This document shows, piece by piece, positions 1 through 64,000 of a stretch of 64,000 nt of DNA. The DNA comes from Prevotella bivia DSM 20514 (GTDB lineage Bacteria > Bacteroidota > Bacteroidia > Bacteroidales > Bacteroidaceae). The notes under the pieces were generated by a model. The model saw only the letters and a program-made list of their open reading frames with translations, did not search any database and was not told where the DNA came from. Numbering within the stretch: the first letter of the stretch is position 1; each line of letters begins with the position of its first letter. A program made the position numbers and the translations under genes. The stretch is from positions 315,240-379,239 of the forward strand of contig NZ_JH660659.1 in assembly GCF_000262545.1 (NCBI RefSeq), written 5' to 3'.

Positions 1-1173
1 CCAGAGGATTATGATGCTGAGCGCATGGCTATCATCGGACATGACAGAAGTGAGCATCTGTGTCTGCGTCCCTCATCCTTTTATGTCAGGGTAGAAGATC
101 GTGTCATCTGCCGCCTAAAGGAAGCCCGGCCAACGGATGCGAAGGTCGACATCCTGAACGCCCCCTTGAAAAAGCAAGCAGTGGATTGTTTTGCCGACGC
201 TTCCCTGCTCGCCGAAATCATCACCGCCAAGTTCGCCTATCACCAGCCCGAGTATAGGCAATGTGAAAGATGGAAGGAACTGGGCGTGAACATCCCCACC
301 TCAACCGTCAACAGCTGGGTTCACAATGCCGCCGATGCACTTTATCCACTTTACAAACTTCAAGTAAGACAGATCCTGCAAAGTTCTTACCTTCAGGTTG
401 ACGAGACCAGCGTGCAGGTTGCCGACCGCAAGGGAAAGACGCGCAAGGGATACCTGTGGGGCGTGCGTGACGCCATGCACTCCCAGGGTGTGTTCTTCCA
501 TTGGAAGGACGGGGCGCGGTCGGGCGCTGTGGCAAATGAACTCTTCAAGGGCTACCAGGGTGCCATACAGTCTGATGGGTATGAGGTCTACAGCAGGTTT
601 GAGAACGTTCAGGGCATCGTGCTGTTAGGATGTATGGCACATGTGAGACGTAAGTTCGAACATCTGGCGACTGACGATAAGAACGCCGCCCATATCATCG
701 AAACGATAGCCACGCTTTATGAGTTGGAGGAAAACCTCAAACACAAGAAAGCACCACCCGAGGAAGTGGAGACAGAACGAAAGGCTAAAGCTTACCCCAT
801 TCTTAAGTATTTGGAGACCTATATGTTGGATGTACACAAACAGTACACCCCAGGCGAAGCTATGGAGAAGGCGCTGCGTTATGCCTTCGCCGTATGGATA
901 CGCATAGGTAGGTATGTGCAGGACGGACGCTTCAACATAGACAACAACCTTATGGAACAGGCCATTAGGCCCATCACGCTTGGAAGAAAGAACTACCTGT
1001 TCTGTGGTAACAATGAGGGAGCGGAGAACAACGCCATCTTCTATACCTTCATGGCATGTTGCAGGGAAGCAGACATAGAGCCATACAAATGGATGAAGGA
1101 AATCCTTTCAAAGCCCCTGCCCGATATGACGGAGGAGGAACTCACGAAAATGCTACCTTCAAACTTCAAATAA
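1..1173 (+). CDS. IS66-family transposase TnpC, 5' truncated by window edge
   Basis: DDE transposase of the IS66 family. The frame is open to base 1 (PEDYDAER before the first internal ATG at 25), so the N-terminus with its zinc-finger/HTH part is outside the window. Visible landmarks, counted from the ATG at 25: LQVDETSVQV with D126, IQSDGYEVY with D184, and the C-terminal block NNLMEQAIRPITLGRKNYLF with the likely catalytic Glu, followed by the IS66 C-terminal segment GAENNA. The GC content is higher than in the neighbouring host genes, which fits recent acquisition. The visible part is intact. Confidence 0.93.
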   Translation, partial: PEDYDAERMAIIGHDRSEHLCLRPSSFYVRVEDRVICRLKEARPTDAKVDILNAPLKKQAVDCFADASLLAEIITAKFAYHQPEYRQCERWKELGVNIPTSTVNSWVHNAADALYPLYKLQVRQILQSSYLQVDETSVQVADRKGKTRKGYLWGVRDAMHSQGVFFHWKDGARSGAVANELFKGYQGAIQSDGYEVYSRFENVQGIVLLGCMAHVRRKFEHLATDDKNAAHIIETIATLYELEENLKHKKAPPEEVETERKAKAYPILKYLETYMLDVHKQYTPGEAMEKALRYAFAVWIRIGRYVQDGRFNIDNNLMEQAIRPITLGRKNYLFCGNNEGAENNAIFYTFMACCREADIEPYKWMKEILSKPLPDMTEEELTKMLPSNFK

Positions 1174-1217
1174 CAAATAACCCTTATATGCTGCCAGACG
1201 TATAAGGGTTATTTGTT
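1172..1217. terminator. 17-bp perfect hairpin after the IS66 transposase
   Basis: AACAAATAACCCTTATA at 1172-1188 pairs perfectly with 1201-1217 around a 12-nt loop. No T-run follows on the plus strand, so it may be a transcription-blocking or RNA-processing hairpin of the IS rather than a classic intrinsic terminator. Confidence 0.6.
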
Positions 1218-1312
1218 GGTGTGAAAGTCGGCTAATATTGGATGCTTACGATATTTCTCTTCCATAATACAAAGGAAAGAAAAATAAAACAATTATGAAA
1301 ATATCCCCCACT

Positions 1313-1345
1313 AAATTTCTACTGAGCCGAAATTTCTACTGACCC
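1313..1345. repeat. Two 16-bp direct repeats, possible IS21-type end scar
   Basis: AAATTTCTACTGAGCC (1313-1328) and AAATTTCTACTGACCC (1330-1345) are directly repeated with a 17-bp period. Closely spaced direct repeats with TGACCC cores are typical of IS21-family termini, and a different IS21 end with TTGACCCA repeats occurs at 63764. No transposase flanks this copy, so a relic end is an inference. Confidence 0.35.
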
Positions 1346-1395
1346 CTCATTCCGTTTAGTCTCAACTTTATTTTCAATACCACAAATAAAGAAAC

Positions 1396-1430
1396 AAAAA
1401 AAGTGCTTAAAGCTTTTCAACTTTAAGCAC
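1396..1430 (-). terminator. Intrinsic terminator of the tRNA gene
   Basis: On the minus strand a 10-bp stem (1421-1430 with 1403-1412, loop 1413-1420) is followed by seven U residues (1402-1396). It sits directly downstream of the tRNA. Confidence 0.85.
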
Positions 1431-1437
1431 TTTATAG

Positions 1438-1510
1438 TTGCGGAGGCAGGACTCGAACATGCGACCTCCAGGTTATGAGCCTGGCGAGCTACCAACTGCT
1501 CCACTCCGCG
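1438..1510 (-). tRNA. Initiator tRNA-fMet (CAU anticodon)
   Basis: The minus strand folds as a 73-nt cloverleaf with anticodon loop CUCAUAA and no encoded CCA. The acceptor stem CGCGGAG/CTCCGCA has a C1xA72 mismatch, and the D stem has A11:U24; both are hallmarks of bacterial initiator tRNA and separate it from elongator Met and Ile2 tRNAs. The anticodon stem reads CCAGG/CCTGG, so the usual G29:C41 pair of the initiator GGG/CCC signature is A29:U41 here. A good promoter and a terminator flank it. Confidence 0.93.
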
Positions 1511-1562
1511 ATATTAACCATAAATTAAGTAGCAATTGTTATGCCATTTCTTAATTGCGAGT

Positions 1563-1595
1563 GCAAAGGTATAAAGAATATTTCGTTTAACCAAA
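1563..1595 (-). promoter_or_regulatory. Bacteroidota sigma-A promoter of tRNA-fMet
   Basis: On the minus strand TTTG (1595-1592), a 20-nt spacer and TACCTTTGC (1571-1563) match the consensus TTTG-N19-21-TAnnTTTG. The start would lie about 50 nt before the mature tRNA 5' end. Confidence 0.8.
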
Positions 1596-1688
1596 CAACT
1601 CTTGCAAAAAGTATATTTTTTAACAATAAGATACACACTTCTGTCTTTTATTAAGGTTTTTAGTCTAGTCTTGTTTATCAAACTCTTC

Positions 1689-1940
1689 TTACAGCATATT
1701 TTCCAACATCGCCACAGCCTTCTTTATATCGTCTGAAAAGGAAGCATGGCAAAGTAAAAAGTCGTCCTTACCAGCAGATAAAGTTTTGTAGAGCGTTTGA
1801 TTCATACCTTCTATAAATAAGCTAATGGCATATTCTATATCATCCTTCTGCTGTAAATTATCGGAATAGGCATACACGCAATATTTTTGATGAAAGAAGC
1901 AGTAGGCTTGTTCTATACTATCTTTTGTTATCTGTTCCAT
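1689..1940 (-). CDS. Small hypothetical protein (83 aa)
   Basis: Not recognised. The 83-residue product is predicted soluble and largely helical, starting MEQITKDSIEQAYCFFHQKY, with no signal peptide or membrane segment. A TAATTTTG -7 box on the minus strand at 1990-1983, with a TTG about 18 nt further upstream, gives it a plausible promoter and a leader of roughly 40 nt. It stands alone between the tRNA and the divergent thiamine operon. It is probably a real gene, judged on the promoter and an ORF with normal composition, but no function can be given. Confidence 0.55.
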   Translation of the reverse strand: MEQITKDSIEQAYCFFHQKYCVYAYSDNLQQKDDIEYAISLFIEGMNQTLYKTLSAGKDDFLLCHASFSDDIKKAVAMLENML

Positions 1941-2031
1941 TTATATAAATGTGTTATTGAGATGGTCTCCCTTTTAAAGCTACAAAATTAACGATATTTT
2001 GGCTTATACAAGGAGGAAATTTATATTTTTC

Positions 2032-2063
2032 TTGCAAGTTTCTTTTTAAAATTGTATCTTCGC
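2032..2063 (+). promoter_or_regulatory. Promoter of the thiamine operon
   Basis: TTG at 2032-2034, a 20-nt spacer and TATCTTCGC at 2055-2063 resemble the Bacteroidota promoter (one mismatch in the -7 TTTG). Transcription would start shortly before the TPP riboswitch. Confidence 0.55.
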
Positions 2064-2086
2064 ACACAGATAAACTTTGGGTAACC

Positions 2087-2168
2087 AAACGTGGGGTGCC
2101 ATTCCGTTGAATGAGCTGAGATTAGACCCGTATAACCTGATGCAGGTAATGCTGCCGTAGGAAGTGCT
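2087..2168 (+). promoter_or_regulatory. TPP riboswitch (THI element)
   Basis: The conserved THI-box landmarks appear in order: GGGGTGCC near 2093, GCTGAGATTAGACCC near 2115-2129, ACCTGATGCAGGTAATGC near 2136-2153 and CGTAGGAAG near 2156. It binds thiamine pyrophosphate and lies 80 nt before thiD. No clear terminator lies between it and thiD; instead GCCTTAGAATAAGGTAAAGGC at 2228-2248 forms a hairpin over the ribosome-binding region, which suggests translational control. Confidence 0.93.
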
Positions 2169-2249
2169 AACGAGTAATAATTAGGTTTATCATATACAGA
2201 ACATTTTCATATCCCCCATTGTAGGTTGCCTTAGAATAAGGTAAAGGCT

Positions 2250-3061
2250 ATGCGCTATTGTACAACTTTGACAATTGCTGGCTCTGATTGTAGTGGAGGA
2301 GCAGGTATTCAGGCTGATATTAAAACGATGTCAGCCCTAGGATGTTATGCTTCTTCAGTAGTTACGGCAATTACGGCTCAAAATACGCTGGGGGTTTATG
2401 CTATACAACATGTTAAGCCTAGCATAATAGCAGCACAACTTCGGGCTGTTATGGAGGATATTCGCCCTGATGCTATTAAGGTAGGAATGATTGTTGATGG
2501 AGAAACGATAGAGGTAATCACGGATATACTACAGCAATATAAGCATATTCCACTCATTGTTGACCCCGTTATGGTATCCTCGTCAGGAAGTAAACTTATA
2601 GAAGAGAATGCCATAGCGATATTCCTTAAACGATTAGTACCTATAACTACTTTACTTACCCCTAACATCCCCGAAATAGAAGTTTTAGCGAATACAAAGC
2701 CGATAAGCTTAACCGATTTTGAACTTGCTGCTCAACGTTTACTAAACCTTAACTGCAATGCTGTTTTAATAAAAGGAGGACACAGAGAAGAAAGCAACAA
2801 GGTGGATTATCTTTTCAGAAAACAACACCCTCCTATTTCCTTTTCTTCACCAACAGTAGAAACCCATAATACGCACGGTACAGGATGCACGCTTTCATCG
2901 GCTATTACTGCGTTTATGGCAAGAGGACTTACTATTGAAAAGGCTATACAACGAGCAAAGGAATATCTTACCCAAGCCCTAAAGGCTGGAGCTGGTATTA
3001 CAATAGGACAAGGACATGGAGCGGTTAATCATTTTTATAATCCTAAAAAAATAATCAAACA

Positions 3062-3065
<4 letters not shown>
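2250..3065 (+). CDS. thiD: Hydroxymethylpyrimidine/phosphomethylpyrimidine kinase
   Basis: Phosphorylates HMP and HMP-phosphate to HMP-pyrophosphate for thiamine assembly; a cytosolic enzyme of the ribokinase fold. The 271-residue length is normal. Visible motifs are the N-terminal TIAGSDCSGGAGIQADIKT substrate region and the C-terminal HGTGCTLSSAITA anion-hole and catalytic motif. It is the first gene of the riboswitch operon, and its last codons overlap the thiE start by 4 nt (ATGA). It is not fused to thiE, as happens in some bacteria. Confidence 0.95.
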
Positions 3066-5258
<2,193 letters not shown>

Positions 5259-5279
5259 CATAAACCAAATTATATAATT

Positions 5280-6053
5280 ATGATAGAAAAAGAAGTTTCA
5301 AAAGGTATCATTAGTACCTATTTTGAGAAAATGGAGAAGTGCCTAGACTTGGATGTTGCCATCGTTGGTGGCGGTCCTTCAGGCATAGTAGCTGCTTATT
5401 ACATGGCTAAAGCAGGATTAAAAGTGGCATTGTTCGATCGTAAACTATCACCTGGTGGTGGTATGTGGGGAGGTGCTATGATGTTCAACCAACTTGTTAT
5501 CCAAAAAGAAGCACTAGCAATTATTAAAGACTTTGATATTAACTATGAGCAATACAATGATGACTTGTTTACTGCTGACTCAATAGAAAGCACTTCTGCA
5601 TTGCTTTACAAGGCTGTACATGCAGGTGCAACGATCTTTAATTGCTATTCAGTAGAAGATGTGGTGTTTAAAAATAACATTGTTAGTGGTGTGGTTGTAA
5701 ATTGGACACCAGTGCTTCGCGAGGGTTTACATGTTGATCCACTGAATATTATGGCGAAATTTGTGATTGATGGCACAGGACATGATAGCGAAATGTGTAA
5801 GGTTGTGGCACGCAAAAACGGCATTAAGCTAAATACTTCAACGGGGGATGTGATAGGCGAACGCTCGCTTGATGTAGCTGAAGGCGAACAGCAAGTGGTG
5901 GAAGGCACAAAGGAAATTTATCCCGGACTTTATGTTTGTGGTATGGCTTCGTCTGCTGTTGGAGGAACACCACGTATGGGACCTATCTTTGGAGGTATGC
6001 TGATGTCAGGTAAGAAGGTTGCCGAAATGATTATTAAGCGTATTCAAGCATAA
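5280..6053 (+). CDS. thi4: Thi4-type thiazole synthase
   Basis: A 257-residue Thi4/THI1 family protein that makes adenylated carboxythiazole from NAD and glycine. The Rossmann motif VGGGPSG (29-35) and the C-terminal GGTPRMGPIFGGMLMSG match the family. In yeast THI4 the suicide sulfur donor is Cys205, ten residues into GHDGPFGAFC; here the aligned stretch GHDSEMCKVV (167-176) has Val at that place and a Cys three residues earlier. That fits the sulfide-using, multiple-turnover class described for anaerobic prokaryotes. It sits where many Bacteroidales carry thiG/thiH, and no thiS, thiF, thiG or thiH is in the window. Confidence 0.9.
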   Translation: MIEKEVSKGIISTYFEKMEKCLDLDVAIVGGGPSGIVAAYYMAKAGLKVALFDRKLSPGGGMWGGAMMFNQLVIQKEALAIIKDFDINYEQYNDDLFTADSIESTSALLYKAVHAGATIFNCYSVEDVVFKNNIVSGVVVNWTPVLREGLHVDPLNIMAKFVIDGTGHDSEMCKVVARKNGIKLNTSTGDVIGERSLDVAEGEQQVVEGTKEIYPGLYVCGMASSAVGGTPRMGPIFGGMLMSGKKVAEMIIKRIQA

Positions 6054-6063
6054 AAGTAATTTT

Positions 6064-6121
6064 GAGTGCTAAACCATGAGTGATAGCCAAAAGCTATATA
6101 CGTTTTGGTTTAGTACTCTTT
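6064..6121 (+). terminator. Intercistronic hairpin between thi4 and the TenI-like gene
   Basis: GAGTGCTAAACCA (6064-6076) pairs with TGGTTTAGTACTC (6106-6118) at 12 of 13 positions and is followed by TTTTC. An inner ATAGC/GCTAT helix fits in the loop. It probably terminates or attenuates the riboswitch operon before the last gene. Confidence 0.6.
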
Positions 6122-6147
6122 TCTATACATTATTATATAGAAGGTAT

Positions 6148-6732
6148 ATGGAGATTATCGTTATAACTCAACCTACATTTATTAGTAACGAAGCCGCTAT
6201 TATACAGCAATTATTGTCTTTAGGTGTTGCCAGAGTACATATAAGAAAACCTAATATGTGTATCGAGAGCTGTAGACAACTAATAAAAGATATCCCTGCA
6301 TGCTTTCACGCTAAATTATCACTACATGATAACTTCGCATTAACAAGAGAATTTGAAATTGGTGGAATACATTTAAACCACCGAAATCCAACTATTCCAA
6401 AAGGCTTTAAAGGTATTATCTCGAAGTCATGCCATAGCTTTCAAGAAGTTATAGAGAACAAAGAAACACATAATTACTTATTCCTTAGTCCCATATTCAA
6501 TAGCATTTCTAAGCAAGGATATTTATCAGCCTTTACACATGAAAGCCTAACCTTAGCCCATAAGCAGCAAATCATTGAAACTAATGTTTATGCATTAGGT
6601 GGTGTAACCTTAAAAAATATCCACAAGCTGTATAATTATGGTTTTGGTGGTGCTGCCATTTTAGGAGATATATGGGAAAAAGTAGGTACGACAGACTTTG
6701 AAAAACACGTTATAAAACTCGTAACGCATTAA
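6148..6732 (+). CDS. ThiE/TenI-like protein
   Basis: A 194-residue TIM-barrel protein of the thiamine phosphate synthase/TenI superfamily, starting MEIIVITQ. Motifs VHIRKP, SLHDN, GGIHLNHRN, FLSPIFNSISKQGY and ALGGVTL mirror ThiE, but the ThiE DDR is HDN and the TxTK phosphate loop is altered. A catalytic role as ThiE is therefore doubtful; TenI-like thiazole aromatisation, which fits next to a thiazole synthase, or a salvage role is more likely. The ATG at 6148 is preferred because an upstream in-frame ATG at 6076 lies inside the hairpin. Confidence 0.8.
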   Translation: MEIIVITQPTFISNEAAIIQQLLSLGVARVHIRKPNMCIESCRQLIKDIPACFHAKLSLHDNFALTREFEIGGIHLNHRNPTIPKGFKGIISKSCHSFQEVIENKETHNYLFLSPIFNSISKQGYLSAFTHESLTLAHKQQIIETNVYALGGVTLKNIHKLYNYGFGGAAILGDIWEKVGTTDFEKHVIKLVTH

Positions 6733-6796
6733 AATAAAATTATACACCGCCTTTCATTTTTCTAAGCTTTTTCTCTGTTAAACCTCAGTTATTGCT

Positions 6797-6805
6797 TATT
6801 TTTGC
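6797..6805 (+). promoter_or_regulatory. -7 box of the short-chain dehydrogenase gene
   Basis: TATTTTTGC fits TAnnTTTGC exactly and lies 20 nt before the ATG at 6826. No clear TTTG lies at the expected upstream distance. Confidence 0.55.
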
Positions 6806-6825
6806 AATCAAAACTAACAAGCACT

Positions 6826-7557
6826 ATGAAGAGAAAAGCAATTATAATGGGAGCCACATCGGGTATAGGGAGAGAAGTGGCAAAATTGCTCTTAAACAAA
6901 GGTTGGGAGATTGGTATTACTGGACGAAGAAAGGAAGAACTTATTAAGTTTCAGCAAAAAGCACCAGATCTTATTCATTTTAAGGCAATTAATGTTTGTA
7001 AAGACGATGCTCCCATATTACTTCTGGAGTTGATTGATGAAATGGGAGGTATAGATCTTTATGTACACTCCTCTGGATATGGCAAACAGAACATAAACCT
7101 TGATACAGCTATAGAAAAGCAAACACTATTGACAAATGGTGTAGGCTTTACAACGATGATAGATACGGTGTATAATTATTTTGCTAATACTGGAGAGGAA
7201 GGACATATCACTGCTATCACAAGCATTGCTGGCACAAAGGGATTAGGTGCTGCTCCCGCTTATTCGGCTACTAAAAGGCTTCAGTGGACTTATCTTGAAG
7301 CACTCGCACAACAAGCACGAATGAGGAAGTTAGCCATCACTTTTACTGATTTCAGACCGGGCTTTGTAGCCACTGACTTCTTAGGAAATGATCACTATCC
7401 TATGTTGATGCAAAAGAAATATGTGGCAAAGAAAATAGTTCAAGGGATCTTTCAGCATCGGCGACGTGTTACAATAGATTGGCGTTATCGCCTACTCTGC
7501 TTCTTTTGGAAACTCACTCCAAGTTTTATTTGGGAGCGAATGAAGATTAGAACATAA
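6826..7557 (+). CDS. Short-chain dehydrogenase/reductase
   Basis: A 243-residue classical SDR with the NAD(P)-binding motif GATSGIG near residue 10, GRR after beta-2 (suggesting NADP preference), the catalytic Ser in ITSIAGTKG and YSATK as the YxxxK motif. The last 30 residues are basic and hydrophobic (WRYRLLCFFWKLTPSFIW), which suggests membrane association. The substrate is unknown. An in-frame TTG at 6802 is rejected because the -7 box runs over it. A bidirectional hairpin follows the gene. Confidence 0.88.
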   Translation: MKRKAIIMGATSGIGREVAKLLLNKGWEIGITGRRKEELIKFQQKAPDLIHFKAINVCKDDAPILLLELIDEMGGIDLYVHSSGYGKQNINLDTAIEKQTLLTNGVGFTTMIDTVYNYFANTGEEGHITAITSIAGTKGLGAAPAYSATKRLQWTYLEALAQQARMRKLAITFTDFRPGFVATDFLGNDHYPMLMQKKYVAKKIVQGIFQHRRRVTIDWRYRLLCFFWKLTPSFIWERMKIRT

Positions 7558-7562
7558 AACAA

Positions 7563-7599
7563 AAAGAGGTGTTCTTCCATTATGGAGAAACACCTCTTT
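7563..7599. terminator. Bidirectional terminator between SDR and cupin genes
   Basis: AAAGAGGTGTT (7563-7573) pairs with AACACCTCTTT (7589-7599), with A and T runs on the outer sides. The two genes converge here. Confidence 0.85.
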
Positions 7600-7618
7600 A
7601 CTTTTTGTAGTATTAACC

Positions 7619-7951
7619 TTATCCTAAAGTAGGAACAATAGCATAATAGATAACATCATGATCGGTACAGTTTTCAAACCAATGGCTATGCCCATTTGGA
7701 CAATAATGTACCTGCCCCATCTTAATGATTTCGATAACATCATCATAATGTACTGTCAATTCACCGCTAACAACAAACATTGCTTCGAATGACCCCTTGT
7801 GTTCATGCTTACCACTACATGCGCCTGGACGTAAAGTGGAATACATAATACGGGCTTTATCATCAATATAGTTGCGAGTATCTAGCTTTCCTTTTCCTCC
7901 CTTAAAGCCTTCTATATGCTCCTCGGGGATCTTTTCAAAATCAATTTTCAA
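7619..7951 (-). CDS. Small cupin-domain protein
   Basis: A 110-residue single-domain cupin. The metal-binding motif 1 appears as SGKHEHKGSFEAMFVVSGE and motif 2 as HYCPNGHSHWFEN, giving the usual His/Glu ligand set. No signal peptide. Such stand-alone cupins act as sugar-binding, dioxygenase-like or regulatory proteins; nothing here narrows it. It lies 29 nt after the TonB receptor start-to-stop region on the same strand and may be co-transcribed with it. Confidence 0.85.
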   Translation of the reverse strand: MKIDFEKIPEEHIEGFKGGKGKLDTRNYIDDKARIMYSTLRPGACSGKHEHKGSFEAMFVVSGELTVHYDDVIEIIKMGQVHYCPNGHSHWFENCTDHDVIYYAIVPTLG

Positions 7952-7979
7952 AATTCTCTATCTTCAATTTTTAATTAAA

Positions 7980-10900
7980 CTAGAATGTATATCTCAAACC
8001 TAGCTGACCTCTCCAACGGCTGTTGTAATCAACGTAGTTACGAGCAACGTGTGTACCATCAAACTTGAATACACCTTTTCCCTCATAGTTGAATGGGCTA
8101 AAGTAACGATTGAAACCATCACCATAGGTATGCCCCCAATCTTTATTCAAGAGGTTACCAACGTTAATAATATCCATACTCAACTCTAGGGAATTAATGT
8201 TAGAACCTACCTTGAAGCTGTACTTTTGTGCGAGGTGAACATCAAAGTGATGCTCGAAAGCCAAATTATCTGCAAAACGCTCAAAAAATTCACCACGATG
8301 GTGCTTCATATAAGAATCATCTGCTAGATATTGCTTCATTAATGCACGCTGCTGATCTTCTGTTAGTGTTCCATTAAAACCAGGACCTAAAACCTTAGTA
8401 ACAAATGCATAAGTATCCTTACTATTGTTAACCTTAACGCCTGAAGCAAACTTCATCTTGTCGATTTGAGCATCTGTTGGGATAAAGAATGCATCGTTGC
8501 CTCTGTGTCCGTCTTCATTCATATCACCATACATCTCAATTGAATAAGGTGAGCCACTACGACCTTGATAAATCAAGCCTACAGTGGTTTGCCATGCTTG
8601 TTTAGCACCATACTGAACATGGTAATAAGCACTTGCCTGAATACGATGAGGTACGTTGTATGCACTGAATGAAAGCTCAGGATCATTAGGATTGCGATAA
8701 GTGGTATTATAACCAAAGTTACTAGCTGCAACTGATGAAGTTCCACTATTAACACTCTTAGAGCGTGTATAAGTATAGCTAGCCATAAGATCAAGACCAA
8801 AGTTGAAATGCTTTTCAGCTTTAAGAGAAAGACTTAGGGTATAGCCTTTATTAGTATTATAAAGTCCATAAACATGATTAAATGCTGTCTTTCTTGTAGT
8901 TTTGGTTAGCATAGGGCGATTATCCCATTCATAACCATATACATTTCCAAAAGTCTGTCCTGTTAACTCATAAGCCAAATCCTTGTAATAAATATCATTC
9001 AAGGTCTTAGAGTAGATGGCTTCTGCTGTCCAATCAATTCCAAGCAATTTTGCATCAAGACCCAAATTGAATTTTAATGTTTGAGCTAATTTAAAATTAT
9101 CATCAAAAACATTAACTGTTTGGTTGCCTGAAGACTTTAAAGTAGAGAAGTTGCCTGATTGATCATTAGGATTTAAAATAAGGTTAATACCCTTAGGTCT
9201 ATTAACATTATAAGTTGTCAACTGAATACCTGTGTTAGCAAAATTGTTGCTTACCCAAACGTATGGAATACGACCAGTAAACACACCTACACCACCACGA
9301 AGAATAAAACGACGATCCTTGTTTATATCCCAACGGAAGCCTACACGAGGACTCCACAATGGCGTGCTTGAAAGCTTATGATCGGTACGAACGCCCCACT
9401 TTTGAGCTGCAGCATATTCATTGAATGGAATATTTGCAGTAGGAGTATCAAAGAATAATGGAATATCTACACGCAAACCATAAGTGAGCTGGAAAGAAGG
9501 AGTAACATTCCACTTGTCTTGTGCATAGAAACCTAACTGACCTGCAGCAAAAGGTGTTTTCCAACGAGGATCACCCGTTACATCTATATTTGCCTGACCA
9601 TACATATAGCTATTGAAATACTGATAAGTAGGATCTATGGTACCTGCATTATAATCGGTATAATATTTATTAAAGGCTGTTAGATCTTTAAATTGGTAAG
9701 TACCCGTAAAATCTTGAATGTACAAGTTAGCAAATTTATAGTATTCATTATGTGTACCAAAGGTAAACGTATGACTGCCTTTATACCATGTCAAGTTATC
9801 CTCGAAAGTATAGATATCTTGATCCAAAGAGTTAGCAGCAGAGCTACGCTCATTACCAATATTTACAGTTCCACCAGTTACCTGAACAGAGATACCTGGG
9901 AAGTAAGAAGTAACATTACGTTTATCGCGAACACGAACGTAGGTAGCACGTGCCTCATTACTTATAGATGGAGATATACGGCTTTGTAGCTCGGCAGTAA
10001 ATGAGTTAGTTACACTCTTAAATGGATAAGTGTAAATATTATCATTTACCGTAGAAGCCGAACTTGTATTGTTAAGCTGATTAGCAGTAACATTGCTCCA
10101 ACGGAAAGAGAACTTATTTGCCTCATTAATATTCCAGTCAATCTTTGCCCCAATCTTATCGCTCTTTGTATAGATATCAGGATTTCCAAAGCCGCCAGTG
10201 TATTCTATACCTTGTTTTGCTGCCATTTCTTTAATCTTAGCAAGAATACCATCAGCTTCTTCTACATTTACACGAGAACCTTCTTGACCATATCCGTTGA
10301 GGTTAGGATAAGTTTTATTAGCATGCTCATAATTTACAAAGAAGAAAAGTTTATTCTTAATGATTGGACCACCTAATGTGAAGCCTGCTTGGTATTCATC
10401 TTGTTTGGTGTACTTAGGAGCATAACCTGTACCATCAGAGTAAGGGTAAGAATGACCAATAAGGTTTTGATTATTACCAAAACCATACACACTACCATGA
10501 AACTGATTAGTACCACTCTTAGTAATGGCATTAATAGCACCACCCGTAAAACCACTCTGACGAACATCGAAAGGAGCAATATTTACTTGAATTTGTTCAA
10601 TTGTTTCCATAGAAACTGGTTGCCCACCAGCCTGACCACCATTTGATCCATTTGCCGCTAGACCAAACACATCATTATTCATTGCACCGTCTATCATAAA
10701 AGAATTGTAACGATTGCTAGTACCTGCAAACGACATAGCACCATTTGAGGAGGTTGTCAACTGTGGATTAAGACGAGCTACATCAGCAATACTATGAGTA
10801 ATACTTGGCATTTCAGCAATTTGTTTAGACGAAATGGCTTGCGCAGCCCCCGTCTTCGTACCATTGATACCAGCATTACCTGTTACGACTACTTCTTGAA

Positions 10901-11240
10901 GTTGCTTAGAGTCATCTTCTAGCTTGCAAGACAAATCTTCTGTTTCTCCTAGCTGTAGATGTACGTTTTGAAAGGTTTTAGTTTTTTGTCCGATATAGGC
11001 AATCTCCACTTTATAGGGACCACCTACACGCATTCCATCGATAGTGTATCTACCATCAATGTTTGTAACTGCTCTGTAAATAGTTCCAGATGGTTGATGC
11101 GTAGCTGTTACGGTGGCACCAATCACGTCCTCCCCTTGAGAAGTTACCTTACCACTAATTCCTGATGTTGTAATCTGTGCAAAGGCTGTACTTGTCATTA
11201 CAAAGAACATTGTAATCAGAAAGAATAATCGTTTCTGCAT
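7980..11240 (-). CDS. TonB-dependent receptor with carboxypeptidase-like regulatory domain
   Basis: A 1086-residue outer-membrane transporter. From the ATG at 11240 there is a signal peptide (MQKRLFFLITMFF to STAFAQ), a carboxypeptidase-D regulatory beta-sandwich (about 25-110: GISGKVTSQGEDVIGATV), a plug domain (EVVVTG, then MIDGAMNNDVFG) and a large beta-barrel ending in Phe (GQLGLRYTF). No susD-like partner lies beside it, so a peptide, metal or other ligand is as likely as a glycan. A TTG further upstream is rejected because the TACATTTGC box at 11299-11291 overlaps it. Confidence 0.9.
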   Translation of the reverse strand: MQKRLFFLITMFFVMTSTAFAQITTSGISGKVTSQGEDVIGATVTATHQPSGTIYRAVTNIDGRYTIDGMRVGGPYKVEIAYIGQKTKTFQNVHLQLGETEDLSCKLEDDSKQLQEVVVTGNAGINGTKTGAAQAISSKQIAEMPSITHSIADVARLNPQLTTSSNGAMSFAGTSNRYNSFMIDGAMNNDVFGLAANGSNGGQAGGQPVSMETIEQIQVNIAPFDVRQSGFTGGAINAITKSGTNQFHGSVYGFGNNQNLIGHSYPYSDGTGYAPKYTKQDEYQAGFTLGGPIIKNKLFFFVNYEHANKTYPNLNGYGQEGSRVNVEEADGILAKIKEMAAKQGIEYTGGFGNPDIYTKSDKIGAKIDWNINEANKFSFRWSNVTANQLNNTSSASTVNDNIYTYPFKSVTNSFTAELQSRISPSISNEARATYVRVRDKRNVTSYFPGISVQVTGGTVNIGNERSSAANSLDQDIYTFEDNLTWYKGSHTFTFGTHNEYYKFANLYIQDFTGTYQFKDLTAFNKYYTDYNAGTIDPTYQYFNSYMYGQANIDVTGDPRWKTPFAAGQLGFYAQDKWNVTPSFQLTYGLRVDIPLFFDTPTANIPFNEYAAAQKWGVRTDHKLSSTPLWSPRVGFRWDINKDRRFILRGGVGVFTGRIPYVWVSNNFANTGIQLTTYNVNRPKGINLILNPNDQSGNFSTLKSSGNQTVNVFDDNFKLAQTLKFNLGLDAKLLGIDWTAEAIYSKTLNDIYYKDLAYELTGQTFGNVYGYEWDNRPMLTKTTRKTAFNHVYGLYNTNKGYTLSLSLKAEKHFNFGLDLMASYTYTRSKSVNSGTSSVAASNFGYNTTYRNPNDPELSFSAYNVPHRIQASAYYHVQYGAKQAWQTTVGLIYQGRSGSPYSIEMYGDMNEDGHRGNDAFFIPTDAQIDKMKFASGVKVNNSKDTYAFVTKVLGPGFNGTLTEDQQRALMKQYLADDSYMKHHRGEFFERFADNLAFEHHFDVHLAQKYSFKVGSNINSLELSMDIINVGNLLNKDWGHTYGDGFNRYFSPFNYEGKGVFKFDGTHVARNYVDYNSRWRGQLGLRYTF

Positions 11241-11290
11241 AGTTTGAAAAATTAATAAGAAGTTGTTTGAAAATGATTTAAATATTTTTT

Positions 11291-11299
11291 GCAAATGTA
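11291..11299 (-). promoter_or_regulatory. -7 box of the TonB-dependent receptor gene
   Basis: TACATTTGC on the minus strand is an exact TAnnTTTGC match about 50 nt before the start codon at 11240. The -33 TTTG is not obvious. Confidence 0.6.
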
Positions 11300-11344
11300 A
11301 TGAATTAGTTTTAATTTCCCGTCGTTCTTCCTATTAAATTATTA

Positions 11345-11892
11345 TTACAGTCCGCTAAACTTTTGGTTAAAATACAAATTTAGGGCTGACACTTCTCACG
11401 AGGTATCAGCCCTTTTTGTTATCTTTACTTTTGTTCCCAAACTCAGATAACATGGGCAAAAGTACACATTTTTTCGGACAGCCGGTATATGGTCAGCTAA
11501 TAAAATCTCTCGAGAGTCTCTTTTCAAGCAGATAAAACAGAACTTCCCGCTTAGATACTTCTACGGGGAGAGTGCCAACGCCATCAAGATACAGATTTGG
11601 GGCACACTCATTGCCAATTTATTACTGTCACTGCTGCAAAGCTCATTGCAGAGGCGGTGGAGTTTCTCAGGGCTGGCTACTATGGTGCGCATTGTACTTA
11701 TGGAATACCTTAACATGAATAATTTCTTCAACATACCGGATGCCGATATGAAACTCATACTTGAAGCAGCGGCGGAATCGCCACCGGAGGTAACAGAAAA
11801 TGAATAAGGGGGCTTGTCACTAATATGCTGTCATCCGAACTATTGTGTCTCAATGAGTTGGAATGAGGATTTCTATGTTCAGCGGACAGTAA
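11345..11892 (+). mobile_element. Internally deleted IS4-family element (548 bp) with 13-bp target duplication
   Basis: Terminal inverted repeats TTACAGTCCGCTAAAC (11345-11360) and, on the other strand, TTACTGTCCGCTGAAC (11892-11877) match at 14 of 16 positions. The 13-bp sequence TATTAAATTATTA occurs directly outside both ends (11332-11344 and 11893-11905), within the 10-13 bp target duplications known for IS4-type elements. Inside are a hairpin (11382-11389/11406-11413), a TACTTTTG -7 box at 11427-11434, the first codons of a transposase and its last 90 or so codons out of frame. It is non-autonomous. Confidence 0.87.
11452..11807 (+). pseudogene. IS4-family transposase remnant, internal deletion and frame change
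   Basis: The ATG at 11452 starts MGKSTHFFGQPVYGQLIKSL, a typical IS4-type N-terminus with a DUF4372-like opening, and then runs into a stop at about 11535. From about 11536 a different frame encodes the C-terminal end of the same kind of transposase: NFPLRYFYGESANAIKIQ, then IWGTLIANLL, to the stop at 11807. The catalytic DDE core is missing, so the junction near 11511 marks a deletion of most of the gene. Confidence 0.82.
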
Positions 11893-11926
11893 TATTAAAT
11901 TATTAGGGTTTATAAACATTATAAAA

Positions 11927-11955
11927 CAAAAAGAGGTATAGGATTACCCTATACC
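11927..11955 (-). terminator. Terminator of the rsmE operon
   Basis: On the minus strand GGTATAGG (11955-11948) pairs with CCTATACC (11942-11935), followed by TCTTTTTG. The stem overlaps the rsmE stop codon. Confidence 0.75.
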
Positions 11956-12737
11956 ATTCGTGTATGTGTGTTATTGAAAATATTATCGCGCTTTCTGTGA
12001 GCTAACTGTGTCATTGCTATTGCGTTAAGTCCAGCAGTCTCTGTTCGTAAACGGCTCTCTCCAAGTGTTACGCTTTGAAAACCAGCCGCTAGTGCAAGTT
12101 GGACTTCATCTATAGAGAAATCGCCTTCTGGTCCTACAAGTATCAAAACATCATCTTTTAAATTTTCTTGTTCTGTGATAACCGAGAAGAAATCATTTTT
12201 ATCAATCTCATTATAGCAATGGCAGATGAAACTTGCCAAAGAATACTCTTGTTGAGAAGCATTAGTCTCCATTGTCTGAATAAATTCTTTAAAAGAAACC
12301 ATCTCGTTCACTATAGGCTTCCATCCTTTACGGCTCTGCTTCATAGCCGAAATAACAATTTTCTCTATACGATCAATACGTATTTGCTTGCGTTCTGAAA
12401 ACCTACAGTCTAAGAAAGTTATCTCATCAATCCCCAGCTCCGTAGCTTTCTCTACCATCCACTCTATACGCCCCATATCTTTTGTTGGAGCTATAGCAAG
12501 ATGAATACGCCCTTCCCATGTCTTTGTTTGGGGAAGAGTTTCTTTAATAGCATAAGCGCAACGTTTAGCTGAAGTCAGTACCACCTCTGCACGATAGAAA
12601 CATCCTACCCCATCCATAAGAAATAGCTCATCTCCTTCTTTCATTCGCAATACTCTAACAGCATGTAATGCCTCTTCTGTAGGCAACTCTGTTTGGGCTT
12701 TAGCATTAGGTACGTAGAAATATCTAGCTTCTTTCAT
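11949..12737 (-). CDS. rsmE: 16S rRNA m3U1498 methyltransferase
   Basis: A SPOUT-class methyltransferase that methylates U1498 of 16S rRNA. The 262-residue protein has an N-terminal PUA-like region (HAVRVLRMKEGDELFLMDG) and the C-terminal knot with VGPEGDFS and LGESRLRTETA, the S-adenosylmethionine-binding signature. Length is normal and residues are intact. It lies 27 nt after the bifunctional nuclease gene and ends the nucleoside permease operon. Confidence 0.95.
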   Translation of the reverse strand: MKEARYFYVPNAKAQTELPTEEALHAVRVLRMKEGDELFLMDGVGCFYRAEVVLTSAKRCAYAIKETLPQTKTWEGRIHLAIAPTKDMGRIEWMVEKATELGIDEITFLDCRFSERKQIRIDRIEKIVISAMKQSRKGWKPIVNEMVSFKEFIQTMETNASQQEYSLASFICHCYNEIDKNDFFSVITEQENLKDDVLILVGPEGDFSIDEVQLALAAGFQSVTLGESRLRTETAGLNAIAMTQLAHRKRDNIFNNTHTRMV

Positions 12738-12764
12738 TTATTTATCTTAATTGGAAAAATAAGG

Positions 12765-13319
12765 TTATGCTTTATCTCTATTATTGCGTCTGTTTAGCTC
12801 ATCTCGTATATAAGACGCCGATTCATAATCTTCAGAAGCAATAGCCTTATCAAGCGCACTCTTCAGCATATCCGTATTTAAAGCATTGATGGGTAAAGCT
12901 ACACGTTCAGTATTAATATTTATGGCACAACTCTGATGTCTAAAAAGTTGCTCATCAATATATATTTCTAATCGAGCTACTAAAGCTATAAGAATAGCAT
13001 CAGTAACACGTATTGGAGTATAGCTTAAATCGTCTTTATTAATGAGAAAGGCTTTATAATTTCCATCTGTTATTCCACTTATTAATATCTCATAATGCAA
13101 ACTATTCATCATCGGATGAATAAGACACATCACTTCAGGTAAGCATGTACTAGTATCAGCATGCTCTACCAATCGCTTAGCCAGCTCACGTTCAATATCT
13201 TCATTGCAAACAATGGCAATTTGCCTTGTCTTTTCCATATTTTCCAATACTATTAAGTAAAGGTCACTAGAATCGACTAGTTGAGTTATACCTGAATATA
13301 GAAGCTTTACTTTTTCCAT
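12765..13319 (-). CDS. Bifunctional nuclease-domain protein with UVR motif
   Basis: A 184-residue protein starting MEKVKLLYSG, with a bifunctional nuclease (DUF151) domain over about residues 10-130 and a C-terminal UvrB/UvrC motif (DKAIASEDYESASYIRDELN). The domain was named for combined RNase and DNase activity in plants; its bacterial role is unsettled. The start codon overlaps the permease stop by one base (TAATG), which supports this start over a longer upstream reading and implies translational coupling. Confidence 0.88.
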   Translation of the reverse strand: MEKVKLLYSGITQLVDSSDLYLIVLENMEKTRQIAIVCNEDIERELAKRLVEHADTSTCLPEVMCLIHPMMNSLHYEILISGITDGNYKAFLINKDDLSYTPIRVTDAILIALVARLEIYIDEQLFRHQSCAININTERVALPINALNTDMLKSALDKAIASEDYESASYIRDELNRRNNRDKA

Positions 13320-14581
13320 TAAACTTTCTTTGGACGGAAGATAATTGCAAATGATATACCAACGACAAGGGCATAGCCAGCGAATATAAACCAACATACA
13401 GCCCAATCGCCTACAGTAAGAACGTTATCTCCTATTACTTGTGTGTGTGTGTAAGCATTGATAATAGCCTGAGCAGAAAGAGTTCCGATTGTTGCACCTA
13501 CTCCATTGGTCATTAGCATAAATAATCCTTGAGCCGATGAACGCATAGATGGTTCTGTGCTATTATCTACAAATAACGAGCCCGAAATATTAAAGAAGTC
13601 GAAAGCTACACCGTAAACGAGCATAGAGAGAACAAAGAGGAATACACCGGGAATACCTGGATTGCCTAAGCCAAATAAGCCAAAACGCAAAACCCAAGCA
13701 AACATAGCAATAAGCATTACATTCTTAATGCCATAACGCTTCATAAATAAAGGTATCAACAAGATACAACAAGTTTCGCTAATTTGAGATAGACTAATCA
13801 ATATATTAGCATGCTGTACACCAAAGGCATGAGCATATTGTGGTTCTGCACCAAAGCTAAATAAGAAAGGATTAGCAAAGCTATTCGTGATCTGCAAACT
13901 AACACCCAATAACATAGAGAATATAAAGAAAATAGCCATCTCCTTTTGTTTAAATAAGGTGAAAGCGCGTAGTCCAAAAGCATCAACAAAGCTCTTCTGA
14001 GCACCACCCTTATTAGTCTTACATGGAGGTAATGTAAAAGTATAGAAGAAAAGAATGATACTAAAAACTCCTGAGGTTACAAATTGGTTTTGATTGCTTT
14101 GGAAACCAAGAATATCCACCAACCACATAGTCAGAATAAAACCTATTGTACCAAAAACTCGGATAGGAGGAAAAGCCTTTACCGTGTCCATCCCTGCATT
14201 GCTGAGAGCAGAATAAGCTACCGAGTTGGTCAATGCCAAGGTTGGCATATAGAAAGCCACCGATAAAGAGTATAAACTAAAGATAATTAAAAATTGGGCA
14301 TGACTACCTACACTCAAACCATAGGCTGCTGTTCCAAACATAAACAAACCTGCTAACAGATGGCAAAAACCCAATAAGCGTTGTGCTGGTATCCATCTAT
14401 CGGCAATAATACCCATAATTGCAGGCATAAAAATAGAAACAACACCCTGCATAGAATAAAACCAACCAATTTCTGAAGCTATACCTAAATTACCAAGATA
14501 CCTACCCATAGATGTTAGATAAGCTCCCCACACAGCGAACTCTAAAAAGTTCATTAGCGCTAAACGTATTTTCAGATTCAT
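13319..14581 (-). CDS. Nucleoside:H+ symporter, MFS (NupG/XapB-like)
   Basis: A 420-residue inner-membrane carrier with 12 predicted membrane segments. The N-terminus LMNFLEFAVWGAYLTSMGRY and the later SAQGLFMLMTNGVGATIG are typical of the NHS nucleoside permease family. It imports nucleosides by proton symport; which nucleosides cannot be told. It is the first gene of the operon with the nuclease-domain gene and rsmE, and has a full promoter. Confidence 0.88.
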   Translation of the reverse strand: MNLKIRLALMNFLEFAVWGAYLTSMGRYLGNLGIASEIGWFYSMQGVVSIFMPAIMGIIADRWIPAQRLLGFCHLLAGLFMFGTAAYGLSVGSHAQFLIIFSLYSLSVAFYMPTLALTNSVAYSALSNAGMDTVKAFPPIRVFGTIGFILTMWLVDILGFQSNQNQFVTSGVFSIILFFYTFTLPPCKTNKGGAQKSFVDAFGLRAFTLFKQKEMAIFFIFSMLLGVSLQITNSFANPFLFSFGAEPQYAHAFGVQHANILISLSQISETCCILLIPLFMKRYGIKNVMLIAMFAWVLRFGLFGLGNPGIPGVFLFVLSMLVYGVAFDFFNISGSLFVDNSTEPSMRSSAQGLFMLMTNGVGATIGTLSAQAIINAYTHTQVIGDNVLTVGDWAVCWFIFAGYALVVGISFAIIFRPKKV

Positions 14582-14609
14582 GATTATTATGTTGTTTTAT
14601 ATAGGTTGA

Positions 14610-14641
14610 CAAAAGTAAATAATTATTTACAATTACCCAAA
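14610..14641 (-). promoter_or_regulatory. Promoter of the nucleoside permease operon
   Basis: TTTG (14641-14638), a 20-nt spacer and TACTTTTG (14617-14610) on the minus strand match the Bacteroidota consensus. The start codon is about 29 nt downstream. Confidence 0.8.
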
Positions 14642-14665
14642 CTATTGTTTATTTTAATAGGTTTA

Positions 14666-15265
14666 TCATTGAAATTTATTATCCACCCAACGTAAAAATT
14701 TTGTTTTTACAATTGGTCTAACACGCTCATCGTCTTTTCTACCAAGAAGAGGAAAAGCATAATCCACCTTCATACTATTTTCTTTTTCTGATAAGGTAAG
14801 AATAATAAAGTAAGGCGATATTAACCATTTTAAGTCGCTATAAGTGCTTGCCAACATAGTATCAGGTTTCTCTATTTCTAAAGCCACGTCGGCATTGTTT
14901 TCTTTTCGTGTACTCCAGTCTATTGAATATAATTTCAAATCGCTATCAGATGAAGCGTTATTCCACGACTTAACCACAGCAATAGTATTATTATCAAGTT
15001 TCTTTACCTGAAGCGTTGTACATTCATTTAAGTTTACCTTTAGATAGTCGTCTGTAAGTTTCTCTATACTAGTAGTATCACCCAATAGGTTTTGAATACT
15101 TGGATTAGCTTTTATCGCTACATAATCGGCGAGTTCTGTGCGTAAACTCTTATTAAGATAAGGTAGCAACTTATCTGGCATATTAATCCATATATCGCGC
15201 ATTGACTGAGCTGACACAAAGCTACAACCCATTGTAAGCATAAATGCTATAAATAACGTCTTCAT
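14666..15265 (-). CDS. DUF3256 family exported protein
   Basis: A 199-residue protein with a signal peptide (MKTLFIAFMLTMGCSFVSAQ). The sequence SMRDIWINMPDKLLPYLNKS at the mature N-terminus and the beta-rich remainder match the DUF3256 family of Bacteroidales. Function is unknown; it is presumably periplasmic. It stands alone and is followed by the permease promoter. Confidence 0.78.
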   Translation of the reverse strand: MKTLFIAFMLTMGCSFVSAQSMRDIWINMPDKLLPYLNKSLRTELADYVAIKANPSIQNLLGDTTSIEKLTDDYLKVNLNECTTLQVKKLDNNTIAVVKSWNNASSDSDLKLYSIDWSTRKENNADVALEIEKPDTMLASTYSDLKWLISPYFIILTLSEKENSMKVDYAFPLLGRKDDERVRPIVKTKFLRWVDNKFQ

Positions 15266-15381
15266 TAATGATGTATAATTCTTTCGTTTTTAAACAATCC
15301 TTTTAAATGCCTTTCATGCTCGTAAAGCTTTCAAACCACTATAAGAATTCTGCACAAAGATACAAAAAAACTAGTATTTAC

Positions 15382-15413
15382 TTTGTCTTTTCTATATTTT
15401 ACTTTACTTTTGC
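15382..15413 (+). promoter_or_regulatory. Promoter of the zinc-ribbon/HExxH gene pair
   Basis: TTTG (15382-15385), a 19-nt spacer and TACTTTTGC (15405-15413). An AAGGAG ribosome-binding site at about 15430 precedes the ATG at 15441. Confidence 0.8.
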
Positions 15414-15440
15414 CAATACAAAACTAACAAGGAGACAAAT

Positions 15441-15959
15441 ATGAGATGCCCAGAATGTAATACAGAAATTAATGACGACGAGCAGTATTGTCCTAACTGT
15501 GGAACCCCAATACCCCATTCGGATAACTATAATGACGACGATCCACAACTAAGCAAAGGCTTGGTGGTTTTCATCGTTATAGGTACTATTTTCTTACTTG
15601 TTTTTGGTGCTTTGTACTATAATAATCATAAAAATGACCCTGAATATACACAAACAGCTATTGAGCCTGACTCGAATTTAGCAGACAATCATCCTGCTAA
15701 TTTCACTACAGAGCAAAAGGATACTACTGCACAAGACACTACCGAAGCCAAAGAGGAAGAAGCTGCAGCACAAAAGGTTTTTAACAGTATTAGAAAACAA
15801 CCTCGCCATCTTCATGTTAAGGTACAAGAAGATGGTATATCAACATCGCCTGATGGAAGTGTAGATCTTAACACTCCTCCAACCGAAACGCAAACAAAAG
15901 AAGCGCCTACACATAAAGAAACCACTCCTAAACCTAATATTGAGCCAATAGCTGAATAA
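15441..15959 (+). CDS. Zinc-ribbon membrane protein
   Basis: A 172-residue protein with an N-terminal zinc ribbon (CPEC at 3-6, CPNC at 17-20), one membrane segment (about 38-60, LVVFIVIGTIFLLVFGALYY) and a low-complexity tail rich in Thr, Glu, Lys and Pro. With no signal peptide, the ribbon is probably cytoplasmic and the tail periplasmic. This architecture is common in Bacteroidales; function unknown. It lies 5 nt before the HExxH gene, so the two are likely co-transcribed. Confidence 0.82.
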   Translation: MRCPECNTEINDDEQYCPNCGTPIPHSDNYNDDDPQLSKGLVVFIVIGTIFLLVFGALYYNNHKNDPEYTQTAIEPDSNLADNHPANFTTEQKDTTAQDTTEAKEEEAAAQKVFNSIRKQPRHLHVKVQEDGISTSPDGSVDLNTPPTETQTKEAPTHKETTPKPNIEPIAE

Positions 15960-15964
15960 AATTA

Positions 15965-16288
15965 ATGATAATTATTCGTACAAATATTTTACCTCTAAAG
16001 AAGTATGATGCTATGAACTTCTTTGGACTATTATTTGTGCATCATGGTGTTTATCTTTCAGCCGACCTCATTAATCATGAACGCATACATACCTACCAAA
16101 TGAAAGAAATGGGCTTTTTCTTCTTCTACCTTTGGTATGTTATAGAGTGGCTTATCCGTATTCCGATGAAAGGACGAGCCTATAAAAATATTTCTTTTGA
16201 GCGTGAAGCCTACGCTGAAATGGCTAATTCTAATTATTTAAAGCAACGCAAACCTTACGCATGGATAAAGTATCTTAGACAAAAATAA
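15965..16288 (+). CDS. Small HExxH membrane protein
   Basis: A 107-residue hypothetical protein. NHERIHTYQ places H38, E39 and H42 in a HExxH zinc-protease motif, a hydrophobic segment follows (51-66, FFFFYLWYVIEWLIRI), and FEREAYAE (78-85) supplies a Glu as possible third ligand in the manner of gluzincins. The layout suggests a minimal membrane metallopeptidase, but no proven family can be named. The start at 15965 is 5 nt after the zinc-ribbon gene. Confidence 0.75.
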   Translation: MIIIRTNILPLKKYDAMNFFGLLFVHHGVYLSADLINHERIHTYQMKEMGFFFFYLWYVIEWLIRIPMKGRAYKNISFEREAYAEMANSNYLKQRKPYAWIKYLRQK

Positions 16289-16291
16289 TAC

Positions 16292-16975
16292 TTACAACTT
16301 TTCGATATTACACACGGTAAGGACATCGCCCACAACTTTAAATCTTACATCTTTTCCATCATAAGGCATACCGTAAACACGATTTTCGTCATTATGATAT
16401 TGTGGGCGAGGATCTTGTGCTAAGAGTTCTTTTAAAGCTGCTAACTTATTTTTATCAAAGTAAGCACCCCACTTTTCTCCTATCTTTACTGTTAATACTT
16501 TCCACTCATGCTCATCTGTAAATCCTCCTAACGCCTTTGAATGGCTATCAACATAAGAAATATAGGGCTTTATATCATAGATAGGAGTGCCATCCATCAA
16601 ATCTGCCCCCGCCACGTCTATTTTATTATTATCTATCTTCACAATTTTTACCGAAGACAAGCCAAGCCCATTTGGACGGAAAGGCGAACGCGTAGCAAAC
16701 ACTCCTAGGCGCTCATTCCCTCCAAGACGCGGTGGTCGAACCGTGAGCTTAATACCTTCTGTGTTATTTTTGCTCTGATCTTTATTTGCAGAAAAACCCC
16801 AAATAAGCCACAAATAATCAAACTTTTCTATTCCTCTAATAGCTTCTTCTCTATTATAAGGTGGTAATAATTCTATAGTACCAACAAGATTTTCAGCAAT
16901 GCCACTTTGACGTGGAATGCCAAACTTTGATGTTAATGGGGAATGAAAAACAGCTATAGGTTCAATTTCTTTCAT
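16292..16975 (-). CDS. trmO: tRNA (adenine-N6)-methyltransferase TrmO
   Basis: Methylates t6A37 of tRNA to m6t6A. The 227-residue protein has the TrmO beta-barrel signature: GIPRQSG, IRGIEKFDYLWLIWGF, GVFATRSPFRPNGLGLS and DLMDGTPIYDIKPYISYVDS, then the C-terminal domain with DPRPQY. All are conserved. A TATCTTTGC box at 16988-16980 ends only 4 nt before the ATG, so the mRNA is probably leaderless. Confidence 0.95.
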   Translation of the reverse strand: MKEIEPIAVFHSPLTSKFGIPRQSGIAENLVGTIELLPPYNREEAIRGIEKFDYLWLIWGFSANKDQSKNNTEGIKLTVRPPRLGGNERLGVFATRSPFRPNGLGLSSVKIVKIDNNKIDVAGADLMDGTPIYDIKPYISYVDSHSKALGGFTDEHEWKVLTVKIGEKWGAYFDKNKLAALKELLAQDPRPQYHNDENRVYGMPYDGKDVRFKVVGDVLTVCNIEKL

Positions 16976-16979
16976 ATTT

Positions 16980-16988
16980 GCAAAGATA
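16980..16988 (-). promoter_or_regulatory. -7 box of trmO abutting the start codon
   Basis: TATCTTTGC on the minus strand lies 4 nt from the ATG (16975), leaving essentially no 5' leader. Confidence 0.65.
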
Positions 16989-17031
16989 GTATTTTTACAT
17001 TCAATACTTGGTAGTTCCTAGCTTTTTTACT

Positions 17032-17246
17032 TATCTTTGCAGAAGATAGGCTGCACTCGGCAATATTCAAGCAAGCTTGTATTGCGCTCGCTGGCACTAT
17101 CTTTGCAGAAGATAGGCTGCACTCGACAATATTCAAGCAAGCTTGTATTGCGCTCGCTGGCACTATCTTTGCAGAAGATAGGCTGCACTCGGCAATTTGA
17201 AAGTAAACTTTCATTCCACTCATTTGCACTATCTTTGCAAAAGATA
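17032..17246 (+). repeat. Array A of 66-bp promoter-bearing repeats (three units plus a partial)
   Basis: Units at 17032-17097, 17098-17163 and 17164-17229, then a partial at 17230-17246. Each starts TATCTTTGCAGAAGATAGG: a Bacteroidota -7 box (TATCTTTG) inside a TATCTT/AAGATA inverted repeat, then TGCACTCGGCAA. The first two units are nearly identical and the third diverges in its second half. The boxes point to the OPT transporter start at 17308. Arrays B (43664) and C (60178) are the same family. Confidence 0.9.
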
Positions 17247-17307
17247 AAATCATTACACTTGCATCAATCGAAACTATCAGATACAATTAAAACTTAACTC
17301 CTATTCA

Positions 17308-19290
17308 ATGGAAAATCAAGAAAAAACAAACATTGAGTTGCCAGAGAATGCTTTCCGAGAACTCAAAGACGGCGAAGAATATGAGCCGATTATGAAGAAA
17401 GATAGGGTTTACCCTGAAGTAAGCCTATGGTCAGTAACTTGGGGTATCCTTATGGCAGTACTCTTTTCGGCAGCAGCAGCTTACCTAGGCTTAAAAGTAG
17501 GGCAAGTCTTTGAAGCAGCAATCCCTATTGCCATTATCGCTATTGGGGTATCATCAGCTACTAAACGAAAGAATGCACTAGGAGAAAACGTAATTATTCA
17601 GAGTATCGGTGCTTGTTCGGGTGCTGTTGTGGCTGGTGGTATCTTCGTGATGCCTGCCATTTATATGTTAAACCTTGAAGCCGACTTCTTTAAAATATTC
17701 ATAGCTGCTGCGTTGGGTGGAGTGCTAGGCATCTTATTCCTCATTCCTTTTCGCAAATATTTTGTAAAAGATCAGCATGGTAAATACCCTTTCCCAGAAG
17801 CTACTGCTACAACACAGGTACTCGTGAGTGGAGAGAAAGGCGGTAGTCAGGCTAAGCCTTTATTGATAGCTGGCTTAGTGGGTGGCTTGTACGACTTCTG
17901 TGTAGCCACTTTTGGCTGGTGGAATGAGACCATAACAAGCCGTATCGTTGGTTTTGGCGAAACCATAGCTGACAAGGCTAAACTTGTATTCAAGGTAAAT
18001 ACAGGTGCTGCAGTGGTTGGCTTAGGCTATATCATTGGCTTGAAGTATGCTTTCATTATTTTTTGTGGCTCGCTCACCATTTGGTGGCTTGTAGTACCAG
18101 GTATGAACCTTCTTTTCCACGATACTGTGCTTAATCAGTGGGATCCTAGCATTACACAAACCATCGGACAAATGGCTCCAGAAATGATATTCAAGAGCTA
18201 TGCACGTTCTATTGGTATTGGCGGTATTGCTATGAGTGGTATTATAGGTATCATCAAGTCGTGGGGTATCATTAAGAGCGCAGTAGGATTGGCTGCTCGT
18301 GAAATGAAAGGTAAGGGTGCTGGCGATGCAGAAATCATTCGTACACAACGCGATATTTCTTTTAAAATCATTGCGTTTGGTAGTATTGGTACCCTACTTA
18401 TCACTTTCGTTTTCTTCTACTTTGGTGTGATGAACTTCAACTTACTACATGCAGTTGTAGCTATCCTCCTTGTTACTGTTATTGCTTTCTTATTTACTAC
18501 TGTAGCTGCTAACGCCATTGCTATTGTAGGATCGAACCCAGTTTCAGGCATGACACTAATGACACTAATCCTTGCCTCTGTGGTAATGGTAGCCGTAGGA
18601 TTAAAGGGTAATGCTGGTATGTTGGCAGCTCTTTTAATGGGTGGTGTCGTTTGTACAGCATTGTCTATGGCGGGATCGTTTATTACCGATCTCAAAATTG
18701 GTTATTGGCTAGGTACTACTCCAAAGAAGCAAGAAACATGGAAGTTTCTCGGCACTATTATTTCGGCAGCTACAGTGGCAGGCGTAATGATGGTTTTGGA
18801 CAAAACTTACGGCTTTAACTCTGGCAAACTTGCTGCACCACAAGCCAATGCTATGGCGGCAGTTATTAAGCCTTTAATGAGTGGTCAAGGTGCGCCATGG
18901 ATACTTTATGGCATCGGAGCAGTGATCGCTTTCGTATTAGATCGCTGTAAGATACCAGCCCTCGCTTTCGCTTTGGGTATGTTTATCCCATTAGAATTAA
19001 ATGTACCACTACTTATTGGTGGAACGCTTCATTGGTTTGTTACCTCTCGTACTAAGAATGAAGCTGTAAATACTGCACGTGGTGAAAAGGGTACGCTCAT
19101 TGCGTCAGGCTTTATTGCAGGAGGTGCATTAATGGGAGTAGTATCTGCCCTACTCAAATTTGGAGGAATAGAGTTCGATTATGAAAACTGGTGGACTAAC
19201 CATTTATCAGAGCTTTGCTCTATTGTTGCTTATGTAACCCTTCTTAGCTATTTCGTTATCGCTACAAAAACAGATAAGAAAAAAGCATAA
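17308..19290 (+). CDS. OPT-family oligopeptide transporter
   Basis: A 660-residue inner-membrane protein with about 16 predicted hydrophobic segments. Landmarks include YPEVSLWSVTWGILMAVLFS with AAAYLGLKVGQ at the N-terminus and KYPFPEATATTQVLVSGEKG, typical of the OPT superfamily. Members import oligopeptides or metal chelates, driven by protons. It is preceded by array A of promoter repeats, stands alone and ends at a strong terminator. Ligand unknown; peptide import fits the other peptide genes in the window. Confidence 0.92.
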   Translation: MENQEKTNIELPENAFRELKDGEEYEPIMKKDRVYPEVSLWSVTWGILMAVLFSAAAAYLGLKVGQVFEAAIPIAIIAIGVSSATKRKNALGENVIIQSIGACSGAVVAGGIFVMPAIYMLNLEADFFKIFIAAALGGVLGILFLIPFRKYFVKDQHGKYPFPEATATTQVLVSGEKGGSQAKPLLIAGLVGGLYDFCVATFGWWNETITSRIVGFGETIADKAKLVFKVNTGAAVVGLGYIIGLKYAFIIFCGSLTIWWLVVPGMNLLFHDTVLNQWDPSITQTIGQMAPEMIFKSYARSIGIGGIAMSGIIGIIKSWGIIKSAVGLAAREMKGKGAGDAEIIRTQRDISFKIIAFGSIGTLLITFVFFYFGVMNFNLLHAVVAILLVTVIAFLFTTVAANAIAIVGSNPVSGMTLMTLILASVVMVAVGLKGNAGMLAALLMGGVVCTALSMAGSFITDLKIGYWLGTTPKKQETWKFLGTIISAATVAGVMMVLDKTYGFNSGKLAAPQANAMAAVIKPLMSGQGAPWILYGIGAVIAFVLDRCKIPALAFALGMFIPLELNVPLLIGGTLHWFVTSRTKNEAVNTARGEKGTLIASGFIAGGALMGVVSALLKFGGIEFDYENWWTNHLSELCSIVAYVTLLSYFVIATKTDKKKA

Positions 19291-19311
19291 AACTCTGTAA
19301 TACAATATATT

Positions 19312-19344
19312 AAAAAAGAGATGCCTAATAGGCATCTCTTTTTT
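19312..19344 (+). terminator. Terminator of the OPT transporter gene
   Basis: GAGATGCC/GGCATCTC stem with a TAATA loop, flanked by an A-run and followed by TTTTTT. Confidence 0.9.
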
Positions 19345-19370
19345 ATATAGGTTCTTTTATTTAGTAAAAT

Positions 19371-19495
19371 ACCACCTTTTAAAGAGTAATCGGTAAGCTT
19401 TCATATAATAAAAGATGATGCTTTACTAATAAAAATAATTTATTTTTAATCTGTTTTTAATTTATTTTTGATTGAAAAATAAATTATTTTTACTC
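19371..19495. repeat. AT-rich intergenic repeat, copy 1
   Basis: AAAAATAATTTATTTTT (19431-19447) is perfectly inverted at 19475-19491 around a 27-nt loop. Together with the upstream ACCACCTTTT...GGTAA...CTTTCA...GATGA block it aligns along most of its length with 41979-42105. No ORF is supported here. Confidence 0.65.
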
Positions 19496-19579
19496 ACAAA
19501 AAACTATCTTTTATCACTAGAAAAATACGTTTTCATAAGTTTAAACCACACCTCTTACCACTTAAAAGGTAGCCTCTTA

Positions 19580-20347
19580 TTATCGCCTCCCATGATACCC
19601 CATACCGTGATGCTCATCTGGAATATATGCAGAAGTAAAATCAGGATCTTCAAGCGATAAAGGATGAGAAGCTAATGAGGGTTCTGCCATCCAATCAACA
19701 ACCTTATCCACCCAAAAGTTGGCTGCGATCTGTGTAGGATGAAGCCCATCCACTCGCTTGGCTTGGATAGACGAACTATCGAAGAAACATCCTTTGCCCG
19801 TTTGCCCTTTGATAATATCCACAATAGTACGGTTAGGAAAACGGCTATAATGCAACGGCCCTATCCATGTATAAGGAATATCGCCAATGGTTTGAAGAAT
19901 TGTTTTTACAGCCTCTTCACGGCGTGTATAATCATGATAACCAAGATCATTGATACCTAAACTAATAATGACATAGGTAGGGCGAAATCGGTCTATTTGG
20001 TATTGCAGATCAGTAGCCAAAGCCCAATCACGAATAGTACTCCCTATCCATACTTCTGAATGGAACTCAAAATTATTCTTAATGGCGTAATCGTTGAAAC
20101 GTGGTGCTAGCTTACCTACCATTGAGTCGCCAATTAAAAGGACTATTTGCTTGCTAGAGCCTACTACCTTCTTCTCAGTAGGAACATAATTACCAGACGA
20201 TGGTGAAAAAGGATTTACAGCTATTTTGCGATCTATCTGCTCGTAGGTTTGTGTCTGCGTATTTAGCACTCGATAGTTCGATTGCGCATAACTTGCCATT
20301 GCAGCAAATAATAAAAAGGTATTAAAAAGAAATCGCTTATTCATCAC
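19580..20347 (-). CDS. SGNH/GDSL-family hydrolase, exported
   Basis: A 255-residue protein with signal peptide (KRFLFNTFLLFAAMASYAQ). The SGNH blocks are GDSMVG (block I Ser), LGINDLGY (block III Asn) and DGLHPT (block V Asp/His); the Gly of block II is likely WIGST. It probably acts in the periplasm or at the surface as an esterase on acylated glycan, lipid or peptidoglycan. It begins 7 nt after the BASS transporter stop, so they form an operon. Confidence 0.88.
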   Translation of the reverse strand: MMNKRFLFNTFLLFAAMASYAQSNYRVLNTQTQTYEQIDRKIAVNPFSPSSGNYVPTEKKVVGSSKQIVLLIGDSMVGKLAPRFNDYAIKNNFEFHSEVWIGSTIRDWALATDLQYQIDRFRPTYVIISLGINDLGYHDYTRREEAVKTILQTIGDIPYTWIGPLHYSRFPNRTIVDIIKGQTGKGCFFDSSSIQAKRVDGLHPTQIAANFWVDKVVDWMAEPSLASHPLSLEDPDFTSAYIPDEHHGMGYHGRR

Positions 20348-20354
20348 ATCATTG

Positions 20355-21326
20355 TTAGTTTTTACGCTTATTCACCCGATCATATTGCCAAAGCTGTAAG
20401 CTATTAATGATGTTTTGCCATAAAACATAGCAACCGGGACCTACAGAGGATAGAGGGTTAAGATAAGTACTTGCTATCCATATAGCAAAGGTAGTATTTT
20501 TCTGTCCTGTGGCTTGTCCAGCCTCAACAGTATGATAGAAATGTTTTCCTACAAACCTACCTAAACCAAACTGTAATATACAAATAAAGAGTGAAAAGAG
20601 GGCAATAAGCAAAAGCACCATACCTGTAGTATTTGCATGCAGAATATTGCGCATCGTTACACCTGAAACAACCATCAACACCGTACACCAAAGGTAGAAG
20701 CCGATATTTTTTTGTAAGAGAATCCACCGATAAAGAGGCTGAAGTAAGGAGGTATGCTTAGTAATATAACCTAAAAGCATAGGAACAACAAGCACTAAGC
20801 TTACCTTATAACAAATAGAGATAAACGATGCCCAAAAGTAGATGTGTGCACTAGGCTCTAGTAAAGGGAATGTGGTTGGGATAAAAATAGCACTTAGGAA
20901 GTTGGATAAAAAGGTAAAAGTGGTCATTTCCTCTAAACTTCCTCCAAGCTTATTAGTAACCACAGCAGCAGCCGTAGCACATGGACATATAGCACAAATA
21001 AAAGTGGCCTCGAGCAAGACAAAGAAAGTTCCCTTAGCATGGAAAATATAAATAGCCCCTAAAAGCAAAACCATAAAAGCCATTTGCATGAAAATAATAT
21101 AGATATGCCAACGCATAATGCGCAACTTGCGGTAATCAACCTTGCAAAAGGTGATATATAATACCAAGAACATGAGCACAGGCATTGATAGCTTTACCAT
21201 TGGTTCAAGGCTTGAACCAATATGTCCAAGCATAGGAATATTAGCAAAAAGCAAATAAACTATAATACCAATTGTAATAGCTATAGGCAAGGTCCACGCC
21301 TTTAAAAAAGCTAGAAACTTATTCAT
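20355..21326 (-). CDS. Bile acid:Na+ symporter (BASS)-like transporter
   Basis: A 323-residue inner-membrane protein with about ten membrane segments. CPCATAAAVVTNKLGGSLEEMTT and GQATGQKNTTFAIWIA resemble the two crossover motifs of the BASS/SBF fold. Substrate unknown: members carry bile acids, pantoate, other organic anions or arsenite. The start MNKFLAFLKAW is preferred over an upstream in-frame ATG (21350), because the extra residues are polar and atypical. Co-transcribed with the SGNH hydrolase. Confidence 0.78.
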   Translation of the reverse strand: MNKFLAFLKAWTLPIAITIGIIVYLLFANIPMLGHIGSSLEPMVKLSMPVLMFLVLYITFCKVDYRKLRIMRWHIYIIFMQMAFMVLLLGAIYIFHAKGTFFVLLEATFICAICPCATAAAVVTNKLGGSLEEMTTFTFLSNFLSAIFIPTTFPLLEPSAHIYFWASFISICYKVSLVLVVPMLLGYITKHTSLLQPLYRWILLQKNIGFYLWCTVLMVVSGVTMRNILHANTTGMVLLLIALFSLFICILQFGLGRFVGKHFYHTVEAGQATGQKNTTFAIWIASTYLNPLSSVGPGCYVLWQNIINSLQLWQYDRVNKRKN

Positions 21327-21390
21327 TCTTTTATTGTTACAGTTGTGCAAAAGTACAAATAAACAGCTAAAAACAGTTGTATATACATTA

Positions 21391-21424
21391 AAAATCCTAC
21401 TTGCATCTCTGCAAATAGGATTAT
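21391..21424 (-). terminator. Terminator of the lipoprotein gene
   Basis: On the minus strand AATCCTATTTGCA pairs with TGCAAGTAGGATT around a short GAGA loop, followed by TTTA. Confidence 0.75.
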
Positions 21425-21459
21425 AACTACTTTATATTATATTTTGAAAAGAATTCTAC

Positions 21460-22302
21460 TTATCTGATATGAAGCTGATTTGTTACACCTACAGAAGTAT
21501 CTGAAAAGGTGTTCTTTGTTGCACCACCAAAACTTCTAGTAGTCTTCTTACCAACAGAAGCACGTGAGCTAGCTCGTTCTAGATCTATCTTCATATAGTC
21601 GGTTGTATTAGAACTATAAGCATCGCCAAAGAAAGTATCTACCGACTTACCTACTTCTGTACCTAAGTGGAATTTTTGTTTGCTAGCATCAAGAATGAAT
21701 ATCGTACCTGTTCGCTTATATTTGATGTAGATGCTACCATCTGTATTAACATACCATGCAAACTCTAACGTATTTGTTTCTCCCTTATCATTCATATCAA
21801 TCTCAACGCCATTACCACTTACAGAGTTTACCGCCGAGTTGTATTGGAAGAACTTCATATTGGCAGTAAATTGATCTACTTTTCGCAAATTTGTTTGCTC
21901 ATCTGTATATTCGTATTGAATTCTACCTATCCACTCTCCTGTCAAAGCTTGAGCTTCAGCTAGTAAATCATTATTTTGTGCATTGATTTCATTGTTATAA
22001 TAGTTATTCCACCTATAGTTATTTGAGTTATAATCATCCCAATAAGCATCATTTGGGAAACCTACCAAAATGGCACTCATAAATTGATCGAACTCATAAT
22101 TAGTAGCTTCTGGATAATGATACCAAAACCAATTGTATGCAGTACGATAGTCGCGGCTTAAACGACTAGCTATAAAATCGTTTATTGCATTATCCACAAG
22201 ACTAACGCCATACTCTTCATAATAGCTACTGTCGCAACTCGTAAATGTAACGGGAGTACTTAATAGCGCAAGCGCTAAAAATAGTTTAGTAAATCGTTTC
22301 AT
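21460..22302 (-). CDS. Lipoprotein of unknown function
   Basis: A 280-residue protein with a lipoprotein signal (MKRFTKLFLALALLSTPVTFTSC; lipid Cys at 23). The mature region has a helical part with many Tyr and Asn, a beta-rich middle resembling a lipocalin-like sheet (EWIGRIQYEYTDEQ, then FAWYVNTDGSIYIKYKR), and a basic tail. Not recognised beyond that. It is likely anchored in the inner or outer membrane facing the periplasm. Confidence 0.75.
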   Translation of the reverse strand: MKRFTKLFLALALLSTPVTFTSCDSSYYEEYGVSLVDNAINDFIASRLSRDYRTAYNWFWYHYPEATNYEFDQFMSAILVGFPNDAYWDDYNSNNYRWNNYYNNEINAQNNDLLAEAQALTGEWIGRIQYEYTDEQTNLRKVDQFTANMKFFQYNSAVNSVSGNGVEIDMNDKGETNTLEFAWYVNTDGSIYIKYKRTGTIFILDASKQKFHLGTEVGKSVDTFFGDAYSSNTTDYMKIDLERASSRASVGKKTTRSFGGATKNTFSDTSVGVTNQLHIR

Positions 22303-22447
22303 ATTCGTAAGCTTTTAAAAATTTCTTTATTTTTTGTTTATGTTGCAAAGTTATACCTAAGATGAGCATATCGCAAGAGAGTTTTCTCTATACCTAGATA
22401 GGAAATTCCCTAAACTATTGCGGGAAAATATACAATATTGAGAAACA

Positions 22448-22482
22448 AAAAAAGCTACCCACGACAACGTGAATAGCCTTCA
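22448..22482 (-). terminator. Terminator of the rubredoxin gene
   Basis: On the minus strand an AGGCTATTCACG/CGTGGGTAGCT stem (imperfect) is followed by TTTTTTTG. Confidence 0.7.
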
Positions 22483-22503
22483 ATAGTTTTATATAGTCAG
22501 AAA

Positions 22504-22668
22504 TTATTCTTCTACAACAATAAATTCGTCCTTACCTACACCACAAATAGGGCAAACCCAATCTTCTGGAATATCTTCAAAAGCTGTACCTGGAGCGATA
22601 CCACCTTCTGGGTCGCCTACTTCTGGATCATAAATATAGCCACATGGCTCGCATTCATACTTCTTCAT
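22504..22668 (-). CDS. Rubredoxin
   Basis: A 54-residue single-iron electron carrier. The four Cys ligands are C6, C9 (CEPCGY) and C39, C42 (CPICG), with the family pattern [18 protein letters not shown] between them. The start MKKYEC (22668) gives the standard length; an earlier in-frame ATG would add an atypical hydrophobic leader. In anaerobes it delivers electrons to superoxide reductases, rubrerythrin or other oxygen-defence proteins. Confidence 0.96.
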
Positions 22669-22790
22669 AATGTTTATTATTTTAAAAATTATACTTATCT
22701 TTTCGTACCGCAAAGATATATCTAAAATGTAGTTCTTACAAGAGAAAGCACGATAAATTATAGATTTTTTACAAAAAAATCTTTTCCGCC

Positions 22791-23489
22791 CTATCTCATC
22801 ATTCCTCTTTGTAAAGACACATCTTTAATAATATTATCCAACTTGGTATGTGAGTCTTGAAAGTTTAGCAAGGTATGTAACGAAGAGGCATTCTGCAAAT
22901 CTATTACGCGTGGTAATAGTATACGTGCAACAGCAAGTTTCTCCTCATCCCATGTTTTAGAACTCATAAAGTAGGCACACTGCTTACAAGTAAAGAGACC
23001 TCCCAAAGCAGCTACCTTTAATATCTTTATTTTTCCTTCATCCCATGTTTCGCTATTATAATACTGTTTTAGTTGTTGGAAGGCTGCATCAGACATTGGT
23101 GGTAAATATCCGAAATATGGATCTTGCATCGGTGGAAAGATGATTGTACCTGATTGGGATATTGGTGGAGGAATAGGCTGTGAGTTAGTGCGAGTGCTGA
23201 GATTAGCATCTTTATACATATCATCATTAGTTGTCGTTTCAAAAGCTACAACTTTTCTTTGATTAAAAGTAATGGTTGTTACACGATATATAAGTGATCG
23301 CATATAATAATAGATCCAAACTTCCACTTCATGGTCAGCACTTCGCTCTGAAGGATTTCCTATTAAAGCCTTCACTTCGCTCATATCCATACCTACTTCT
23401 AACTTGTCTACATTCTTCATTTTAGGCTTTTGAGCAAAGACACATATACTAAAGAATGATAATAGCACTATAAAAAAATATTTTTTCAT
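22791..23489 (-). CDS. Exported DUF4476-type protein with SmpA-like N-terminus
   Basis: A 232-residue protein with signal peptide ([20 protein letters not shown]). Residues about 25-90 resemble the SmpA/BamE-like fold ([21 protein letters not shown] then VWIYYY), followed by a Pro-rich linker and a helical C-terminal domain ([24 protein letters not shown], with a second [13 protein letters not shown] repeat) like DUF4476. Function unknown. It is divergent from glnS. Confidence 0.72.
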
Positions 23490-23589
23490 TAGCATAAAAT
23501 TTTAAAAGTGTTAGTAAACTCTCTATAATTTGATAGTACAAATATACACAAAAATCATATAAATGGTAGAACATAACAAGTTTTTTAAG

Positions 23590-23598
23590 TATCTTTGC
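23590..23598 (+). promoter_or_regulatory. -7 box of the glnS operon
   Basis: TATCTTTGC lies 32 nt before the glnS ATG. The -33 element is not clear. Confidence 0.55.
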
Positions 23599-23630
23599 AT
23601 CATAAAGAAAATAAAGATTGAATAAATAAG

Positions 23631-25349
23631 ATGACAACAACAGAAAGCAACACTAATGAAGAGAAGCGCAGCTTGAGCTTCGTTGAACAGCTCGTAGAAG
23701 AGGATTTGGCAAAAGGTAAGAACGGAGGACGCATTCAAACACGTTTTCCACCAGAACCAAATGGCTATCTACACATCGGTCATGCGAAAGCTATCTGTAT
23801 GGACTTCGGTGTAGCTGAACACTATAATGGTATTTGTAATCTTCGTTTTGACGACACAAATCCTAGCAAGGAAAATAATGAATACGTAGAGAATATCTTG
23901 AATGATATTAGCTGGTTGGGCTTTAAATGGGGCAATATTTACTATGCTTCCGACTATTTTGAGAAGCTATGGGACTTTGCCGTATGGATGATTAAGAAGG
24001 GACTAGCTTACATTGACGAACAAAGTGCTGAAGAAATAGCAGCTCAAAAGGGTACTCCTACTACTGCTGGAACTCCATCACCTTACCGTGATCGCCCTAT
24101 TGAAGAAAGTTTGGCTTTGTTTGAACAAATGAATACTCCTGAAGCTGTTGAAGGAAGTATGGTCTTACGTGCAAAGCTAGATATGGCAAACCCTAACATG
24201 CACTTCCGCGATCCTATTATGTATCGCATCATTCACATACCTCATCACAGAACGGGAACCAAGTGGAACGCTTATCCTATGTATGACTTTGCCCATGGAC
24301 AAAGCGACTATTTTGAAGGAGTAACCCACTCTATCTGTACACTTGAGTTTGTTCCTCACCGCCCACTCTACGATAAGTTTGTAGACTTCTTGAAGGAAAT
24401 GGATGGAAGCGATACCCCATTAGATGATAACCGCCCACGACAAATAGAGTTTAACCGCTTAAACCTTACCTACACCGTGATGTCAAAGCGTAAGTTGCAT
24501 CAGCTAGTTGATGAACATTTCGTAAATGGCTGGGACGATCCTCGTATGCCTACTATCTGTGGTATGCGCCGTAGAGGTTACTCTCCAGAGAGTGTTCGTG
24601 GCTTCATCGACGCTATTGGTTACACAAAATTTGATGCGTTGAACGATGTAGCATTGCTCGAAGCATCTGTTCGTGAAGACCTTAATAAGCGTGCAACACG
24701 TGTAAGCGCTGTAGTCAACCCTGTCAAACTTGTTATCACTAACTACCCAGAAGGTCAAACAGAAGAAATGGAAGCTATTGATAATCCTGAAGATGAGAAT
24801 AGCGCAAAGCACACTATTACCTTCTCAAAGAACCTATGGATAGAGCGCGATGACTTTATGGAAGATGCTCCTAAGAAGTTTTTCCGTATGGCTCCAGGAA
24901 AGGAAGTGCGCTTAAAGAATGCCTATATCGTGATGTGTACAGGATGCACCAAGGATGCTGAAGGTAATATTATAGAGATACAAGCTGAATATGATGCCAA
25001 CAGTAAGAGTGGTATGGAGGGTGCTAACCGTAAGGTAAAAGGTACACTTCACTGGGTAAGTGCTGACCACTGCTTAAAGGCAGAGGTAAGAGAATATGAT
25101 CGTTTATTCAATGTAGAAAATCCTTCTGCTGATGAACGCGACTTCTTAGAGTTGCTAAATCCAGAAAGTTTAAAGATAAACAACGAGGTATATGTAGAGA
25201 AATACTTGGCAGAAAAAAAGCCAGGCGATTACCTACAGTTCCAACGTATTGGCTACTTTATGCTCGATCCTGACACCACTTCCGACCATCTTATATTCAA
25301 TAAGACCGTAGGTTTGAAAGATACTTGGGCTAAGCAAGCTAAAGGATAA
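23631..25349 (+). CDS. glnS: Glutaminyl-tRNA synthetase
   Basis: Class I synthetase charging tRNA-Gln. The 572-residue protein shows PPEPNGYLHIGHAKAI (HIGH), the FDDTNP substrate motif and VMSKRKL (KMSKS equivalent), then the C-terminal anticodon-binding beta-barrels. GlnS rather than GltX-type motifs and length support this assignment. It heads a tight same-strand cluster with a TPR protein, a DedA protein and a sigma factor (gaps 36, 27 and 49 nt). Confidence 0.97.
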   Translation: MTTTESNTNEEKRSLSFVEQLVEEDLAKGKNGGRIQTRFPPEPNGYLHIGHAKAICMDFGVAEHYNGICNLRFDDTNPSKENNEYVENILNDISWLGFKWGNIYYASDYFEKLWDFAVWMIKKGLAYIDEQSAEEIAAQKGTPTTAGTPSPYRDRPIEESLALFEQMNTPEAVEGSMVLRAKLDMANPNMHFRDPIMYRIIHIPHHRTGTKWNAYPMYDFAHGQSDYFEGVTHSICTLEFVPHRPLYDKFVDFLKEMDGSDTPLDDNRPRQIEFNRLNLTYTVMSKRKLHQLVDEHFVNGWDDPRMPTICGMRRRGYSPESVRGFIDAIGYTKFDALNDVALLEASVREDLNKRATRVSAVVNPVKLVITNYPEGQTEEMEAIDNPEDENSAKHTITFSKNLWIERDDFMEDAPKKFFRMAPGKEVRLKNAYIVMCTGCTKDAEGNIIEIQAEYDANSKSGMEGANRKVKGTLHWVSADHCLKAEVREYDRLFNVENPSADERDFLELLNPESLKINNEVYVEKYLAEKKPGDYLQFQRIGYFMLDPDTTSDHLIFNKTVGLKDTWAKQAKG

Positions 25350-25385
25350 ATAACAATTTCGATTTAAAATAAATAAGGAGATAGT

Positions 25386-26588
25386 TTGAACAAATACTAT
25401 CAAACAGAAAAGTTCAAAGCAATTCTGAATACATACGAAGAATTGCAACAAGGTAATATCGGTGGGTTCCTCGATGCAGAGGAGCTTACCGATATTGCGG
25501 AATATTATCATTACAAAGGGATGATGAAGGAAATGATGGATACCCTCAACTATACTATCAACATCTTCCCTGGTGCTGTAGCACCTATTGTTTTAAAAGC
25601 AAGGGTGGAACTCTTTCATAATCACAATCTTAAAGCTGCCCAAAACTTGGCAGAAGAAGTAGAAGATACTAACGATATGGAGTATATATACCTCATGGCA
25701 GAGACTCTTTTATATCAAGACAAAGCTAGTGAGGCTAATGCTTTTATCAACGAACATTACAGCCAGCTCTCCGACAACGCTGAAAGGGACGAGTATGCCA
25801 CAGAGGTTGCTAGCTTCTTTCTTGACTATTCTAAGCCAGAACTTGCAAAAAGATGGCTAGATAAGGTTATGAAAAAAGACACCGATTACTATAAAGAGAC
25901 CAATGCAAGACTACTAAAAGAGGAGGGCAAATACGAGGAAAGCGAGGATATATATAATCACTTGCTTGATAACAATCCCTACGCTAGCGAATATTGGAAT
26001 GAGCTTGCACAAAGTCAAATACTTCACAAAGATTATAATGGTGCAGTAACTTCTAGCGAATATGCCATCGCCATTAATCCTGAAGATGATGATGCTATTC
26101 TCAATAAAGCTACAGCTCTCTTCGCTCTGAATAATTATGAAGAAGCGTTGAAATATTATCTTCGCTATAAGGAACTCGTTCCCTTTGGCGACACGAGTTC
26201 GGTAGATATTACTATTGGACATATTCTTCTATCAATGGAAGACGACGAGAAAGCTAAGGAATACTTTGAACATGGCTATATGATTTCAGAGGATAAGCCT
26301 ACAACTCTGATACACATTGCTATTTCAACATTCGAAAATGGATATACAAGCTATGCTTATGATATTCTCAAAACGATCATTGGCAATTGCGAAGAAAAAT
26401 GGAAGCTAGGCTATGGCTATTTGGCACGCTGCTGCTATGAGCTGATGAAAGAAGATGAATTTAAGAAATATCTTGCCATTGCTGTGGAGCGTAATCCAGA
26501 GGAAAGTACTGATTTGCTAGGTGATCTCTTCCCCGAAGGAACAGAGCCTAAGGATTATCCCACTACCCCTCTCTTAGAGTTTATTTAA
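25386..26588 (+). CDS. TPR-repeat protein with TTG start
   Basis: A 400-residue soluble protein of tandem tetratricopeptide-like helices (for example YEESEDIYNHLLDNNPYASE, then SEYAIAINPEDDDAILNKA), rich in Glu and Asp. It probably serves as a scaffold for protein interactions; partner unknown. The start is TTG at 25386, with an AAGGAG Shine-Dalgarno ending about 6 nt before it. No upstream ATG exists in frame, and the first internal Met would remove about 45 residues including the first repeat. Confidence 0.85.
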   Translation: MNKYYQTEKFKAILNTYEELQQGNIGGFLDAEELTDIAEYYHYKGMMKEMMDTLNYTINIFPGAVAPIVLKARVELFHNHNLKAAQNLAEEVEDTNDMEYIYLMAETLLYQDKASEANAFINEHYSQLSDNAERDEYATEVASFFLDYSKPELAKRWLDKVMKKDTDYYKETNARLLKEEGKYEESEDIYNHLLDNNPYASEYWNELAQSQILHKDYNGAVTSSEYAIAINPEDDDAILNKATALFALNNYEEALKYYLRYKELVPFGDTSSVDITIGHILLSMEDDEKAKEYFEHGYMISEDKPTTLIHIAISTFENGYTSYAYDILKTIIGNCEEKWKLGYGYLARCCYELMKEDEFKKYLAIAVERNPEESTDLLGDLFPEGTEPKDYPTTPLLEFI

Positions 26589-26615
26589 TCAAATAACAAA
26601 TATCAGAACATTATT

Positions 26616-27245
26616 ATGGGTTTTATATCTTCATTACTTTCACAACTTAACTATGGGTACATCTTTCTGCTGATGTTATTAGAGAGTACCGTTATTCCTG
26701 TGCCGTCAGAACTTGTTGTAACACCGGCAGCCTATCATGCCGCAGGTGGCAACCTTAACGTTTGGCTTGTTATCTTGTTCTCAACATTAGGAGCAGCCGT
26801 TGGAGCTAGCATCAATTACATTGCAGGGTACTATTTAGGTCGACCTATTATCTATAAGTTTGCTAATAGTAAATGGGGGCACGCTTGTCTCTTAAACCAA
26901 GCTAAAGTAGAAAAGAGTGAAAAATATTTCGACGATCATGGTATGGTTGCTACAATCACTGGCAGACTGATTCCTGGCATACGCCACCTTATTTCTATTC
27001 CTGCAGGATTGGCTAAGATGTCCTATTGGAAGTTTTTGCTCTACACAATAATTGGAGCTACCGCATGGCATAGTATCTTGGCAGGATTAGGGTACTATCT
27101 TCATAGCTTTGTACCAGAAAACCAGTTGAATGATGAAATCAATGAATATGGAGAATATATCAAGATAGCAATACTTGCTTTAGCTATCATTGCCATCCTA
27201 TATGTTACCGTAAAATGGTTTATCAAGCGTAATAAGTCTAAGTAA
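26616..27245 (+). CDS. DedA-family membrane protein
   Basis: A 209-residue inner-membrane protein of the DedA/SNARE-associated family. LLESTVIPVPSELVVTPAAY, GAAVGASINYIAGYYLGR and GRLIPGIRHLISIPAGLAKM carry the family's conserved acidic and Arg residues. DedA proteins act as lipid-carrier or phospholipid flippases (undecaprenyl phosphate recycling in studied cases). It lies in the glnS cluster, 27 nt after the TPR gene. Confidence 0.92.
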   Translation: MGFISSLLSQLNYGYIFLLMLLESTVIPVPSELVVTPAAYHAAGGNLNVWLVILFSTLGAAVGASINYIAGYYLGRPIIYKFANSKWGHACLLNQAKVEKSEKYFDDHGMVATITGRLIPGIRHLISIPAGLAKMSYWKFLLYTIIGATAWHSILAGLGYYLHSFVPENQLNDEINEYGEYIKIAILALAIIAILYVTVKWFIKRNKSK

Positions 27246-27294
27246 ATCATTATTGAAAGCTCTAAACAGAAACTATAAATAAGCAATAGAAAAA

Positions 27295-27981
27295 ATGGCA
27301 GTAAACAAAAAATATATAGAAAATATTATTGGCGAAACCATACTTACCAATGAGGAAGAACGCCAACTTGCCGACCGCATAAAGGTAGGCGATGCTAAAG
27401 CTTTAGAAAAGTTGACAAAGGCAAATCTTACCTTTGTAGTCTCTATTGCGCATCAATATAAAGAGCAAGGCTTAGATGAAAACGACCTCATAAGCGAAGG
27501 TAACATCGGCATGATGTATGCTGCACAAAAGTTTGATGGAACAAAAGGAGTGCGCTTTGTCAACTTTGCTGCTTCTTACATTCGGAAAGCAATGGAAGAT
27601 GCTATAAAGGAACAAACAGCTTTGTATAAGGTTCCCAAAAACGAGAAAAACAGATTTGAACAGAAACGTGCAAAAGCAATCTCGCTTGATCAACCAGTAC
27701 CTGTAGGAAGTAACAACAACTTTACCTTGCAAAATGTCATAGTAAATGGTGATACTGCAAACACTGATGATGACGTAACTACCAATATGCTCAATACTGC
27801 GCTCAAACAAAGTATGAAATTCCTAAATGAGCGAGAAACAGCGGTTATTACCCAACTATATGGACTTGATGGTGTTCACTTCACAATGGCAGAAGTTGCT
27901 GAAACATTAGGTTTAAAACGAGAGCGTATTCGCCAAATTCGCAATACTGCGCTACGTAAGTTACATCGAAACTTAAAGTAA
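27295..27981 (+). CDS. Short RpoD-like alternative sigma factor
   Basis: A 228-residue sigma-70 family protein without region 1.1 and with little of region 1.2. Region 2 spans about 41-106 (LTKANLTFVVSIAHQY, then DLISEGNIGMMYAAQKFDGT), a short linker stands for region 3, and region 4 spans about 176-226 with the helix-turn-helix FTMAEVAETLGLKRERIRQI. In region 2.3 the promoter-melting Trp pair of primary sigma (AVWWIRQ) is replaced by Ser-Tyr (FAASYIRKAM, 94-95). It is therefore likely a specialised group 2/3 factor; the housekeeping RpoD would be elsewhere. Confidence 0.88.
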   Translation: MAVNKKYIENIIGETILTNEEERQLADRIKVGDAKALEKLTKANLTFVVSIAHQYKEQGLDENDLISEGNIGMMYAAQKFDGTKGVRFVNFAASYIRKAMEDAIKEQTALYKVPKNEKNRFEQKRAKAISLDQPVPVGSNNNFTLQNVIVNGDTANTDDDVTTNMLNTALKQSMKFLNERETAVITQLYGLDGVHFTMAEVAETLGLKRERIRQIRNTALRKLHRNLK

Positions 27982-28128
27982 ATACCTATAAAGTATTTTA
28001 TTGGAAGTCAGTGATGAATTGCTCAGTAAGCTGTGAAAATGTCAAATCAGAAATCTTATACTTCCTTTGTATAAAGTTCAACAAATGGGTACGAGTGGAG
28101 TGGTAGCCAAGTTACCCTTTATCTAAAA

Positions 28129-28170
28129 AAAGGATTAAGACTAATAGGCGCTAGTCTTAATCCTTTCTTT
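28129..28170. terminator. Bidirectional terminator between sigma factor and thrS
   Basis: AAAGGATTAAGACTA (28129-28143) pairs perfectly with 28152-28166 around an 8-nt loop, with A and T runs outside. The preceding 28000-28120 holds no supported gene. Confidence 0.9.
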
Positions 28171-28217
28171 GATATAAACAAGTTGAAAACATTCAAGTTT
28201 CAACTACCTGTTTAAAA

Positions 28218-30167
28218 TTAATTGATTTCTTTCAACTGCTCTGCAACTTCTGCATTGACACGATCAATAAATTGCTGAATAGTCATAGTAGACTGTTCGC
28301 CACCACCCTGCTTACGCATAGCAACAAGACCTTCAGCAGCTTCTTTCTCACCTACAACAACCATATAAGGAATACGCTTTAACTCGTTATCACGGATCTT
28401 ACGCCCAATTTTTTCATTACGATCATCAATTAAGGCGCGAACACCAGCAGTGTCAAGTTTCTGCATTACTTCACGTGCATAGTCGTTATACTTCTCAGAA
28501 ATAGGAAGAATAGCCACCTGATCTGGGGTCAACCACAATGGGAAATGACCAGCAGTATGCTCTATCAATACAGCTGTAAAACGCTCCATAGAACCGAAAG
28601 GTGCACGATGAACCATCACTGGAGTTTTCTTGGTATTATCTTCTGCTGTATATTCTAAGTGGAAACGCTGTGGAAGATTGTAATCTACCTGTATAGTACC
28701 CAACTGCCAACGACGTCCGATAGCATCTTTTACCATGAAATCAAGCTTAGGACCATAGAATGCAGCTTCGCCAAGCTCAACAGTTGCCTTTAAGCCCTTC
28801 TCTGCACATGCTTCCTTAATAGCTTGCTCACTTTCATTCCAAACATCGTCCTCACCAATATATTTCTCCTTATCCTCAGGGTCACGCAAAGAAATCTGTG
28901 CTTCATAGTTTTCGAAACCAAAAGTCTTGAATACCTTTAAGATGATATCAATATTATTTTCGAATTCTGCTTTTACCTGATCTGGGCGAACGAAGATATG
29001 TGCATCGTCCTGAGTAAAGTTACGAACACGTGTTAATCCATGCAACTCACCGCTCTTTTCATAACGGTATACTGTTCCAAACTCAGCTATACGCAAAGGA
29101 AGATCCTTGTAAGAACGTGGTTTGTGTGCATAAATTTCACAGTGGTGAGGACAGTTCATAGGCTTCAACATATATTCTTCATCTTCCTCAGGAGTCTGTA
29201 TAGGTTGGAAAGCATCCTTACCATAGTGGGCATAGTGTCCAGAAGTTACATAAAGGTTCTTACTACCAATACCTGGAGTAATAACTTCTTGGTAGTTATA
29301 TGGCTTCAAAAGCTTACGCAACAAGTCTTGAAGACGTAGACGGAGCTGGGTGCCCTTTGGTAACCAAATAGGCAAACCTTTACCCACACGATCAGAGAAC
29401 ATAAACAATTCCATCTCCTTACCAATTTTACGGTGATCGCGCTTCTTAGCCTCCTCCAACATAACGAGGTATTCATCAAGCATCTTTTTCTTTGGGAAAG
29501 TAATACCATAAATACGTGTTAGCTGATCATTCTTAGCATCACCGCGCCAAAAAGCACCTGCTACACTAGTCAATTTTACAGCTTTAATTATACCTGTTGA
29601 AACCAAGTGAGGACCGCGACAAAGGTCAGTGAAGTTGCCTTGAGAATAGGTAGAGATAGTACCATCTTCCAAGTCTTGGTCTATATGTTCCACCTTATAT
29701 GTCTGACCATCAGCAGTAAATTCCTTTATAGCTTCAGCTTTTGGCACCTCTCGGCGAATAATAGGACTATCTTTCTTTGCTAGTTCTAGCATTTTTGCCT
29801 CAATCTTTGGAAAATCGTTTTCTGAAATTGGAGTTCCATCGGCTGTCTGAACATCATAAAAGAATCCATTTTCTATAGCTGGACCGAAACCAAACTGAAT
29901 GCCAGGATAAAGCTCTTTCAAAGCCTCTGCTAATAAGTGAGCAGATGAATGCCAGAAACTATGCTTACCTTCTTCGTCCTCAAAACGATAAAGAGCTATT
30001 GTAGCATCTTCATTAATAGGACGATTCAACTCTGTTGTAACACCATTTACACCGCAAGATACAACGTTGCGAGCGAGAGCCGGTGATATGCTCTCGGCGA
30101 TTTGATAACCAGTGACTCCCTGTTCGTATTCGCGAACAGATCCGTCAGGAAATGTGATTTTAACCAT
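28218..30167 (-). CDS. thrS: Threonyl-tRNA synthetase
   Basis: Class II synthetase of 649 residues. Domains in order are N1 TGS (1-60), the editing domain with [17 protein letters not shown] (HxxxH) near 72-76 and a further Cys-x-His in RGPHLV region, class II motifs (motif 2 with [22 protein letters not shown]), the zinc-binding Cys in [10 protein letters not shown], and the C-terminal anticodon-binding domain. Two TAACTTTG boxes lie upstream at 30197-30190 and 30208-30201 on the minus strand. No T-box or other leader structure is seen. Confidence 0.97.
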
Positions 30168-30304
30168 ACTACAAATTAGTTTTATAAATCAAAGTTACCG
30201 CAAAGTTACTAATATAAAATGTTAATACATAACTATTTTATTATTTATGAATATTTTTTTAGTATTACCGCTTTAATACATAGAATAAATATTGGATTAA
30301 GTCT

Positions 30305-30340
30305 ATTAAAAAGCCCAGCTACTTTATGTAACTGGGCTAA
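30305..30340 (-). terminator. Terminator of the AspT/YidE-like gene
   Basis: On the minus strand AGCCCAGTTAC pairs with GTAGCTGGGCT and is followed by TTTTTAATAG. Confidence 0.85.
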
Positions 30341-30373
30341 AATATGATATTAAATATTTATTTATCTTAGTAG

Positions 30374-32068
30374 CTAGGCTCCACAGAAGAACAAAACAAC
30401 TAACTGTGCTGTAAGAATACGCAGGAACATACTCAAAGGATATACTGTAGAATAACCAATTGCTGGAGCTTCTCCTGTACATACAGAATTGGCATAAGCA
30501 AGTGCTGGTGGGTCTGTATAAGTACCTGCTAGCATACCCATAATGGTAAAGTAGTTGAACTTGTATTTCTTTCGTGCAATAGTTCCTATAATCAATATTG
30601 GAATAATTGTGATTAAGAAGCCTGTATAAACATACTTCAAGCCATCACCTTGTACTACTGTATCCCAAAAGCCATGACCAGCTTTAATGCCCACAGAAGC
30701 AAGAAACAGAGCCAAGCCAAATTCACGAAGCATCATATTAGCAGATGTTGTTGTATAAGTAACCAAATGCATACGATAGCCAAAACGACCAATAAAAATA
30801 GCAATAATCAATGGGCCGCCAGCCAATCCAAGCTTCAAAGGTACAGGCATTCCTGGAATTGCAAGTGGAAGACTACCAAAAAGCAAGCCCACCATAATAC
30901 CAATGAAGATAGTAGCAAGGTTTGGATGATTTAGTACTTTTTCAGAATTACCGACCATTTCAGCTACACGTGCTACATTTTCTTCTGTACCAACCACAGT
31001 AATCCGATCGCCTACATTAAAGATATGGCTACTTGACGCAAATAATTCCATTCCTTGACGAGTAATTCGTGTAATATTAACACCATAAACTGCATTAAAA
31101 GGTATTTTACCTAGCATCTTACCATTCATAGCCCCACGAGTAACGAGAATTTGCTTACTAATGAGACGTTGCTGCTGCTTTTCCTCATGCCAGTTTACTT
31201 CTATTTCTGGTCCTATAAAGGCTTGAATAGCAGAAGCATCCATTTCGGCACAAACAACAAGAATTTCATCACCTTCTTCAAAGTTAGTATTACGTGTAGG
31301 AACTGTGATTTCACCATTGTGCATAATACGCGTACACACCATATCTCGATTAAGGAATTGGGTAATTTCCTCCATAGTACGTCCTGCTATATAAGCATTC
31401 GATACCTTCAAATACATAATACGAGGCTTTGCATCAGGGCTCTCACCTTCTTCAGCTAAAAGCTTTTTATTCTCATCATCTAAGTCAACCCTACATATAT
31501 ACTTAATTGCCAAGGTTGCACTGATGATACCTACTACACCAAGAGGATATGCACAAGCATAACCTGAGGCAATATCAAAATTGTGAGTAGTGGTAAACAC
31601 ACTGCTTAAAGCTTCTTTTGCAGCACCAAGACCAGGCGTATTAGTAACAGCACCATAGAGCGTACCCACCATCATTGGCAGGTTATTGGGGTTGCTAGTA
31701 TCGAAGAAGATGTAGTAGCAGCCAAACATAACAAGAATGTTCAATAAGATAGCTACTGCTGATAAAGCATTCAACTTGATACCACCTTTACCAAAACTCT
31801 CAAAAAAACCTGGTCCTACTTGCAAACCAATCATAAAGACAAAGAGGATAAGCCCAAAATCTTGAAGGAATGTTAGTGTGGAAAGTGGTCCTGTAAAACC
31901 AACATGCCCCGCAACAATGCCAGCAAACAATACAAAGGTTACTCCCAAAGAAATACCACCAACCTTTATCTTTCCGAGATAAATACCAGCGGCAATAACA
32001 ATTGAATAGAGCAATACGATATGCGCTATGCTTTCTTCATTAGTAAATAAATTTATTAACCAGTCCAT
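30374..32068 (-). CDS. AspT/YidE-family transporter with two RCK_C domains
   Basis: A 564-residue aspartate:alanine exchanger-family protein. Two blocks of about five membrane segments flank a cytosolic middle with two TrkA-C domains (about 200-290, with EEGDEILVVC, and about 290-380, with FNVGDRITVVG). The repeated membrane halves include GPGFFESFGKGGIK, GTLYGAVTNTPGLGAA and GMLAGTYTDPPALAYA. Some members swap aspartate for alanine; the substrate here is unknown. Single-gene unit with its own terminator. Confidence 0.9.
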   Translation of the reverse strand: MDWLINLFTNEESIAHIVLLYSIVIAAGIYLGKIKVGGISLGVTFVLFAGIVAGHVGFTGPLSTLTFLQDFGLILFVFMIGLQVGPGFFESFGKGGIKLNALSAVAILLNILVMFGCYYIFFDTSNPNNLPMMVGTLYGAVTNTPGLGAAKEALSSVFTTTHNFDIASGYACAYPLGVVGIISATLAIKYICRVDLDDENKKLLAEEGESPDAKPRIMYLKVSNAYIAGRTMEEITQFLNRDMVCTRIMHNGEITVPTRNTNFEEGDEILVVCAEMDASAIQAFIGPEIEVNWHEEKQQQRLISKQILVTRGAMNGKMLGKIPFNAVYGVNITRITRQGMELFASSSHIFNVGDRITVVGTEENVARVAEMVGNSEKVLNHPNLATIFIGIMVGLLFGSLPLAIPGMPVPLKLGLAGGPLIIAIFIGRFGYRMHLVTYTTTSANMMLREFGLALFLASVGIKAGHGFWDTVVQGDGLKYVYTGFLITIIPILIIGTIARKKYKFNYFTIMGMLAGTYTDPPALAYANSVCTGEAPAIGYSTVYPLSMFLRILTAQLVVLFFCGA

Positions 32069-32251
32069 AATTGTATATTAAAGTGGTACAAAGTTACACA
32101 TTAAAAGATAATTTAAAGAAAGAAATAAAATGCTTTTTTCATCATATTTATAATTTAAAACTTGATCTATATGATTGCTATGTGTGGGTTACACTACGCT
32201 AGCTAAATATATATTTTATTCTTGATTTATCTTGATTTGCATATTTTTTTA

Positions 32252-32259
32252 TACTTTTG
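32252..32259 (+). promoter_or_regulatory. -7 box immediately upstream of the zinc-ribbon gene
   Basis: TACTTTTG ends 8 nt before the ATG at 32268, so the transcript has almost no leader. Confidence 0.6.
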
Positions 32260-32267
32260 TGTTTGCA

Positions 32268-32828
32268 ATGAAGTATAAAATAAAATGTTCAAATTGCGGT
32301 AAAACATTTGCTGCAGAAACCGATAAATATGGCAAGAACAAGTTTCGATGTCCATATTGTGGCACTATCTTGTTATGTAATTTTGAAGAACCAACCCCTC
32401 TTCACACAACAGCAAGGGAGGTCATTCCCTTATCTGTGGCTTCGCCCATTACTAAGCGACAGATAAAAGATATGCCACAAGTAGAAAGCAAACTACTTCA
32501 TACACCATCTAAAGAAGCTCTTTTAGAGATGCGTAGTAAGCTATTAGAGGCACCTCAACATATCCCTTCTACATCAGTACATACAGGATCAATCCTAAAG
32601 AATGCAACAAACTATACTAGTAAATTTGTAGCCAAATCGTCTTCTCGGTTAATTAAATTTCAAGAAAAGTATAAAGATGGCGATCTCTGGATATTCTTTG
32701 GCGCTAGTTTTGCTTTCATTGCTCTAACTATTGTATGCTTATTGGCTTTTGCCGAGTTAACAAAGTTATTTGCAGAAGGACATTCATGGGTATTTAAGCA
32801 CTATATTGAATTAAGAAATATGCTATAG
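32268..32828 (+). CDS. Zinc-ribbon protein with one membrane segment
   Basis: A 186-residue protein. A zinc ribbon (C7, C10, C28, C31: CSNC, CPYC) leads, followed by a polar linker and one hydrophobic segment near residues 145-168 (WIFFGASFAFIALTIVCLLAF). It resembles the zinc-ribbon/membrane proteins common in Bacteroidota; function unknown. The start at MKYKIK is chosen because the -7 box overlaps the longer reading. Confidence 0.75.
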   Translation: MKYKIKCSNCGKTFAAETDKYGKNKFRCPYCGTILLCNFEEPTPLHTTAREVIPLSVASPITKRQIKDMPQVESKLLHTPSKEALLEMRSKLLEAPQHIPSTSVHTGSILKNATNYTSKFVAKSSSRLIKFQEKYKDGDLWIFFGASFAFIALTIVCLLAFAELTKLFAEGHSWVFKHYIELRNML

Positions 32829-32876
32829 ATCCCATCTAGTATCAGGCAAAAATGCACCTATCACATATTAATGAAT

Positions 32877-32910
32877 AAAGGGTATTTCCTATCTTGGAAA
32901 TACCCTTTAT
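32877..32910. terminator. Terminator between convergent zinc-ribbon and MFS genes
   Basis: AAAGGGTATTTCC pairs with GGAAATACCCTTT around a TATCTT loop. It can serve both strands. Confidence 0.85.
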
Positions 32911-32934
32911 TATATAATGTATAAGAAATGTACC

Positions 32935-34560
32935 CTATTCTTTGATATTTGGTTCTTCAAGACCAAGATGCTTTTTCTTATCTACTACCTTTAAGAATAA
33001 CCCTATAACCAAAGCTGCCACACCAAGACCTGCTAACATCAATAGAGGTGCTGTGTAATTGAGTTTTGTAGGATCAGTAATACCACGGTTGGTTGCATCA
33101 AGAACATTACCAATTAACAATGGGAACAACCATAAGCCGATATTTTGAATCCAAAAGATCAAAGCGTATGCTGATCCAATAATCTTAGCATCTACAAGCT
33201 TTGGTACTGATGGCCATAGTGATGCTGGTACTAGAGAGAATGATGCGCCTAGAACAAGGATTGTGAGGTAAGCAACCATCACACCACCAACATCATTACC
33301 TTTGAGCATTGGAAGAACAAAAGCAAATGTGAGATGACATGCTATCAAAAGAATAGAACCTAAAACAAGCATAGAAGCAGCCTTACCCTTATGATCCACA
33401 TAGCTACCGAGAATAGGAGTAATACCTACTGCAAGCAGTGGGAATACAGCAAAAATAGTTTCAGCAGACTGGCGCATATAACCCATGTAACAATAAGCTA
33501 ACAAAGAGCAAATAGAAATACATAAAACACCATACTTAACGCCCTTATTTTTCATGAAATTGAACATGAAAGCAGTTGCAGCTATTACCAACATCAAACC
33601 ATATTGCACAAATGTAACCGTACTCGAAGCCCAAAAAGAAGTACTTGGCACAGGCTCGAAAGTCAAGTTACACTGCAACATGTTTACAGCATACTTTTGG
33701 AATGGGAAGATAGCAGAGTAATAAAGCACACAAAGTAATGATACCAACCAAAAGCCCATTGAACTTAAAATCTTACCAAGATCACTAAGCTTAAATGGAT
33801 CGTCCTGCTCTTCTGCTTCTCCTGTTTGGCTATCTAGTTTCTTATCCATAAAGAAATAGACAACAAACATCATTACAGCAATACAAATAAGCACTACACC
33901 AAATGCAACCGAGCGAGAAACATCAATACTTCCACCAAACTTAGCAAAGAAAGGAGAAAAGATCATACAAGTTGCAACACCTAGACGAGCAAGTGCCATT
34001 TCAGAACCCATAGCCAATGCCATCTCACGACCTTTAAACCACTTTACGATACCACGAGAGACTGTAATACCTGCCATTTCTGTACCACAACCAAAAAGCA
34101 TAAAGCCTATAGAAGCTACTTTAGCAGAAGATGGCATACCATCATAGAATGGAGAAACACCAAGTTGCTCAAAAATGGGAATATGGTTCAAATTATTTGT
34201 AAACCAAATATCTAGCCCTGTACCTTTAAAACTTTCGCTAATAGCATAATACTTAATACATGCGCCACAAAGCATTACTAAACCAGAGAGCAATGCAGTA
34301 AAGCGTACACCCATTTTATCAAGAATAATACCGGCAAAGATTAGGAAGAACACAAACACATTTAGGAAGGTTTCCGAACCTTGCATAGTTCCAAAAGCCT
34401 TAGAACTCCAACCACGTTGGCTCTCCATAAGGTCTTTAATAGGCGACAAGATATCGACAAAAATGTAAGCGCAGAACATAGCAAGTGCCAAGAGAAGCAA
34501 AGCTGTCCAACGTACACCAGCAGAATCTCTAAGTGTTGTTTTTTGGATTTGATCTGACAT
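32935..34560 (-). CDS. MFS transporter (MFSD1-like, probable dipeptide carrier)
   Basis: A 541-residue major facilitator protein with 12 or more membrane segments. The N-terminus KDLMESQRGWSSKAFGTMQG with the long first loop, and FGCGTEMAGITVSRGIVKWF in the middle, resemble the MFSD1-like family, whose animal member carries dipeptides. It lies 45 nt after the DPP5 dipeptidyl-peptidase gene on the same strand, so import of the dipeptides that DPP5 releases is a natural reading. Family by likeness; substrate by context. Confidence 0.78.
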   Translation of the reverse strand: MSDQIQKTTLRDSAGVRWTALLLLALAMFCAYIFVDILSPIKDLMESQRGWSSKAFGTMQGSETFLNVFVFFLIFAGIILDKMGVRFTALLSGLVMLCGACIKYYAISESFKGTGLDIWFTNNLNHIPIFEQLGVSPFYDGMPSSAKVASIGFMLFGCGTEMAGITVSRGIVKWFKGREMALAMGSEMALARLGVATCMIFSPFFAKFGGSIDVSRSVAFGVVLICIAVMMFVVYFFMDKKLDSQTGEAEEQDDPFKLSDLGKILSSMGFWLVSLLCVLYYSAIFPFQKYAVNMLQCNLTFEPVPSTSFWASSTVTFVQYGLMLVIAATAFMFNFMKNKGVKYGVLCISICSLLAYCYMGYMRQSAETIFAVFPLLAVGITPILGSYVDHKGKAASMLVLGSILLIACHLTFAFVLPMLKGNDVGGVMVAYLTILVLGASFSLVPASLWPSVPKLVDAKIIGSAYALIFWIQNIGLWLFPLLIGNVLDATNRGITDPTKLNYTAPLLMLAGLGVAALVIGLFLKVVDKKKHLGLEEPNIKE

Positions 34561-34605
34561 ATTTTTATATTTTAATTTCAGAATTAAATTATTAAATGCC
34601 CATTT

Positions 34606-36771
34606 TTATTTTTTCAGCCACTGATCAAGCCAGTTTTTGAAAGTACGCTGCCATAGAATACCATTCTGTGGCTTCAATACCCAGTGGTTTTCATCTGGGA
34701 ATAGTAACAACTGAGCAGGAATACCACGAAGACGAGCAGCATTAAAGGCACCCATACCTTGTGTTGCATTAATACGGTAATCCTTCTCACCATGAATACA
34801 AAGGATAGGAGTATCCCATTTATCAACATTTAGGTGAGGACTATTCTCGTAAGTTTTTCGTGCTGCAGCAGTACGATCCTTATTCCAGTATGCGTCATCA
34901 TATTCCCAATTACTGAACCAAGCTTCTTCTGTATCCGTGTACATACTCTCCAAATTGAAAGCACCATCATGCGAGATAAAACACTTAAAGCGCTTGTTGT
35001 GATGACCAGCAAGATAATATACAGAAAACCCTCCGAACGAAGCTCCTACAGCACCAAGACGATCTTTATCAACGTATGGCAGATTAGCTACAGCATCATC
35101 AATAGCAGAAAGATAGTCATTCATACATTGACCCGTCCAATCACTACTAATTTGTTCATTCCATTGACTACCATATCCTGGTAAACCACGACGGTTTGGA
35201 GCTACAATAACATAGCCGTTAGCAGCCATCATTTGGAAATTCCATCGGAAACTCCAGAACTGTGAAACAGGACTCTGTGGCCCACCTTCACAATATAATA
35301 AGGTAGGATACTTCTTATTAGGATCAAAATGAGGAGGAGTGATAATCCAAACTTGCATATCTTTACCATCGGTTGTTTTCACCCAACGATCGGTTACATT
35401 AGCAAGTGCGAGCTGATCAAAGATTTGTTTATTCTCAAAGCTAATCTGTGTTTGTGTGCTAGCCTTCTCTTTCTTTGAAGGGGTTACAATAAAGATATCA
35501 TTAGGAGCCGACATGCTATGACGTAGAGCCACTAATTGCTTTCCTGTACTCCCTAAGAGGTCGATGCTTGCATAGTCGTGTTGACCTTCTGTTAACTGCT
35601 TAATATCACCCTTCAAATTAGTCTGATAAATGTTAATACATGCGTGCCAACAACCTATAAAGTATAGATCCTTAGAGTTTGCTGCCCATATAAAACCATC
35701 TACATTAGAGTCGAACTTTTCTGTAACGTAAGTCTTTTTACCAGTAGCAATATCCATTACACACAGACGATTACGATCGCTCTCATAGCCGTTGTTCTTC
35801 ATGCTCTGCCAAGCAATATACTTGCCGTCTGGCGAAAATTGAGGATTAACATCATATCCCACTTGCATATCACCAGCTTGATGATTTACTTCTTGGTTAC
35901 GCATACTCTTTGTTGCATCTATCTTTGGCTCTTGATAGCCAGCAGGCTTGCAAAGGTTGATAGTTGTTTTACTAGCTATGTCATATAGATAGATGTCTGT
36001 ATCTGTAGATATAGCATACTGAACTCCTTCCTTCTTTCGCGAAGTATAGGCGATTTTCTTAGAATCCTTGCTCCAATCAATCTGCTCAATACCACCAAAT
36101 GGTGCTACAGGACTTTCAAATGGTTCACCTTCCATTATATCAACCCCTTCGCTTACACCAGCAGCAGTTACCTCTGCAAGGAATGGATGTGTATTCGTTT
36201 GTACGTAATGATCCCAATGGCGATAGTTCATATCATTAATTAACAACCCCGTAGTCTTATCAAGATCGTCTGGATTTTTTGCAATTGTGCCATAATAAGG
36301 AATACTCTTAATTAGCACCACCTGCTTTTTATTAGGTGAAAATTTGAAACCTTCGATGTCCAAATCAGAATGAGTCAGTTGCTTACGATTGCCTCCATTA
36401 GCATTCATTGTCCACAACTGACCACCACTAAGATAAGCTATTGTATTATTATCCAACCAAATAGGATCGCTTTCACTCTTTGCTGAGGTAGTAAGTAAGC
36501 GATCGTTCTTACCTGTAGCATCCATAACTCGAAGAACTTGGTGTCCCTTATTCTCCTTAACGCTATAGTATCCCACCTGATAGACAATATTCTTGCCATC
36601 TGGCGAAGGTTTAACACTAGCTATTCTGCCCATTGCCCACAAGGCTTCAGGCGTCATAACGTCACTAGAAAGAACAATGTTACTCTTTCCAATGTTTACA
36701 TCTTGTGCATCAACTGCAGTGCTTCCTGTTAATAAAGCTGCAGTCATAGCGATTACAAGTCCTTTGTTCAT
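34606..36771 (-). CDS. dpp5: Dipeptidyl-peptidase 5, S9 family
   Basis: A 721-residue exported serine peptidase that releases N-terminal dipeptides. A signal peptide (MNKGLVIAMTAALLTGSTAVDA) precedes a beta-propeller (about 40-440) and the alpha/beta-hydrolase domain. The triad is S578 in GASFGGF, D664 in HGEKDY and H696 in DENHWVL. The whole length matches Porphyromonas DPP5, including WNEQIS, the GQHDYA turn and QFWSFRWN. It acts in the periplasm. Upstream yidC ends 19 nt before it and the MFS carrier follows. Confidence 0.92.
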   Translation of the reverse strand: MNKGLVIAMTAALLTGSTAVDAQDVNIGKSNIVLSSDVMTPEALWAMGRIASVKPSPDGKNIVYQVGYYSVKENKGHQVLRVMDATGKNDRLLTTSAKSESDPIWLDNNTIAYLSGGQLWTMNANGGNRKQLTHSDLDIEGFKFSPNKKQVVLIKSIPYYGTIAKNPDDLDKTTGLLINDMNYRHWDHYVQTNTHPFLAEVTAAGVSEGVDIMEGEPFESPVAPFGGIEQIDWSKDSKKIAYTSRKKEGVQYAISTDTDIYLYDIASKTTINLCKPAGYQEPKIDATKSMRNQEVNHQAGDMQVGYDVNPQFSPDGKYIAWQSMKNNGYESDRNRLCVMDIATGKKTYVTEKFDSNVDGFIWAANSKDLYFIGCWHACINIYQTNLKGDIKQLTEGQHDYASIDLLGSTGKQLVALRHSMSAPNDIFIVTPSKKEKASTQTQISFENKQIFDQLALANVTDRWVKTTDGKDMQVWIITPPHFDPNKKYPTLLYCEGGPQSPVSQFWSFRWNFQMMAANGYVIVAPNRRGLPGYGSQWNEQISSDWTGQCMNDYLSAIDDAVANLPYVDKDRLGAVGASFGGFSVYYLAGHHNKRFKCFISHDGAFNLESMYTDTEEAWFSNWEYDDAYWNKDRTAAARKTYENSPHLNVDKWDTPILCIHGEKDYRINATQGMGAFNAARLRGIPAQLLLFPDENHWVLKPQNGILWQRTFKNWLDQWLKK

Positions 36772-36790
36772 AATATAGAAAAGTGTTAGA

Positions 36791-38716
36791 TTAGTTTCTT
36801 TTTTTTCTATTGAGCTCTTCTTGGTGGCGCTTTATCTCTTCTTGCTTTTGTGCCTGAAGCTCTTGTAAAGCTTGCATACGCGCAGCCAATCCACTCGTTT
36901 TTTTCTTAGGATTATTTTTGTTTTCTTTTCTTCTTTCCTCTAGGTAAGCAAGTAATTTCTCTTCATTTGTTGTTTTACGGAGTCCCCACATAATGGCAGC
37001 CGAGAAGAACAATGAAACGAAATAGTAGAAGTTCAAACCTGAAGAGTAATCATTGAACACAAAGAAGAAGAACAATGGCATACCTAACATCATATATTGC
37101 ATCATCTTCATCTGATCGCCTTGTGATCCTACCATCTGATCTTTTTGCTGCTGCATAGTAAACCAAGAATACAACAAGTTAGCTGCACAGAAGAGGATAC
37201 ATGTTAATGAAATATGGTCACCTATCATCCATAGACTATGATTCCACTCAAAGATTGGGTCGAATGTACTCAAATCCTTCATCCATAAGAAACTTTCGCC
37301 ACGCAACTGTATAGCATTTGGCACAAAGTTGAACATAGCAATCCAAATAGGCATTTGTATTAACATAGGCAAGCAACCCGACAACGGACTTACGCCATAC
37401 TCTGAATACATTTGCATCATAGCCTGTTGCTTCTTCATCTGATCCTCAGGCTTATTATATTGCTTAGTTGCCTCATCAAGTTTTGGTTTCAAAACACGCA
37501 TCTTAGCCGAGCTCATATAGCTCTTCTTCACCATTGGGTAAGTAAGTGCCTTTAGCAATAGTGTAATCAATATAAGCACAATACCCATTGGGAACAACTT
37601 GCTCAACCAATCGAATACATAAATAGTAAACCAACGGTTAATAATGCGGAACAATGGCCAACCTAAATAAACCAAACGCTGCATCTCAAGGTCTTTACCA
37701 AAAGTACTTTGACTTTCTATAGCTTGGAGAAGTCGGAAGTCATTAGGTCCAAAAAAGAATTCAAATTCAGAAGGCTTCTTACCACTAGGATCGAAGTTAG
37801 TCTTTAGATTTGCCTCATACTGCTTTAAGTAACCAGAATTTTTATCTTGAGGTACACTCTTTAGCTTTGCACCTGTGGAAAAGTTATCCTTTGAGATCAT
37901 TACAGCCGAGAAAAACTGATTTTTGAAAGCAACCCAATCTGTTGCTTCTTCTGTAATTTGCTCTTTCTCCGAACTCTCATTTAGGTAATCAGTGCTTCCT
38001 TCCGTCTTTTTATAAGTAAGCGTAGCATATCGGTTTTCAAAAGAAAAGCCACGCTCCTGTTGACGCACCTTATCAGCCCACTCCACTTCTAACTGATTGT
38101 TAGTAGGATTAAACAAACCTTCCATACCTTGTGCTTGCACACTAAGGTGTAGCAAGTAATCCTTACCCAATGTATAAGTAAGTATTAATGCTTTACCTTG
38201 ACCAGCATTTGCTGTAAGTGTAACAGTAGAATCTGTTTGATTGCTAGGAGTAAAATAAAGATCCTTTGTCTCTATATTACTCTGTTTTGCTGCCAAAGCA
38301 AAGTTAAGGCTTTGATCCTTGCCATCAAAAAGAGTAACATATTTCTGATCTTTCGATCCATCCTTAACAGCAATATTATGCCCTACATAGTTATTGATAA
38401 TAGCTTTTCTTACTACACCACCCTTTGTATTTAGAGTAAGAGCTACCTTGTCGTTCTTTAATACAATATCTTGCGCCTGACCATTAAGAGCTGTATAGAA
38501 AAGAGTAGTAGTATCTGCAATAGCAGCCTGTTTAGCTTGCTCTGCTTTCAAACTTGCCATTTTCTCATTCTGTACTTTTTTGGCAGCAGCGATAGAATCG
38601 GCAACGAATTGTTTTCTTTGTTGAGCAAGCTGTTCTTTTGAAGGCTGTTGCCACCAAGCAAATCCAAATAGCACTAATGCCATTAGGACGAAGCCAGTAA
38701 TCGTATTTTTATCCAT
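36791..38716 (-). CDS. yidC: Membrane protein insertase YidC
   Basis: A 641-residue Oxa1/YidC insertase. An N-terminal membrane anchor (TGFVLMALVLFGFAWWQQPS), a large periplasmic beta-sandwich (about 60-340) and five C-terminal membrane segments are visible, with GCLPMLIQMPIWIAMFNF as signature. The tail is basic and rich in Lys/Glu (KRHQEELNRKKRN), as expected for ribosome contact. It starts 5 nt after pyrG. Confidence 0.96.
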   Translation of the reverse strand: MDKNTITGFVLMALVLFGFAWWQQPSKEQLAQQRKQFVADSIAAAKKVQNEKMASLKAEQAKQAAIADTTTLFYTALNGQAQDIVLKNDKVALTLNTKGGVVRKAIINNYVGHNIAVKDGSKDQKYVTLFDGKDQSLNFALAAKQSNIETKDLYFTPSNQTDSTVTLTANAGQGKALILTYTLGKDYLLHLSVQAQGMEGLFNPTNNQLEVEWADKVRQQERGFSFENRYATLTYKKTEGSTDYLNESSEKEQITEEATDWVAFKNQFFSAVMISKDNFSTGAKLKSVPQDKNSGYLKQYEANLKTNFDPSGKKPSEFEFFFGPNDFRLLQAIESQSTFGKDLEMQRLVYLGWPLFRIINRWFTIYVFDWLSKLFPMGIVLILITLLLKALTYPMVKKSYMSSAKMRVLKPKLDEATKQYNKPEDQMKKQQAMMQMYSEYGVSPLSGCLPMLIQMPIWIAMFNFVPNAIQLRGESFLWMKDLSTFDPIFEWNHSLWMIGDHISLTCILFCAANLLYSWFTMQQQKDQMVGSQGDQMKMMQYMMLGMPLFFFFVFNDYSSGLNFYYFVSLFFSAAIMWGLRKTTNEEKLLAYLEERRKENKNNPKKKTSGLAARMQALQELQAQKQEEIKRHQEELNRKKRN

Positions 38717-38721
38717 TATTT

Positions 38722-40326
38722 TTATTTCTTATTTTCAATTGCAGTTTTAACAAAATCAACGAATAGTGGGTGTGGATTTAATACTGTTGATTGGTATTCT
38801 GGGTGGAACTGTGTTCCTATATACCATTTCAATCCAGGTATTTCCACGATTTCTATCAATTCACTTTCAGGGTTTTTACCCACACAAGCCATACCGTTAC
38901 GTTCATATTCCTTGATATAATCGCTATTAAACTCATAACGATGGCGGTGGCGTTCTTGAATGTATTCTTGCTTATATATATTAAAGGTGTGAGAGCCTTG
39001 TTTCAAAACACATTCGTAGGCACCAAGACGCATTGTACCACCCATACTAGTAATGGTTTTTTGTTCCTCCATAATATCAATAACATTGTGTGGAGTCTTC
39101 TCATCCATTTCACGTGAATTGGCATCTTTATAGCCTAACACATTGCGAGCAAACTCTATAACCATCATTTGCATACCTAGGCAAATACCAAAGGTTGGAA
39201 TATCATGTGTACGTGTATAGTGGGCTGCTACGAGCTTACCTTCTATTCCTCGCTGACCAAATCCAGGACAAATAATAATACCATCTTGTCCCTTCATTTT
39301 TTCTGCGACATTAGCTTCCGTAAGTTCCTCCGAGTTGATAAAGGTAAGCACTGTTTTATGATCATTATAAGTACCTGCCTGCAACAAGCCCTCACGAATA
39401 CTCTTATAAGCATCTTGTAAATCATATTTACCTACTAAGCCTATATGTACCTCTTCCGTTGCTTTACGACGACGATCTACAAAAGCTCTCCAAGGACCTA
39501 GTTCTGGTGTTTCTCCAATAGGCTCACCACACTTACGCAATATTGCCACATCAAGCCCCTGTTGCAACATATTCAAAGGTACATCATAAATACTTGGAAG
39601 ATCTTCGCTCTGCACTACGCAATCAAAGTCAACGTTACAGAAAGCTGCTACTTTCTTACGAAGTGAGTCTTCAAGATGTTGCTCTGTACGAAGAATGAGA
39701 ATGTCTGGCTGAATACCGACACTTTGCAATTCTTTCACACTATGCTGGGTAGGTTTAGTCTTTAATTCTCCTGCAGCTTTAAGATAAGGAATATATGTTA
39801 AATGCAGATTAATAGCACGCTTACCAAGATCCCATTTCATTTGGCGAATAGCCTCTAAGAAAGGAGCCGACTCAATATCACCAATAGTACCACCTATTTC
39901 TGTGATAACAAAGTCATAGTGATTTTTCTGCCCTAACATCTTGATATTACGTTTAATTTCATCTGTGATGTGAGGCACTACCTGAATAGTCTTACCTAGA
40001 TAGTCTCCACGACGCTCTTTATCTATGACGCTTTTATAAATACGTCCCGTAGTCATAGAGTTAGCCTTGGTAGTCTTTATATCAGTAAATCTTTCATAGT
40101 GACCTAGGTCGAGATCGGTCTCCATACCATCAACAGTTACGTAACACTCTCCATGCTCGTAAGGATTTAGGGTTCCTGGGTCAATGTTAATATATGGATC
40201 AAACTTTTGAATGGTAATGTTATAACCTCTTGCTTGAAGAAGCTTACCAATTGACGACGAGATAATTCCTTTTCCTAATGAAGAAACAACGCCACCTGTC
40301 ACGAAAATGTACTTTGTATCAGCCAC
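38722..40326 (-). CDS. pyrG: CTP synthase
   Basis: Makes CTP from UTP, ATP and glutamine. The protein has 534 residues: an amidoligase domain (VTGGVVSSLGKGIISSSIG Walker-like loop, EIGGTIGDIES) and a C-terminal class I glutaminase (GICLGMQ with the catalytic Cys, and FHPEYQS). The start is GTG at 40326, giving MADTKYIFVTGG, the standard N-terminus; a TTG at 40389 cannot be used because the -7 box TATCTTTGC (40394-40386) overlaps it. First gene of a tight operon with yidC, dpp5 and an MFS gene. Confidence 0.96.
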   Translation of the reverse strand: MADTKYIFVTGGVVSSLGKGIISSSIGKLLQARGYNITIQKFDPYINIDPGTLNPYEHGECYVTVDGMETDLDLGHYERFTDIKTTKANSMTTGRIYKSVIDKERRGDYLGKTIQVVPHITDEIKRNIKMLGQKNHYDFVITEIGGTIGDIESAPFLEAIRQMKWDLGKRAINLHLTYIPYLKAAGELKTKPTQHSVKELQSVGIQPDILILRTEQHLEDSLRKKVAAFCNVDFDCVVQSEDLPSIYDVPLNMLQQGLDVAILRKCGEPIGETPELGPWRAFVDRRRKATEEVHIGLVGKYDLQDAYKSIREGLLQAGTYNDHKTVLTFINSEELTEANVAEKMKGQDGIIICPGFGQRGIEGKLVAAHYTRTHDIPTFGICLGMQMMVIEFARNVLGYKDANSREMDEKTPHNVIDIMEEQKTITSMGGTMRLGAYECVLKQGSHTFNIYKQEYIQERHRHRYEFNSDYIKEYERNGMACVGKNPESELIEIVEIPGLKWYIGTQFHPEYQSTVLNPHPLFVDFVKTAIENKK

Positions 40327-40385
40327 GATAGATATTTTTTTTATAGTTTTATAAGTATAAGGACACAATAATCCTAAACTAAAGT

Positions 40386-40394
40386 GCAAAGATA
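40386..40394 (-). promoter_or_regulatory. -7 box of the pyrG operon
   Basis: TATCTTTGC on the minus strand, about 60 nt before the GTG start; a start near 40380 is expected. Confidence 0.6.
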
Positions 40395-40588
40395 CAAAAA
40401 TCTATGTATTAATTGTTTTCTATCGTTATTTTTCTTAATTAAAAGCAGGATAAAACACCATAAAAACGATAATTTAGAGAGATTTTTTGTAATGCTATCT
40501 TTAAAACCAACTTATCTCCATTCGCCCACAAATAAAAACAACTGCAATTTATTCGCCTATTTCTATCGTTTACCTCAAAAAAGTATTG

Positions 40589-40597
40589 TAATTTTGC
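40589..40597 (+). promoter_or_regulatory. -7 box of the DUF3078 gene
   Basis: TAATTTTGC lies about 51 nt before the ATG at 40648 and excludes the longer in-frame reading from 40384. Confidence 0.6.
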
Positions 40598-40647
40598 AAA
40601 CAAAGGCTTATTTAAAGCCTTACTTCTATCAAACAATTCTAGCATTC

Positions 40648-41916
40648 ATGAAGCGTTTTCTCACAGCATTAATATTTTCTATTCTATTGTTTGCCAATGG
40701 TTTTGCGCAAACAGTCCACCCTATTTCTACTAAGAGCGCACCAAAAGATGTTTATCAGTATTATCTCGACTCGCTTCGAATAACAAAAGATAGTATCTTC
40801 AATACTAGTAGCTTCACCCTTTCTCCTAACACTAAGAAGAATAAGGAAGTGCGACTCTTTATGCCAACAACATATTATCACGACATTATTCATAATGCTT
40901 TCGCACCAAATACGACCCTATCTAGCTTTGACAAAACACTACTAAATATTTATTTACAGCACCCTTCTCTTGTAGGCTATTCCTCTAAAGACCTAGCCAA
41001 CGACATAACAGAAATAGAAGATATTAAAGTTCCTATTCATCACGATGCTGACTTAGTAAAAAAGGTGAAAGAGAAAACTCCCGAACCTGCAACAGCTCCT
41101 GTAAAAGTAATGATAACAAAGCCAAACTTTTGGACTTTTAAAGGCGATTATTCTTTACAGATGATGCAGAATTTTGTCTCAGGCAATTGGTTTCAAGGGG
41201 GCGAAAGCAATTATGCTGCACTTGGATCGGTTATTATGCAAGCCAACTATAATAATAAGCAAAAAATAAAGTGGGATAATATGCTAGAGATGCGCTTTGG
41301 CATTCAAAGTTCACGCTCTGACTCTTTACATAGCTTTAAATCGACAGATGATCTCATCCGTCTTACTTCAAAATTTGGATTGCAAGCAACCAAGCATTGG
41401 TACTATTCGGTTCAGCTTATTGCCAACACACAATTTTCTCGCTCTTATAAAGCTAATGATCCAAAGATATATGCCGACTTCCTAGCACCATTCAATCTAA
41501 ACTTATCGGTCGGTATGAACTACTCTGTCGATTGGCTCAACCATAAGCTAAAAGGCAATATACATCTTGCTCCGCTAGCATATAATTTGAAGTATACACG
41601 CCTACTCGACCTTTCTTCACGCCTTGGCATCAAAGAAGGAAAGCATAGCTTACACGATTTTGGTTCAGAATTTACCTTACAACTAGAATGGAAACTTTTA
41701 GAGATGCTGTCATGGCGCACCCGTCTATACGGTTACACCACCTACTCACGTGCAGAATTAGAATGGGAAAATATCTTCTCTTTCAAATTTAATAAATACA
41801 TCTCTACCCAACTTTTTATTTATCCACGCTTTGACGATGGTGTAGCACACGATGACCATTACGGTTTCTGGCAAATAAAAGAGTATGCTTCAGTAGGGTT
41901 TCAATATAGCTTCTAA
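40648..41916 (+). CDS. DUF3078 outer-membrane-type protein
   Basis: A 422-residue protein with signal peptide (KRFLTALIFSILLFANGFAQ). The C-terminal two thirds are a run of alternating amphipathic strands (NFWTFKGDYSLQMMQNFVSG, then the NWFQGGESNYAALGSV region) ending in Phe (SVGFQYSF), as in the DUF3078 family and other outer-membrane barrels. Function unknown. Confidence 0.85.
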   Translation: MKRFLTALIFSILLFANGFAQTVHPISTKSAPKDVYQYYLDSLRITKDSIFNTSSFTLSPNTKKNKEVRLFMPTTYYHDIIHNAFAPNTTLSSFDKTLLNIYLQHPSLVGYSSKDLANDITEIEDIKVPIHHDADLVKKVKEKTPEPATAPVKVMITKPNFWTFKGDYSLQMMQNFVSGNWFQGGESNYAALGSVIMQANYNNKQKIKWDNMLEMRFGIQSSRSDSLHSFKSTDDLIRLTSKFGLQATKHWYYSVQLIANTQFSRSYKANDPKIYADFLAPFNLNLSVGMNYSVDWLNHKLKGNIHLAPLAYNLKYTRLLDLSSRLGIKEGKHSLHDFGSEFTLQLEWKLLEMLSWRTRLYGYTTYSRAELEWENIFSFKFNKYISTQLFIYPRFDDGVAHDDHYGFWQIKEYASVGFQYSF

Positions 41917-41978
41917 AAGTGTTTTTTCAGACTGTATCCTTAGATATAGTTGAATACAACATTGCTTTACATTGCTAT

Positions 41979-42170
41979 ATATCACCTTTCTATTGGTAAA
42001 AGATTATCTTTCACGCAACAAAACATCAACGATTAAAGACAAAAATAATTTATTTTTATATCAAGTTTAATTTATTTTTATCCAAAAAATAAATTAAAAA
42101 TATAAACGAAACATAAGCTTTTTCAACAAAATAGGTCATCTTTTACAATAAAAAAGATGACCTATTATTA
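41979..42170. repeat. Structured intergenic repeat, copy 2
   Basis: This covers most of the gene-free stretch 41917-42213. It holds TATCACCTTT...GGTAAAAGAT, the AT-rich AAAAATAATTTATTTTT block (42041-42057), and a perfect 15-bp hairpin AATAGGTCATCTTTT/AAAAGATGACCTATT (42130-42144 with 42152-42166). The first part aligns with copy 1 at 19371-19495, the hairpin with copy 3 at 47391-47427. The hairpin may also terminate the convergent genes around it. Confidence 0.65.
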
Positions 42171-42213
42171 TTTAACCCTTTGTTTTTCTTCTACTTACAA
42201 ATATCTCCCTCCC

Positions 42214-42996
42214 CTATTTAAGACGCTTAGTAACAGTTCCATCGGGCATTATTCGCACCTCTACCACATAGGTAGTATAAGCATCTGGAACTCCAATTAC
42301 AGCTTCGTAATAGAGTGCATGCTTATCAGCATGGGTGAAATAGAATTTTCGGAGAATACAATCGTTTATAAAAGTTTTCGGAATGAAAGCGGCAAATTCT
42401 GCTTTACGAAAATCATGAACATACACAGGCACATCTCTAGATTTTATAACTAGTGAAGCCACATTATCTAAATAAAGGTTATCCACTTCTAGTCCACTAT
42501 CATTGTATACCGATTTTATTATCTTATCAGAAGTCGTTTCTACATGTATCAAACTACGGTAATACCCTAAATCAGTATTGGCTATCGTATCTATATTTTG
42601 CTCATCAAAGGTATTCATCGCAAAAACATGATAAGAAAAAGCCTTTTTCAGCGACTTATCCCCACTTTTTGAAACAGAAAGTTCATCGCCATTCTGATTT
42701 TGGAAAGCAAAGAAATGAGGAGTTTGTTTAACAATCTTATAACTATTAAGATGTTTTCCTTGCAAATAAAGACTATCTCGTGTTATCCAAAACTTTACAG
42801 GCATACTAGCCGAATCGGGAAAGAAGATACTATCCCCACACACCAATATAACAGGATTAGTTCCTTCATCATCAACCCAAACACCTTGCAATAACTGTTT
42901 AGCCTGCACGTCTTGCTCATCAAGAGAAGACACATTACGATGACAAGCCGTAAAGCCTAATACCACAAAAACAATTAAAAGAAAATATTTACACAT
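42214..42996 (-). CDS. Lipoprotein, possibly DUF4738 family
   Basis: A 260-residue protein with lipobox (MCKYFLLIVFVVLGFTAC; lipid Cys at 18). The mature part is beta-rich, with LQGVWVDDEGTNPVILVCGD and SIFFPDSASMPVKFWITRDS. The pattern resembles DUF4738 lipoproteins of Prevotella, which is a tentative match. Envelope location; function unknown. Confidence 0.7.
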   Translation of the reverse strand: MCKYFLLIVFVVLGFTACHRNVSSLDEQDVQAKQLLQGVWVDDEGTNPVILVCGDSIFFPDSASMPVKFWITRDSLYLQGKHLNSYKIVKQTPHFFAFQNQNGDELSVSKSGDKSLKKAFSYHVFAMNTFDEQNIDTIANTDLGYYRSLIHVETTSDKIIKSVYNDSGLEVDNLYLDNVASLVIKSRDVPVYVHDFRKAEFAAFIPKTFINDCILRKFYFTHADKHALYYEAVIGVPDAYTTYVVEVRIMPDGTVTKRLK

Positions 42997-43085
42997 ACTT
43001 AGCTAAAGAGAATAAGAAGAAAATCCACTTCACTCAAATTTGTTAGTCGCTCACTACCAATGTATAGCTTAGACTAGTTTTTTCT

Positions 43086-43640
43086 TTATTCAAAGCTATA
43101 AGCCTCGGCAAGGCTCAAGCCTTTGGTAAGATCTTTTTCCGAAAGCACTACATCTTTAGGATCAATAGGCCAATCAATACCTATCGTTTCATCGTTCCAA
43201 CGCACACTAGCCTCGCTCTGTGGCGCATAAATATTATCAACCTTATAGGTAAAAATGGCTTCATCCGACAAAACGAGGAAGCCATGAGCAAAGCCACGTG
43301 GAATAAAAAATTGGCGTTTATTCTCATCAGATAGCTCTACAGCAACATATTTTCCATAGGTAAGCGATGATCGACGAAGGTCAACAGCAACATCAATTAC
43401 TTTGCCCTTGATGACACGTACAAGCTTAGCTTGTGAGAACTCACCTTGCTGATAATGCAAACCGCGGAGTACTCCATAGCTAGACTTCGACTCGTTATCT
43501 TGGATAAACTCAACGTGGTAACCCACATTTCTATCAAACTCATCCTGTCTGAACGACTCGAAGAAATAACCTCTATCATCTTTAAAAATCTTTGGTTCAA
43601 TCACCCAAACACCTTTAATAGTACTTTCTTTAAATTCCAT
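43086..43640 (-). CDS. rfbC: dTDP-4-dehydrorhamnose 3,5-epimerase
   Basis: Third enzyme of dTDP-L-rhamnose synthesis. The 184-residue cupin-fold protein shows RGLHYQ (catalytic His), VAVDLRRSS (DLR), FIPRGFAHGFLVLSD and VRWNDETIGIDWP with the catalytic Tyr in TYKVDNIYAP. Length normal. rfbA, rfbB and rfbD are not adjacent, so the pathway genes are split. It is preceded on its own strand by array B of 66-bp promoter repeats. Confidence 0.96.
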   Translation of the reverse strand: MEFKESTIKGVWVIEPKIFKDDRGYFFESFRQDEFDRNVGYHVEFIQDNESKSSYGVLRGLHYQQGEFSQAKLVRVIKGKVIDVAVDLRRSSLTYGKYVAVELSDENKRQFFIPRGFAHGFLVLSDEAIFTYKVDNIYAPQSEASVRWNDETIGIDWPIDPKDVVLSEKDLTKGLSLAEAYSFE

Positions 43641-43663
43641 ATTAGTTTTTTAATTTTATGTCC

Positions 43664-43874
43664 CTCTACAGAGATAGCGCAAACGAGAGCAAAGGAAGCT
43701 TGCTTACTATTTGCCGAGTGCAGCCTATCTTCTACAAAGATAGCGCAAACGAGAGCAAAGAAAGCTTGCTTACTATTTGCCGAGTGCAGCCTATCTTCTA
43801 CAAAGATAGCGCAAACGAGAGCAAAGGAAGCTTGCTTACTATTTGCCGAGTGCAGCCTATCTTCTACAAAGATA
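43664..43874 (-). repeat. Array B of 66-bp promoter-bearing repeats
   Basis: On the minus strand units run 43874-43809, 43808-43743 and 43742-43677, then a partial with TATCTCTGTAG at 43676. Each begins TATCTTTGTAGAAGATAGG and carries TGCACTCGGCAA, like array A, but with an internally homogenised AGTAAGCAAGCTT region. The -7 boxes face rfbC (start 43640). A long frame through it (multiples of 22 codons) is an artefact of the 66-bp period. Confidence 0.9.
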
Positions 43875-43944
43875 AAAATAAATAATGATAAAATAAACGA
43901 AAGAAAAGAATTAATAACAATCTACAAGAATTTAGTATTTACGG

Positions 43945-43976
43945 TTTGCTACTTCAAAAGAATTTATATAATTTTG
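43945..43976 (+). promoter_or_regulatory. Promoter of the HU/SPOR gene, giving a leaderless start
   Basis: TTTG (43945-43948), a 20-nt spacer and TAATTTTG (43969-43976), an exact consensus. The GTG start at 43982 is 6 nt beyond the box. Confidence 0.82.
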
Positions 43977-43981
43977 CAAAC

Positions 43982-44947
43982 GTGAGCAGAATTGACAGAC
44001 ATATAGAGATCCTCCTCCTAGAGAATGATTGTGTAATTGTTCCAGGACTTGGTGGCTTCGTAGCTCATCATATTACAGCAAAATATGATGAGACAGAATG
44101 TTTGTTTCTACCTCCATACAGAACGCTTGGCTTTAACCCACAGTTAAAGGTGAACGATTCTCTCTTAGCCCAATCATTTGTAGAGGCTTACGACATAGCT
44201 TTCCCTGAGGCTATGCGTCAAATTGAAGAGGAAGTTGAAGCTATACACCGTACGCTAAACAATGAAGGCATTATAGAGCTAAACGATCTTGGTAAGCTCC
44301 GCCTAACATCTGAACATAAACTTGAGTTTGAACCACTTGAAAGTGGTATTCTTACCCCACGCTATTATGCACTTAATAGTTTCGATTTTACGCTCAAAGC
44401 AAAATCTGAAAAACAGGAAGAAAAGGAAAAAGTTTCAGAAGCACTAGAAACACGTAAAATAATCTATTTGGATGTTAACGATCCTAATAACAAACGTGTG
44501 AGTGTAAGCTTAAAAGCTATCCGCAATGTAGCTGTTGCTGCTGTACTATTTACTGCGGCTTTAGTAGTAGCTTTGCCGTTACACAACAAGTCGGGGATAA
44601 CAGAAGAACCTGTTAAAAGTGGGGTTCTTTATAATTTTTTCGATTCCAACAAATCATTACCCACACCACAAACTAAGCCAGTAGCAAGTCCCATTCCTAA
44701 CAAAACTACCACCAATCACTATTGGTCGTTAGTACTTGCAAGCCATATTACAGAAAATAATGCCATTGCCTTTGCTAAAGATATTAATGAGGCAGGCTTT
44801 GAGGGAGCAAGAGTATATGAAGGAACAGGAAGCATTAAAGTGCTTTATGGCAATTTTAAAAGTCAAGAAGAAGCATTCAAGCACTTGAATACATTAAAGA
44901 CCAATAAGTATTTTAAGGATGCTTGGGTAATTGAAATTAACAAATAA
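43982..44947 (+). CDS. HU-CCDC81 / SPOR-domain membrane protein
   Basis: A 321-residue protein starting at GTG 43982 (VSRIDRHIEILLLENDCV). The N-terminal HU-CCDC81 domains (about 1-130, with VPGLGGFVAHHITAKYDE and NDLGKLRLT) are related to HU DNA-binding folds. One membrane segment follows (about 180-200, IRNVAVAAVLFTAALVVAL) and a C-terminal SPOR domain (about 250-320, HYWSLVLASHIT) that binds denuded septal peptidoglycan. It may link the cytoplasm to the division site. The longer reading from 43946 would start upstream of the promoter. It is 34 nt before a zinc-ribbon/FHA gene. Confidence 0.87.
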   Translation: MSRIDRHIEILLLENDCVIVPGLGGFVAHHITAKYDETECLFLPPYRTLGFNPQLKVNDSLLAQSFVEAYDIAFPEAMRQIEEEVEAIHRTLNNEGIIELNDLGKLRLTSEHKLEFEPLESGILTPRYYALNSFDFTLKAKSEKQEEKEKVSEALETRKIIYLDVNDPNNKRVSVSLKAIRNVAVAAVLFTAALVVALPLHNKSGITEEPVKSGVLYNFFDSNKSLPTPQTKPVASPIPNKTTTNHYWSLVLASHITENNAIAFAKDINEAGFEGARVYEGTGSIKVLYGNFKSQEEAFKHLNTLKTNKYFKDAWVIEINK

Positions 44948-44981
44948 CTAAGGAAAAATCCTTAACAATACCCCTTATTTT

Positions 44982-45521
44982 ATGAAGCGCGTTAGATGCC
45001 CCAAATGCGATAATTTTATTACTTTTAATGAAACTAAATATACGTCGGGACAACGACTAGTATTCCAATGCCCTGAATGTGGAAAGGAATTTGGCATTCG
45101 CATTGGTGTTTCTAAATTAAGAAAGACACAAAAAGAAGAGGCTGAAACACCAAACATTGACGAAGATACCAGCAAATACGGTTCGCTCCTAGTGATTGAA
45201 AACGACTTCCACTACAAGCAGATTATTCCTCTACACATGGGTAAAAACGTATTGGGACGTTACCAAAAGGGAAACCCTATTAATTGTCCTATAGAAACAG
45301 TAGATCCTAGTGTAGACCTCACCCATTGCTCGCTCACTATTTCCCGCGACAAAAAAGGCAAATTAAAATATGTGCTTCAAGATGGTCCCTCTTATACAGG
45401 AACCTTTGTAGGCAACGACATTCTTGGTGATAGAGAAAAGCGCGTAATAGAATATGGTACGCTTTTCACTTTGGGCGCAACAAGCATTATTTTGCAAGCA
45501 CCTGAAAAAAATGAGAATTAA
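44982..45521 (+). CDS. Zinc-ribbon and FHA-domain protein
   Basis: A 179-residue protein with a zinc ribbon (C6, C9, C30, C33) and an FHA domain (about 80-170) that begins GKNVLGRYQKGNPI (Gly-Arg) and continues SVDLTHCSLTISRD (Ser/His), the phosphothreonine-binding signature. It points to phosphorylation-dependent signalling. It follows the SPOR protein by 34 nt and may be its partner. Confidence 0.83.
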   Translation: MKRVRCPKCDNFITFNETKYTSGQRLVFQCPECGKEFGIRIGVSKLRKTQKEEAETPNIDEDTSKYGSLLVIENDFHYKQIIPLHMGKNVLGRYQKGNPINCPIETVDPSVDLTHCSLTISRDKKGKLKYVLQDGPSYTGTFVGNDILGDREKRVIEYGTLFTLGATSIILQAPEKNEN

Positions 45522-45662
45522 GGCTGGGTCTATAAAGTAGCTTTATTAGTACCTTTCTCCCTCCCTCTAACGTTTTAATTCTCAAAAGAAAGAGTCCTAC
45601 AAAAAAAAGTTTAATTCCGCTTAACTCGTAATAATCTTTTTGCGTTAGTTGGGCTATTCTAT

Positions 45663-45670
45663 TACCTTTG
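45663..45670 (+). promoter_or_regulatory. -7 box of the carboxypeptidase-like protein gene
   Basis: TACCTTTG lies 23 nt before the ATG at 45694. The rest of 45522-45693 shows nothing clear. Confidence 0.5.
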
Positions 45671-45693
45671 CTTGATAAATTAGATAAATTTAT

Positions 45694-46167
45694 ATGGTAA
45701 AGGACTTTTTTATCACACTAATATTATGCTCTATAGCATTGCCCATTTTTTCACAACGAAGAGGTATTGTCCTCTCTATGGAAACGGGTATGCCTATAAG
45801 AGAAGTAAAAGTATATACCAACAATGGTCAAGTAGCTGTAACCGATTATACTGGACATTACGAAATAAAGCAAACCTTTAAGAGTGCCACCTTTGTAAAA
45901 GGCAATTTTGTAAGTCTTACACTCAACAACTATGAAATAAACGATACAACAGAACTTTTACCGAAACTTAATAGCCTAGACGAAGTTATTATTTGGGGTA
46001 AAAGAAAGCGAATTATATTAAACATACAACGGGCTATGCAAGACAATAAGTATTATTACACACCTAAAGCTGGTTTTAGCTTTGACTTATTTTCTCTTTT
46101 TAATAAGTCCAAAGGACTCAATAAGAAAGAACGCTTGAAACATGACGAAATAATAAAAAGCTATTAA
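45694..46167 (+). CDS. Exported protein with carboxypeptidase-like regulatory domain
   Basis: A 157-residue protein with signal peptide (VKDFFITLILCSIALPIFSQ) and a carboxypeptidase-D-like beta-sandwich (RRGIVLSMETGMPIREVKVYTNNGQVAVTDYTGHY) that in Bacteroidota usually heads TonB-dependent receptors. Here it stands alone with a basic helical tail. A truncated receptor is unlikely, as no barrel follows. Confidence 0.72.
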   Translation: MVKDFFITLILCSIALPIFSQRRGIVLSMETGMPIREVKVYTNNGQVAVTDYTGHYEIKQTFKSATFVKGNFVSLTLNNYEINDTTELLPKLNSLDEVIIWGKRKRIILNIQRAMQDNKYYYTPKAGFSFDLFSLFNKSKGLNKKERLKHDEIIKSY

Positions 46168-46231
46168 AACTTTACTAGAGAACACCCGTTGGCGGAATTA
46201 AGGCTTTATTTTTTACCTATAGCTCGGTTGA

Positions 46232-47035
46232 TTACATAAGTTTTTGAATTTCGCTAGGAGTTTTTCTTTTTAATATATCCAAAGCAAAATCAACATTCGG
46301 TACTATTCCATTAGAACGCAAAATATTTTCTATCGTTTTGCGAGCAAGTTCTGGGTGATTATTCTCATCACTTAAATGGCAAAGCCAAACATGTTTAAGA
46401 TTGGGGGATGCAGCACTAACAATAGCTTTAGCACAGTCCTCATTACTAAGATGCCCAGTAGCACCTAGAATACGTTCCTTTAGATGTAGAGGATAAGGTC
46501 CAGCCAGCAATTTCTCTGGTTCATGATTGGCTTCTAACACTAGATAGTTTGCCTTACTTATGTAGGATCGAATTTCATCAGTAGTCTCTCCACAATCAGT
46601 TACTAGCACAAAAGTTATATTACCATACTCTATGCTATAGCCTACACAGTCAGTACTATCGTGTGGAACATTAAAAGGAGTTACGGTAAATTCTCCTATT
46701 TGTAGCGTTTCCTGTTTCTCTATATTAACAGCAAGACTTTGATCTATCTTTCTATGTACAGCCCAATTTACACTTACTCCTTTATGTACTAAACTAGTGG
46801 CATAAACAGGAATGCCTAAATCTTTACTAATAGAACCTACTGCTTTTACATGATCAGCATGATCATGGGTCAAAATAATATGCCTTACCATCTTTAAAGG
46901 AAGATCATACATGTGGAAATATTTTTTAATAAGACGTACGCCTACTCCACAATCTATCATTAGGCAATCAGTATCTGAATAAAGCAGATAACAATTACCA
47001 CTACTACCACTCCCGAAAGATATAAAATTGAGCAT
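46232..47035 (-). CDS. Metallo-beta-lactamase-fold hydrolase (YycJ/WalJ-like)
   Basis: A 267-residue protein with the metal motif LTHDHADHV near residue 60 and a later HDSTDCVGY, DCGE and NEDCAKA...HLSDENN ligands. FGSGSSGNCYLLYSDTDCLM at the start is typical of YycJ-type exonuclease-like proteins. It is cytosolic with no signal peptide; the family is linked to DNA or cell-wall stress. A TAATTTTGC box upstream at 47129-47121 gives an 85-nt leader. Confidence 0.87.
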   Translation of the reverse strand: MLNFISFGSGSSGNCYLLYSDTDCLMIDCGVGVRLIKKYFHMYDLPLKMVRHIILTHDHADHVKAVGSISKDLGIPVYATSLVHKGVSVNWAVHRKIDQSLAVNIEKQETLQIGEFTVTPFNVPHDSTDCVGYSIEYGNITFVLVTDCGETTDEIRSYISKANYLVLEANHEPEKLLAGPYPLHLKERILGATGHLSNEDCAKAIVSAASPNLKHVWLCHLSDENNHPELARKTIENILRSNGIVPNVDFALDILKRKTPSEIQKLM

Positions 47036-47608
47036 TGAAAATTATCTATTTACCATTGAAATCGTCTTACTTTTTATTATAATTCATACATTATCTAGTA
47101 AGGCTATCTCCTACAATTATGCAAAATTAAGAAAAAATCTATACAAAGCCAAAACTCAAATATTAGGAAAGCAAGCTTTTATATCTATTTAAACAAAATT
47201 ATTGGTGTCTGATAAAAATGTCATTCGTTTTAGGTACTGAAATAGTGGTGAAAGCATAGTTGAAATAATGCAAATGTACGACATAAACATATTATAATAT
47301 AAAAAATATTCAAACTCGCTTCACAATATATAAGCGTTTACATCGCAAAATATCACCTTTTAGGGTGCAGAAGATGAACTTTTGTTCCCCAATACATCAT
47401 CTTTTGCAATTGAAAAGATGATGTATTAGCTTATTATTAAATATTTTCTAAGAGTTAGCAGAGTTTTCTACAAACGACAAGAATATACTTGTTATAAAGC
47501 ACCCTTCAAAAAAGCAGCGTATGACAACTTTCAAAATCCACTTTACAGTACTGACTTATTTAAACCTATGTAGCTAATCTTCACTCTAAAAATACTTTCA
47601 ATAAAAAC
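47036..47608. other. Gene-free stretch before queC
   Basis: No supported ORF. It holds the upstream -7 box of the metallo-beta-lactamase gene (minus strand, 47129-47121) and the third copy of the structured repeat at 47345-47427. The rest is AT-rich with no recognised motif. Confidence 0.6.
47345..47427. repeat. Structured intergenic repeat, copy 3
   Basis: Starts TATCACCTTTTAGGGTGCAGAAGATGA and ends in a perfect 15-bp hairpin AATACATCATCTTTT/AAAAGATGATGTATT (47391-47405 with 47413-47427). Compared with copy 2, two stem pairs changed in compensation (GG:CC to CA:TG). It lacks the AT-rich middle block. Confidence 0.62.
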
Positions 47609-48262
47609 TTATTCTATATATATAGTAGGATCAACTACACCAGCATCTCGAAAAGCCTCTTTACGTTCAACACAAGTGCCACACTTACCACAGTGCTTCT
47701 CTCCCCCCTTATAGCAACTCCATGTCTTGCTATAATCAATACCTAAAGCAGCTCCACGATGCACAATTTCTGCTTTGGTTATATTCGTGTAAGGAGCCTC
47801 TACCTGCACATTAATATATGTACCAGTTGCCGTTGCACCGTTCATGGCTTGGATAAATGCTGGACGGCAATCAGGATAGATCGTGTGGTCGCCACCATGA
47901 TTAGCGATCATCACACGCTTTAGTGCATGACTTTCCGCAATACCCGTTGCTATAGAAAGCATAATGCCATTACGAAATGGTACCACTGTCGACTTCATAT
48001 TGTTTTCTTCATAATGCCCTTCTGGTATCGCTTCACCACCATCTAACAACGAACTTTTGAAGTACTCATTTATAAACTTCAAAGGAATAACAATATGCCG
48101 AATACCCAACTTCTCGCAATGATAAGCCGCTAAAGGCAATTCGTTCTTAGAATGGTTCTGACCATAATCAAAAGAAATAGCTAATGCTATCTCGTCTGCT
48201 TTTTCATACAATAGGGTTACAGAATCTAACCCTCCACTTACTATAATAACTGAATCTTTCAT
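47609..48262 (-). CDS. queC: 7-cyano-7-deazaguanine synthase
   Basis: Queuosine precursor enzyme converting CDG to preQ0. The 217-residue protein has the PP-loop SGGLDSVT near residue 9 and the zinc site CGKCGTCVERKEAF at the C-terminus. Length normal. Other que genes are not in the window. TATTTTTGC at 48287-48279 gives it a -7 box. Confidence 0.96.
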   Translation of the reverse strand: MKDSVIIVSGGLDSVTLLYEKADEIALAISFDYGQNHSKNELPLAAYHCEKLGIRHIVIPLKFINEYFKSSLLDGGEAIPEGHYEENNMKSTVVPFRNGIMLSIATGIAESHALKRVMIANHGGDHTIYPDCRPAFIQAMNGATATGTYINVQVEAPYTNITKAEIVHRGAALGIDYSKTWSCYKGGEKHCGKCGTCVERKEAFRDAGVVDPTIYIE

Positions 48263-48278
48263 ACTTATGCTTTATTAT

Positions 48279-48338
48279 GCAAAAATACAAAAAAGGAGAG
48301 ATATGATTTCATCAATCCGATGTATTTTTGTATTTTTG
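48279..48338. promoter_or_regulatory. Divergent promoter region of queC and pgk
   Basis: On the minus strand TATTTTTGC (48287-48279) faces queC. On the plus strand two TATTTTTG boxes in tandem (48323-48330 and 48331-48338) face pgk. Confidence 0.6.
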
Positions 48339-48380
48339 TGCTAGATTATAAAGTATAATAGTAATATAATTCAAACAAAG

Positions 48381-49631
48381 ATGAAGATTAATGATTTCAA
48401 CTTCGGCGGACACAAGGCGATTGTTCGCGTAGATTTTAATGTGCCTTTGGATGAAAATGGACATGTAACAGACGAAACTCGTATCCGTGGTGCACTTCCA
48501 ACATTGAAGAAAGTACTAGCTGATGGTGGTGCGTTGATTATGATGAGCCACATGGGTAAGCCAAAGGGCAAGGTAAAACCTGAGCTTTCTCTAAGCCAGA
48601 TCGTAAAGAATGTAAGCGATACGCTAGGAGTTGAAGTAAAATTTGCTAAAGATGCTGGAAACGCAGAGGCAGAGGCTGCTGCACTAAAGGCTGGTGAGGC
48701 TTTGTTGCTTGAGAACCTACGCTACTACGCTGAAGAAGAAGGTAAGCCTGTAGGTGTAGAAAAGGGTACTCCTGAGTTTGATGCTGCTAAGGCTGAAATG
48801 AAGACTCGTCAAGCAGACTTCGCTAAGAAGCTAGCTTCTTATGCTGATGTATATGTTAACGACGCATTTGGTACAGCTCACCGCAAGCACGCTTCTACTG
48901 CTGTTATTGCTGACTACTTTGATGCTGATCACAAAATGCTTGGCTTCTTGATGGAGAAGGAAGTAACAGCTATTGATAATGTGTTGAAAAATGCACAACA
49001 TCCTTTCACAGCGATCATTGGTGGCTCTAAGGTTAGCTCTAAGCTTGCTGTTATTCAGAACCTACTTGACAAGGTGGACAACTTAATCATTGGTGGCGGT
49101 ATGGGTTATACTTTCATCAAGGCACAAGGCGGAAAAATAGGAAAGTCGCTTCACGAAGACGATTTAATGCCTGAAGCACTAGCAGTAATGAAGGCTGCTA
49201 AGGAAAAGGGTGTTAATCTTTCTCTTTCTACACATACTGTTTGTGGAAAAGATTTTTCTAACGATACCGAACGTAAAACTTTCCCTATCAATGAAATTCC
49301 TGATGAATGGGAAGGTATGGATGCTGCTGAGCAGAGCCTTGAGGAATGGAAGAATATTATTCTTGACTCAAAAACTATCCTTTGGAACGGTCCTGTAGGT
49401 GTGTTTGAACTAGAAAACTTCGCACATGGTACTGGCGAAATTGCTAAGTATGTAGCAGAAGCGACCCAAAAGAATGGTGCATTTTCACTTGTAGGTGGTG
49501 GCGACTCTGTTGCTGCTGTCAACAAATTTGGCTTGGCTGACAAGGTATCTTACGTTTCAACAGGTGGTGGTGCTATGCTAGAAGCTATCGAAGGTAAGGT
49601 ACTTCCTGGTGTTGCTGCTATCGAGAAGTAG
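48381..49631 (+). CDS. pgk: Phosphoglycerate kinase
   Basis: Glycolytic ATP-forming enzyme of 416 residues. [12 protein letters not shown] near residue 15, the hinge and nucleotide motifs [11 protein letters not shown], and [13 protein letters not shown] near the C-terminus are all present. Codon use is biased and G-ending codons are more frequent than in neighbours, as usual for highly expressed genes. Single gene with terminator. Confidence 0.97.
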
Positions 49632-49659
49632 GCTTTTACACAAGAAAACAGATATTAAT

Positions 49660-49692
49660 AAAGCCGCTATCCTAGCATTGGATAGCGGCTTT
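49660..49692 (+). terminator. Terminator of pgk
   Basis: AAAGCCGCTATCC pairs with GGATAGCGGCTTT around a TAGCATT loop, followed by ATTG. Downstream to 49925 no gene is supported. Confidence 0.85.
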
Positions 49693-49925
49693 ATTGCATT
49701 TCTTAATAGCATAAGTTTCACCAAAATTTATAAAATTATGCTATTTCGTATTTTTCCAAAAATCGTTATAGATGCATCAAAAATAAGTAGGCTAATCAAT
49801 TCGTGCAGTAAATTATCCCCTTAAATCGCCTATACAGATTGGTAGGATAAAGATGATCTTCATAAAAAGTCGGCTATTATGTATTCAAAGTATATTAAAA
49901 ATACCAAGGTAGATAAACGAAAAAA

Positions 49926-49960
49926 CGGATGTACCTCGCAAAGAGATACATCCGCTTGTT
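49926..49960 (-). terminator. Terminator of the POT transporter operon
   Basis: On the minus strand CGGATGTA (49954-49947) pairs with TACATCCG (49933-49926), with a T-run after it (complement of 49925-49919). Confidence 0.8.
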
Positions 49961-49978
49961 GTATTTAAATTTTCTAAT

Positions 49979-51538
49979 TTATGCCTTAGTAACTCTTTCA
50001 AGCCACTTCACCATACCAAGCATAACACCCATAGAAATGAGACATACTATGAGGAACACACTCCAACACTGCCACAAAGGCATCTTGTTATACATAAGAG
50101 GACCTATCCAAATAAGAAGGTTACCAACTGCTGTCGCTCCTAACCATAAACCCTGGCATACACCTTGCAAGTGCTTAGGTGCTACCTTAGATACAAATGA
50201 CAAACCCAATGGAGAAATAAACAGCTCGGCAACAGTCAAGAAGAAATAAGTAACAATAAGCACCCAAGGACCAGCCTTCATAGCCTCCTTAGAACTTACT
50301 GCCATAGCCTTAAATTCTTCGCCTGAAGGATAATTTACCGACCAAGAGTAGAACGCAAGGAATAGGTAAGCAAGACCTGCGATAAGCATACCATAAGCTA
50401 TCTTGCGAGGAGTAGAAATACTTTTTCCTGCTTTATTTAACATTCCAAAAACCCACATGATAACAGGTGTAAGTACAATCACAAAGAATGGATTTACAGC
50501 TTGCCATATTTCAGGAGCAATAGATTCGGTCTTAACAAAGTCGCGCGCAAAAACAGACAGCGACTGACCATTTTGATGGAATGAGAACCAAAAAAAGATG
50601 GCGATACCCAATACTGCAAACAAAGCATACATACGCTGCTTTATTTCCTTACCCATAGCAAGTTTCTCTTCTGCGGTATATTCTACTGCAGCTTGTGCTA
50701 CCTTTTTAGAAGGGGTTGGGAAAATCTTTTTAAAAGCGATAAAAATAACCAACGACAATAGCATAGCAGCTACTGAAGCTATAAACGAATAGTGAACACC
50801 AGTATTAAAAGTATCTAGGTAAGTGTTACAAGCAGCTGTCATATCGCTAACATTACCACCTACTTCACGCATAAGTTTATTCAAGTTAGAAGTTTCTTCC
50901 CCTGTCATGTTAACACTTCCAAGGAACTTATGACATAAAGCAGGCAACTCAGCATTATACAACAAACCTTTAGTACCCAACCACCATTCACGTAAATAAG
51001 GAGCAATAAATGGAGCTATAAGTCCACCAATATTAATGAACACATAGAAAATTTGGAAACCAGAGTCGCGTCGTCCCTCAACGGCTTTCATTGCTTCAGG
51101 TCCTTTTGCTGCAGCCTCAGCTTCCATATTATCGTACATCTGACCTACTATAGCCTGCAAGTTACCTTTAAACAGACCATTACCAAATGCAATCAACAAT
51201 AGCGCAACACAAGTAAATGGCAACAACCAAGAGATGTTCGATGCCGTTGACATAATAGGGAAAGAAAGCAAAATATAGCCCACTGCCATAATAGAAATAC
51301 CAGCCATAATGGTACCTTTATAGTTTTGGGTACGGTCAGCTATTACTCCACCTACTAAACTTAGCACGTAAATTAGTGCATAGAATACAGAATAAATAAT
51401 ACCACTCGTTTCATCGCTCAAGCCAAACTTAGAACATAAAAAGAGTAATAATACGGCGTTCATAATGTAATAGCCAAAACGTTCGCCTAAATTGCTTAAA
51501 GCTGCGGGAATTAATCCCTTTGGATGATTTTGAAACAT
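49979..51538 (-). CDS. POT-family proton-dependent peptide transporter
   Basis: A 519-residue inner-membrane protein with about 14 hydrophobic segments. GLIPAALSNLGERFGYYIMN carries the ExxERFxYY-type proton-coupling motif of POT/PTR carriers, and FYVFINIGGLIAPFIAPYL matches the PTR2 signature. It imports di- and tripeptides. It ends an operon with a LysM/substrate-binding protein and an outer-membrane barrel. Confidence 0.93.
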   Translation of the reverse strand: MFQNHPKGLIPAALSNLGERFGYYIMNAVLLLFLCSKFGLSDETSGIIYSVFYALIYVLSLVGGVIADRTQNYKGTIMAGISIMAVGYILLSFPIMSTASNISWLLPFTCVALLLIAFGNGLFKGNLQAIVGQMYDNMEAEAAAKGPEAMKAVEGRRDSGFQIFYVFINIGGLIAPFIAPYLREWWLGTKGLLYNAELPALCHKFLGSVNMTGEETSNLNKLMREVGGNVSDMTAACNTYLDTFNTGVHYSFIASVAAMLLSLVIFIAFKKIFPTPSKKVAQAAVEYTAEEKLAMGKEIKQRMYALFAVLGIAIFFWFSFHQNGQSLSVFARDFVKTESIAPEIWQAVNPFFVIVLTPVIMWVFGMLNKAGKSISTPRKIAYGMLIAGLAYLFLAFYSWSVNYPSGEEFKAMAVSSKEAMKAGPWVLIVTYFFLTVAELFISPLGLSFVSKVAPKHLQGVCQGLWLGATAVGNLLIWIGPLMYNKMPLWQCWSVFLIVCLISMGVMLGMVKWLERVTKA

Positions 51539-51543
51539 AAATT

Positions 51544-52299
51544 TTATTTTTTGGTTTTAGTTATGTCAAACAAATAAGTTGCTTTGATAACAATATTACT
51601 GAAATTAGATTTTCCGAAATAATCTTTCTTCGAGTTAGCATAGATATTGCCAAGTCCATAGTAATAACGTGCTTCAAGTAGGAAGTGCCCCACTTTGCGG
51701 TTACTGTATTCTAAACCTATGCCTGCAACAATACCATAGTCGAACTTTTTCTCTACAGGCATAGTCTCTTGTGCTATAATCGCGTTCGACCGCCCCGTTC
51801 CATCTGTAGTTACGTTAGGAGAGGTATAGTTTTGCTTTGTTGCTTCGTTCAAATAAAAGCCTAATTGCGGACCAGCATTAAAGAAAAAGTTGATACCATT
51901 CTGTTCCTTACCCCATGCCAAGTGTGCCATAATAGGGATTTGAATGTAATTAATGGTGCGTGAATATGCCTCTGCCTCACCGTTACTATTTATAACAGGC
52001 TGATTGGTAGTAGTCTGAATATTTTCTTTCCAACCTAGTGAAGCATAATTGATTTCACCATAAATAGAGCAGATAGTCTTAAAATATTTTTCGCAAACAT
52101 ACCTAACACTTAGTCCACCCGTAACACCTCCGTGCATTTTCTGACTTACTTTTGGTTCGAAACCAACATTAGAAAGCACATAACCACCATTCACACCTAC
52201 AGAAAGGTCGTTACGATGCTCTCCTACTTGCGCATGAACAGCAACAAAAGTAAGCATAGAAAATATGGAAAGTATTAATACTTTTTTTGGAAACTCCAT
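51544..52299 (-). CDS. PorT-like outer-membrane beta-barrel protein
   Basis: A 251-residue protein with signal peptide (VLILSIFSMLTFVAVHAQ) and an eight-strand-type barrel: HRNDLSVGVNGGYVLSNVGF, INYIQIPIMAHLAWGK, FFFNAGPQLGFYL and FDYGIVAGIGLEYS. It belongs to the PorT-like outer-membrane barrels of Bacteroidota. Role unknown; PorT itself belongs to type IX secretion but most of this family does not. It lies 5 nt before the POT gene. Confidence 0.85.
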   Translation of the reverse strand: MEFPKKVLILSIFSMLTFVAVHAQVGEHRNDLSVGVNGGYVLSNVGFEPKVSQKMHGGVTGGLSVRYVCEKYFKTICSIYGEINYASLGWKENIQTTTNQPVINSNGEAEAYSRTINYIQIPIMAHLAWGKEQNGINFFFNAGPQLGFYLNEATKQNYTSPNVTTDGTGRSNAIIAQETMPVEKKFDYGIVAGIGLEYSNRKVGHFLLEARYYYGLGNIYANSKKDYFGKSNFSNIVIKATYLFDITKTKK

Positions 52300-52331
52300 A
52301 TAAACAATTTGCGCGTTGTTAATGAATGATT

Positions 52332-53705
52332 TTAGTAAACTAAGCTTTCTAACGTTTGATCAAGCTTAAAATGGATCAATTGGAAAAACTTATTGCGATA
52401 ACCACCCTGCCCAATCTTCTCAAAATTGAAGCGGTTCTGTAACGATTTATAGGCAACATCCGATGCAACTCCCTTAAATTTTGCACCTTGCTTCTTATAG
52501 CCACGCACAAAGAATTGCACCTGATCATAACCATTAATGGCAATACGTGGAATATAAGTATTATTCATCGCTTCACCATAAGTAGTGGTATAAAGCTTTT
52601 CAAAAGCTCGTGTCTTATCCGAATTTTTATTATAATAATAGGTAGAAGGGATATAAACATTATATTTGAAGAACGATGCTAAGACATAATCTTGATACAT
52701 AAACCATTGGTTATAGCCATACAAAGAAATAGCCAAACCAGAGTTAGCCTTGGTGAGCGTGTTCAACTTAGTGATAACAGCATTGAGCTGAGGGCTTTTC
52801 TCTGAATTAAGAATAACTACATTAGGTACGGTCTTGCTGAAATGTTTTGCAAAATCGACATCTGATGAGTTTAGATTAGTCAAGTCGTAAGCCACTTTAT
52901 CTAGTTCAAGCTGTCGTCTCAAAGTACTTGTGAAAGCTCCGACTTTACTCTTATCGTCGTTACAATCAATGAATACAGGATGATGAGACTTCTTAAAACG
53001 CTCCAAGAAAGCTGCAATAGCCTTAGTAGACTGAATGTCATTATTTTCATACACTTGGAAGAAATTGGTATTTTCAGCTATTTCATTACCATTAATAGAG
53101 AAAGGAACGATCATTTTAATACCGTGATTTTTACAAAAATCGGACAACGTTTTTACTTGATTAGAATACAACGGACCAAAAATCATATTCATACTAGCAG
53201 CATTCCTATCTTGTAAAGTCTTATTAATATCACCATCAATAGGCACATTCCAAGCATGAACATCAGTGGTAAAACCTTCTTTTTTTAGCTCATTAAAGGC
53301 AAGCAACATACCACGATAGAACTCTATCATGCGTTTACCATCACCATCATTATTATGTAAAGGCAACATCACGCCTACTTTGATCACATTGCTAGCCACT
53401 TGAGAAGCAGTAGGAGTAACTGCAGAACTGTTGTTTACATAAGCTATTTCCGCCTTTTGATCACCAGCTTTAGCAAAAGGAACAAATATCCATGTACCTT
53501 TTTTCAATTCATATCCCGGAACTTTCATCTCAGGATTGGCATTGAGTAAATCCTGAATACTAACATTATATGATTTTGCTATACCAAAGATCGTTTCACG
53601 TTTAGCCACCTGATGCACATCGCACCATTTTGTTGTTTGTCCCCAACTTTGTGTACAAACAATCATCAACAATGCGACTAATAAATATTTTATTTTATGT
53701 TTCAT
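52332..53705 (-). CDS. LysM and periplasmic-binding-protein fusion
   Basis: A 457-residue exported protein. Signal peptide (KHKIKYLLVALLMIVCTQSWG), one LysM domain (about 30-75: HQVAKRETIFGIAKSYNVSI, then LLNANP) that binds peptidoglycan, and a type I periplasmic-binding fold (about 95-450, VGVMLPLHNNDGDGKRMIEF, with RDRNAASMNMIFGPLYSN region). The LysM anchor on a ligand-binding fold is an uncommon pairing. The promoter has TATCTTTGC at 53744-53736. Operon with the barrel and POT genes. Confidence 0.82.
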   Translation of the reverse strand: MKHKIKYLLVALLMIVCTQSWGQTTKWCDVHQVAKRETIFGIAKSYNVSIQDLLNANPEMKVPGYELKKGTWIFVPFAKAGDQKAEIAYVNNSSAVTPTASQVASNVIKVGVMLPLHNNDGDGKRMIEFYRGMLLAFNELKKEGFTTDVHAWNVPIDGDINKTLQDRNAASMNMIFGPLYSNQVKTLSDFCKNHGIKMIVPFSINGNEIAENTNFFQVYENNDIQSTKAIAAFLERFKKSHHPVFIDCNDDKSKVGAFTSTLRRQLELDKVAYDLTNLNSSDVDFAKHFSKTVPNVVILNSEKSPQLNAVITKLNTLTKANSGLAISLYGYNQWFMYQDYVLASFFKYNVYIPSTYYYNKNSDKTRAFEKLYTTTYGEAMNNTYIPRIAINGYDQVQFFVRGYKKQGAKFKGVASDVAYKSLQNRFNFEKIGQGGYRNKFFQLIHFKLDQTLESLVY

Positions 53706-53735
53706 AATCAAACTTAACTCTTAGATTATCTATTT

Positions 53736-53744
53736 GCAAAGATA
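53736..53744 (-). promoter_or_regulatory. -7 box of the LysM operon
   Basis: TATCTTTGC on the minus strand, about 25-30 nt before the start codon. Confidence 0.6.
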
Positions 53745-53788
53745 AGAAAAACTCTTTAGCTCCTACATTATAGAAGAACTATTTTTTG

Positions 53789-53797
53789 TAATTTTGC
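53789..53797 (+). promoter_or_regulatory. -7 box of uvrA
   Basis: TAATTTTGC; an unusually strong Shine-Dalgarno AAAGGAGGAG follows at 53859-53868, 13 nt before the ATG. Confidence 0.55.
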
Positions 53798-53881
53798 ACA
53801 ATTATACAAATGCTAGGGTGCTAATTATAGCTATTTATGGTGTATTTTAGCCATTATTAAAGGAGGAGATTAGGAATAACA

Positions 53882-56707
53882 ATGAATGAAAAGATAGAAG
53901 TATTAGGTGCTCGTGTACATAACTTGAAGAATGTAGATGTAACGATACCAAGAAACTCCCTCACTGTTTTTACAGGATTATCAGGGTCGGGCAAGAGTTC
54001 GCTTGCCTTCGATACCATTTTTGCAGAAGGTCAGCGCCGCTATATCGAGACATTCTCGGCATACGCACGCAATTTTCTTGGCAATCTTGAGCGTCCAGAT
54101 GTAGACAAGATTAGCGGATTATCACCCGTTATCTCTATTGAACAAAAAACTACCAATAAAAATCCACGCTCCACAGTGGGTACTACCACCGAAATATACG
54201 ATTATCTTCGATTGCTCTTTGCACGTGCTGGTGAGGCTTATTCGTATATGAGTGGTGAGAAGATGGTGAAATATACAGAGGAAAAGGTGGTGGATATGAT
54301 TATCCAACACTATGCTGATAAAAAGATTTTCATTCTTGCTCCACTCGTTCGCAATCGTAAAGGTCATTATCGCGAATTGTTTGAACAAATGCGTCGCAAG
54401 GGGTATCTTTACATCCGTGTAGACGGAGAAGTGCTTGAAATAACTCGTGGTATGAAAGTGGATCGATATAAAAACCATAATATAGAGGTAGTAATCGACA
54501 AGATGAGTCTCACGAGTATGGCTACCGACTTGCTTCGCGAACGCTTAGCTAAGACCGTTTCCGTTGCTATGAAGCAAGGCGATGGCTTAACAATGATCCT
54601 TGATAAAGAAACCAATGAGGCTAAGTATTTTTCAAAGAAACTCATGGATCCGATTACAGGCATTGCCTATAAAGATCCTGCTCCAAATATATTCTCATTC
54701 AATTCGCCTGAAGGGGCATGCCCACATTGTAAGGGTCTGGGAATAATCAATGAGATTGATATTAATAAGGTTATCCCTGATCGCAAACTAAGTATTTACG
54801 AAGGTGCTATCACCCCGCTTGGCAAACATAAAAACCAAATAATATTTTGGCAGATAGAAGCCATTCTGAAGAAATTCGATTGTACGCTAAAAACAGCTAT
54901 AAAAGATGTGCCTGAAGAATGTTTAGATGAGATTTTGAACGGTGCTATCGAAAAGGTGAAGATTGCCAAAGAAGTGGTGCATACCTCGTCCGACTATTTC
55001 ATTGAGTTTAATGGTGTTATCAAATACCTTCGCTCTGTGATCGAAGCCGATGATTCTTCGGCTGGCAAGAAATGGGCAGACCAGTTTATTGCTGAGGTAG
55101 AATGTCCTGAATGTCATGGACAACGACTGAACCGTGAGGCCTTATCGTATAAGCTTTGGGATAATAATATTGCCGAATTAGCACATAAAGATATTACCGA
55201 TTTAAAGGATTGGATTGATCACCTTGAGGAGCATCTTAACGAAAAACAAAAACGCATTGCCACAGAAATCATTAAGGAAATACGCAAACGCATTAACTTC
55301 CTTTTAGATGTGGGACTCGATTACTTGTCGCTTAATCGTCAGAGTGGTTCGCTTTCGGGTGGTGAAAGTCAGCGTATTCGCTTAGCAACGCAGATAGGCT
55401 CACAACTTGTCAATGTTCTTTACATCCTTGACGAACCCTCTATTGGTCTGCACCAGCGCGATAATGAGCGATTGATCAACTCTCTAAAGGAGTTGAGAAA
55501 CCTCGGTAATACGGTCATTGTTGTGGAGCATGATGAGGATATGATGCGAGCAGCCGATTGGATTATTGACATTGGTCCAAAGGCTGGGCGCAAAGGTGGA
55601 GAAGTGGTTTTCCAAGGCACACCTAAAGAAATGCTCAATACTCACACGCTTACGGCTCAATATCTCAATGGCGAAAAAAGCATTGCTTTACCAAAAGAAC
55701 GCCGAAAAGGAAATGGTAAAACCATCAAACTTATTGGCTGCACAGGCAACAATCTAAAAAATGTAGATCTCGAATTACCACTAGGCAAACTTGTTGTTGT
55801 GAGCGGAGTGTCAGGATCGGGTAAGAGTACGCTGATCAACGAAACCCTTCAACCTATCCTCTCGCATCACTTTTACCGTTCGCTGAAGAAGCCAATGGCT
55901 TATAAAAGCATAGAGGGCATTGATAATATAGATAAGGTGGTAGATGTTGATCAAAGTCCTATAGGCAGAACTCCACGCTCAAACCCTGCCACTTACACGG
56001 GAGTGTTCTCAGATATTCGCCAACTATTCGTTGGACTTCCTGAGGCTAAAATTCGTGGATACAAACCAGGACGCTTCTCTTTTAATGTGAAAGGTGGACG
56101 TTGTGAGACTTGTGGTGGTAATGGGTATAAGACCATTGAGATGAATTTCTTGCCCGATGTGATGGTTCCTTGCGAGACTTGCCACGGCAAACGTTATAAC
56201 CGTGAGACGTTAGAAGTACGCTTTAAGGGTAAGTCGATTGCCGATGTATTGGATATGACGGTAAACACTGCGGTAGAGTTTTTCGAGAATGTACCACAGA
56301 TATTACCAAAGGTAAAGGCACTACAAGATGTCGGGCTAGGTTATATCAAGCTTGGACAGAGTTCTACTACTCTTTCAGGTGGTGAGAGTCAGCGCGTGAA
56401 ACTTGCTACAGAACTATCGAAACGTGATACAGGGAAAACGCTTTATATCCTTGACGAGCCAACAACAGGTCTCCATTTTGAAGATATTCGTATTTTGATG
56501 AATGTGCTACAAAAGCTTATTGACAAAGGAAACACGGTGCTGATCATTGAACACAACCTTGATGTGATCAAGTTAGCCGACTATCTTATTGATATGGGCC
56601 CAGAAGGTGGACGCGGTGGTGGTCGCATTCTTGCCAAAGGCACGCCCGAAGAAGTTGTCAAGAGTAAGCAAGGACACACACAGAAATTCTTAGCAAAATT
56701 ATTATAA
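53882..56707 (+). CDS. uvrA: Excinuclease ABC subunit A
   Basis: DNA-damage recognition ATPase of nucleotide excision repair. The 941-residue protein has two ABC modules: Walker A GLSGSGKSSLAFDT near residue 32 and GVSGSGKSTLI near residue 645, signatures LSGGESQRIRLATQ and LSGGESQRVKLATEL, and zinc fingers starting CPHCKGLG and CETCGGNGY/CETC. All are intact. Single gene with terminator. Confidence 0.98.
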   Translation: MNEKIEVLGARVHNLKNVDVTIPRNSLTVFTGLSGSGKSSLAFDTIFAEGQRRYIETFSAYARNFLGNLERPDVDKISGLSPVISIEQKTTNKNPRSTVGTTTEIYDYLRLLFARAGEAYSYMSGEKMVKYTEEKVVDMIIQHYADKKIFILAPLVRNRKGHYRELFEQMRRKGYLYIRVDGEVLEITRGMKVDRYKNHNIEVVIDKMSLTSMATDLLRERLAKTVSVAMKQGDGLTMILDKETNEAKYFSKKLMDPITGIAYKDPAPNIFSFNSPEGACPHCKGLGIINEIDINKVIPDRKLSIYEGAITPLGKHKNQIIFWQIEAILKKFDCTLKTAIKDVPEECLDEILNGAIEKVKIAKEVVHTSSDYFIEFNGVIKYLRSVIEADDSSAGKKWADQFIAEVECPECHGQRLNREALSYKLWDNNIAELAHKDITDLKDWIDHLEEHLNEKQKRIATEIIKEIRKRINFLLDVGLDYLSLNRQSGSLSGGESQRIRLATQIGSQLVNVLYILDEPSIGLHQRDNERLINSLKELRNLGNTVIVVEHDEDMMRAADWIIDIGPKAGRKGGEVVFQGTPKEMLNTHTLTAQYLNGEKSIALPKERRKGNGKTIKLIGCTGNNLKNVDLELPLGKLVVVSGVSGSGKSTLINETLQPILSHHFYRSLKKPMAYKSIEGIDNIDKVVDVDQSPIGRTPRSNPATYTGVFSDIRQLFVGLPEAKIRGYKPGRFSFNVKGGRCETCGGNGYKTIEMNFLPDVMVPCETCHGKRYNRETLEVRFKGKSIADVLDMTVNTAVEFFENVPQILPKVKALQDVGLGYIKLGQSSTTLSGGESQRVKLATELSKRDTGKTLYILDEPTTGLHFEDIRILMNVLQKLIDKGNTVLIIEHNLDVIKLADYLIDMGPEGGRGGGRILAKGTPEEVVKSKQGHTQKFLAKLL

Positions 56708-56715
56708 ACAACACT

Positions 56716-56749
56716 AAAAACTCCCTTATATACTAGGGGAGTTTTTTCT
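56716..56749 (+). terminator. Terminator of uvrA
   Basis: AACTCCC pairs with GGGAGTT, followed by TTTTTCTTTTTT. Confidence 0.88.
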
Positions 56750-56883
56750 TTTTTATTACTTTTGTAGCATAAATATTGCATTATGTAGTGTGGTAAATGC
56801 TGTTTACCGCTCAATATCCTGCCTACAGTAGGAATCCCAATGCGAACCTTTTTATTAACCTTTTAACACGCATATATATAAGT

Positions 56884-57456
56884 ATGTGTACACTCATCAT
56901 TGATAATTACGATTCGTTTACTTACAATCTCTATCATCTTTTACTATCCGCAGCACCCAAAAACGAGCGTTTTGATGTGTTGAAGAACGATGAAATAACG
57001 CCTTCTACCTTATTAAAATACCACCGAATAGTGGCTTCTCCGGGTCCCGGAGTGCCAGCAGAAGCTGGTAACTTGCTCCATATTTTTCATACGATAGAAA
57101 ATAAAGTGCCATATTTTGGTATATGTCTTGGACACCAAGCTTTTGCCGAAGCTTACGGTGCAAAGCTTTATCAGTTGTCTCATCCTATTCATGGTGGCAC
57201 AACCAAGGTAAATATCAATACGCATTCTCCGCTTTTTAAACAAATGAAGAGCGAGATAACAGTGGCGCGTTATCATTCGTGGGCAGTGGAGAAAGAGAAC
57301 TTACCCCACGAACTTGAGATGGTTTCAGCTACTAATGACGGTATGATCATGGCTCTACAACACAAGAAATATCCCCTCTTTGGCGTACAATTTCATCCTG
57401 AGTCGTTTATGACACCCAACGGATTACAAATGCTTCAAAACTTCTATACTATATGA
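56884..57456 (+). CDS. pabA: Glutamine amidotransferase of aminodeoxychorismate synthase
   Basis: A 190-residue class I glutaminase starting MCTLIIDNYDSFTYN, the TrpG/PabA N-terminus. PGPGVP, GICLGHQAFAEAYGA (catalytic Cys) and FHPESF (His/Glu) complete the triad. It supplies ammonia for p-aminobenzoate synthesis, as its place with pabB and pabC shows; an anthranilate role is unlikely. It overlaps pabB by 4 nt (ATGA). Confidence 0.93.
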   Translation: MCTLIIDNYDSFTYNLYHLLLSAAPKNERFDVLKNDEITPSTLLKYHRIVASPGPGVPAEAGNLLHIFHTIENKVPYFGICLGHQAFAEAYGAKLYQLSHPIHGGTTKVNINTHSPLFKQMKSEITVARYHSWAVEKENLPHELEMVSATNDGMIMALQHKKYPLFGVQFHPESFMTPNGLQMLQNFYTI

Positions 57457-58430
57457 AAACAATCTCACCACGTGATGCAGCTATACAGATGAATAAGTGT
57501 GGAGCTAGCCACACTCCATTCCTTTTTGCCTTCGACTTTGAACTTGAACATGCGCTTTTCATCGAAAATCCACTTGCACAGAGCAATATTCTTTTCCGAA
57601 CACCACTCGGAGGAAATAAGACAGTTACGAACAAGCAGATTGACACCCAACTGACGGCTACTCCGATAACCTTTGAAGCCTACCAACAACGTTTCGACAT
57701 TGTAAGCCGAGGTTTACATCGAGGCAATTCCTTTCTCACTAATCTTACTGTTCAAACACCCATATCCTGTAATGCTTCGATGCTAGATATATTCGAAATG
57801 TCGAAAGCCCCTTATTGTATCTTTGTTCCTAACCACTTTGTTTGCTTCTCGCCCGAAATCTTCGTGCGTATCGAAGGCAACACCATTTCTACCTATCCTA
57901 TGAAAGGAACAATAGATGCCTCATTGTCAAATGCCGAAGAAATTATTCTTAATGATCCCAAAGAAACAGCAGAACATGTAACAGTGGTGGACTTGCTTCG
58001 CAACGATTTGGGCTTAAACGCAAATAATGTAGAGGTTGCAAGGTTTAGATACATTGAAAAAATAGCTACTCCACAACGTTCTATCCTTCAAGTAAGTAGT
58101 GAGATAAGAGGTACTCTTGGTGATAATTGGCAAGCAAACATTGGTGATATTCTTCTTAAAATGCTTCCCGCAGGTTCTGTGTCAGGAGCGCCAAAGGCTG
58201 CCACGCTCAATCTCATTCGCGAGGCAGAGCAAGGCGAGAAACGCGGTTTTTATACGGGTGTGTTTGGTTATTACGATGGGGAGGCATTGGATAGTGGTGT
58301 GCTCATTCGCTATATAGAAGAGATAGATGGCAAAAACTTCTTTCGCAGTGGCGGAGGTATTACCGTAAACAGCAATTGTCTTTCAGAATATAACGAAATA
58401 ATAGAAAAGATTTATCTTCCAACAACATGA
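57453..58430 (+). CDS. pabB: Aminodeoxychorismate synthase component I
   Basis: A 325-residue chorismate-binding enzyme with the reduced N-terminus common in this group. The active-site block is PMKGTIDASLS (catalytic Lys), followed by DLLRNDLGL, MLPAGSVSGAPK and FYTGVFGYYDGE, then the closing RSGGGITVNSNCLSEYNE. The short length means it lacks the N-terminal tryptophan-binding-like part. It overlaps pabA and pabC. Confidence 0.94.
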   Translation: MKTISPRDAAIQMNKCGASHTPFLFAFDFELEHALFIENPLAQSNILFRTPLGGNKTVTNKQIDTQLTATPITFEAYQQRFDIVSRGLHRGNSFLTNLTVQTPISCNASMLDIFEMSKAPYCIFVPNHFVCFSPEIFVRIEGNTISTYPMKGTIDASLSNAEEIILNDPKETAEHVTVVDLLRNDLGLNANNVEVARFRYIEKIATPQRSILQVSSEIRGTLGDNWQANIGDILLKMLPAGSVSGAPKAATLNLIREAEQGEKRGFYTGVFGYYDGEALDSGVLIRYIEEIDGKNFFRSGGGITVNSNCLSEYNEIIEKIYLPTT

Positions 58431-59014
58431 TACAATTCCTAGAAAGTATTCGCCTTGTTGATGGTGTTTTACAACAACTCGACCTCCATCAGCAGCGTGT
58501 TAATGGCACACTTGCCACACATTATAAAACTAATATTTTGCTTTCCAGCATTGAAATACCCGCAGCTTACCGTGAAGGTATCTACAAATGTCGTGTCGTT
58601 TATGATGAAAAGATACAAGAAGTAGCGTTCCAACCTTATACGCTCAAGCCTCGTAAATGTGTAAAACTTGTGTATGCTAATGATATAGATTATCAATATA
58701 AATACGCCGACCGCACGCTCCTTAATAAATTGTGGCACAAAGCCAATACAGATGATATTGTCATCGTTAAGAATGGTTTGCTATCGGATAGTGCCTATGC
58801 CAACATCATACTCGAAAACGACAAAGGATTGTTCACTCCTGCTCGTCCTCTTCTTAAAGGAACGATGCGACAAAGCTTATTAAACAAAAACGCAATCCAA
58901 GCTAAAGATATAAGTATAGAACAGTTACCCAACTATCAATACCTCCACTTCATCAATGCTATGCAACCCCTCGGATGTCAATCACCTATCAAGGTAAAAG
59001 ACATACTAAAATAG
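58427..59014 (+). CDS. pabC: 4-amino-4-deoxychorismate lyase
   Basis: A 195-residue PLP-fold class IV protein that cleaves aminodeoxychorismate to pABA and pyruvate. Evidence is the position with pabA and pabB (4-nt overlap), the motif YKCRVVYDE, and FTPARPLLKGTMRQSLL near the C-terminus. It is shorter than the usual 260-280 residues, and the pyridoxal Lys environment is reduced, so activity should be checked. Confidence 0.85.
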   Translation: MIQFLESIRLVDGVLQQLDLHQQRVNGTLATHYKTNILLSSIEIPAAYREGIYKCRVVYDEKIQEVAFQPYTLKPRKCVKLVYANDIDYQYKYADRTLLNKLWHKANTDDIVIVKNGLLSDSAYANIILENDKGLFTPARPLLKGTMRQSLLNKNAIQAKDISIEQLPNYQYLHFINAMQPLGCQSPIKVKDILK

Positions 59015-59027
59015 CAGCAGTAAAGAA

Positions 59028-59681
59028 CTATTTGCAACCCAATATAGTCAACATCTTCTGCTGATGCTTTTCAATATCATCTGCTGACCATTCTTTACCT
59101 TCTTCCCGAACCTCATCTGCGATATTATCCTTACATACCTGCATCATGATCATAAGTTTTAATGACGCTACACTTATTTTTGGTATTTTCTGAGAAGAAT
59201 CTAAATCAACCAACTGTCTGTTATCTATAACTTTACTATCTTTATCCTCCTTTACTGCCCTAAACCGTTTTTCCAAAGCACTAAAGTTATTGACGATATT
59301 ACGTCTTGTATCATAATTATCAGGCAATTTCTCATATAAAAAATCTATCTTTTGCGCTCCTAGAGCTGTAAGCAATAAAGAAAAACTAATGGTTCTTTGC
59401 TGCCCATCAACTATATTATAATTGCCTTCTTTATCAAGATGTAAGATCAGAGTACCTACACGATACACTTCTTTATTTTCATTTTTAGCATTAATTATGT
59501 CATCAAGCAATTGTATTATATTCTTTGCTGTCCACTTATAAGGTCGCTGATAGATAGGGATTGATAACTTTATGTTATCAATAGGCTTATTATCACCTTT
59601 GTTTGTGATCTTATGTTGTAGCAAAAGATCACCAATATTAGTAATAGCTAGTTGTAAAACGTTACTAGAAGATGTTGCCAT
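59028..59681 (-). CDS. DUF262 (GmrSD N-terminal-like) protein without nuclease half
   Basis: A 217-residue protein with the DUF262 motifs IPIYQRPYKW (41-50) and VDGQQR (91-96), the NTP-binding pair of the GmrS/DndB-like ParB superfamily. Full-length family proteins are about 500-700 residues and add a DUF1524 HNH nuclease; here the gene stops at pabC with 13 nt to spare, so no nuclease can follow. It lies 5 nt after an HD-type alarmone-hydrolase-like gene. Either a stand-alone regulator or a truncated defence protein. Confidence 0.75.
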   Translation of the reverse strand: MATSSSNVLQLAITNIGDLLLQHKITNKGDNKPIDNIKLSIPIYQRPYKWTAKNIIQLLDDIINAKNENKEVYRVGTLILHLDKEGNYNIVDGQQRTISFSLLLTALGAQKIDFLYEKLPDNYDTRRNIVNNFSALEKRFRAVKEDKDSKVIDNRQLVDLDSSQKIPKISVASLKLMIMMQVCKDNIADEVREEGKEWSADDIEKHQQKMLTILGCK

Positions 59682-59686
59682 ATTTT

Positions 59687-60127
59687 TTAGATTTCTAAAG
59701 TTAACCGCTTATAAGCCAAAAGATATTTATTAAGCCTTTCAAAATCACGCTCCTTTAATGGATGGCTTAGCCGAGTTATATCCATATTGTCTTGTAAATC
59801 TGCAATTTTTACTTCCTTACCTATTACATTTTTACTAGCACGGGTTATGAAATCATCGTACGTTTCTCCTTCTTGTCGAGTAACAGATAAAACACCATCT
59901 GTAATTTCCTTAGAAAAGCCTTGTTCTTCTAAGTAAGATAAAGTTACTTCCGTATCCTCTAACGTGTCATGCAAAAGAGCTACAATCTTAGCAGCATTAG
60001 TCTTGCACCTCGCAGCTACTCTGCGTGGGTGAGAAATATAATCAGCACCCGCCTTATCTTTTTGCCCTGCATGAAATCGTTCTGCTATAGCATCTGCCTT
60101 TTTTATTAGTCGTGCGTAATCATCCAT
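59687..60127 (-). CDS. HD-domain hydrolase, small-alarmone-hydrolase-like (MESH1/SpoT type)
   Basis: A 146-residue single-domain protein with SpoT/MESH1 hydrolase landmarks: ADYISHPRRVA (H33), LLHDTLEDT (H53, D54, E57, D58) and KIADLQDN (K107-N114). These are the metal-binding residues of (p)ppGpp 3'-pyrophosphohydrolases. No synthetase, TGS or ACT domain is present. It pairs with DUF262 downstream and carries array C upstream on its strand. Confidence 0.82.
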   Translation of the reverse strand: MDDYARLIKKADAIAERFHAGQKDKAGADYISHPRRVAARCKTNAAKIVALLHDTLEDTEVTLSYLEEQGFSKEITDGVLSVTRQEGETYDDFITRASKNVIGKEVKIADLQDNMDITRLSHPLKERDFERLNKYLLAYKRLTLEI

Positions 60128-60177
60128 TTAGTTAGTTTTAAAGGGGTTGGCTTTTTAAAAAGAGTGTATGAAGATTG

Positions 60178-60261
60178 CCTATCGTTGCAAAGATAGTGCA
60201 AATGAATGCAATACAAACTTGTTTGAATATTGCTGAATGCAGCCTATCTTATGCAAAGATA
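60178..60261 (-). repeat. Array C of 66-bp promoter-bearing repeats
   Basis: One full unit on the minus strand (60261-60196: TATCTTTGCATAAGATAGG...TGCACTCG-like block) and a second start TATCTTTGCAACGATAGG (60195-60178). TTTG stands 18 nt before the second box. The boxes face the HD gene starting at 60127. The rest of 60262-60399 holds nothing else I can name. Confidence 0.85.
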
Positions 60262-60399
60262 TATATTTTAAAGTACTTATGTACTACCCCAACTACTTGT
60301 TTTTATTATTCTACTATATATTTTTTTGAATTACGCCGGATTTTAGCTACATCTAAACATACCAAATTTCAAAAACAGAGAAATATAATACGCTGATAG

Positions 60400-60431
60400 T
60401 TTGTTAGTTCAACTAAATAGTTGTACTTTTG
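60400..60431 (+). promoter_or_regulatory. Promoter of rpsP
   Basis: TTTG (60400-60403), a 20-nt spacer and TACTTTTG (60424-60431), an exact consensus match. Confidence 0.85.
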
Positions 60432-60487
60432 CAGTCGCTATTACGAGATAATGGCATTAAATTCAAACCTTTAAAAATAAAAATTAA

Positions 60488-61039
60488 ATGGCAACAAAGA
60501 TCAGATTGCAACGCGGCGGTCGTAAGAGCTATGCTTTCTACAGCATCGTTATCGCTGATGTTCGCGCACCACGTGATGGTAAATTTACTGAAAAGATTGG
60601 TACTTACAATCCTAACACCAATCCTGCTACTGTAGATTTGAATTTCGAACGTGCTCTTTATTGGGTAGAAACTGGCGCACAGCCAACTGATACCGTACGT
60701 AACATCCTAAAGGGAGAAGGTGTTTACATGATGAAACACTTGCGCGGTGGTGTTAAGAAGGGTGCTTTTGACGAAGCTACTGCTGAGAAGAAGTTTGATG
60801 CTTGGAAGCAAGCTAAGACTGCTGCTATAGAGGCTGTAGAAAAGAAGACTGCAGATGAAAAGAAGGCTGCTGCTGCAAAGAACCTAGAAGAAGAGAAGAA
60901 GGTAAACGAAGCTATCGCTAAGAAGGTAGCTGAGAAGAAAGCACAGGCTGCACAAGCTGCTGCTGAAGCTCAGGCTGCAGAAACTGCAACAGAAGAGGCT
61001 GCTCCTGCAGAGGAATCAGCTGCTGAGGCTGAAGCATAA
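60488..61039 (+). CDS. rpsP: 30S ribosomal protein bS16 with long C-terminal tail
   Basis: The first 80 or so residues are the bS16 core ([43 protein letters not shown]). A further 100 residues rich in Ala, Lys and Glu follow, partly coiled-coil ([19 protein letters not shown]), a feature of Bacteroidota bS16. Codon use is that of a highly expressed gene. Alone, with its own promoter and terminator; rimM/trmD/rplS are not adjacent. Confidence 0.96.
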
Positions 61040-61481
61040 GTTTAGCTTTTCGCAAACAACAAATAAAGCTGCAAGCTCGAAAGAGTTTGCAGCTTTATTC
61101 GTTTTATCAAATTGATAAAAAGTTTCACCTAAGATATGAAAGCCACATATCTATGGGGCACAGAACGAAGCGTATAAAATGAGTTGAAGATAAAAACGGC
61201 TTATTGCTTTATGTTTCAAAGAGTTATGCGTATTGATAGAATATGAGCCTGTAAAACGAAACGTTTGCATTGCTTTAATTTCGGTTTACATTTGAGGCTT
61301 GATGAGGCTTATTAAGTTGACGAAAGACTCACATTGCTTTACAGAAGGCTTACATAGAACAATGAGGAGAATAAAGAGGGCAGTAAATCTGCTCTTTTTA
61401 TTGCGGTCTTAGGAAAAATAAAGTGCTATTTTACTCCATATAATTATTATTTAGTATATTTGCAACGTAAAATAATAGATT
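61040..61481. other. Gene-free stretch after rpsP
   Basis: Holds the rpsP terminator, a small hairpin AAAGAGGGCAG/CTGCTCTTTT near 61372-61402, and a TATATTTGC box at 61455-61463 for the next gene. No ORF is supported. Confidence 0.55.
61062..61099 (+). terminator. Terminator of rpsP
   Basis: AATAAAGCTGCAA (61062-61074) pairs with TTGCAGCTTTATT (61087-61099). Confidence 0.85.
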
Positions 61482-61721
61482 ATGGCAAAGGTTATACACG
61501 TACATTTGATACACGGATTAAAGGATACGAAACGGAAAGACTGGTATTTCAGCAGCATTTCTGCCGTTTACACGGTATTTACGCCTGAACAGGTGGGTGC
61601 TACACGTAATTATTTGCTCCATGCAGGGCTTTCTGGAAATGGAACAATCATAACGAAACAGGCTATAATAAAGCAATCTACGCTCATTTCTGGCGGTTCT
61701 GGAGCAACGTATAAAAACTGA
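61482..61721 (+). CDS. Small hypothetical protein (79 aa)
   Basis: A 79-residue basic protein starting MAKVIHVHLIHGLKDT, with WYFSSISAVYTVFTPEQVGA and a C-terminal IIKQSTLISG. A TATATTTGC box 19 nt upstream and two hairpins downstream make it a real transcription unit. I do not recognise a named family; the sequence looks like Bacteroidota small proteins found near mobile elements. It may be the last host gene or belong to the element that follows. Confidence 0.6.
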   Translation: MAKVIHVHLIHGLKDTKRKDWYFSSISAVYTVFTPEQVGATRNYLLHAGLSGNGTIITKQAIIKQSTLISGGSGATYKN

Positions 61722-61762
61722 GGAAAAAGGGACTTAGAACGGCATTAAAACGCCGTTTAAGA

Positions 61763-61799
61763 GGGTGGTAAAATCGGAGTGGTTTTATCACCCTTTTTA
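61763..61799 (+). terminator. Terminator after the 79-aa gene
   Basis: GGGTGGTAAAA pairs with TTTTATCACCC (one G:U), followed by TTTTTA. A second hairpin AACGGC/GCCGTT lies just upstream (61738-61757). Confidence 0.8.
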
Positions 61800-61826
61800 C
61801 ATGTATTTGAGGGCAATTTTCAGGGC

Positions 61827-61883
61827 TGGTTATGCACGTGGTTATGCAAAGTGGTTATGCATTTTTGTAAAAGTGGTTATGCA
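61827..61883 (+). repeat. Four TGGTTATGCA repeats, candidate transposase-binding sites
   Basis: TGGTTATGCA at 61827-61836, 61839-61848, 61852-61861 and 61874-61883, starts spaced 12, 13 and 22 nt, so roughly one, one and two helical turns. They lie in the 440-bp gene-free stretch 61722-62163, at the position of the Mu L1-L3 sites. The rest of the stretch, with a C-run at 61966, shows nothing else. Confidence 0.75.
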
Positions 61884-62163
61884 AAAATAGGTTTTGATGG
61901 GGTATGATACAAGGGGTGGAAAATACTACTTTTTTAATGATATTCGCATTTATGCCACCGATAGCCCCCCCCTAAATGCCACCTGTTTTTGAAACTATAC
62001 CTTATTAAATAACGCTATATCAAGCACTTTCCTATTTTCAAGGGTGTTAAAGAGGGGGAGAATAGAGAAAAGGGGGAGAAAGGGATGGGACTGGAGGGTT
62101 ATGGTGTATCTTCTCATTATTCTTTCTCGTGCCAACGTCCTCCCTTGATAACTCTAAAGACGT

Positions 62164-62679
62164 CTATCCGACGTTCGCAGTGCCTGAAGATTGGGCATTG
62201 GCGGCAAGCCTTTCTTTTTCAATAGTTAGTTGGCGGACTTGTTCCTTGAGTTGTCCAATTTCCTCTGCTTGCTCTCTTATCGTGGTATCTTTCTCATGGA
62301 GTAGTTTCAGAAAAGGTGCAATAGAAGCATTTGGGTCTTCGAGTTTCTTTTTTTGCCCATCTGAAGATACTTTCTTAATCCACTTCTCATCATCTACACA
62401 ATAGTCAGGGAGTTCAGAGGCTCGGAAAATGTTATTTCCTCGGCTCATCAATATCCAATCTGGGGAGATATTGTAAAAGTCACACATTATTGCAACCATA
62501 TCAATACCTACTTTCATTCTCCCATTCAGAATTTCTGAAAACTTCGAAGGCTTTACACCCAAAGATTCTGCCAACGCTGTTTTATTTGGCATTAAATTAT
62601 TGGATAATATCGCATTAACAGCCCAATGAAACCTTGTGTTAATCTCATCCTTAGATAGTATCCTTTCCCATATTTCCAT
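62164..62679 (-). CDS. Xre-type repressor with coiled-coil tail
   Basis: A 171-residue protein with a helix-turn-helix region (about 30-80: NKTALAESLGVKPSKFSEIL then GRMKVGIDMVAIMCDFYNIS), as in phage repressors, and a C-terminal coiled coil (REQAEEIGQLKEQVRQLTIE). It is transcribed leftward, away from the early phage genes, as the Mu repressor c is. Two palindromes near its start may be its own operators. Confidence 0.85.
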   Translation of the reverse strand: MEIWERILSKDEINTRFHWAVNAILSNNLMPNKTALAESLGVKPSKFSEILNGRMKVGIDMVAIMCDFYNISPDWILMSRGNNIFRASELPDYCVDDEKWIKKVSSDGQKKKLEDPNASIAPFLKLLHEKDTTIREQAEEIGQLKEQVRQLTIEKERLAANAQSSGTANVG

Positions 62680-62748
62680 AATTTCTGAAATTTATTTTGT
62701 AATTTTCTGGATAAAAGTTTGGTATATTACAGAATTTCTGTACCTTTG
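62680..62748. promoter_or_regulatory. Divergent operator/promoter region of the prophage
   Basis: The rightward promoter is TTTG (62718-62721), a 19-nt spacer and TACCTTTG (62741-62748). The 13-bp palindromes AATTTCTGAAATT (62680-62692, touching the repressor start) and ACAGAATTTCTGT (62729-62741, between -33 and -7) share TTTCTG, which recurs at 62704-62709. Spacings are near 22 and 31 nt. Confidence 0.72.
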
Positions 62749-62833
62749 CAACGTGTTCCAATGGAACGTGCGGTCAAAAATACGAAAAATAGCCGAGATT
62801 AGCAAATATTAAGTCTTAAAAGTAAGTGAGATT

Positions 62834-63205
62834 ATGGCACGTAAGATTCAAACGACAATGGACGTGAAAAGGACGCTTATGAAAGCGTTCGGAGTAACAG
62901 AACGTATGGTTAACAGGGCACTGAGCTTTGACAGCGACAGTGAGCTTGCCCGAAAAATCCGCCATACGGCCAGAATGAAAGGTGGTTGGATAGAGGCTTC
63001 TGTACCTGAGGAGGAAATCTTCTATGATGTTACCGAAAATGGAATGAGGCTGATGCGCCAGTATTTTAGCAATGGTGCCGTCTTGGAAGCCAACATGACA
63101 ACTGGCACGGGGATCATCTTGTTCAAGGGTTCCAAAAGAAAGGATTACAGCAAGGTTTATCTGAGCGAGATTCCTTCTATGCAGGAATACGCAAAGGCTT
63201 TATAA
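62834..63205 (+). CDS. Small early prophage protein (ner position)
   Basis: A 123-residue basic protein. Its N-terminal half may be a DNA-binding helix pair (KRTLMKAFGVTERMVNRALS then ELARKIRHTA), and the C-terminal half is beta-rich (GTGIILFKGSKRKDYSKVYL). It lies between the repressor operator and the transposase, where Mu has ner, but its sequence does not show that it is a Ner homologue. Nine nt separate it from the transposase. Confidence 0.7.
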   Translation: MARKIQTTMDVKRTLMKAFGVTERMVNRALSFDSDSELARKIRHTARMKGGWIEASVPEEEIFYDVTENGMRLMRQYFSNGAVLEANMTTGTGIILFKGSKRKDYSKVYLSEIPSMQEYAKAL

Positions 63206-63214
63206 GGAGGCGAT

Positions 63215-63766
63215 ATGGAGTATTACGACAATAGGCTTTGCATATCATACGGCGAACTTGTAGATGGTGGCATTATGACTGCCTCGAACTACAATAGCCT
63301 TACCTATCGAAAGAAGGTAAAGGTGGTTCGGCATGGAGGTGGTGTGAATGGCTGTTGTGCTCTGATTGCCATAGACAGTTTACCGACAAAATACAAGGAG
63401 GCTGTAGAGAAGAAGTATCCAGGCGGCGACGAGGTTCGCATCAAGACGTGGGTACTTTCCAATTACGAAATGGATCAGGCAGCCATCGCCTTTTTCCATG
63501 ACCGCAGCAAAACAGGTATCGACCTTGACGAGAAAAAGAAACGCGAGTACATCATCAATGCCTCGGTACTGAACTGCTGTATCAAGCTCTATGAGCGTGC
63601 AAGGGACAGCCAACGTCTGTTCGGTGGCAGATACAACTGGGATATGATGGCGAAGACCATCGAAATCCTGCGCGAGGAACTGGGGCATACACTCCCTGCC
63701 AGTACGCTGCGCTTCAGGAAGAAAGTAAACGACTACAAGCGCAATGGAAAAGCCACACTAATTTGA
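63215..63766 (+). pseudogene. Mu-type transposase, N-terminal part cut by IS21 insertion
   Basis: The first 183 residues of a Bacteroidota Mu-A-like transposase: MEYYDNRLCISYGELVDGGI then NSLTYRKKVKVVRHGG, and YKEAVEKKYPGGDEV, resemble the N-terminal DNA-binding part. The frame runs to LRFRKKVNDYKRNGKATL and then stops inside the IS21 end (from 63764). The DDE catalytic core would be beyond it, so this copy is broken. AAGGAGG at about 63204-63210 is its ribosome-binding site. Confidence 0.8.
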
Positions 63767-64000
63767 CCCACGCTGGCAAAGTATTTTAGACCCAGTAAAA
63801 CGATTTATTATTGACCCACTAAATGCCCTGGTCGGGTGGGTCATTTTATTTCGCTATTACCTACCAATATTCTTTGCTTTTATCTTTCTAAGACTCTCTC
63901 CAGTTAGTTCTATTTGATATGAGCTATGCACGATTCTATCTAGTACAGCATCTGCCACGGTAGGGTCGCCTATTGCATCGTACCAGTTGTCCACAGGAAG
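63764..64000 (-). mobile_element. IS21-family insertion sequence, left portion
   Basis: Starts at TG (63764) with direct repeats TTGACCCA/TTAGACCCA/ATTGACCCA at about 63763, 63787 and 63813, the multiple terminal repeats of IS21-family elements. The istB gene begins its 3' end here; istA and the far end are outside the window. Confidence 0.75.
63857..64000 (-). CDS. IstB-like ATP-binding protein, C-terminal fragment
   Basis: Reading from the window edge the minus strand encodes LPVDNWYDAIGDPTVADAVL then DRIVHSSYQIELTGESLRK to a stop at 63857, which is the C-terminus of IstB, the ATPase helper of IS21 transposition. The N-terminus lies beyond 64000. Confidence 0.88.
   Translation of the reverse strand, partial: LPVDNWYDAIGDPTVADAVLDRIVHSSYQIELTGESLRKIKAKNIGR

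What the first reader, a model, noticed from the sequence alone, without database searches (positions are those of the whole stretch)
17032..17246. 66-bp repeats that carry a promoter box and always face the next gene
Three arrays (17032 plus, 43664 minus, 60178 minus) share the unit TATCTTTG...AAGATAGG...TGCACTCGG. Each unit has a Bacteroidota -7 box within an inverted repeat, has exactly 66 bp period, and points to OPT, rfbC and the HD gene respectively. Copy number differs (3, 3, 1 plus partials) and units within an array are homogenised. This suggests a moving or expanding promoter cassette that could set expression by repeat number.
Basis: partly seen in the sequence, partly recalled or inferred. 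Interest (0 to 1): 0.72.

Follow-up and report, generated by a model that had tools for sequence, protein, structure and literature searches.

The report
Palindromic repeats inserted at transcription starts
A Prevotella-group bacterium carries a family of 66-letter palindromic DNA repeats that have repeatedly inserted, always in the same direction, where transcription of ordinary genes starts and then multiplied in tandem; each repeat carries a copy of a promoter box but is probably not the promoter.

Summary
The genome holds about 60 units in 32 credible arrays; 29 of 31 with a readable flank face a start codon within 200 nt (chance about 0.28 each). The unit is a 66-nt imperfect palindrome with compensating changes in its arms. 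Orthologous promoters in three related species have one TAnnTTTG box and no unit (1 of 67 loci has one), so arrays are lineage-specific insertions flush behind the native -7 box, at the expected transcription start. The first box is the native promoter; the unit's own box lies in non-promoter-like context and in several arrays departs from TAnnTTTG while the opposite arm changes to match. Arm mismatches show no G-U preference, so the fold looks like a DNA feature. Target boxes already matched the unit's end (CTTTG[CT]A). Related units of species-specific length occur in 16 of 17 congeners and a minority of other Bacteroidales, including in front of tRNA-Arg genes. I read this as an orientation-locked palindromic element that invades -7 boxes and expands in tandem; how it inserts is inferred. 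I found no description of it.

The parts
17032..17039 (+). native -7 box (TATCTTTG) of the OPT gene, in front of array 1
   Evidence: Aligns with the only box in orthologous promoters of related species.
17040..17239 (+). array 1: three 66-bp palindromic units, ending with box 17230-17237
   Evidence: Covariance-model hits C2:332271-332478; sequence.
17308..19290 (+). OPT-family transporter gene downstream of array 1
   Evidence: PF03169, E 5.7e-61.
43867..43874 (-). native -7 box in front of array 2
   Evidence: First box on the minus strand.
43667..43866 (-). array 2: three 66-bp units; last box is a degraded TATCTCTG at 43669-43676
   Evidence: Covariance-model hits C2:358906-359113; sequence.
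43086..43640 (-). rfbC (dTDP-4-dehydrorhamnose 3,5-epimerase)
   Evidence: PF00908, E 2.4e-71.
60254..60261 (-). native -7 box in front of array 3
   Evidence: First box on the minus strand.
60186..60253 (-). array 3: one 66-bp unit, last box 60188-60195
   Evidence: Covariance-model hit C2:375425-375500; sequence.
59687..60127 (-). HD-domain protein gene downstream of array 3
   Evidence: PF13328, E 1.9e-5, 24.9 bits against a cut-off of 27.2.

Best explanation
The repeat is a non-coding, imperfectly palindromic 66-bp element (AAGATAG-GCTGCACTCGG-hairpin-CGCTCGTTTGCA-CTATCTTTGCA). It inserts immediately behind the -7 box of sigma-ABfr-type promoters, at the transcription start, in one orientation. 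Its right arm ends in a -7-like box that matches the target box (CTTTG[CT]A), so insertion leaves the native promoter intact upstream, rebuilds a box next to the gene and creates a new target in register; this allows head-to-tail arrays of exact period. Transcription most likely still starts at the native first box, so the array becomes a transcribed 5' leader of n x 66 nt. Shown: anatomy, lineage-specific insertion, orientation, position, arm covariation, target preference. Inferred: the native box is the active promoter; spread is guided by homology between the element's box and the target box (template switching or recombination helped by the hairpin) rather than by a transposase encoded with the repeats; the effect on expression is modest.
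For: 66 model hits in 37 arrays, 32 of them credible. 29 of 31 face a gene start within 200 nt, against 0.28 for random intergenic placement. Empty sites: single box and no unit in OPT orthologs of five relatives; 1 unit-bearing locus of 67 ortholog loci in three relatives. First-box flanks are homologous to relatives' promoters (p 5e-5 against mismatched genes), last-box flanks are not (p 2e-6 for the difference). MutY shows a flush insertion at the box. Covariation: 98% of cells paired, 37 double changes against 11 in shuffles. Mismatches G-T 12 and A-C 11, so no RNA wobble signature. Target preference: C at box position 4 in 31 of 31 array boxes and 44 of 56 empty orthologous promoters, against 9 of 28 other promoters. 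TAnnTTTG occupies -12 to -5 in Flavobacterium (PMC9723704), which puts the left arm at about +1. No Y1 transposase in five unit-bearing congeners.
Against: 21 of 29 last boxes still fit TAnnTTTG, so unit boxes could be active. The promoter matrix reflects mainly AT-rich context. One site (L319 against L320) shows duplication of about 20 bp of native leader, as a transposase would leave. One strong unit faces no gene. There are no transcription data.
Confidence: 0.55

Rival explanations
1. Promoter cassette: each unit carries an active promoter and tandem copies add promoter activity.
For: 21 of 29 last boxes are TAnnTTTG; 41% of aligned units have TTG 18 nt before the box; always faces the gene.
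Against: Unit context scores -4.1 against +6.9 for native boxes; AT content 59% against 75%. Arms drift off the consensus with compensation. Native boxes are better preserved: TAnnTTT in 30 of 30 first against 24 of 29 last boxes, p 0.02.
Confidence: 0.15
2. MITE moved in trans by an unidentified transposase that duplicates about 20 bp of target (a 46-47-nt core plus duplicated box and leader).
For: G016 Gfo/Idh-type gene: native leader AGAAAAGAAAC stands on both sides of the core. Direct repeats of 16-20 bp at several loci (ftsE, ruvB, L313, L358).
Against: Most arrays have only 10-14 bp of flanking repeat, explained by the box itself; overall permutation p 0.07. MutY has none beyond the box. 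No autonomous copy was seen in the loci read.
Confidence: 0.22
3. REP-like element mobilised by a RAYT or IS200/IS605-type Y1 transposase through single-stranded DNA.
For: Imperfect hairpin, DNA-level covariation, fixed orientation to a short target, head-to-tail arrays.
Against: Y1_Tnp absent from G003, G005, G008, G011 and G016, which carry units. G000's two copies are an ordinary IS605 (tnpA plus tnpB) with unrelated ends. No GTAG tag.
Confidence: 0.05
4. Structured leader RNA (riboswitch or mRNA-stability hairpin) selected for regulation of these genes.
For: Covarying hairpin at the expected 5' end of the transcript.
Against: No wobble preference, and C-G to T-A covariation across a 2-nt loop that RNA cannot close. 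No Rfam match for the unit. Unrelated genes, absent from orthologs, and found in front of tRNA-Arg genes.
Confidence: 0.07
5. Operator for a regulator: the dyads define a regulon.
For: DNA-level dyad overlapping -7 and the start; conserved GCACTCGG and CTCGTTTGCA.
Against: Gene set is mixed housekeeping and not shared between species; the central palindrome varies freely.
Confidence: 0.08

Closest known systems
Correia elements (Neisseria MITE)
   Same: Short non-coding inverted-repeat element often just upstream of genes; one copy is inserted immediately downstream of the mtrCDE promoter (review PMC10969869).
   Different: Correia is a longer element (204 bp as first described) that carries its own strong promoters and can invert. 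Ours is 66 bp, one orientation only, tandem in exact register, fixed to the -7 box.
BrickBuilt (Porphyromonas gingivalis MITE with 23-nt minisatellite)
   Same: Bacteroidales, intergenic, contains tandem repeats, promoter claims (PMC4596501).
   Different: Long MITE with leader and tail and bidirectional promoters, reported only in P. gingivalis; different repeat length; no fixed place at the -7 box.
REP/RAYT palindromes (GTAG and CGTC families)
   Same: Short palindromic DNA repeats in many intergenic copies, possible single-stranded hairpin substrate (PMC3733652).
   Different: No GTAG tag; Y1 enzyme missing in several carriers; located at transcription starts, tandem head-to-tail.

Membership tests
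MITE (Correia-like) | terminal inverted repeats shared with an autonomous element | tested here: inconclusive
   Arms are inverted repeats, but no autonomous element with these ends was seen; the whole genome was not searched for one.
MITE (Correia-like) | target-site duplication | tested here: inconclusive
   Clear native duplication at one site; not general (p 0.07).
MITE (Correia-like) | lineage-specific insertion with empty sites in relatives | tested here: met
REP/RAYT | associated tyrosine (Y1) transposase | tested here: not met
   No PF01797 in five unit-bearing congeners; G000 copies are IS605 with unrelated ends.
REP/RAYT | GTAG or CGTC tag at one end | tested here: not met
   Unit alignment shows neither tag at an end.
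sigma-ABfr promoter (per unit) | TAnnTTTG -7 box | tested here: met
   21 of 29 last boxes; lost with compensation in several arrays.
sigma-ABfr promoter (per unit) | AT-rich spacer and promoter-like upstream context | tested here: not met
   Matrix score and AT content.
sigma-ABfr promoter (per unit) | transcription start inside the unit | not testable with these tools
   Needs 5'-end RNA-seq.
Known structured RNA (Rfam) | match to a curated family | tested here: not met
   No match to the unit at E up to 1.

The most novel reading that the evidence does not exclude
The element homes to active core promoters: its box is copied into, or recombined with, melted -7 boxes, so the transcription bubble itself is the insertion target, and a whole order of bacteria carries independently evolving lineages of such start-site-homing palindromes without a dedicated transposase.
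Probability: 0.25. Interest if true: 0.82.

Novelty: new variant of a known kind. Interest (0 to 1): 0.58.

Why it matters
It would be a short repeat whose landing site is the core promoter itself. The insertion preserves the native promoter, rebuilds a box and sets a fixed orientation and register. That gives a simple way for a non-coding element to spread through important promoters without killing genes, and it adds copy-variable leaders to housekeeping genes across Prevotella and some other Bacteroidales. It also warns that TAnnTTTG hits in these genomes include repeat-borne boxes that need not be promoters.

Tried and rejected
Rfam scan of nine array loci: one weak unrelated hit. Y1/RAYT link: rejected. 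A general ~20-bp target-site duplication looked compelling at G016/G095 sites but was not significant over 49 arrays. A mini-palindrome TATCTTTGnAnAAGATA as a pre-existing target: rejected, since nearly all exact copies in the genome lie in arrays. A -33 TTTG within units: TTG at 18 nt in 41% of aligned units, but native promoters here show hardly any -33 signal either, so not informative. Literature by sequence and by words gave no description of this repeat. Strain-level copy number could not be compared: no second strain was available.

Full report
Observation. The three arrays are present as described. The window lies on a 0.4-Mb contig of a 2.52-Mb Prevotella-type genome; Prevotella jejuni is the closest named relative found by phosphoglycerate mutase. 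Array 1 (17032-17239, +) has three units, array 2 (43667-43874, -) three, array 3 (60186-60261, -) one. They precede OPT, rfbC and an HD-domain gene.

Genome-wide census. A covariance model (R1) from 29 units finds 66 hits in 37 arrays. Inspection leaves 32 credible arrays with about 60 units, and five weak or degenerate hits. Of 31 strong arrays with a readable flank, 29 face an ATG within 200 nt; random intergenic placement and strand would give 0.28 each (where 29 of 30 was tested). The exceptions: C3:1878376 lies 416 nt upstream with another array in between, and C3:1667484 faces no gene; a further array, C2:4951, ends in an assembly gap. The genes are a mixed set: phosphoglycerate mutase, murG, ruvB, mutY, nth, folP, aroA, topoisomerase, SIR2 and others. 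These names are my reading of the N-termini, except the three tested.

Anatomy. The unit is a long imperfect palindrome: AAGATAG pairs with CTATCTT (the box), GGC with GC(A)C, GCAAT with ATTGC, and a central dyad such as CAAGC-AA-GCTTG. GCTGCACTCGG and CGCTCGTTTGCAC are conserved. 98% of cells pair, with 37 double changes against 11.1 expected in shuffles; sliding the partner by one to three columns destroys the signal. Two points argue for DNA rather than RNA pairing. One pair covaries C-G to T-A across a two-base loop. Mismatches of the G-T and A-C kinds are equally common, 12 and 11, whereas selection on RNA would favour G-U. The counts are small and units are related, so this is suggestive only.

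Empty sites. The OPT promoter in five relatives has a TATCTTTG box and no unit. A concatenated-protein search retrieved orthologs of most array genes in three relatives. Of 67 fetched ortholog loci only one has a unit: the phosphoglycerate mutase of G003, with one unit where G000 has four and G016, G095 and P. jejuni none. The 30 nt upstream of G000's first boxes resemble the relatives' promoter flanks more than other promoters do (p 5e-5) and more than the flanks of the last boxes do (p 2e-6). At mutY the insertion is flush: TTTTTAACTACCTTTGCTTCATG in G003 against TTTTTAACTACCTTT-[unit]-CACTAACTTTGTTCCTATG in G000. So the first box is native, the last box comes with the unit, and the state with units is derived.

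Which box is the promoter? In Flavobacterium the TAnnTTTG box occupies -12 to -5 (PMC9723704), and in Bacteroides the spacer upstream is AT-rich (PMC7366714). The unit's left arm therefore begins at about +1 of the native promoter. A matrix trained on 49 relatives' promoters scores native first boxes +6.9, unit boxes -4.1 and coding controls -9.2. First boxes keep TAnnTTT in 30 of 30, last boxes in 24 of 29 (p 0.02). In the array at C3:863178 and in G007, G011, G014 and G015 the unit box has left the consensus while the opposite arm changed with it; in most of these the native box stayed TAnnTTTG. I conclude that the palindrome, not a promoter, is the conserved property, although many unit boxes could still work.

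Target choice. All 31 first boxes have C at position 4 and [CT]A after the box. Empty orthologous promoters, which show no unit, also have C at position 4 in 44 of 56 cases (about 19 of 23 genes), against 9 of 28 other promoters in the window. Boxes that already matched the unit's own end, CTTTG[CT]A, were the ones invaded. This favours homology- or sequence-guided insertion.

How it spreads. Two sister genomes, G016 and G095, give base-level junctions. At ftsE the sites differ by exactly one 67-bp period flanked by a 20-bp direct repeat, so gain and loss are both possible, and G000 itself carries a box plus left arm without a core there. At one Gfo/Idh-type gene the 20 bp duplicated around the core are native leader, as a transposition would leave. 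Over 49 arrays, however, flanking repeats beyond the box are not clearly longer than between mismatched arrays (p 0.07). A Y1/RAYT enzyme is absent from five unit-bearing congeners and G000's two copies belong to an ordinary IS605. I commit to copying guided by the box (template switching or recombination, helped by the hairpin), with transposase-driven insertion as the main rival. This step is inference.

Breadth. 16 of 17 congeners have matches, with unit lengths from 66 to above 80 that are constant within an array. With a broader model (R2), 17 of 198 Bacteroidales genomes (13 genera) have matches. In 31 of 41 inspected loci a gene or tRNA lies just downstream. Four loci in four genomes precede a tRNA-Arg gene, which fits a promoter-linked place rather than a role in translation.

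Comparison with what is known. It works like a MITE or REP-type repeat but passes few membership tests: no autonomous partner seen, no general target duplication, no Y1 enzyme, no GTAG tag. Correia and BrickBuilt elements are the nearest in setting. I found no paper that describes this repeat; the library searched is open-access only.

Noticed in passing
L012 near C3:604885 (-) and L021 near C3:1840464 (+): A second repeat (GGGTTAAGCGnAACGnAGTGGAG core, ends TTTCTCACCTGAAAGGTGA and GAAAGCACATCCGCA) sits directly behind the last unit in two leaders, each long (ATG at 164-178 nt).
   Followed up: partly
G000 C1:139277 and C2:4951: The nth-type promoter appears twice with the same flank, with 1 unit at the end of contig C1 and at least 3 units before an N gap in C2: assembly duplicate or copy-number variant.
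   Followed up: partly
L113, L114 (G000 C2:42744 and 46554): Two copies of an IS605-type element (tnpA plus tnpB); the one read in full interrupts what looks like a phage-type gene.
   Followed up: partly
L075, L083, L305, L316: Four unit-bearing loci in four genomes lie just upstream of tRNA-Arg genes (anticodons CCT, CCT, CCG, CCG).
   Followed up: partly
L106 (C3:1667484): A good unit in a repeat-dense intergenic stretch without a -7 box in front and without a gene close downstream.
   Followed up: no
L083, L085, L099: In some species the stretch between first box and left arm is a small hairpin, some with a TTCG loop (GACCTTCGGTC, GCCTTCGGC).
   Followed up: no
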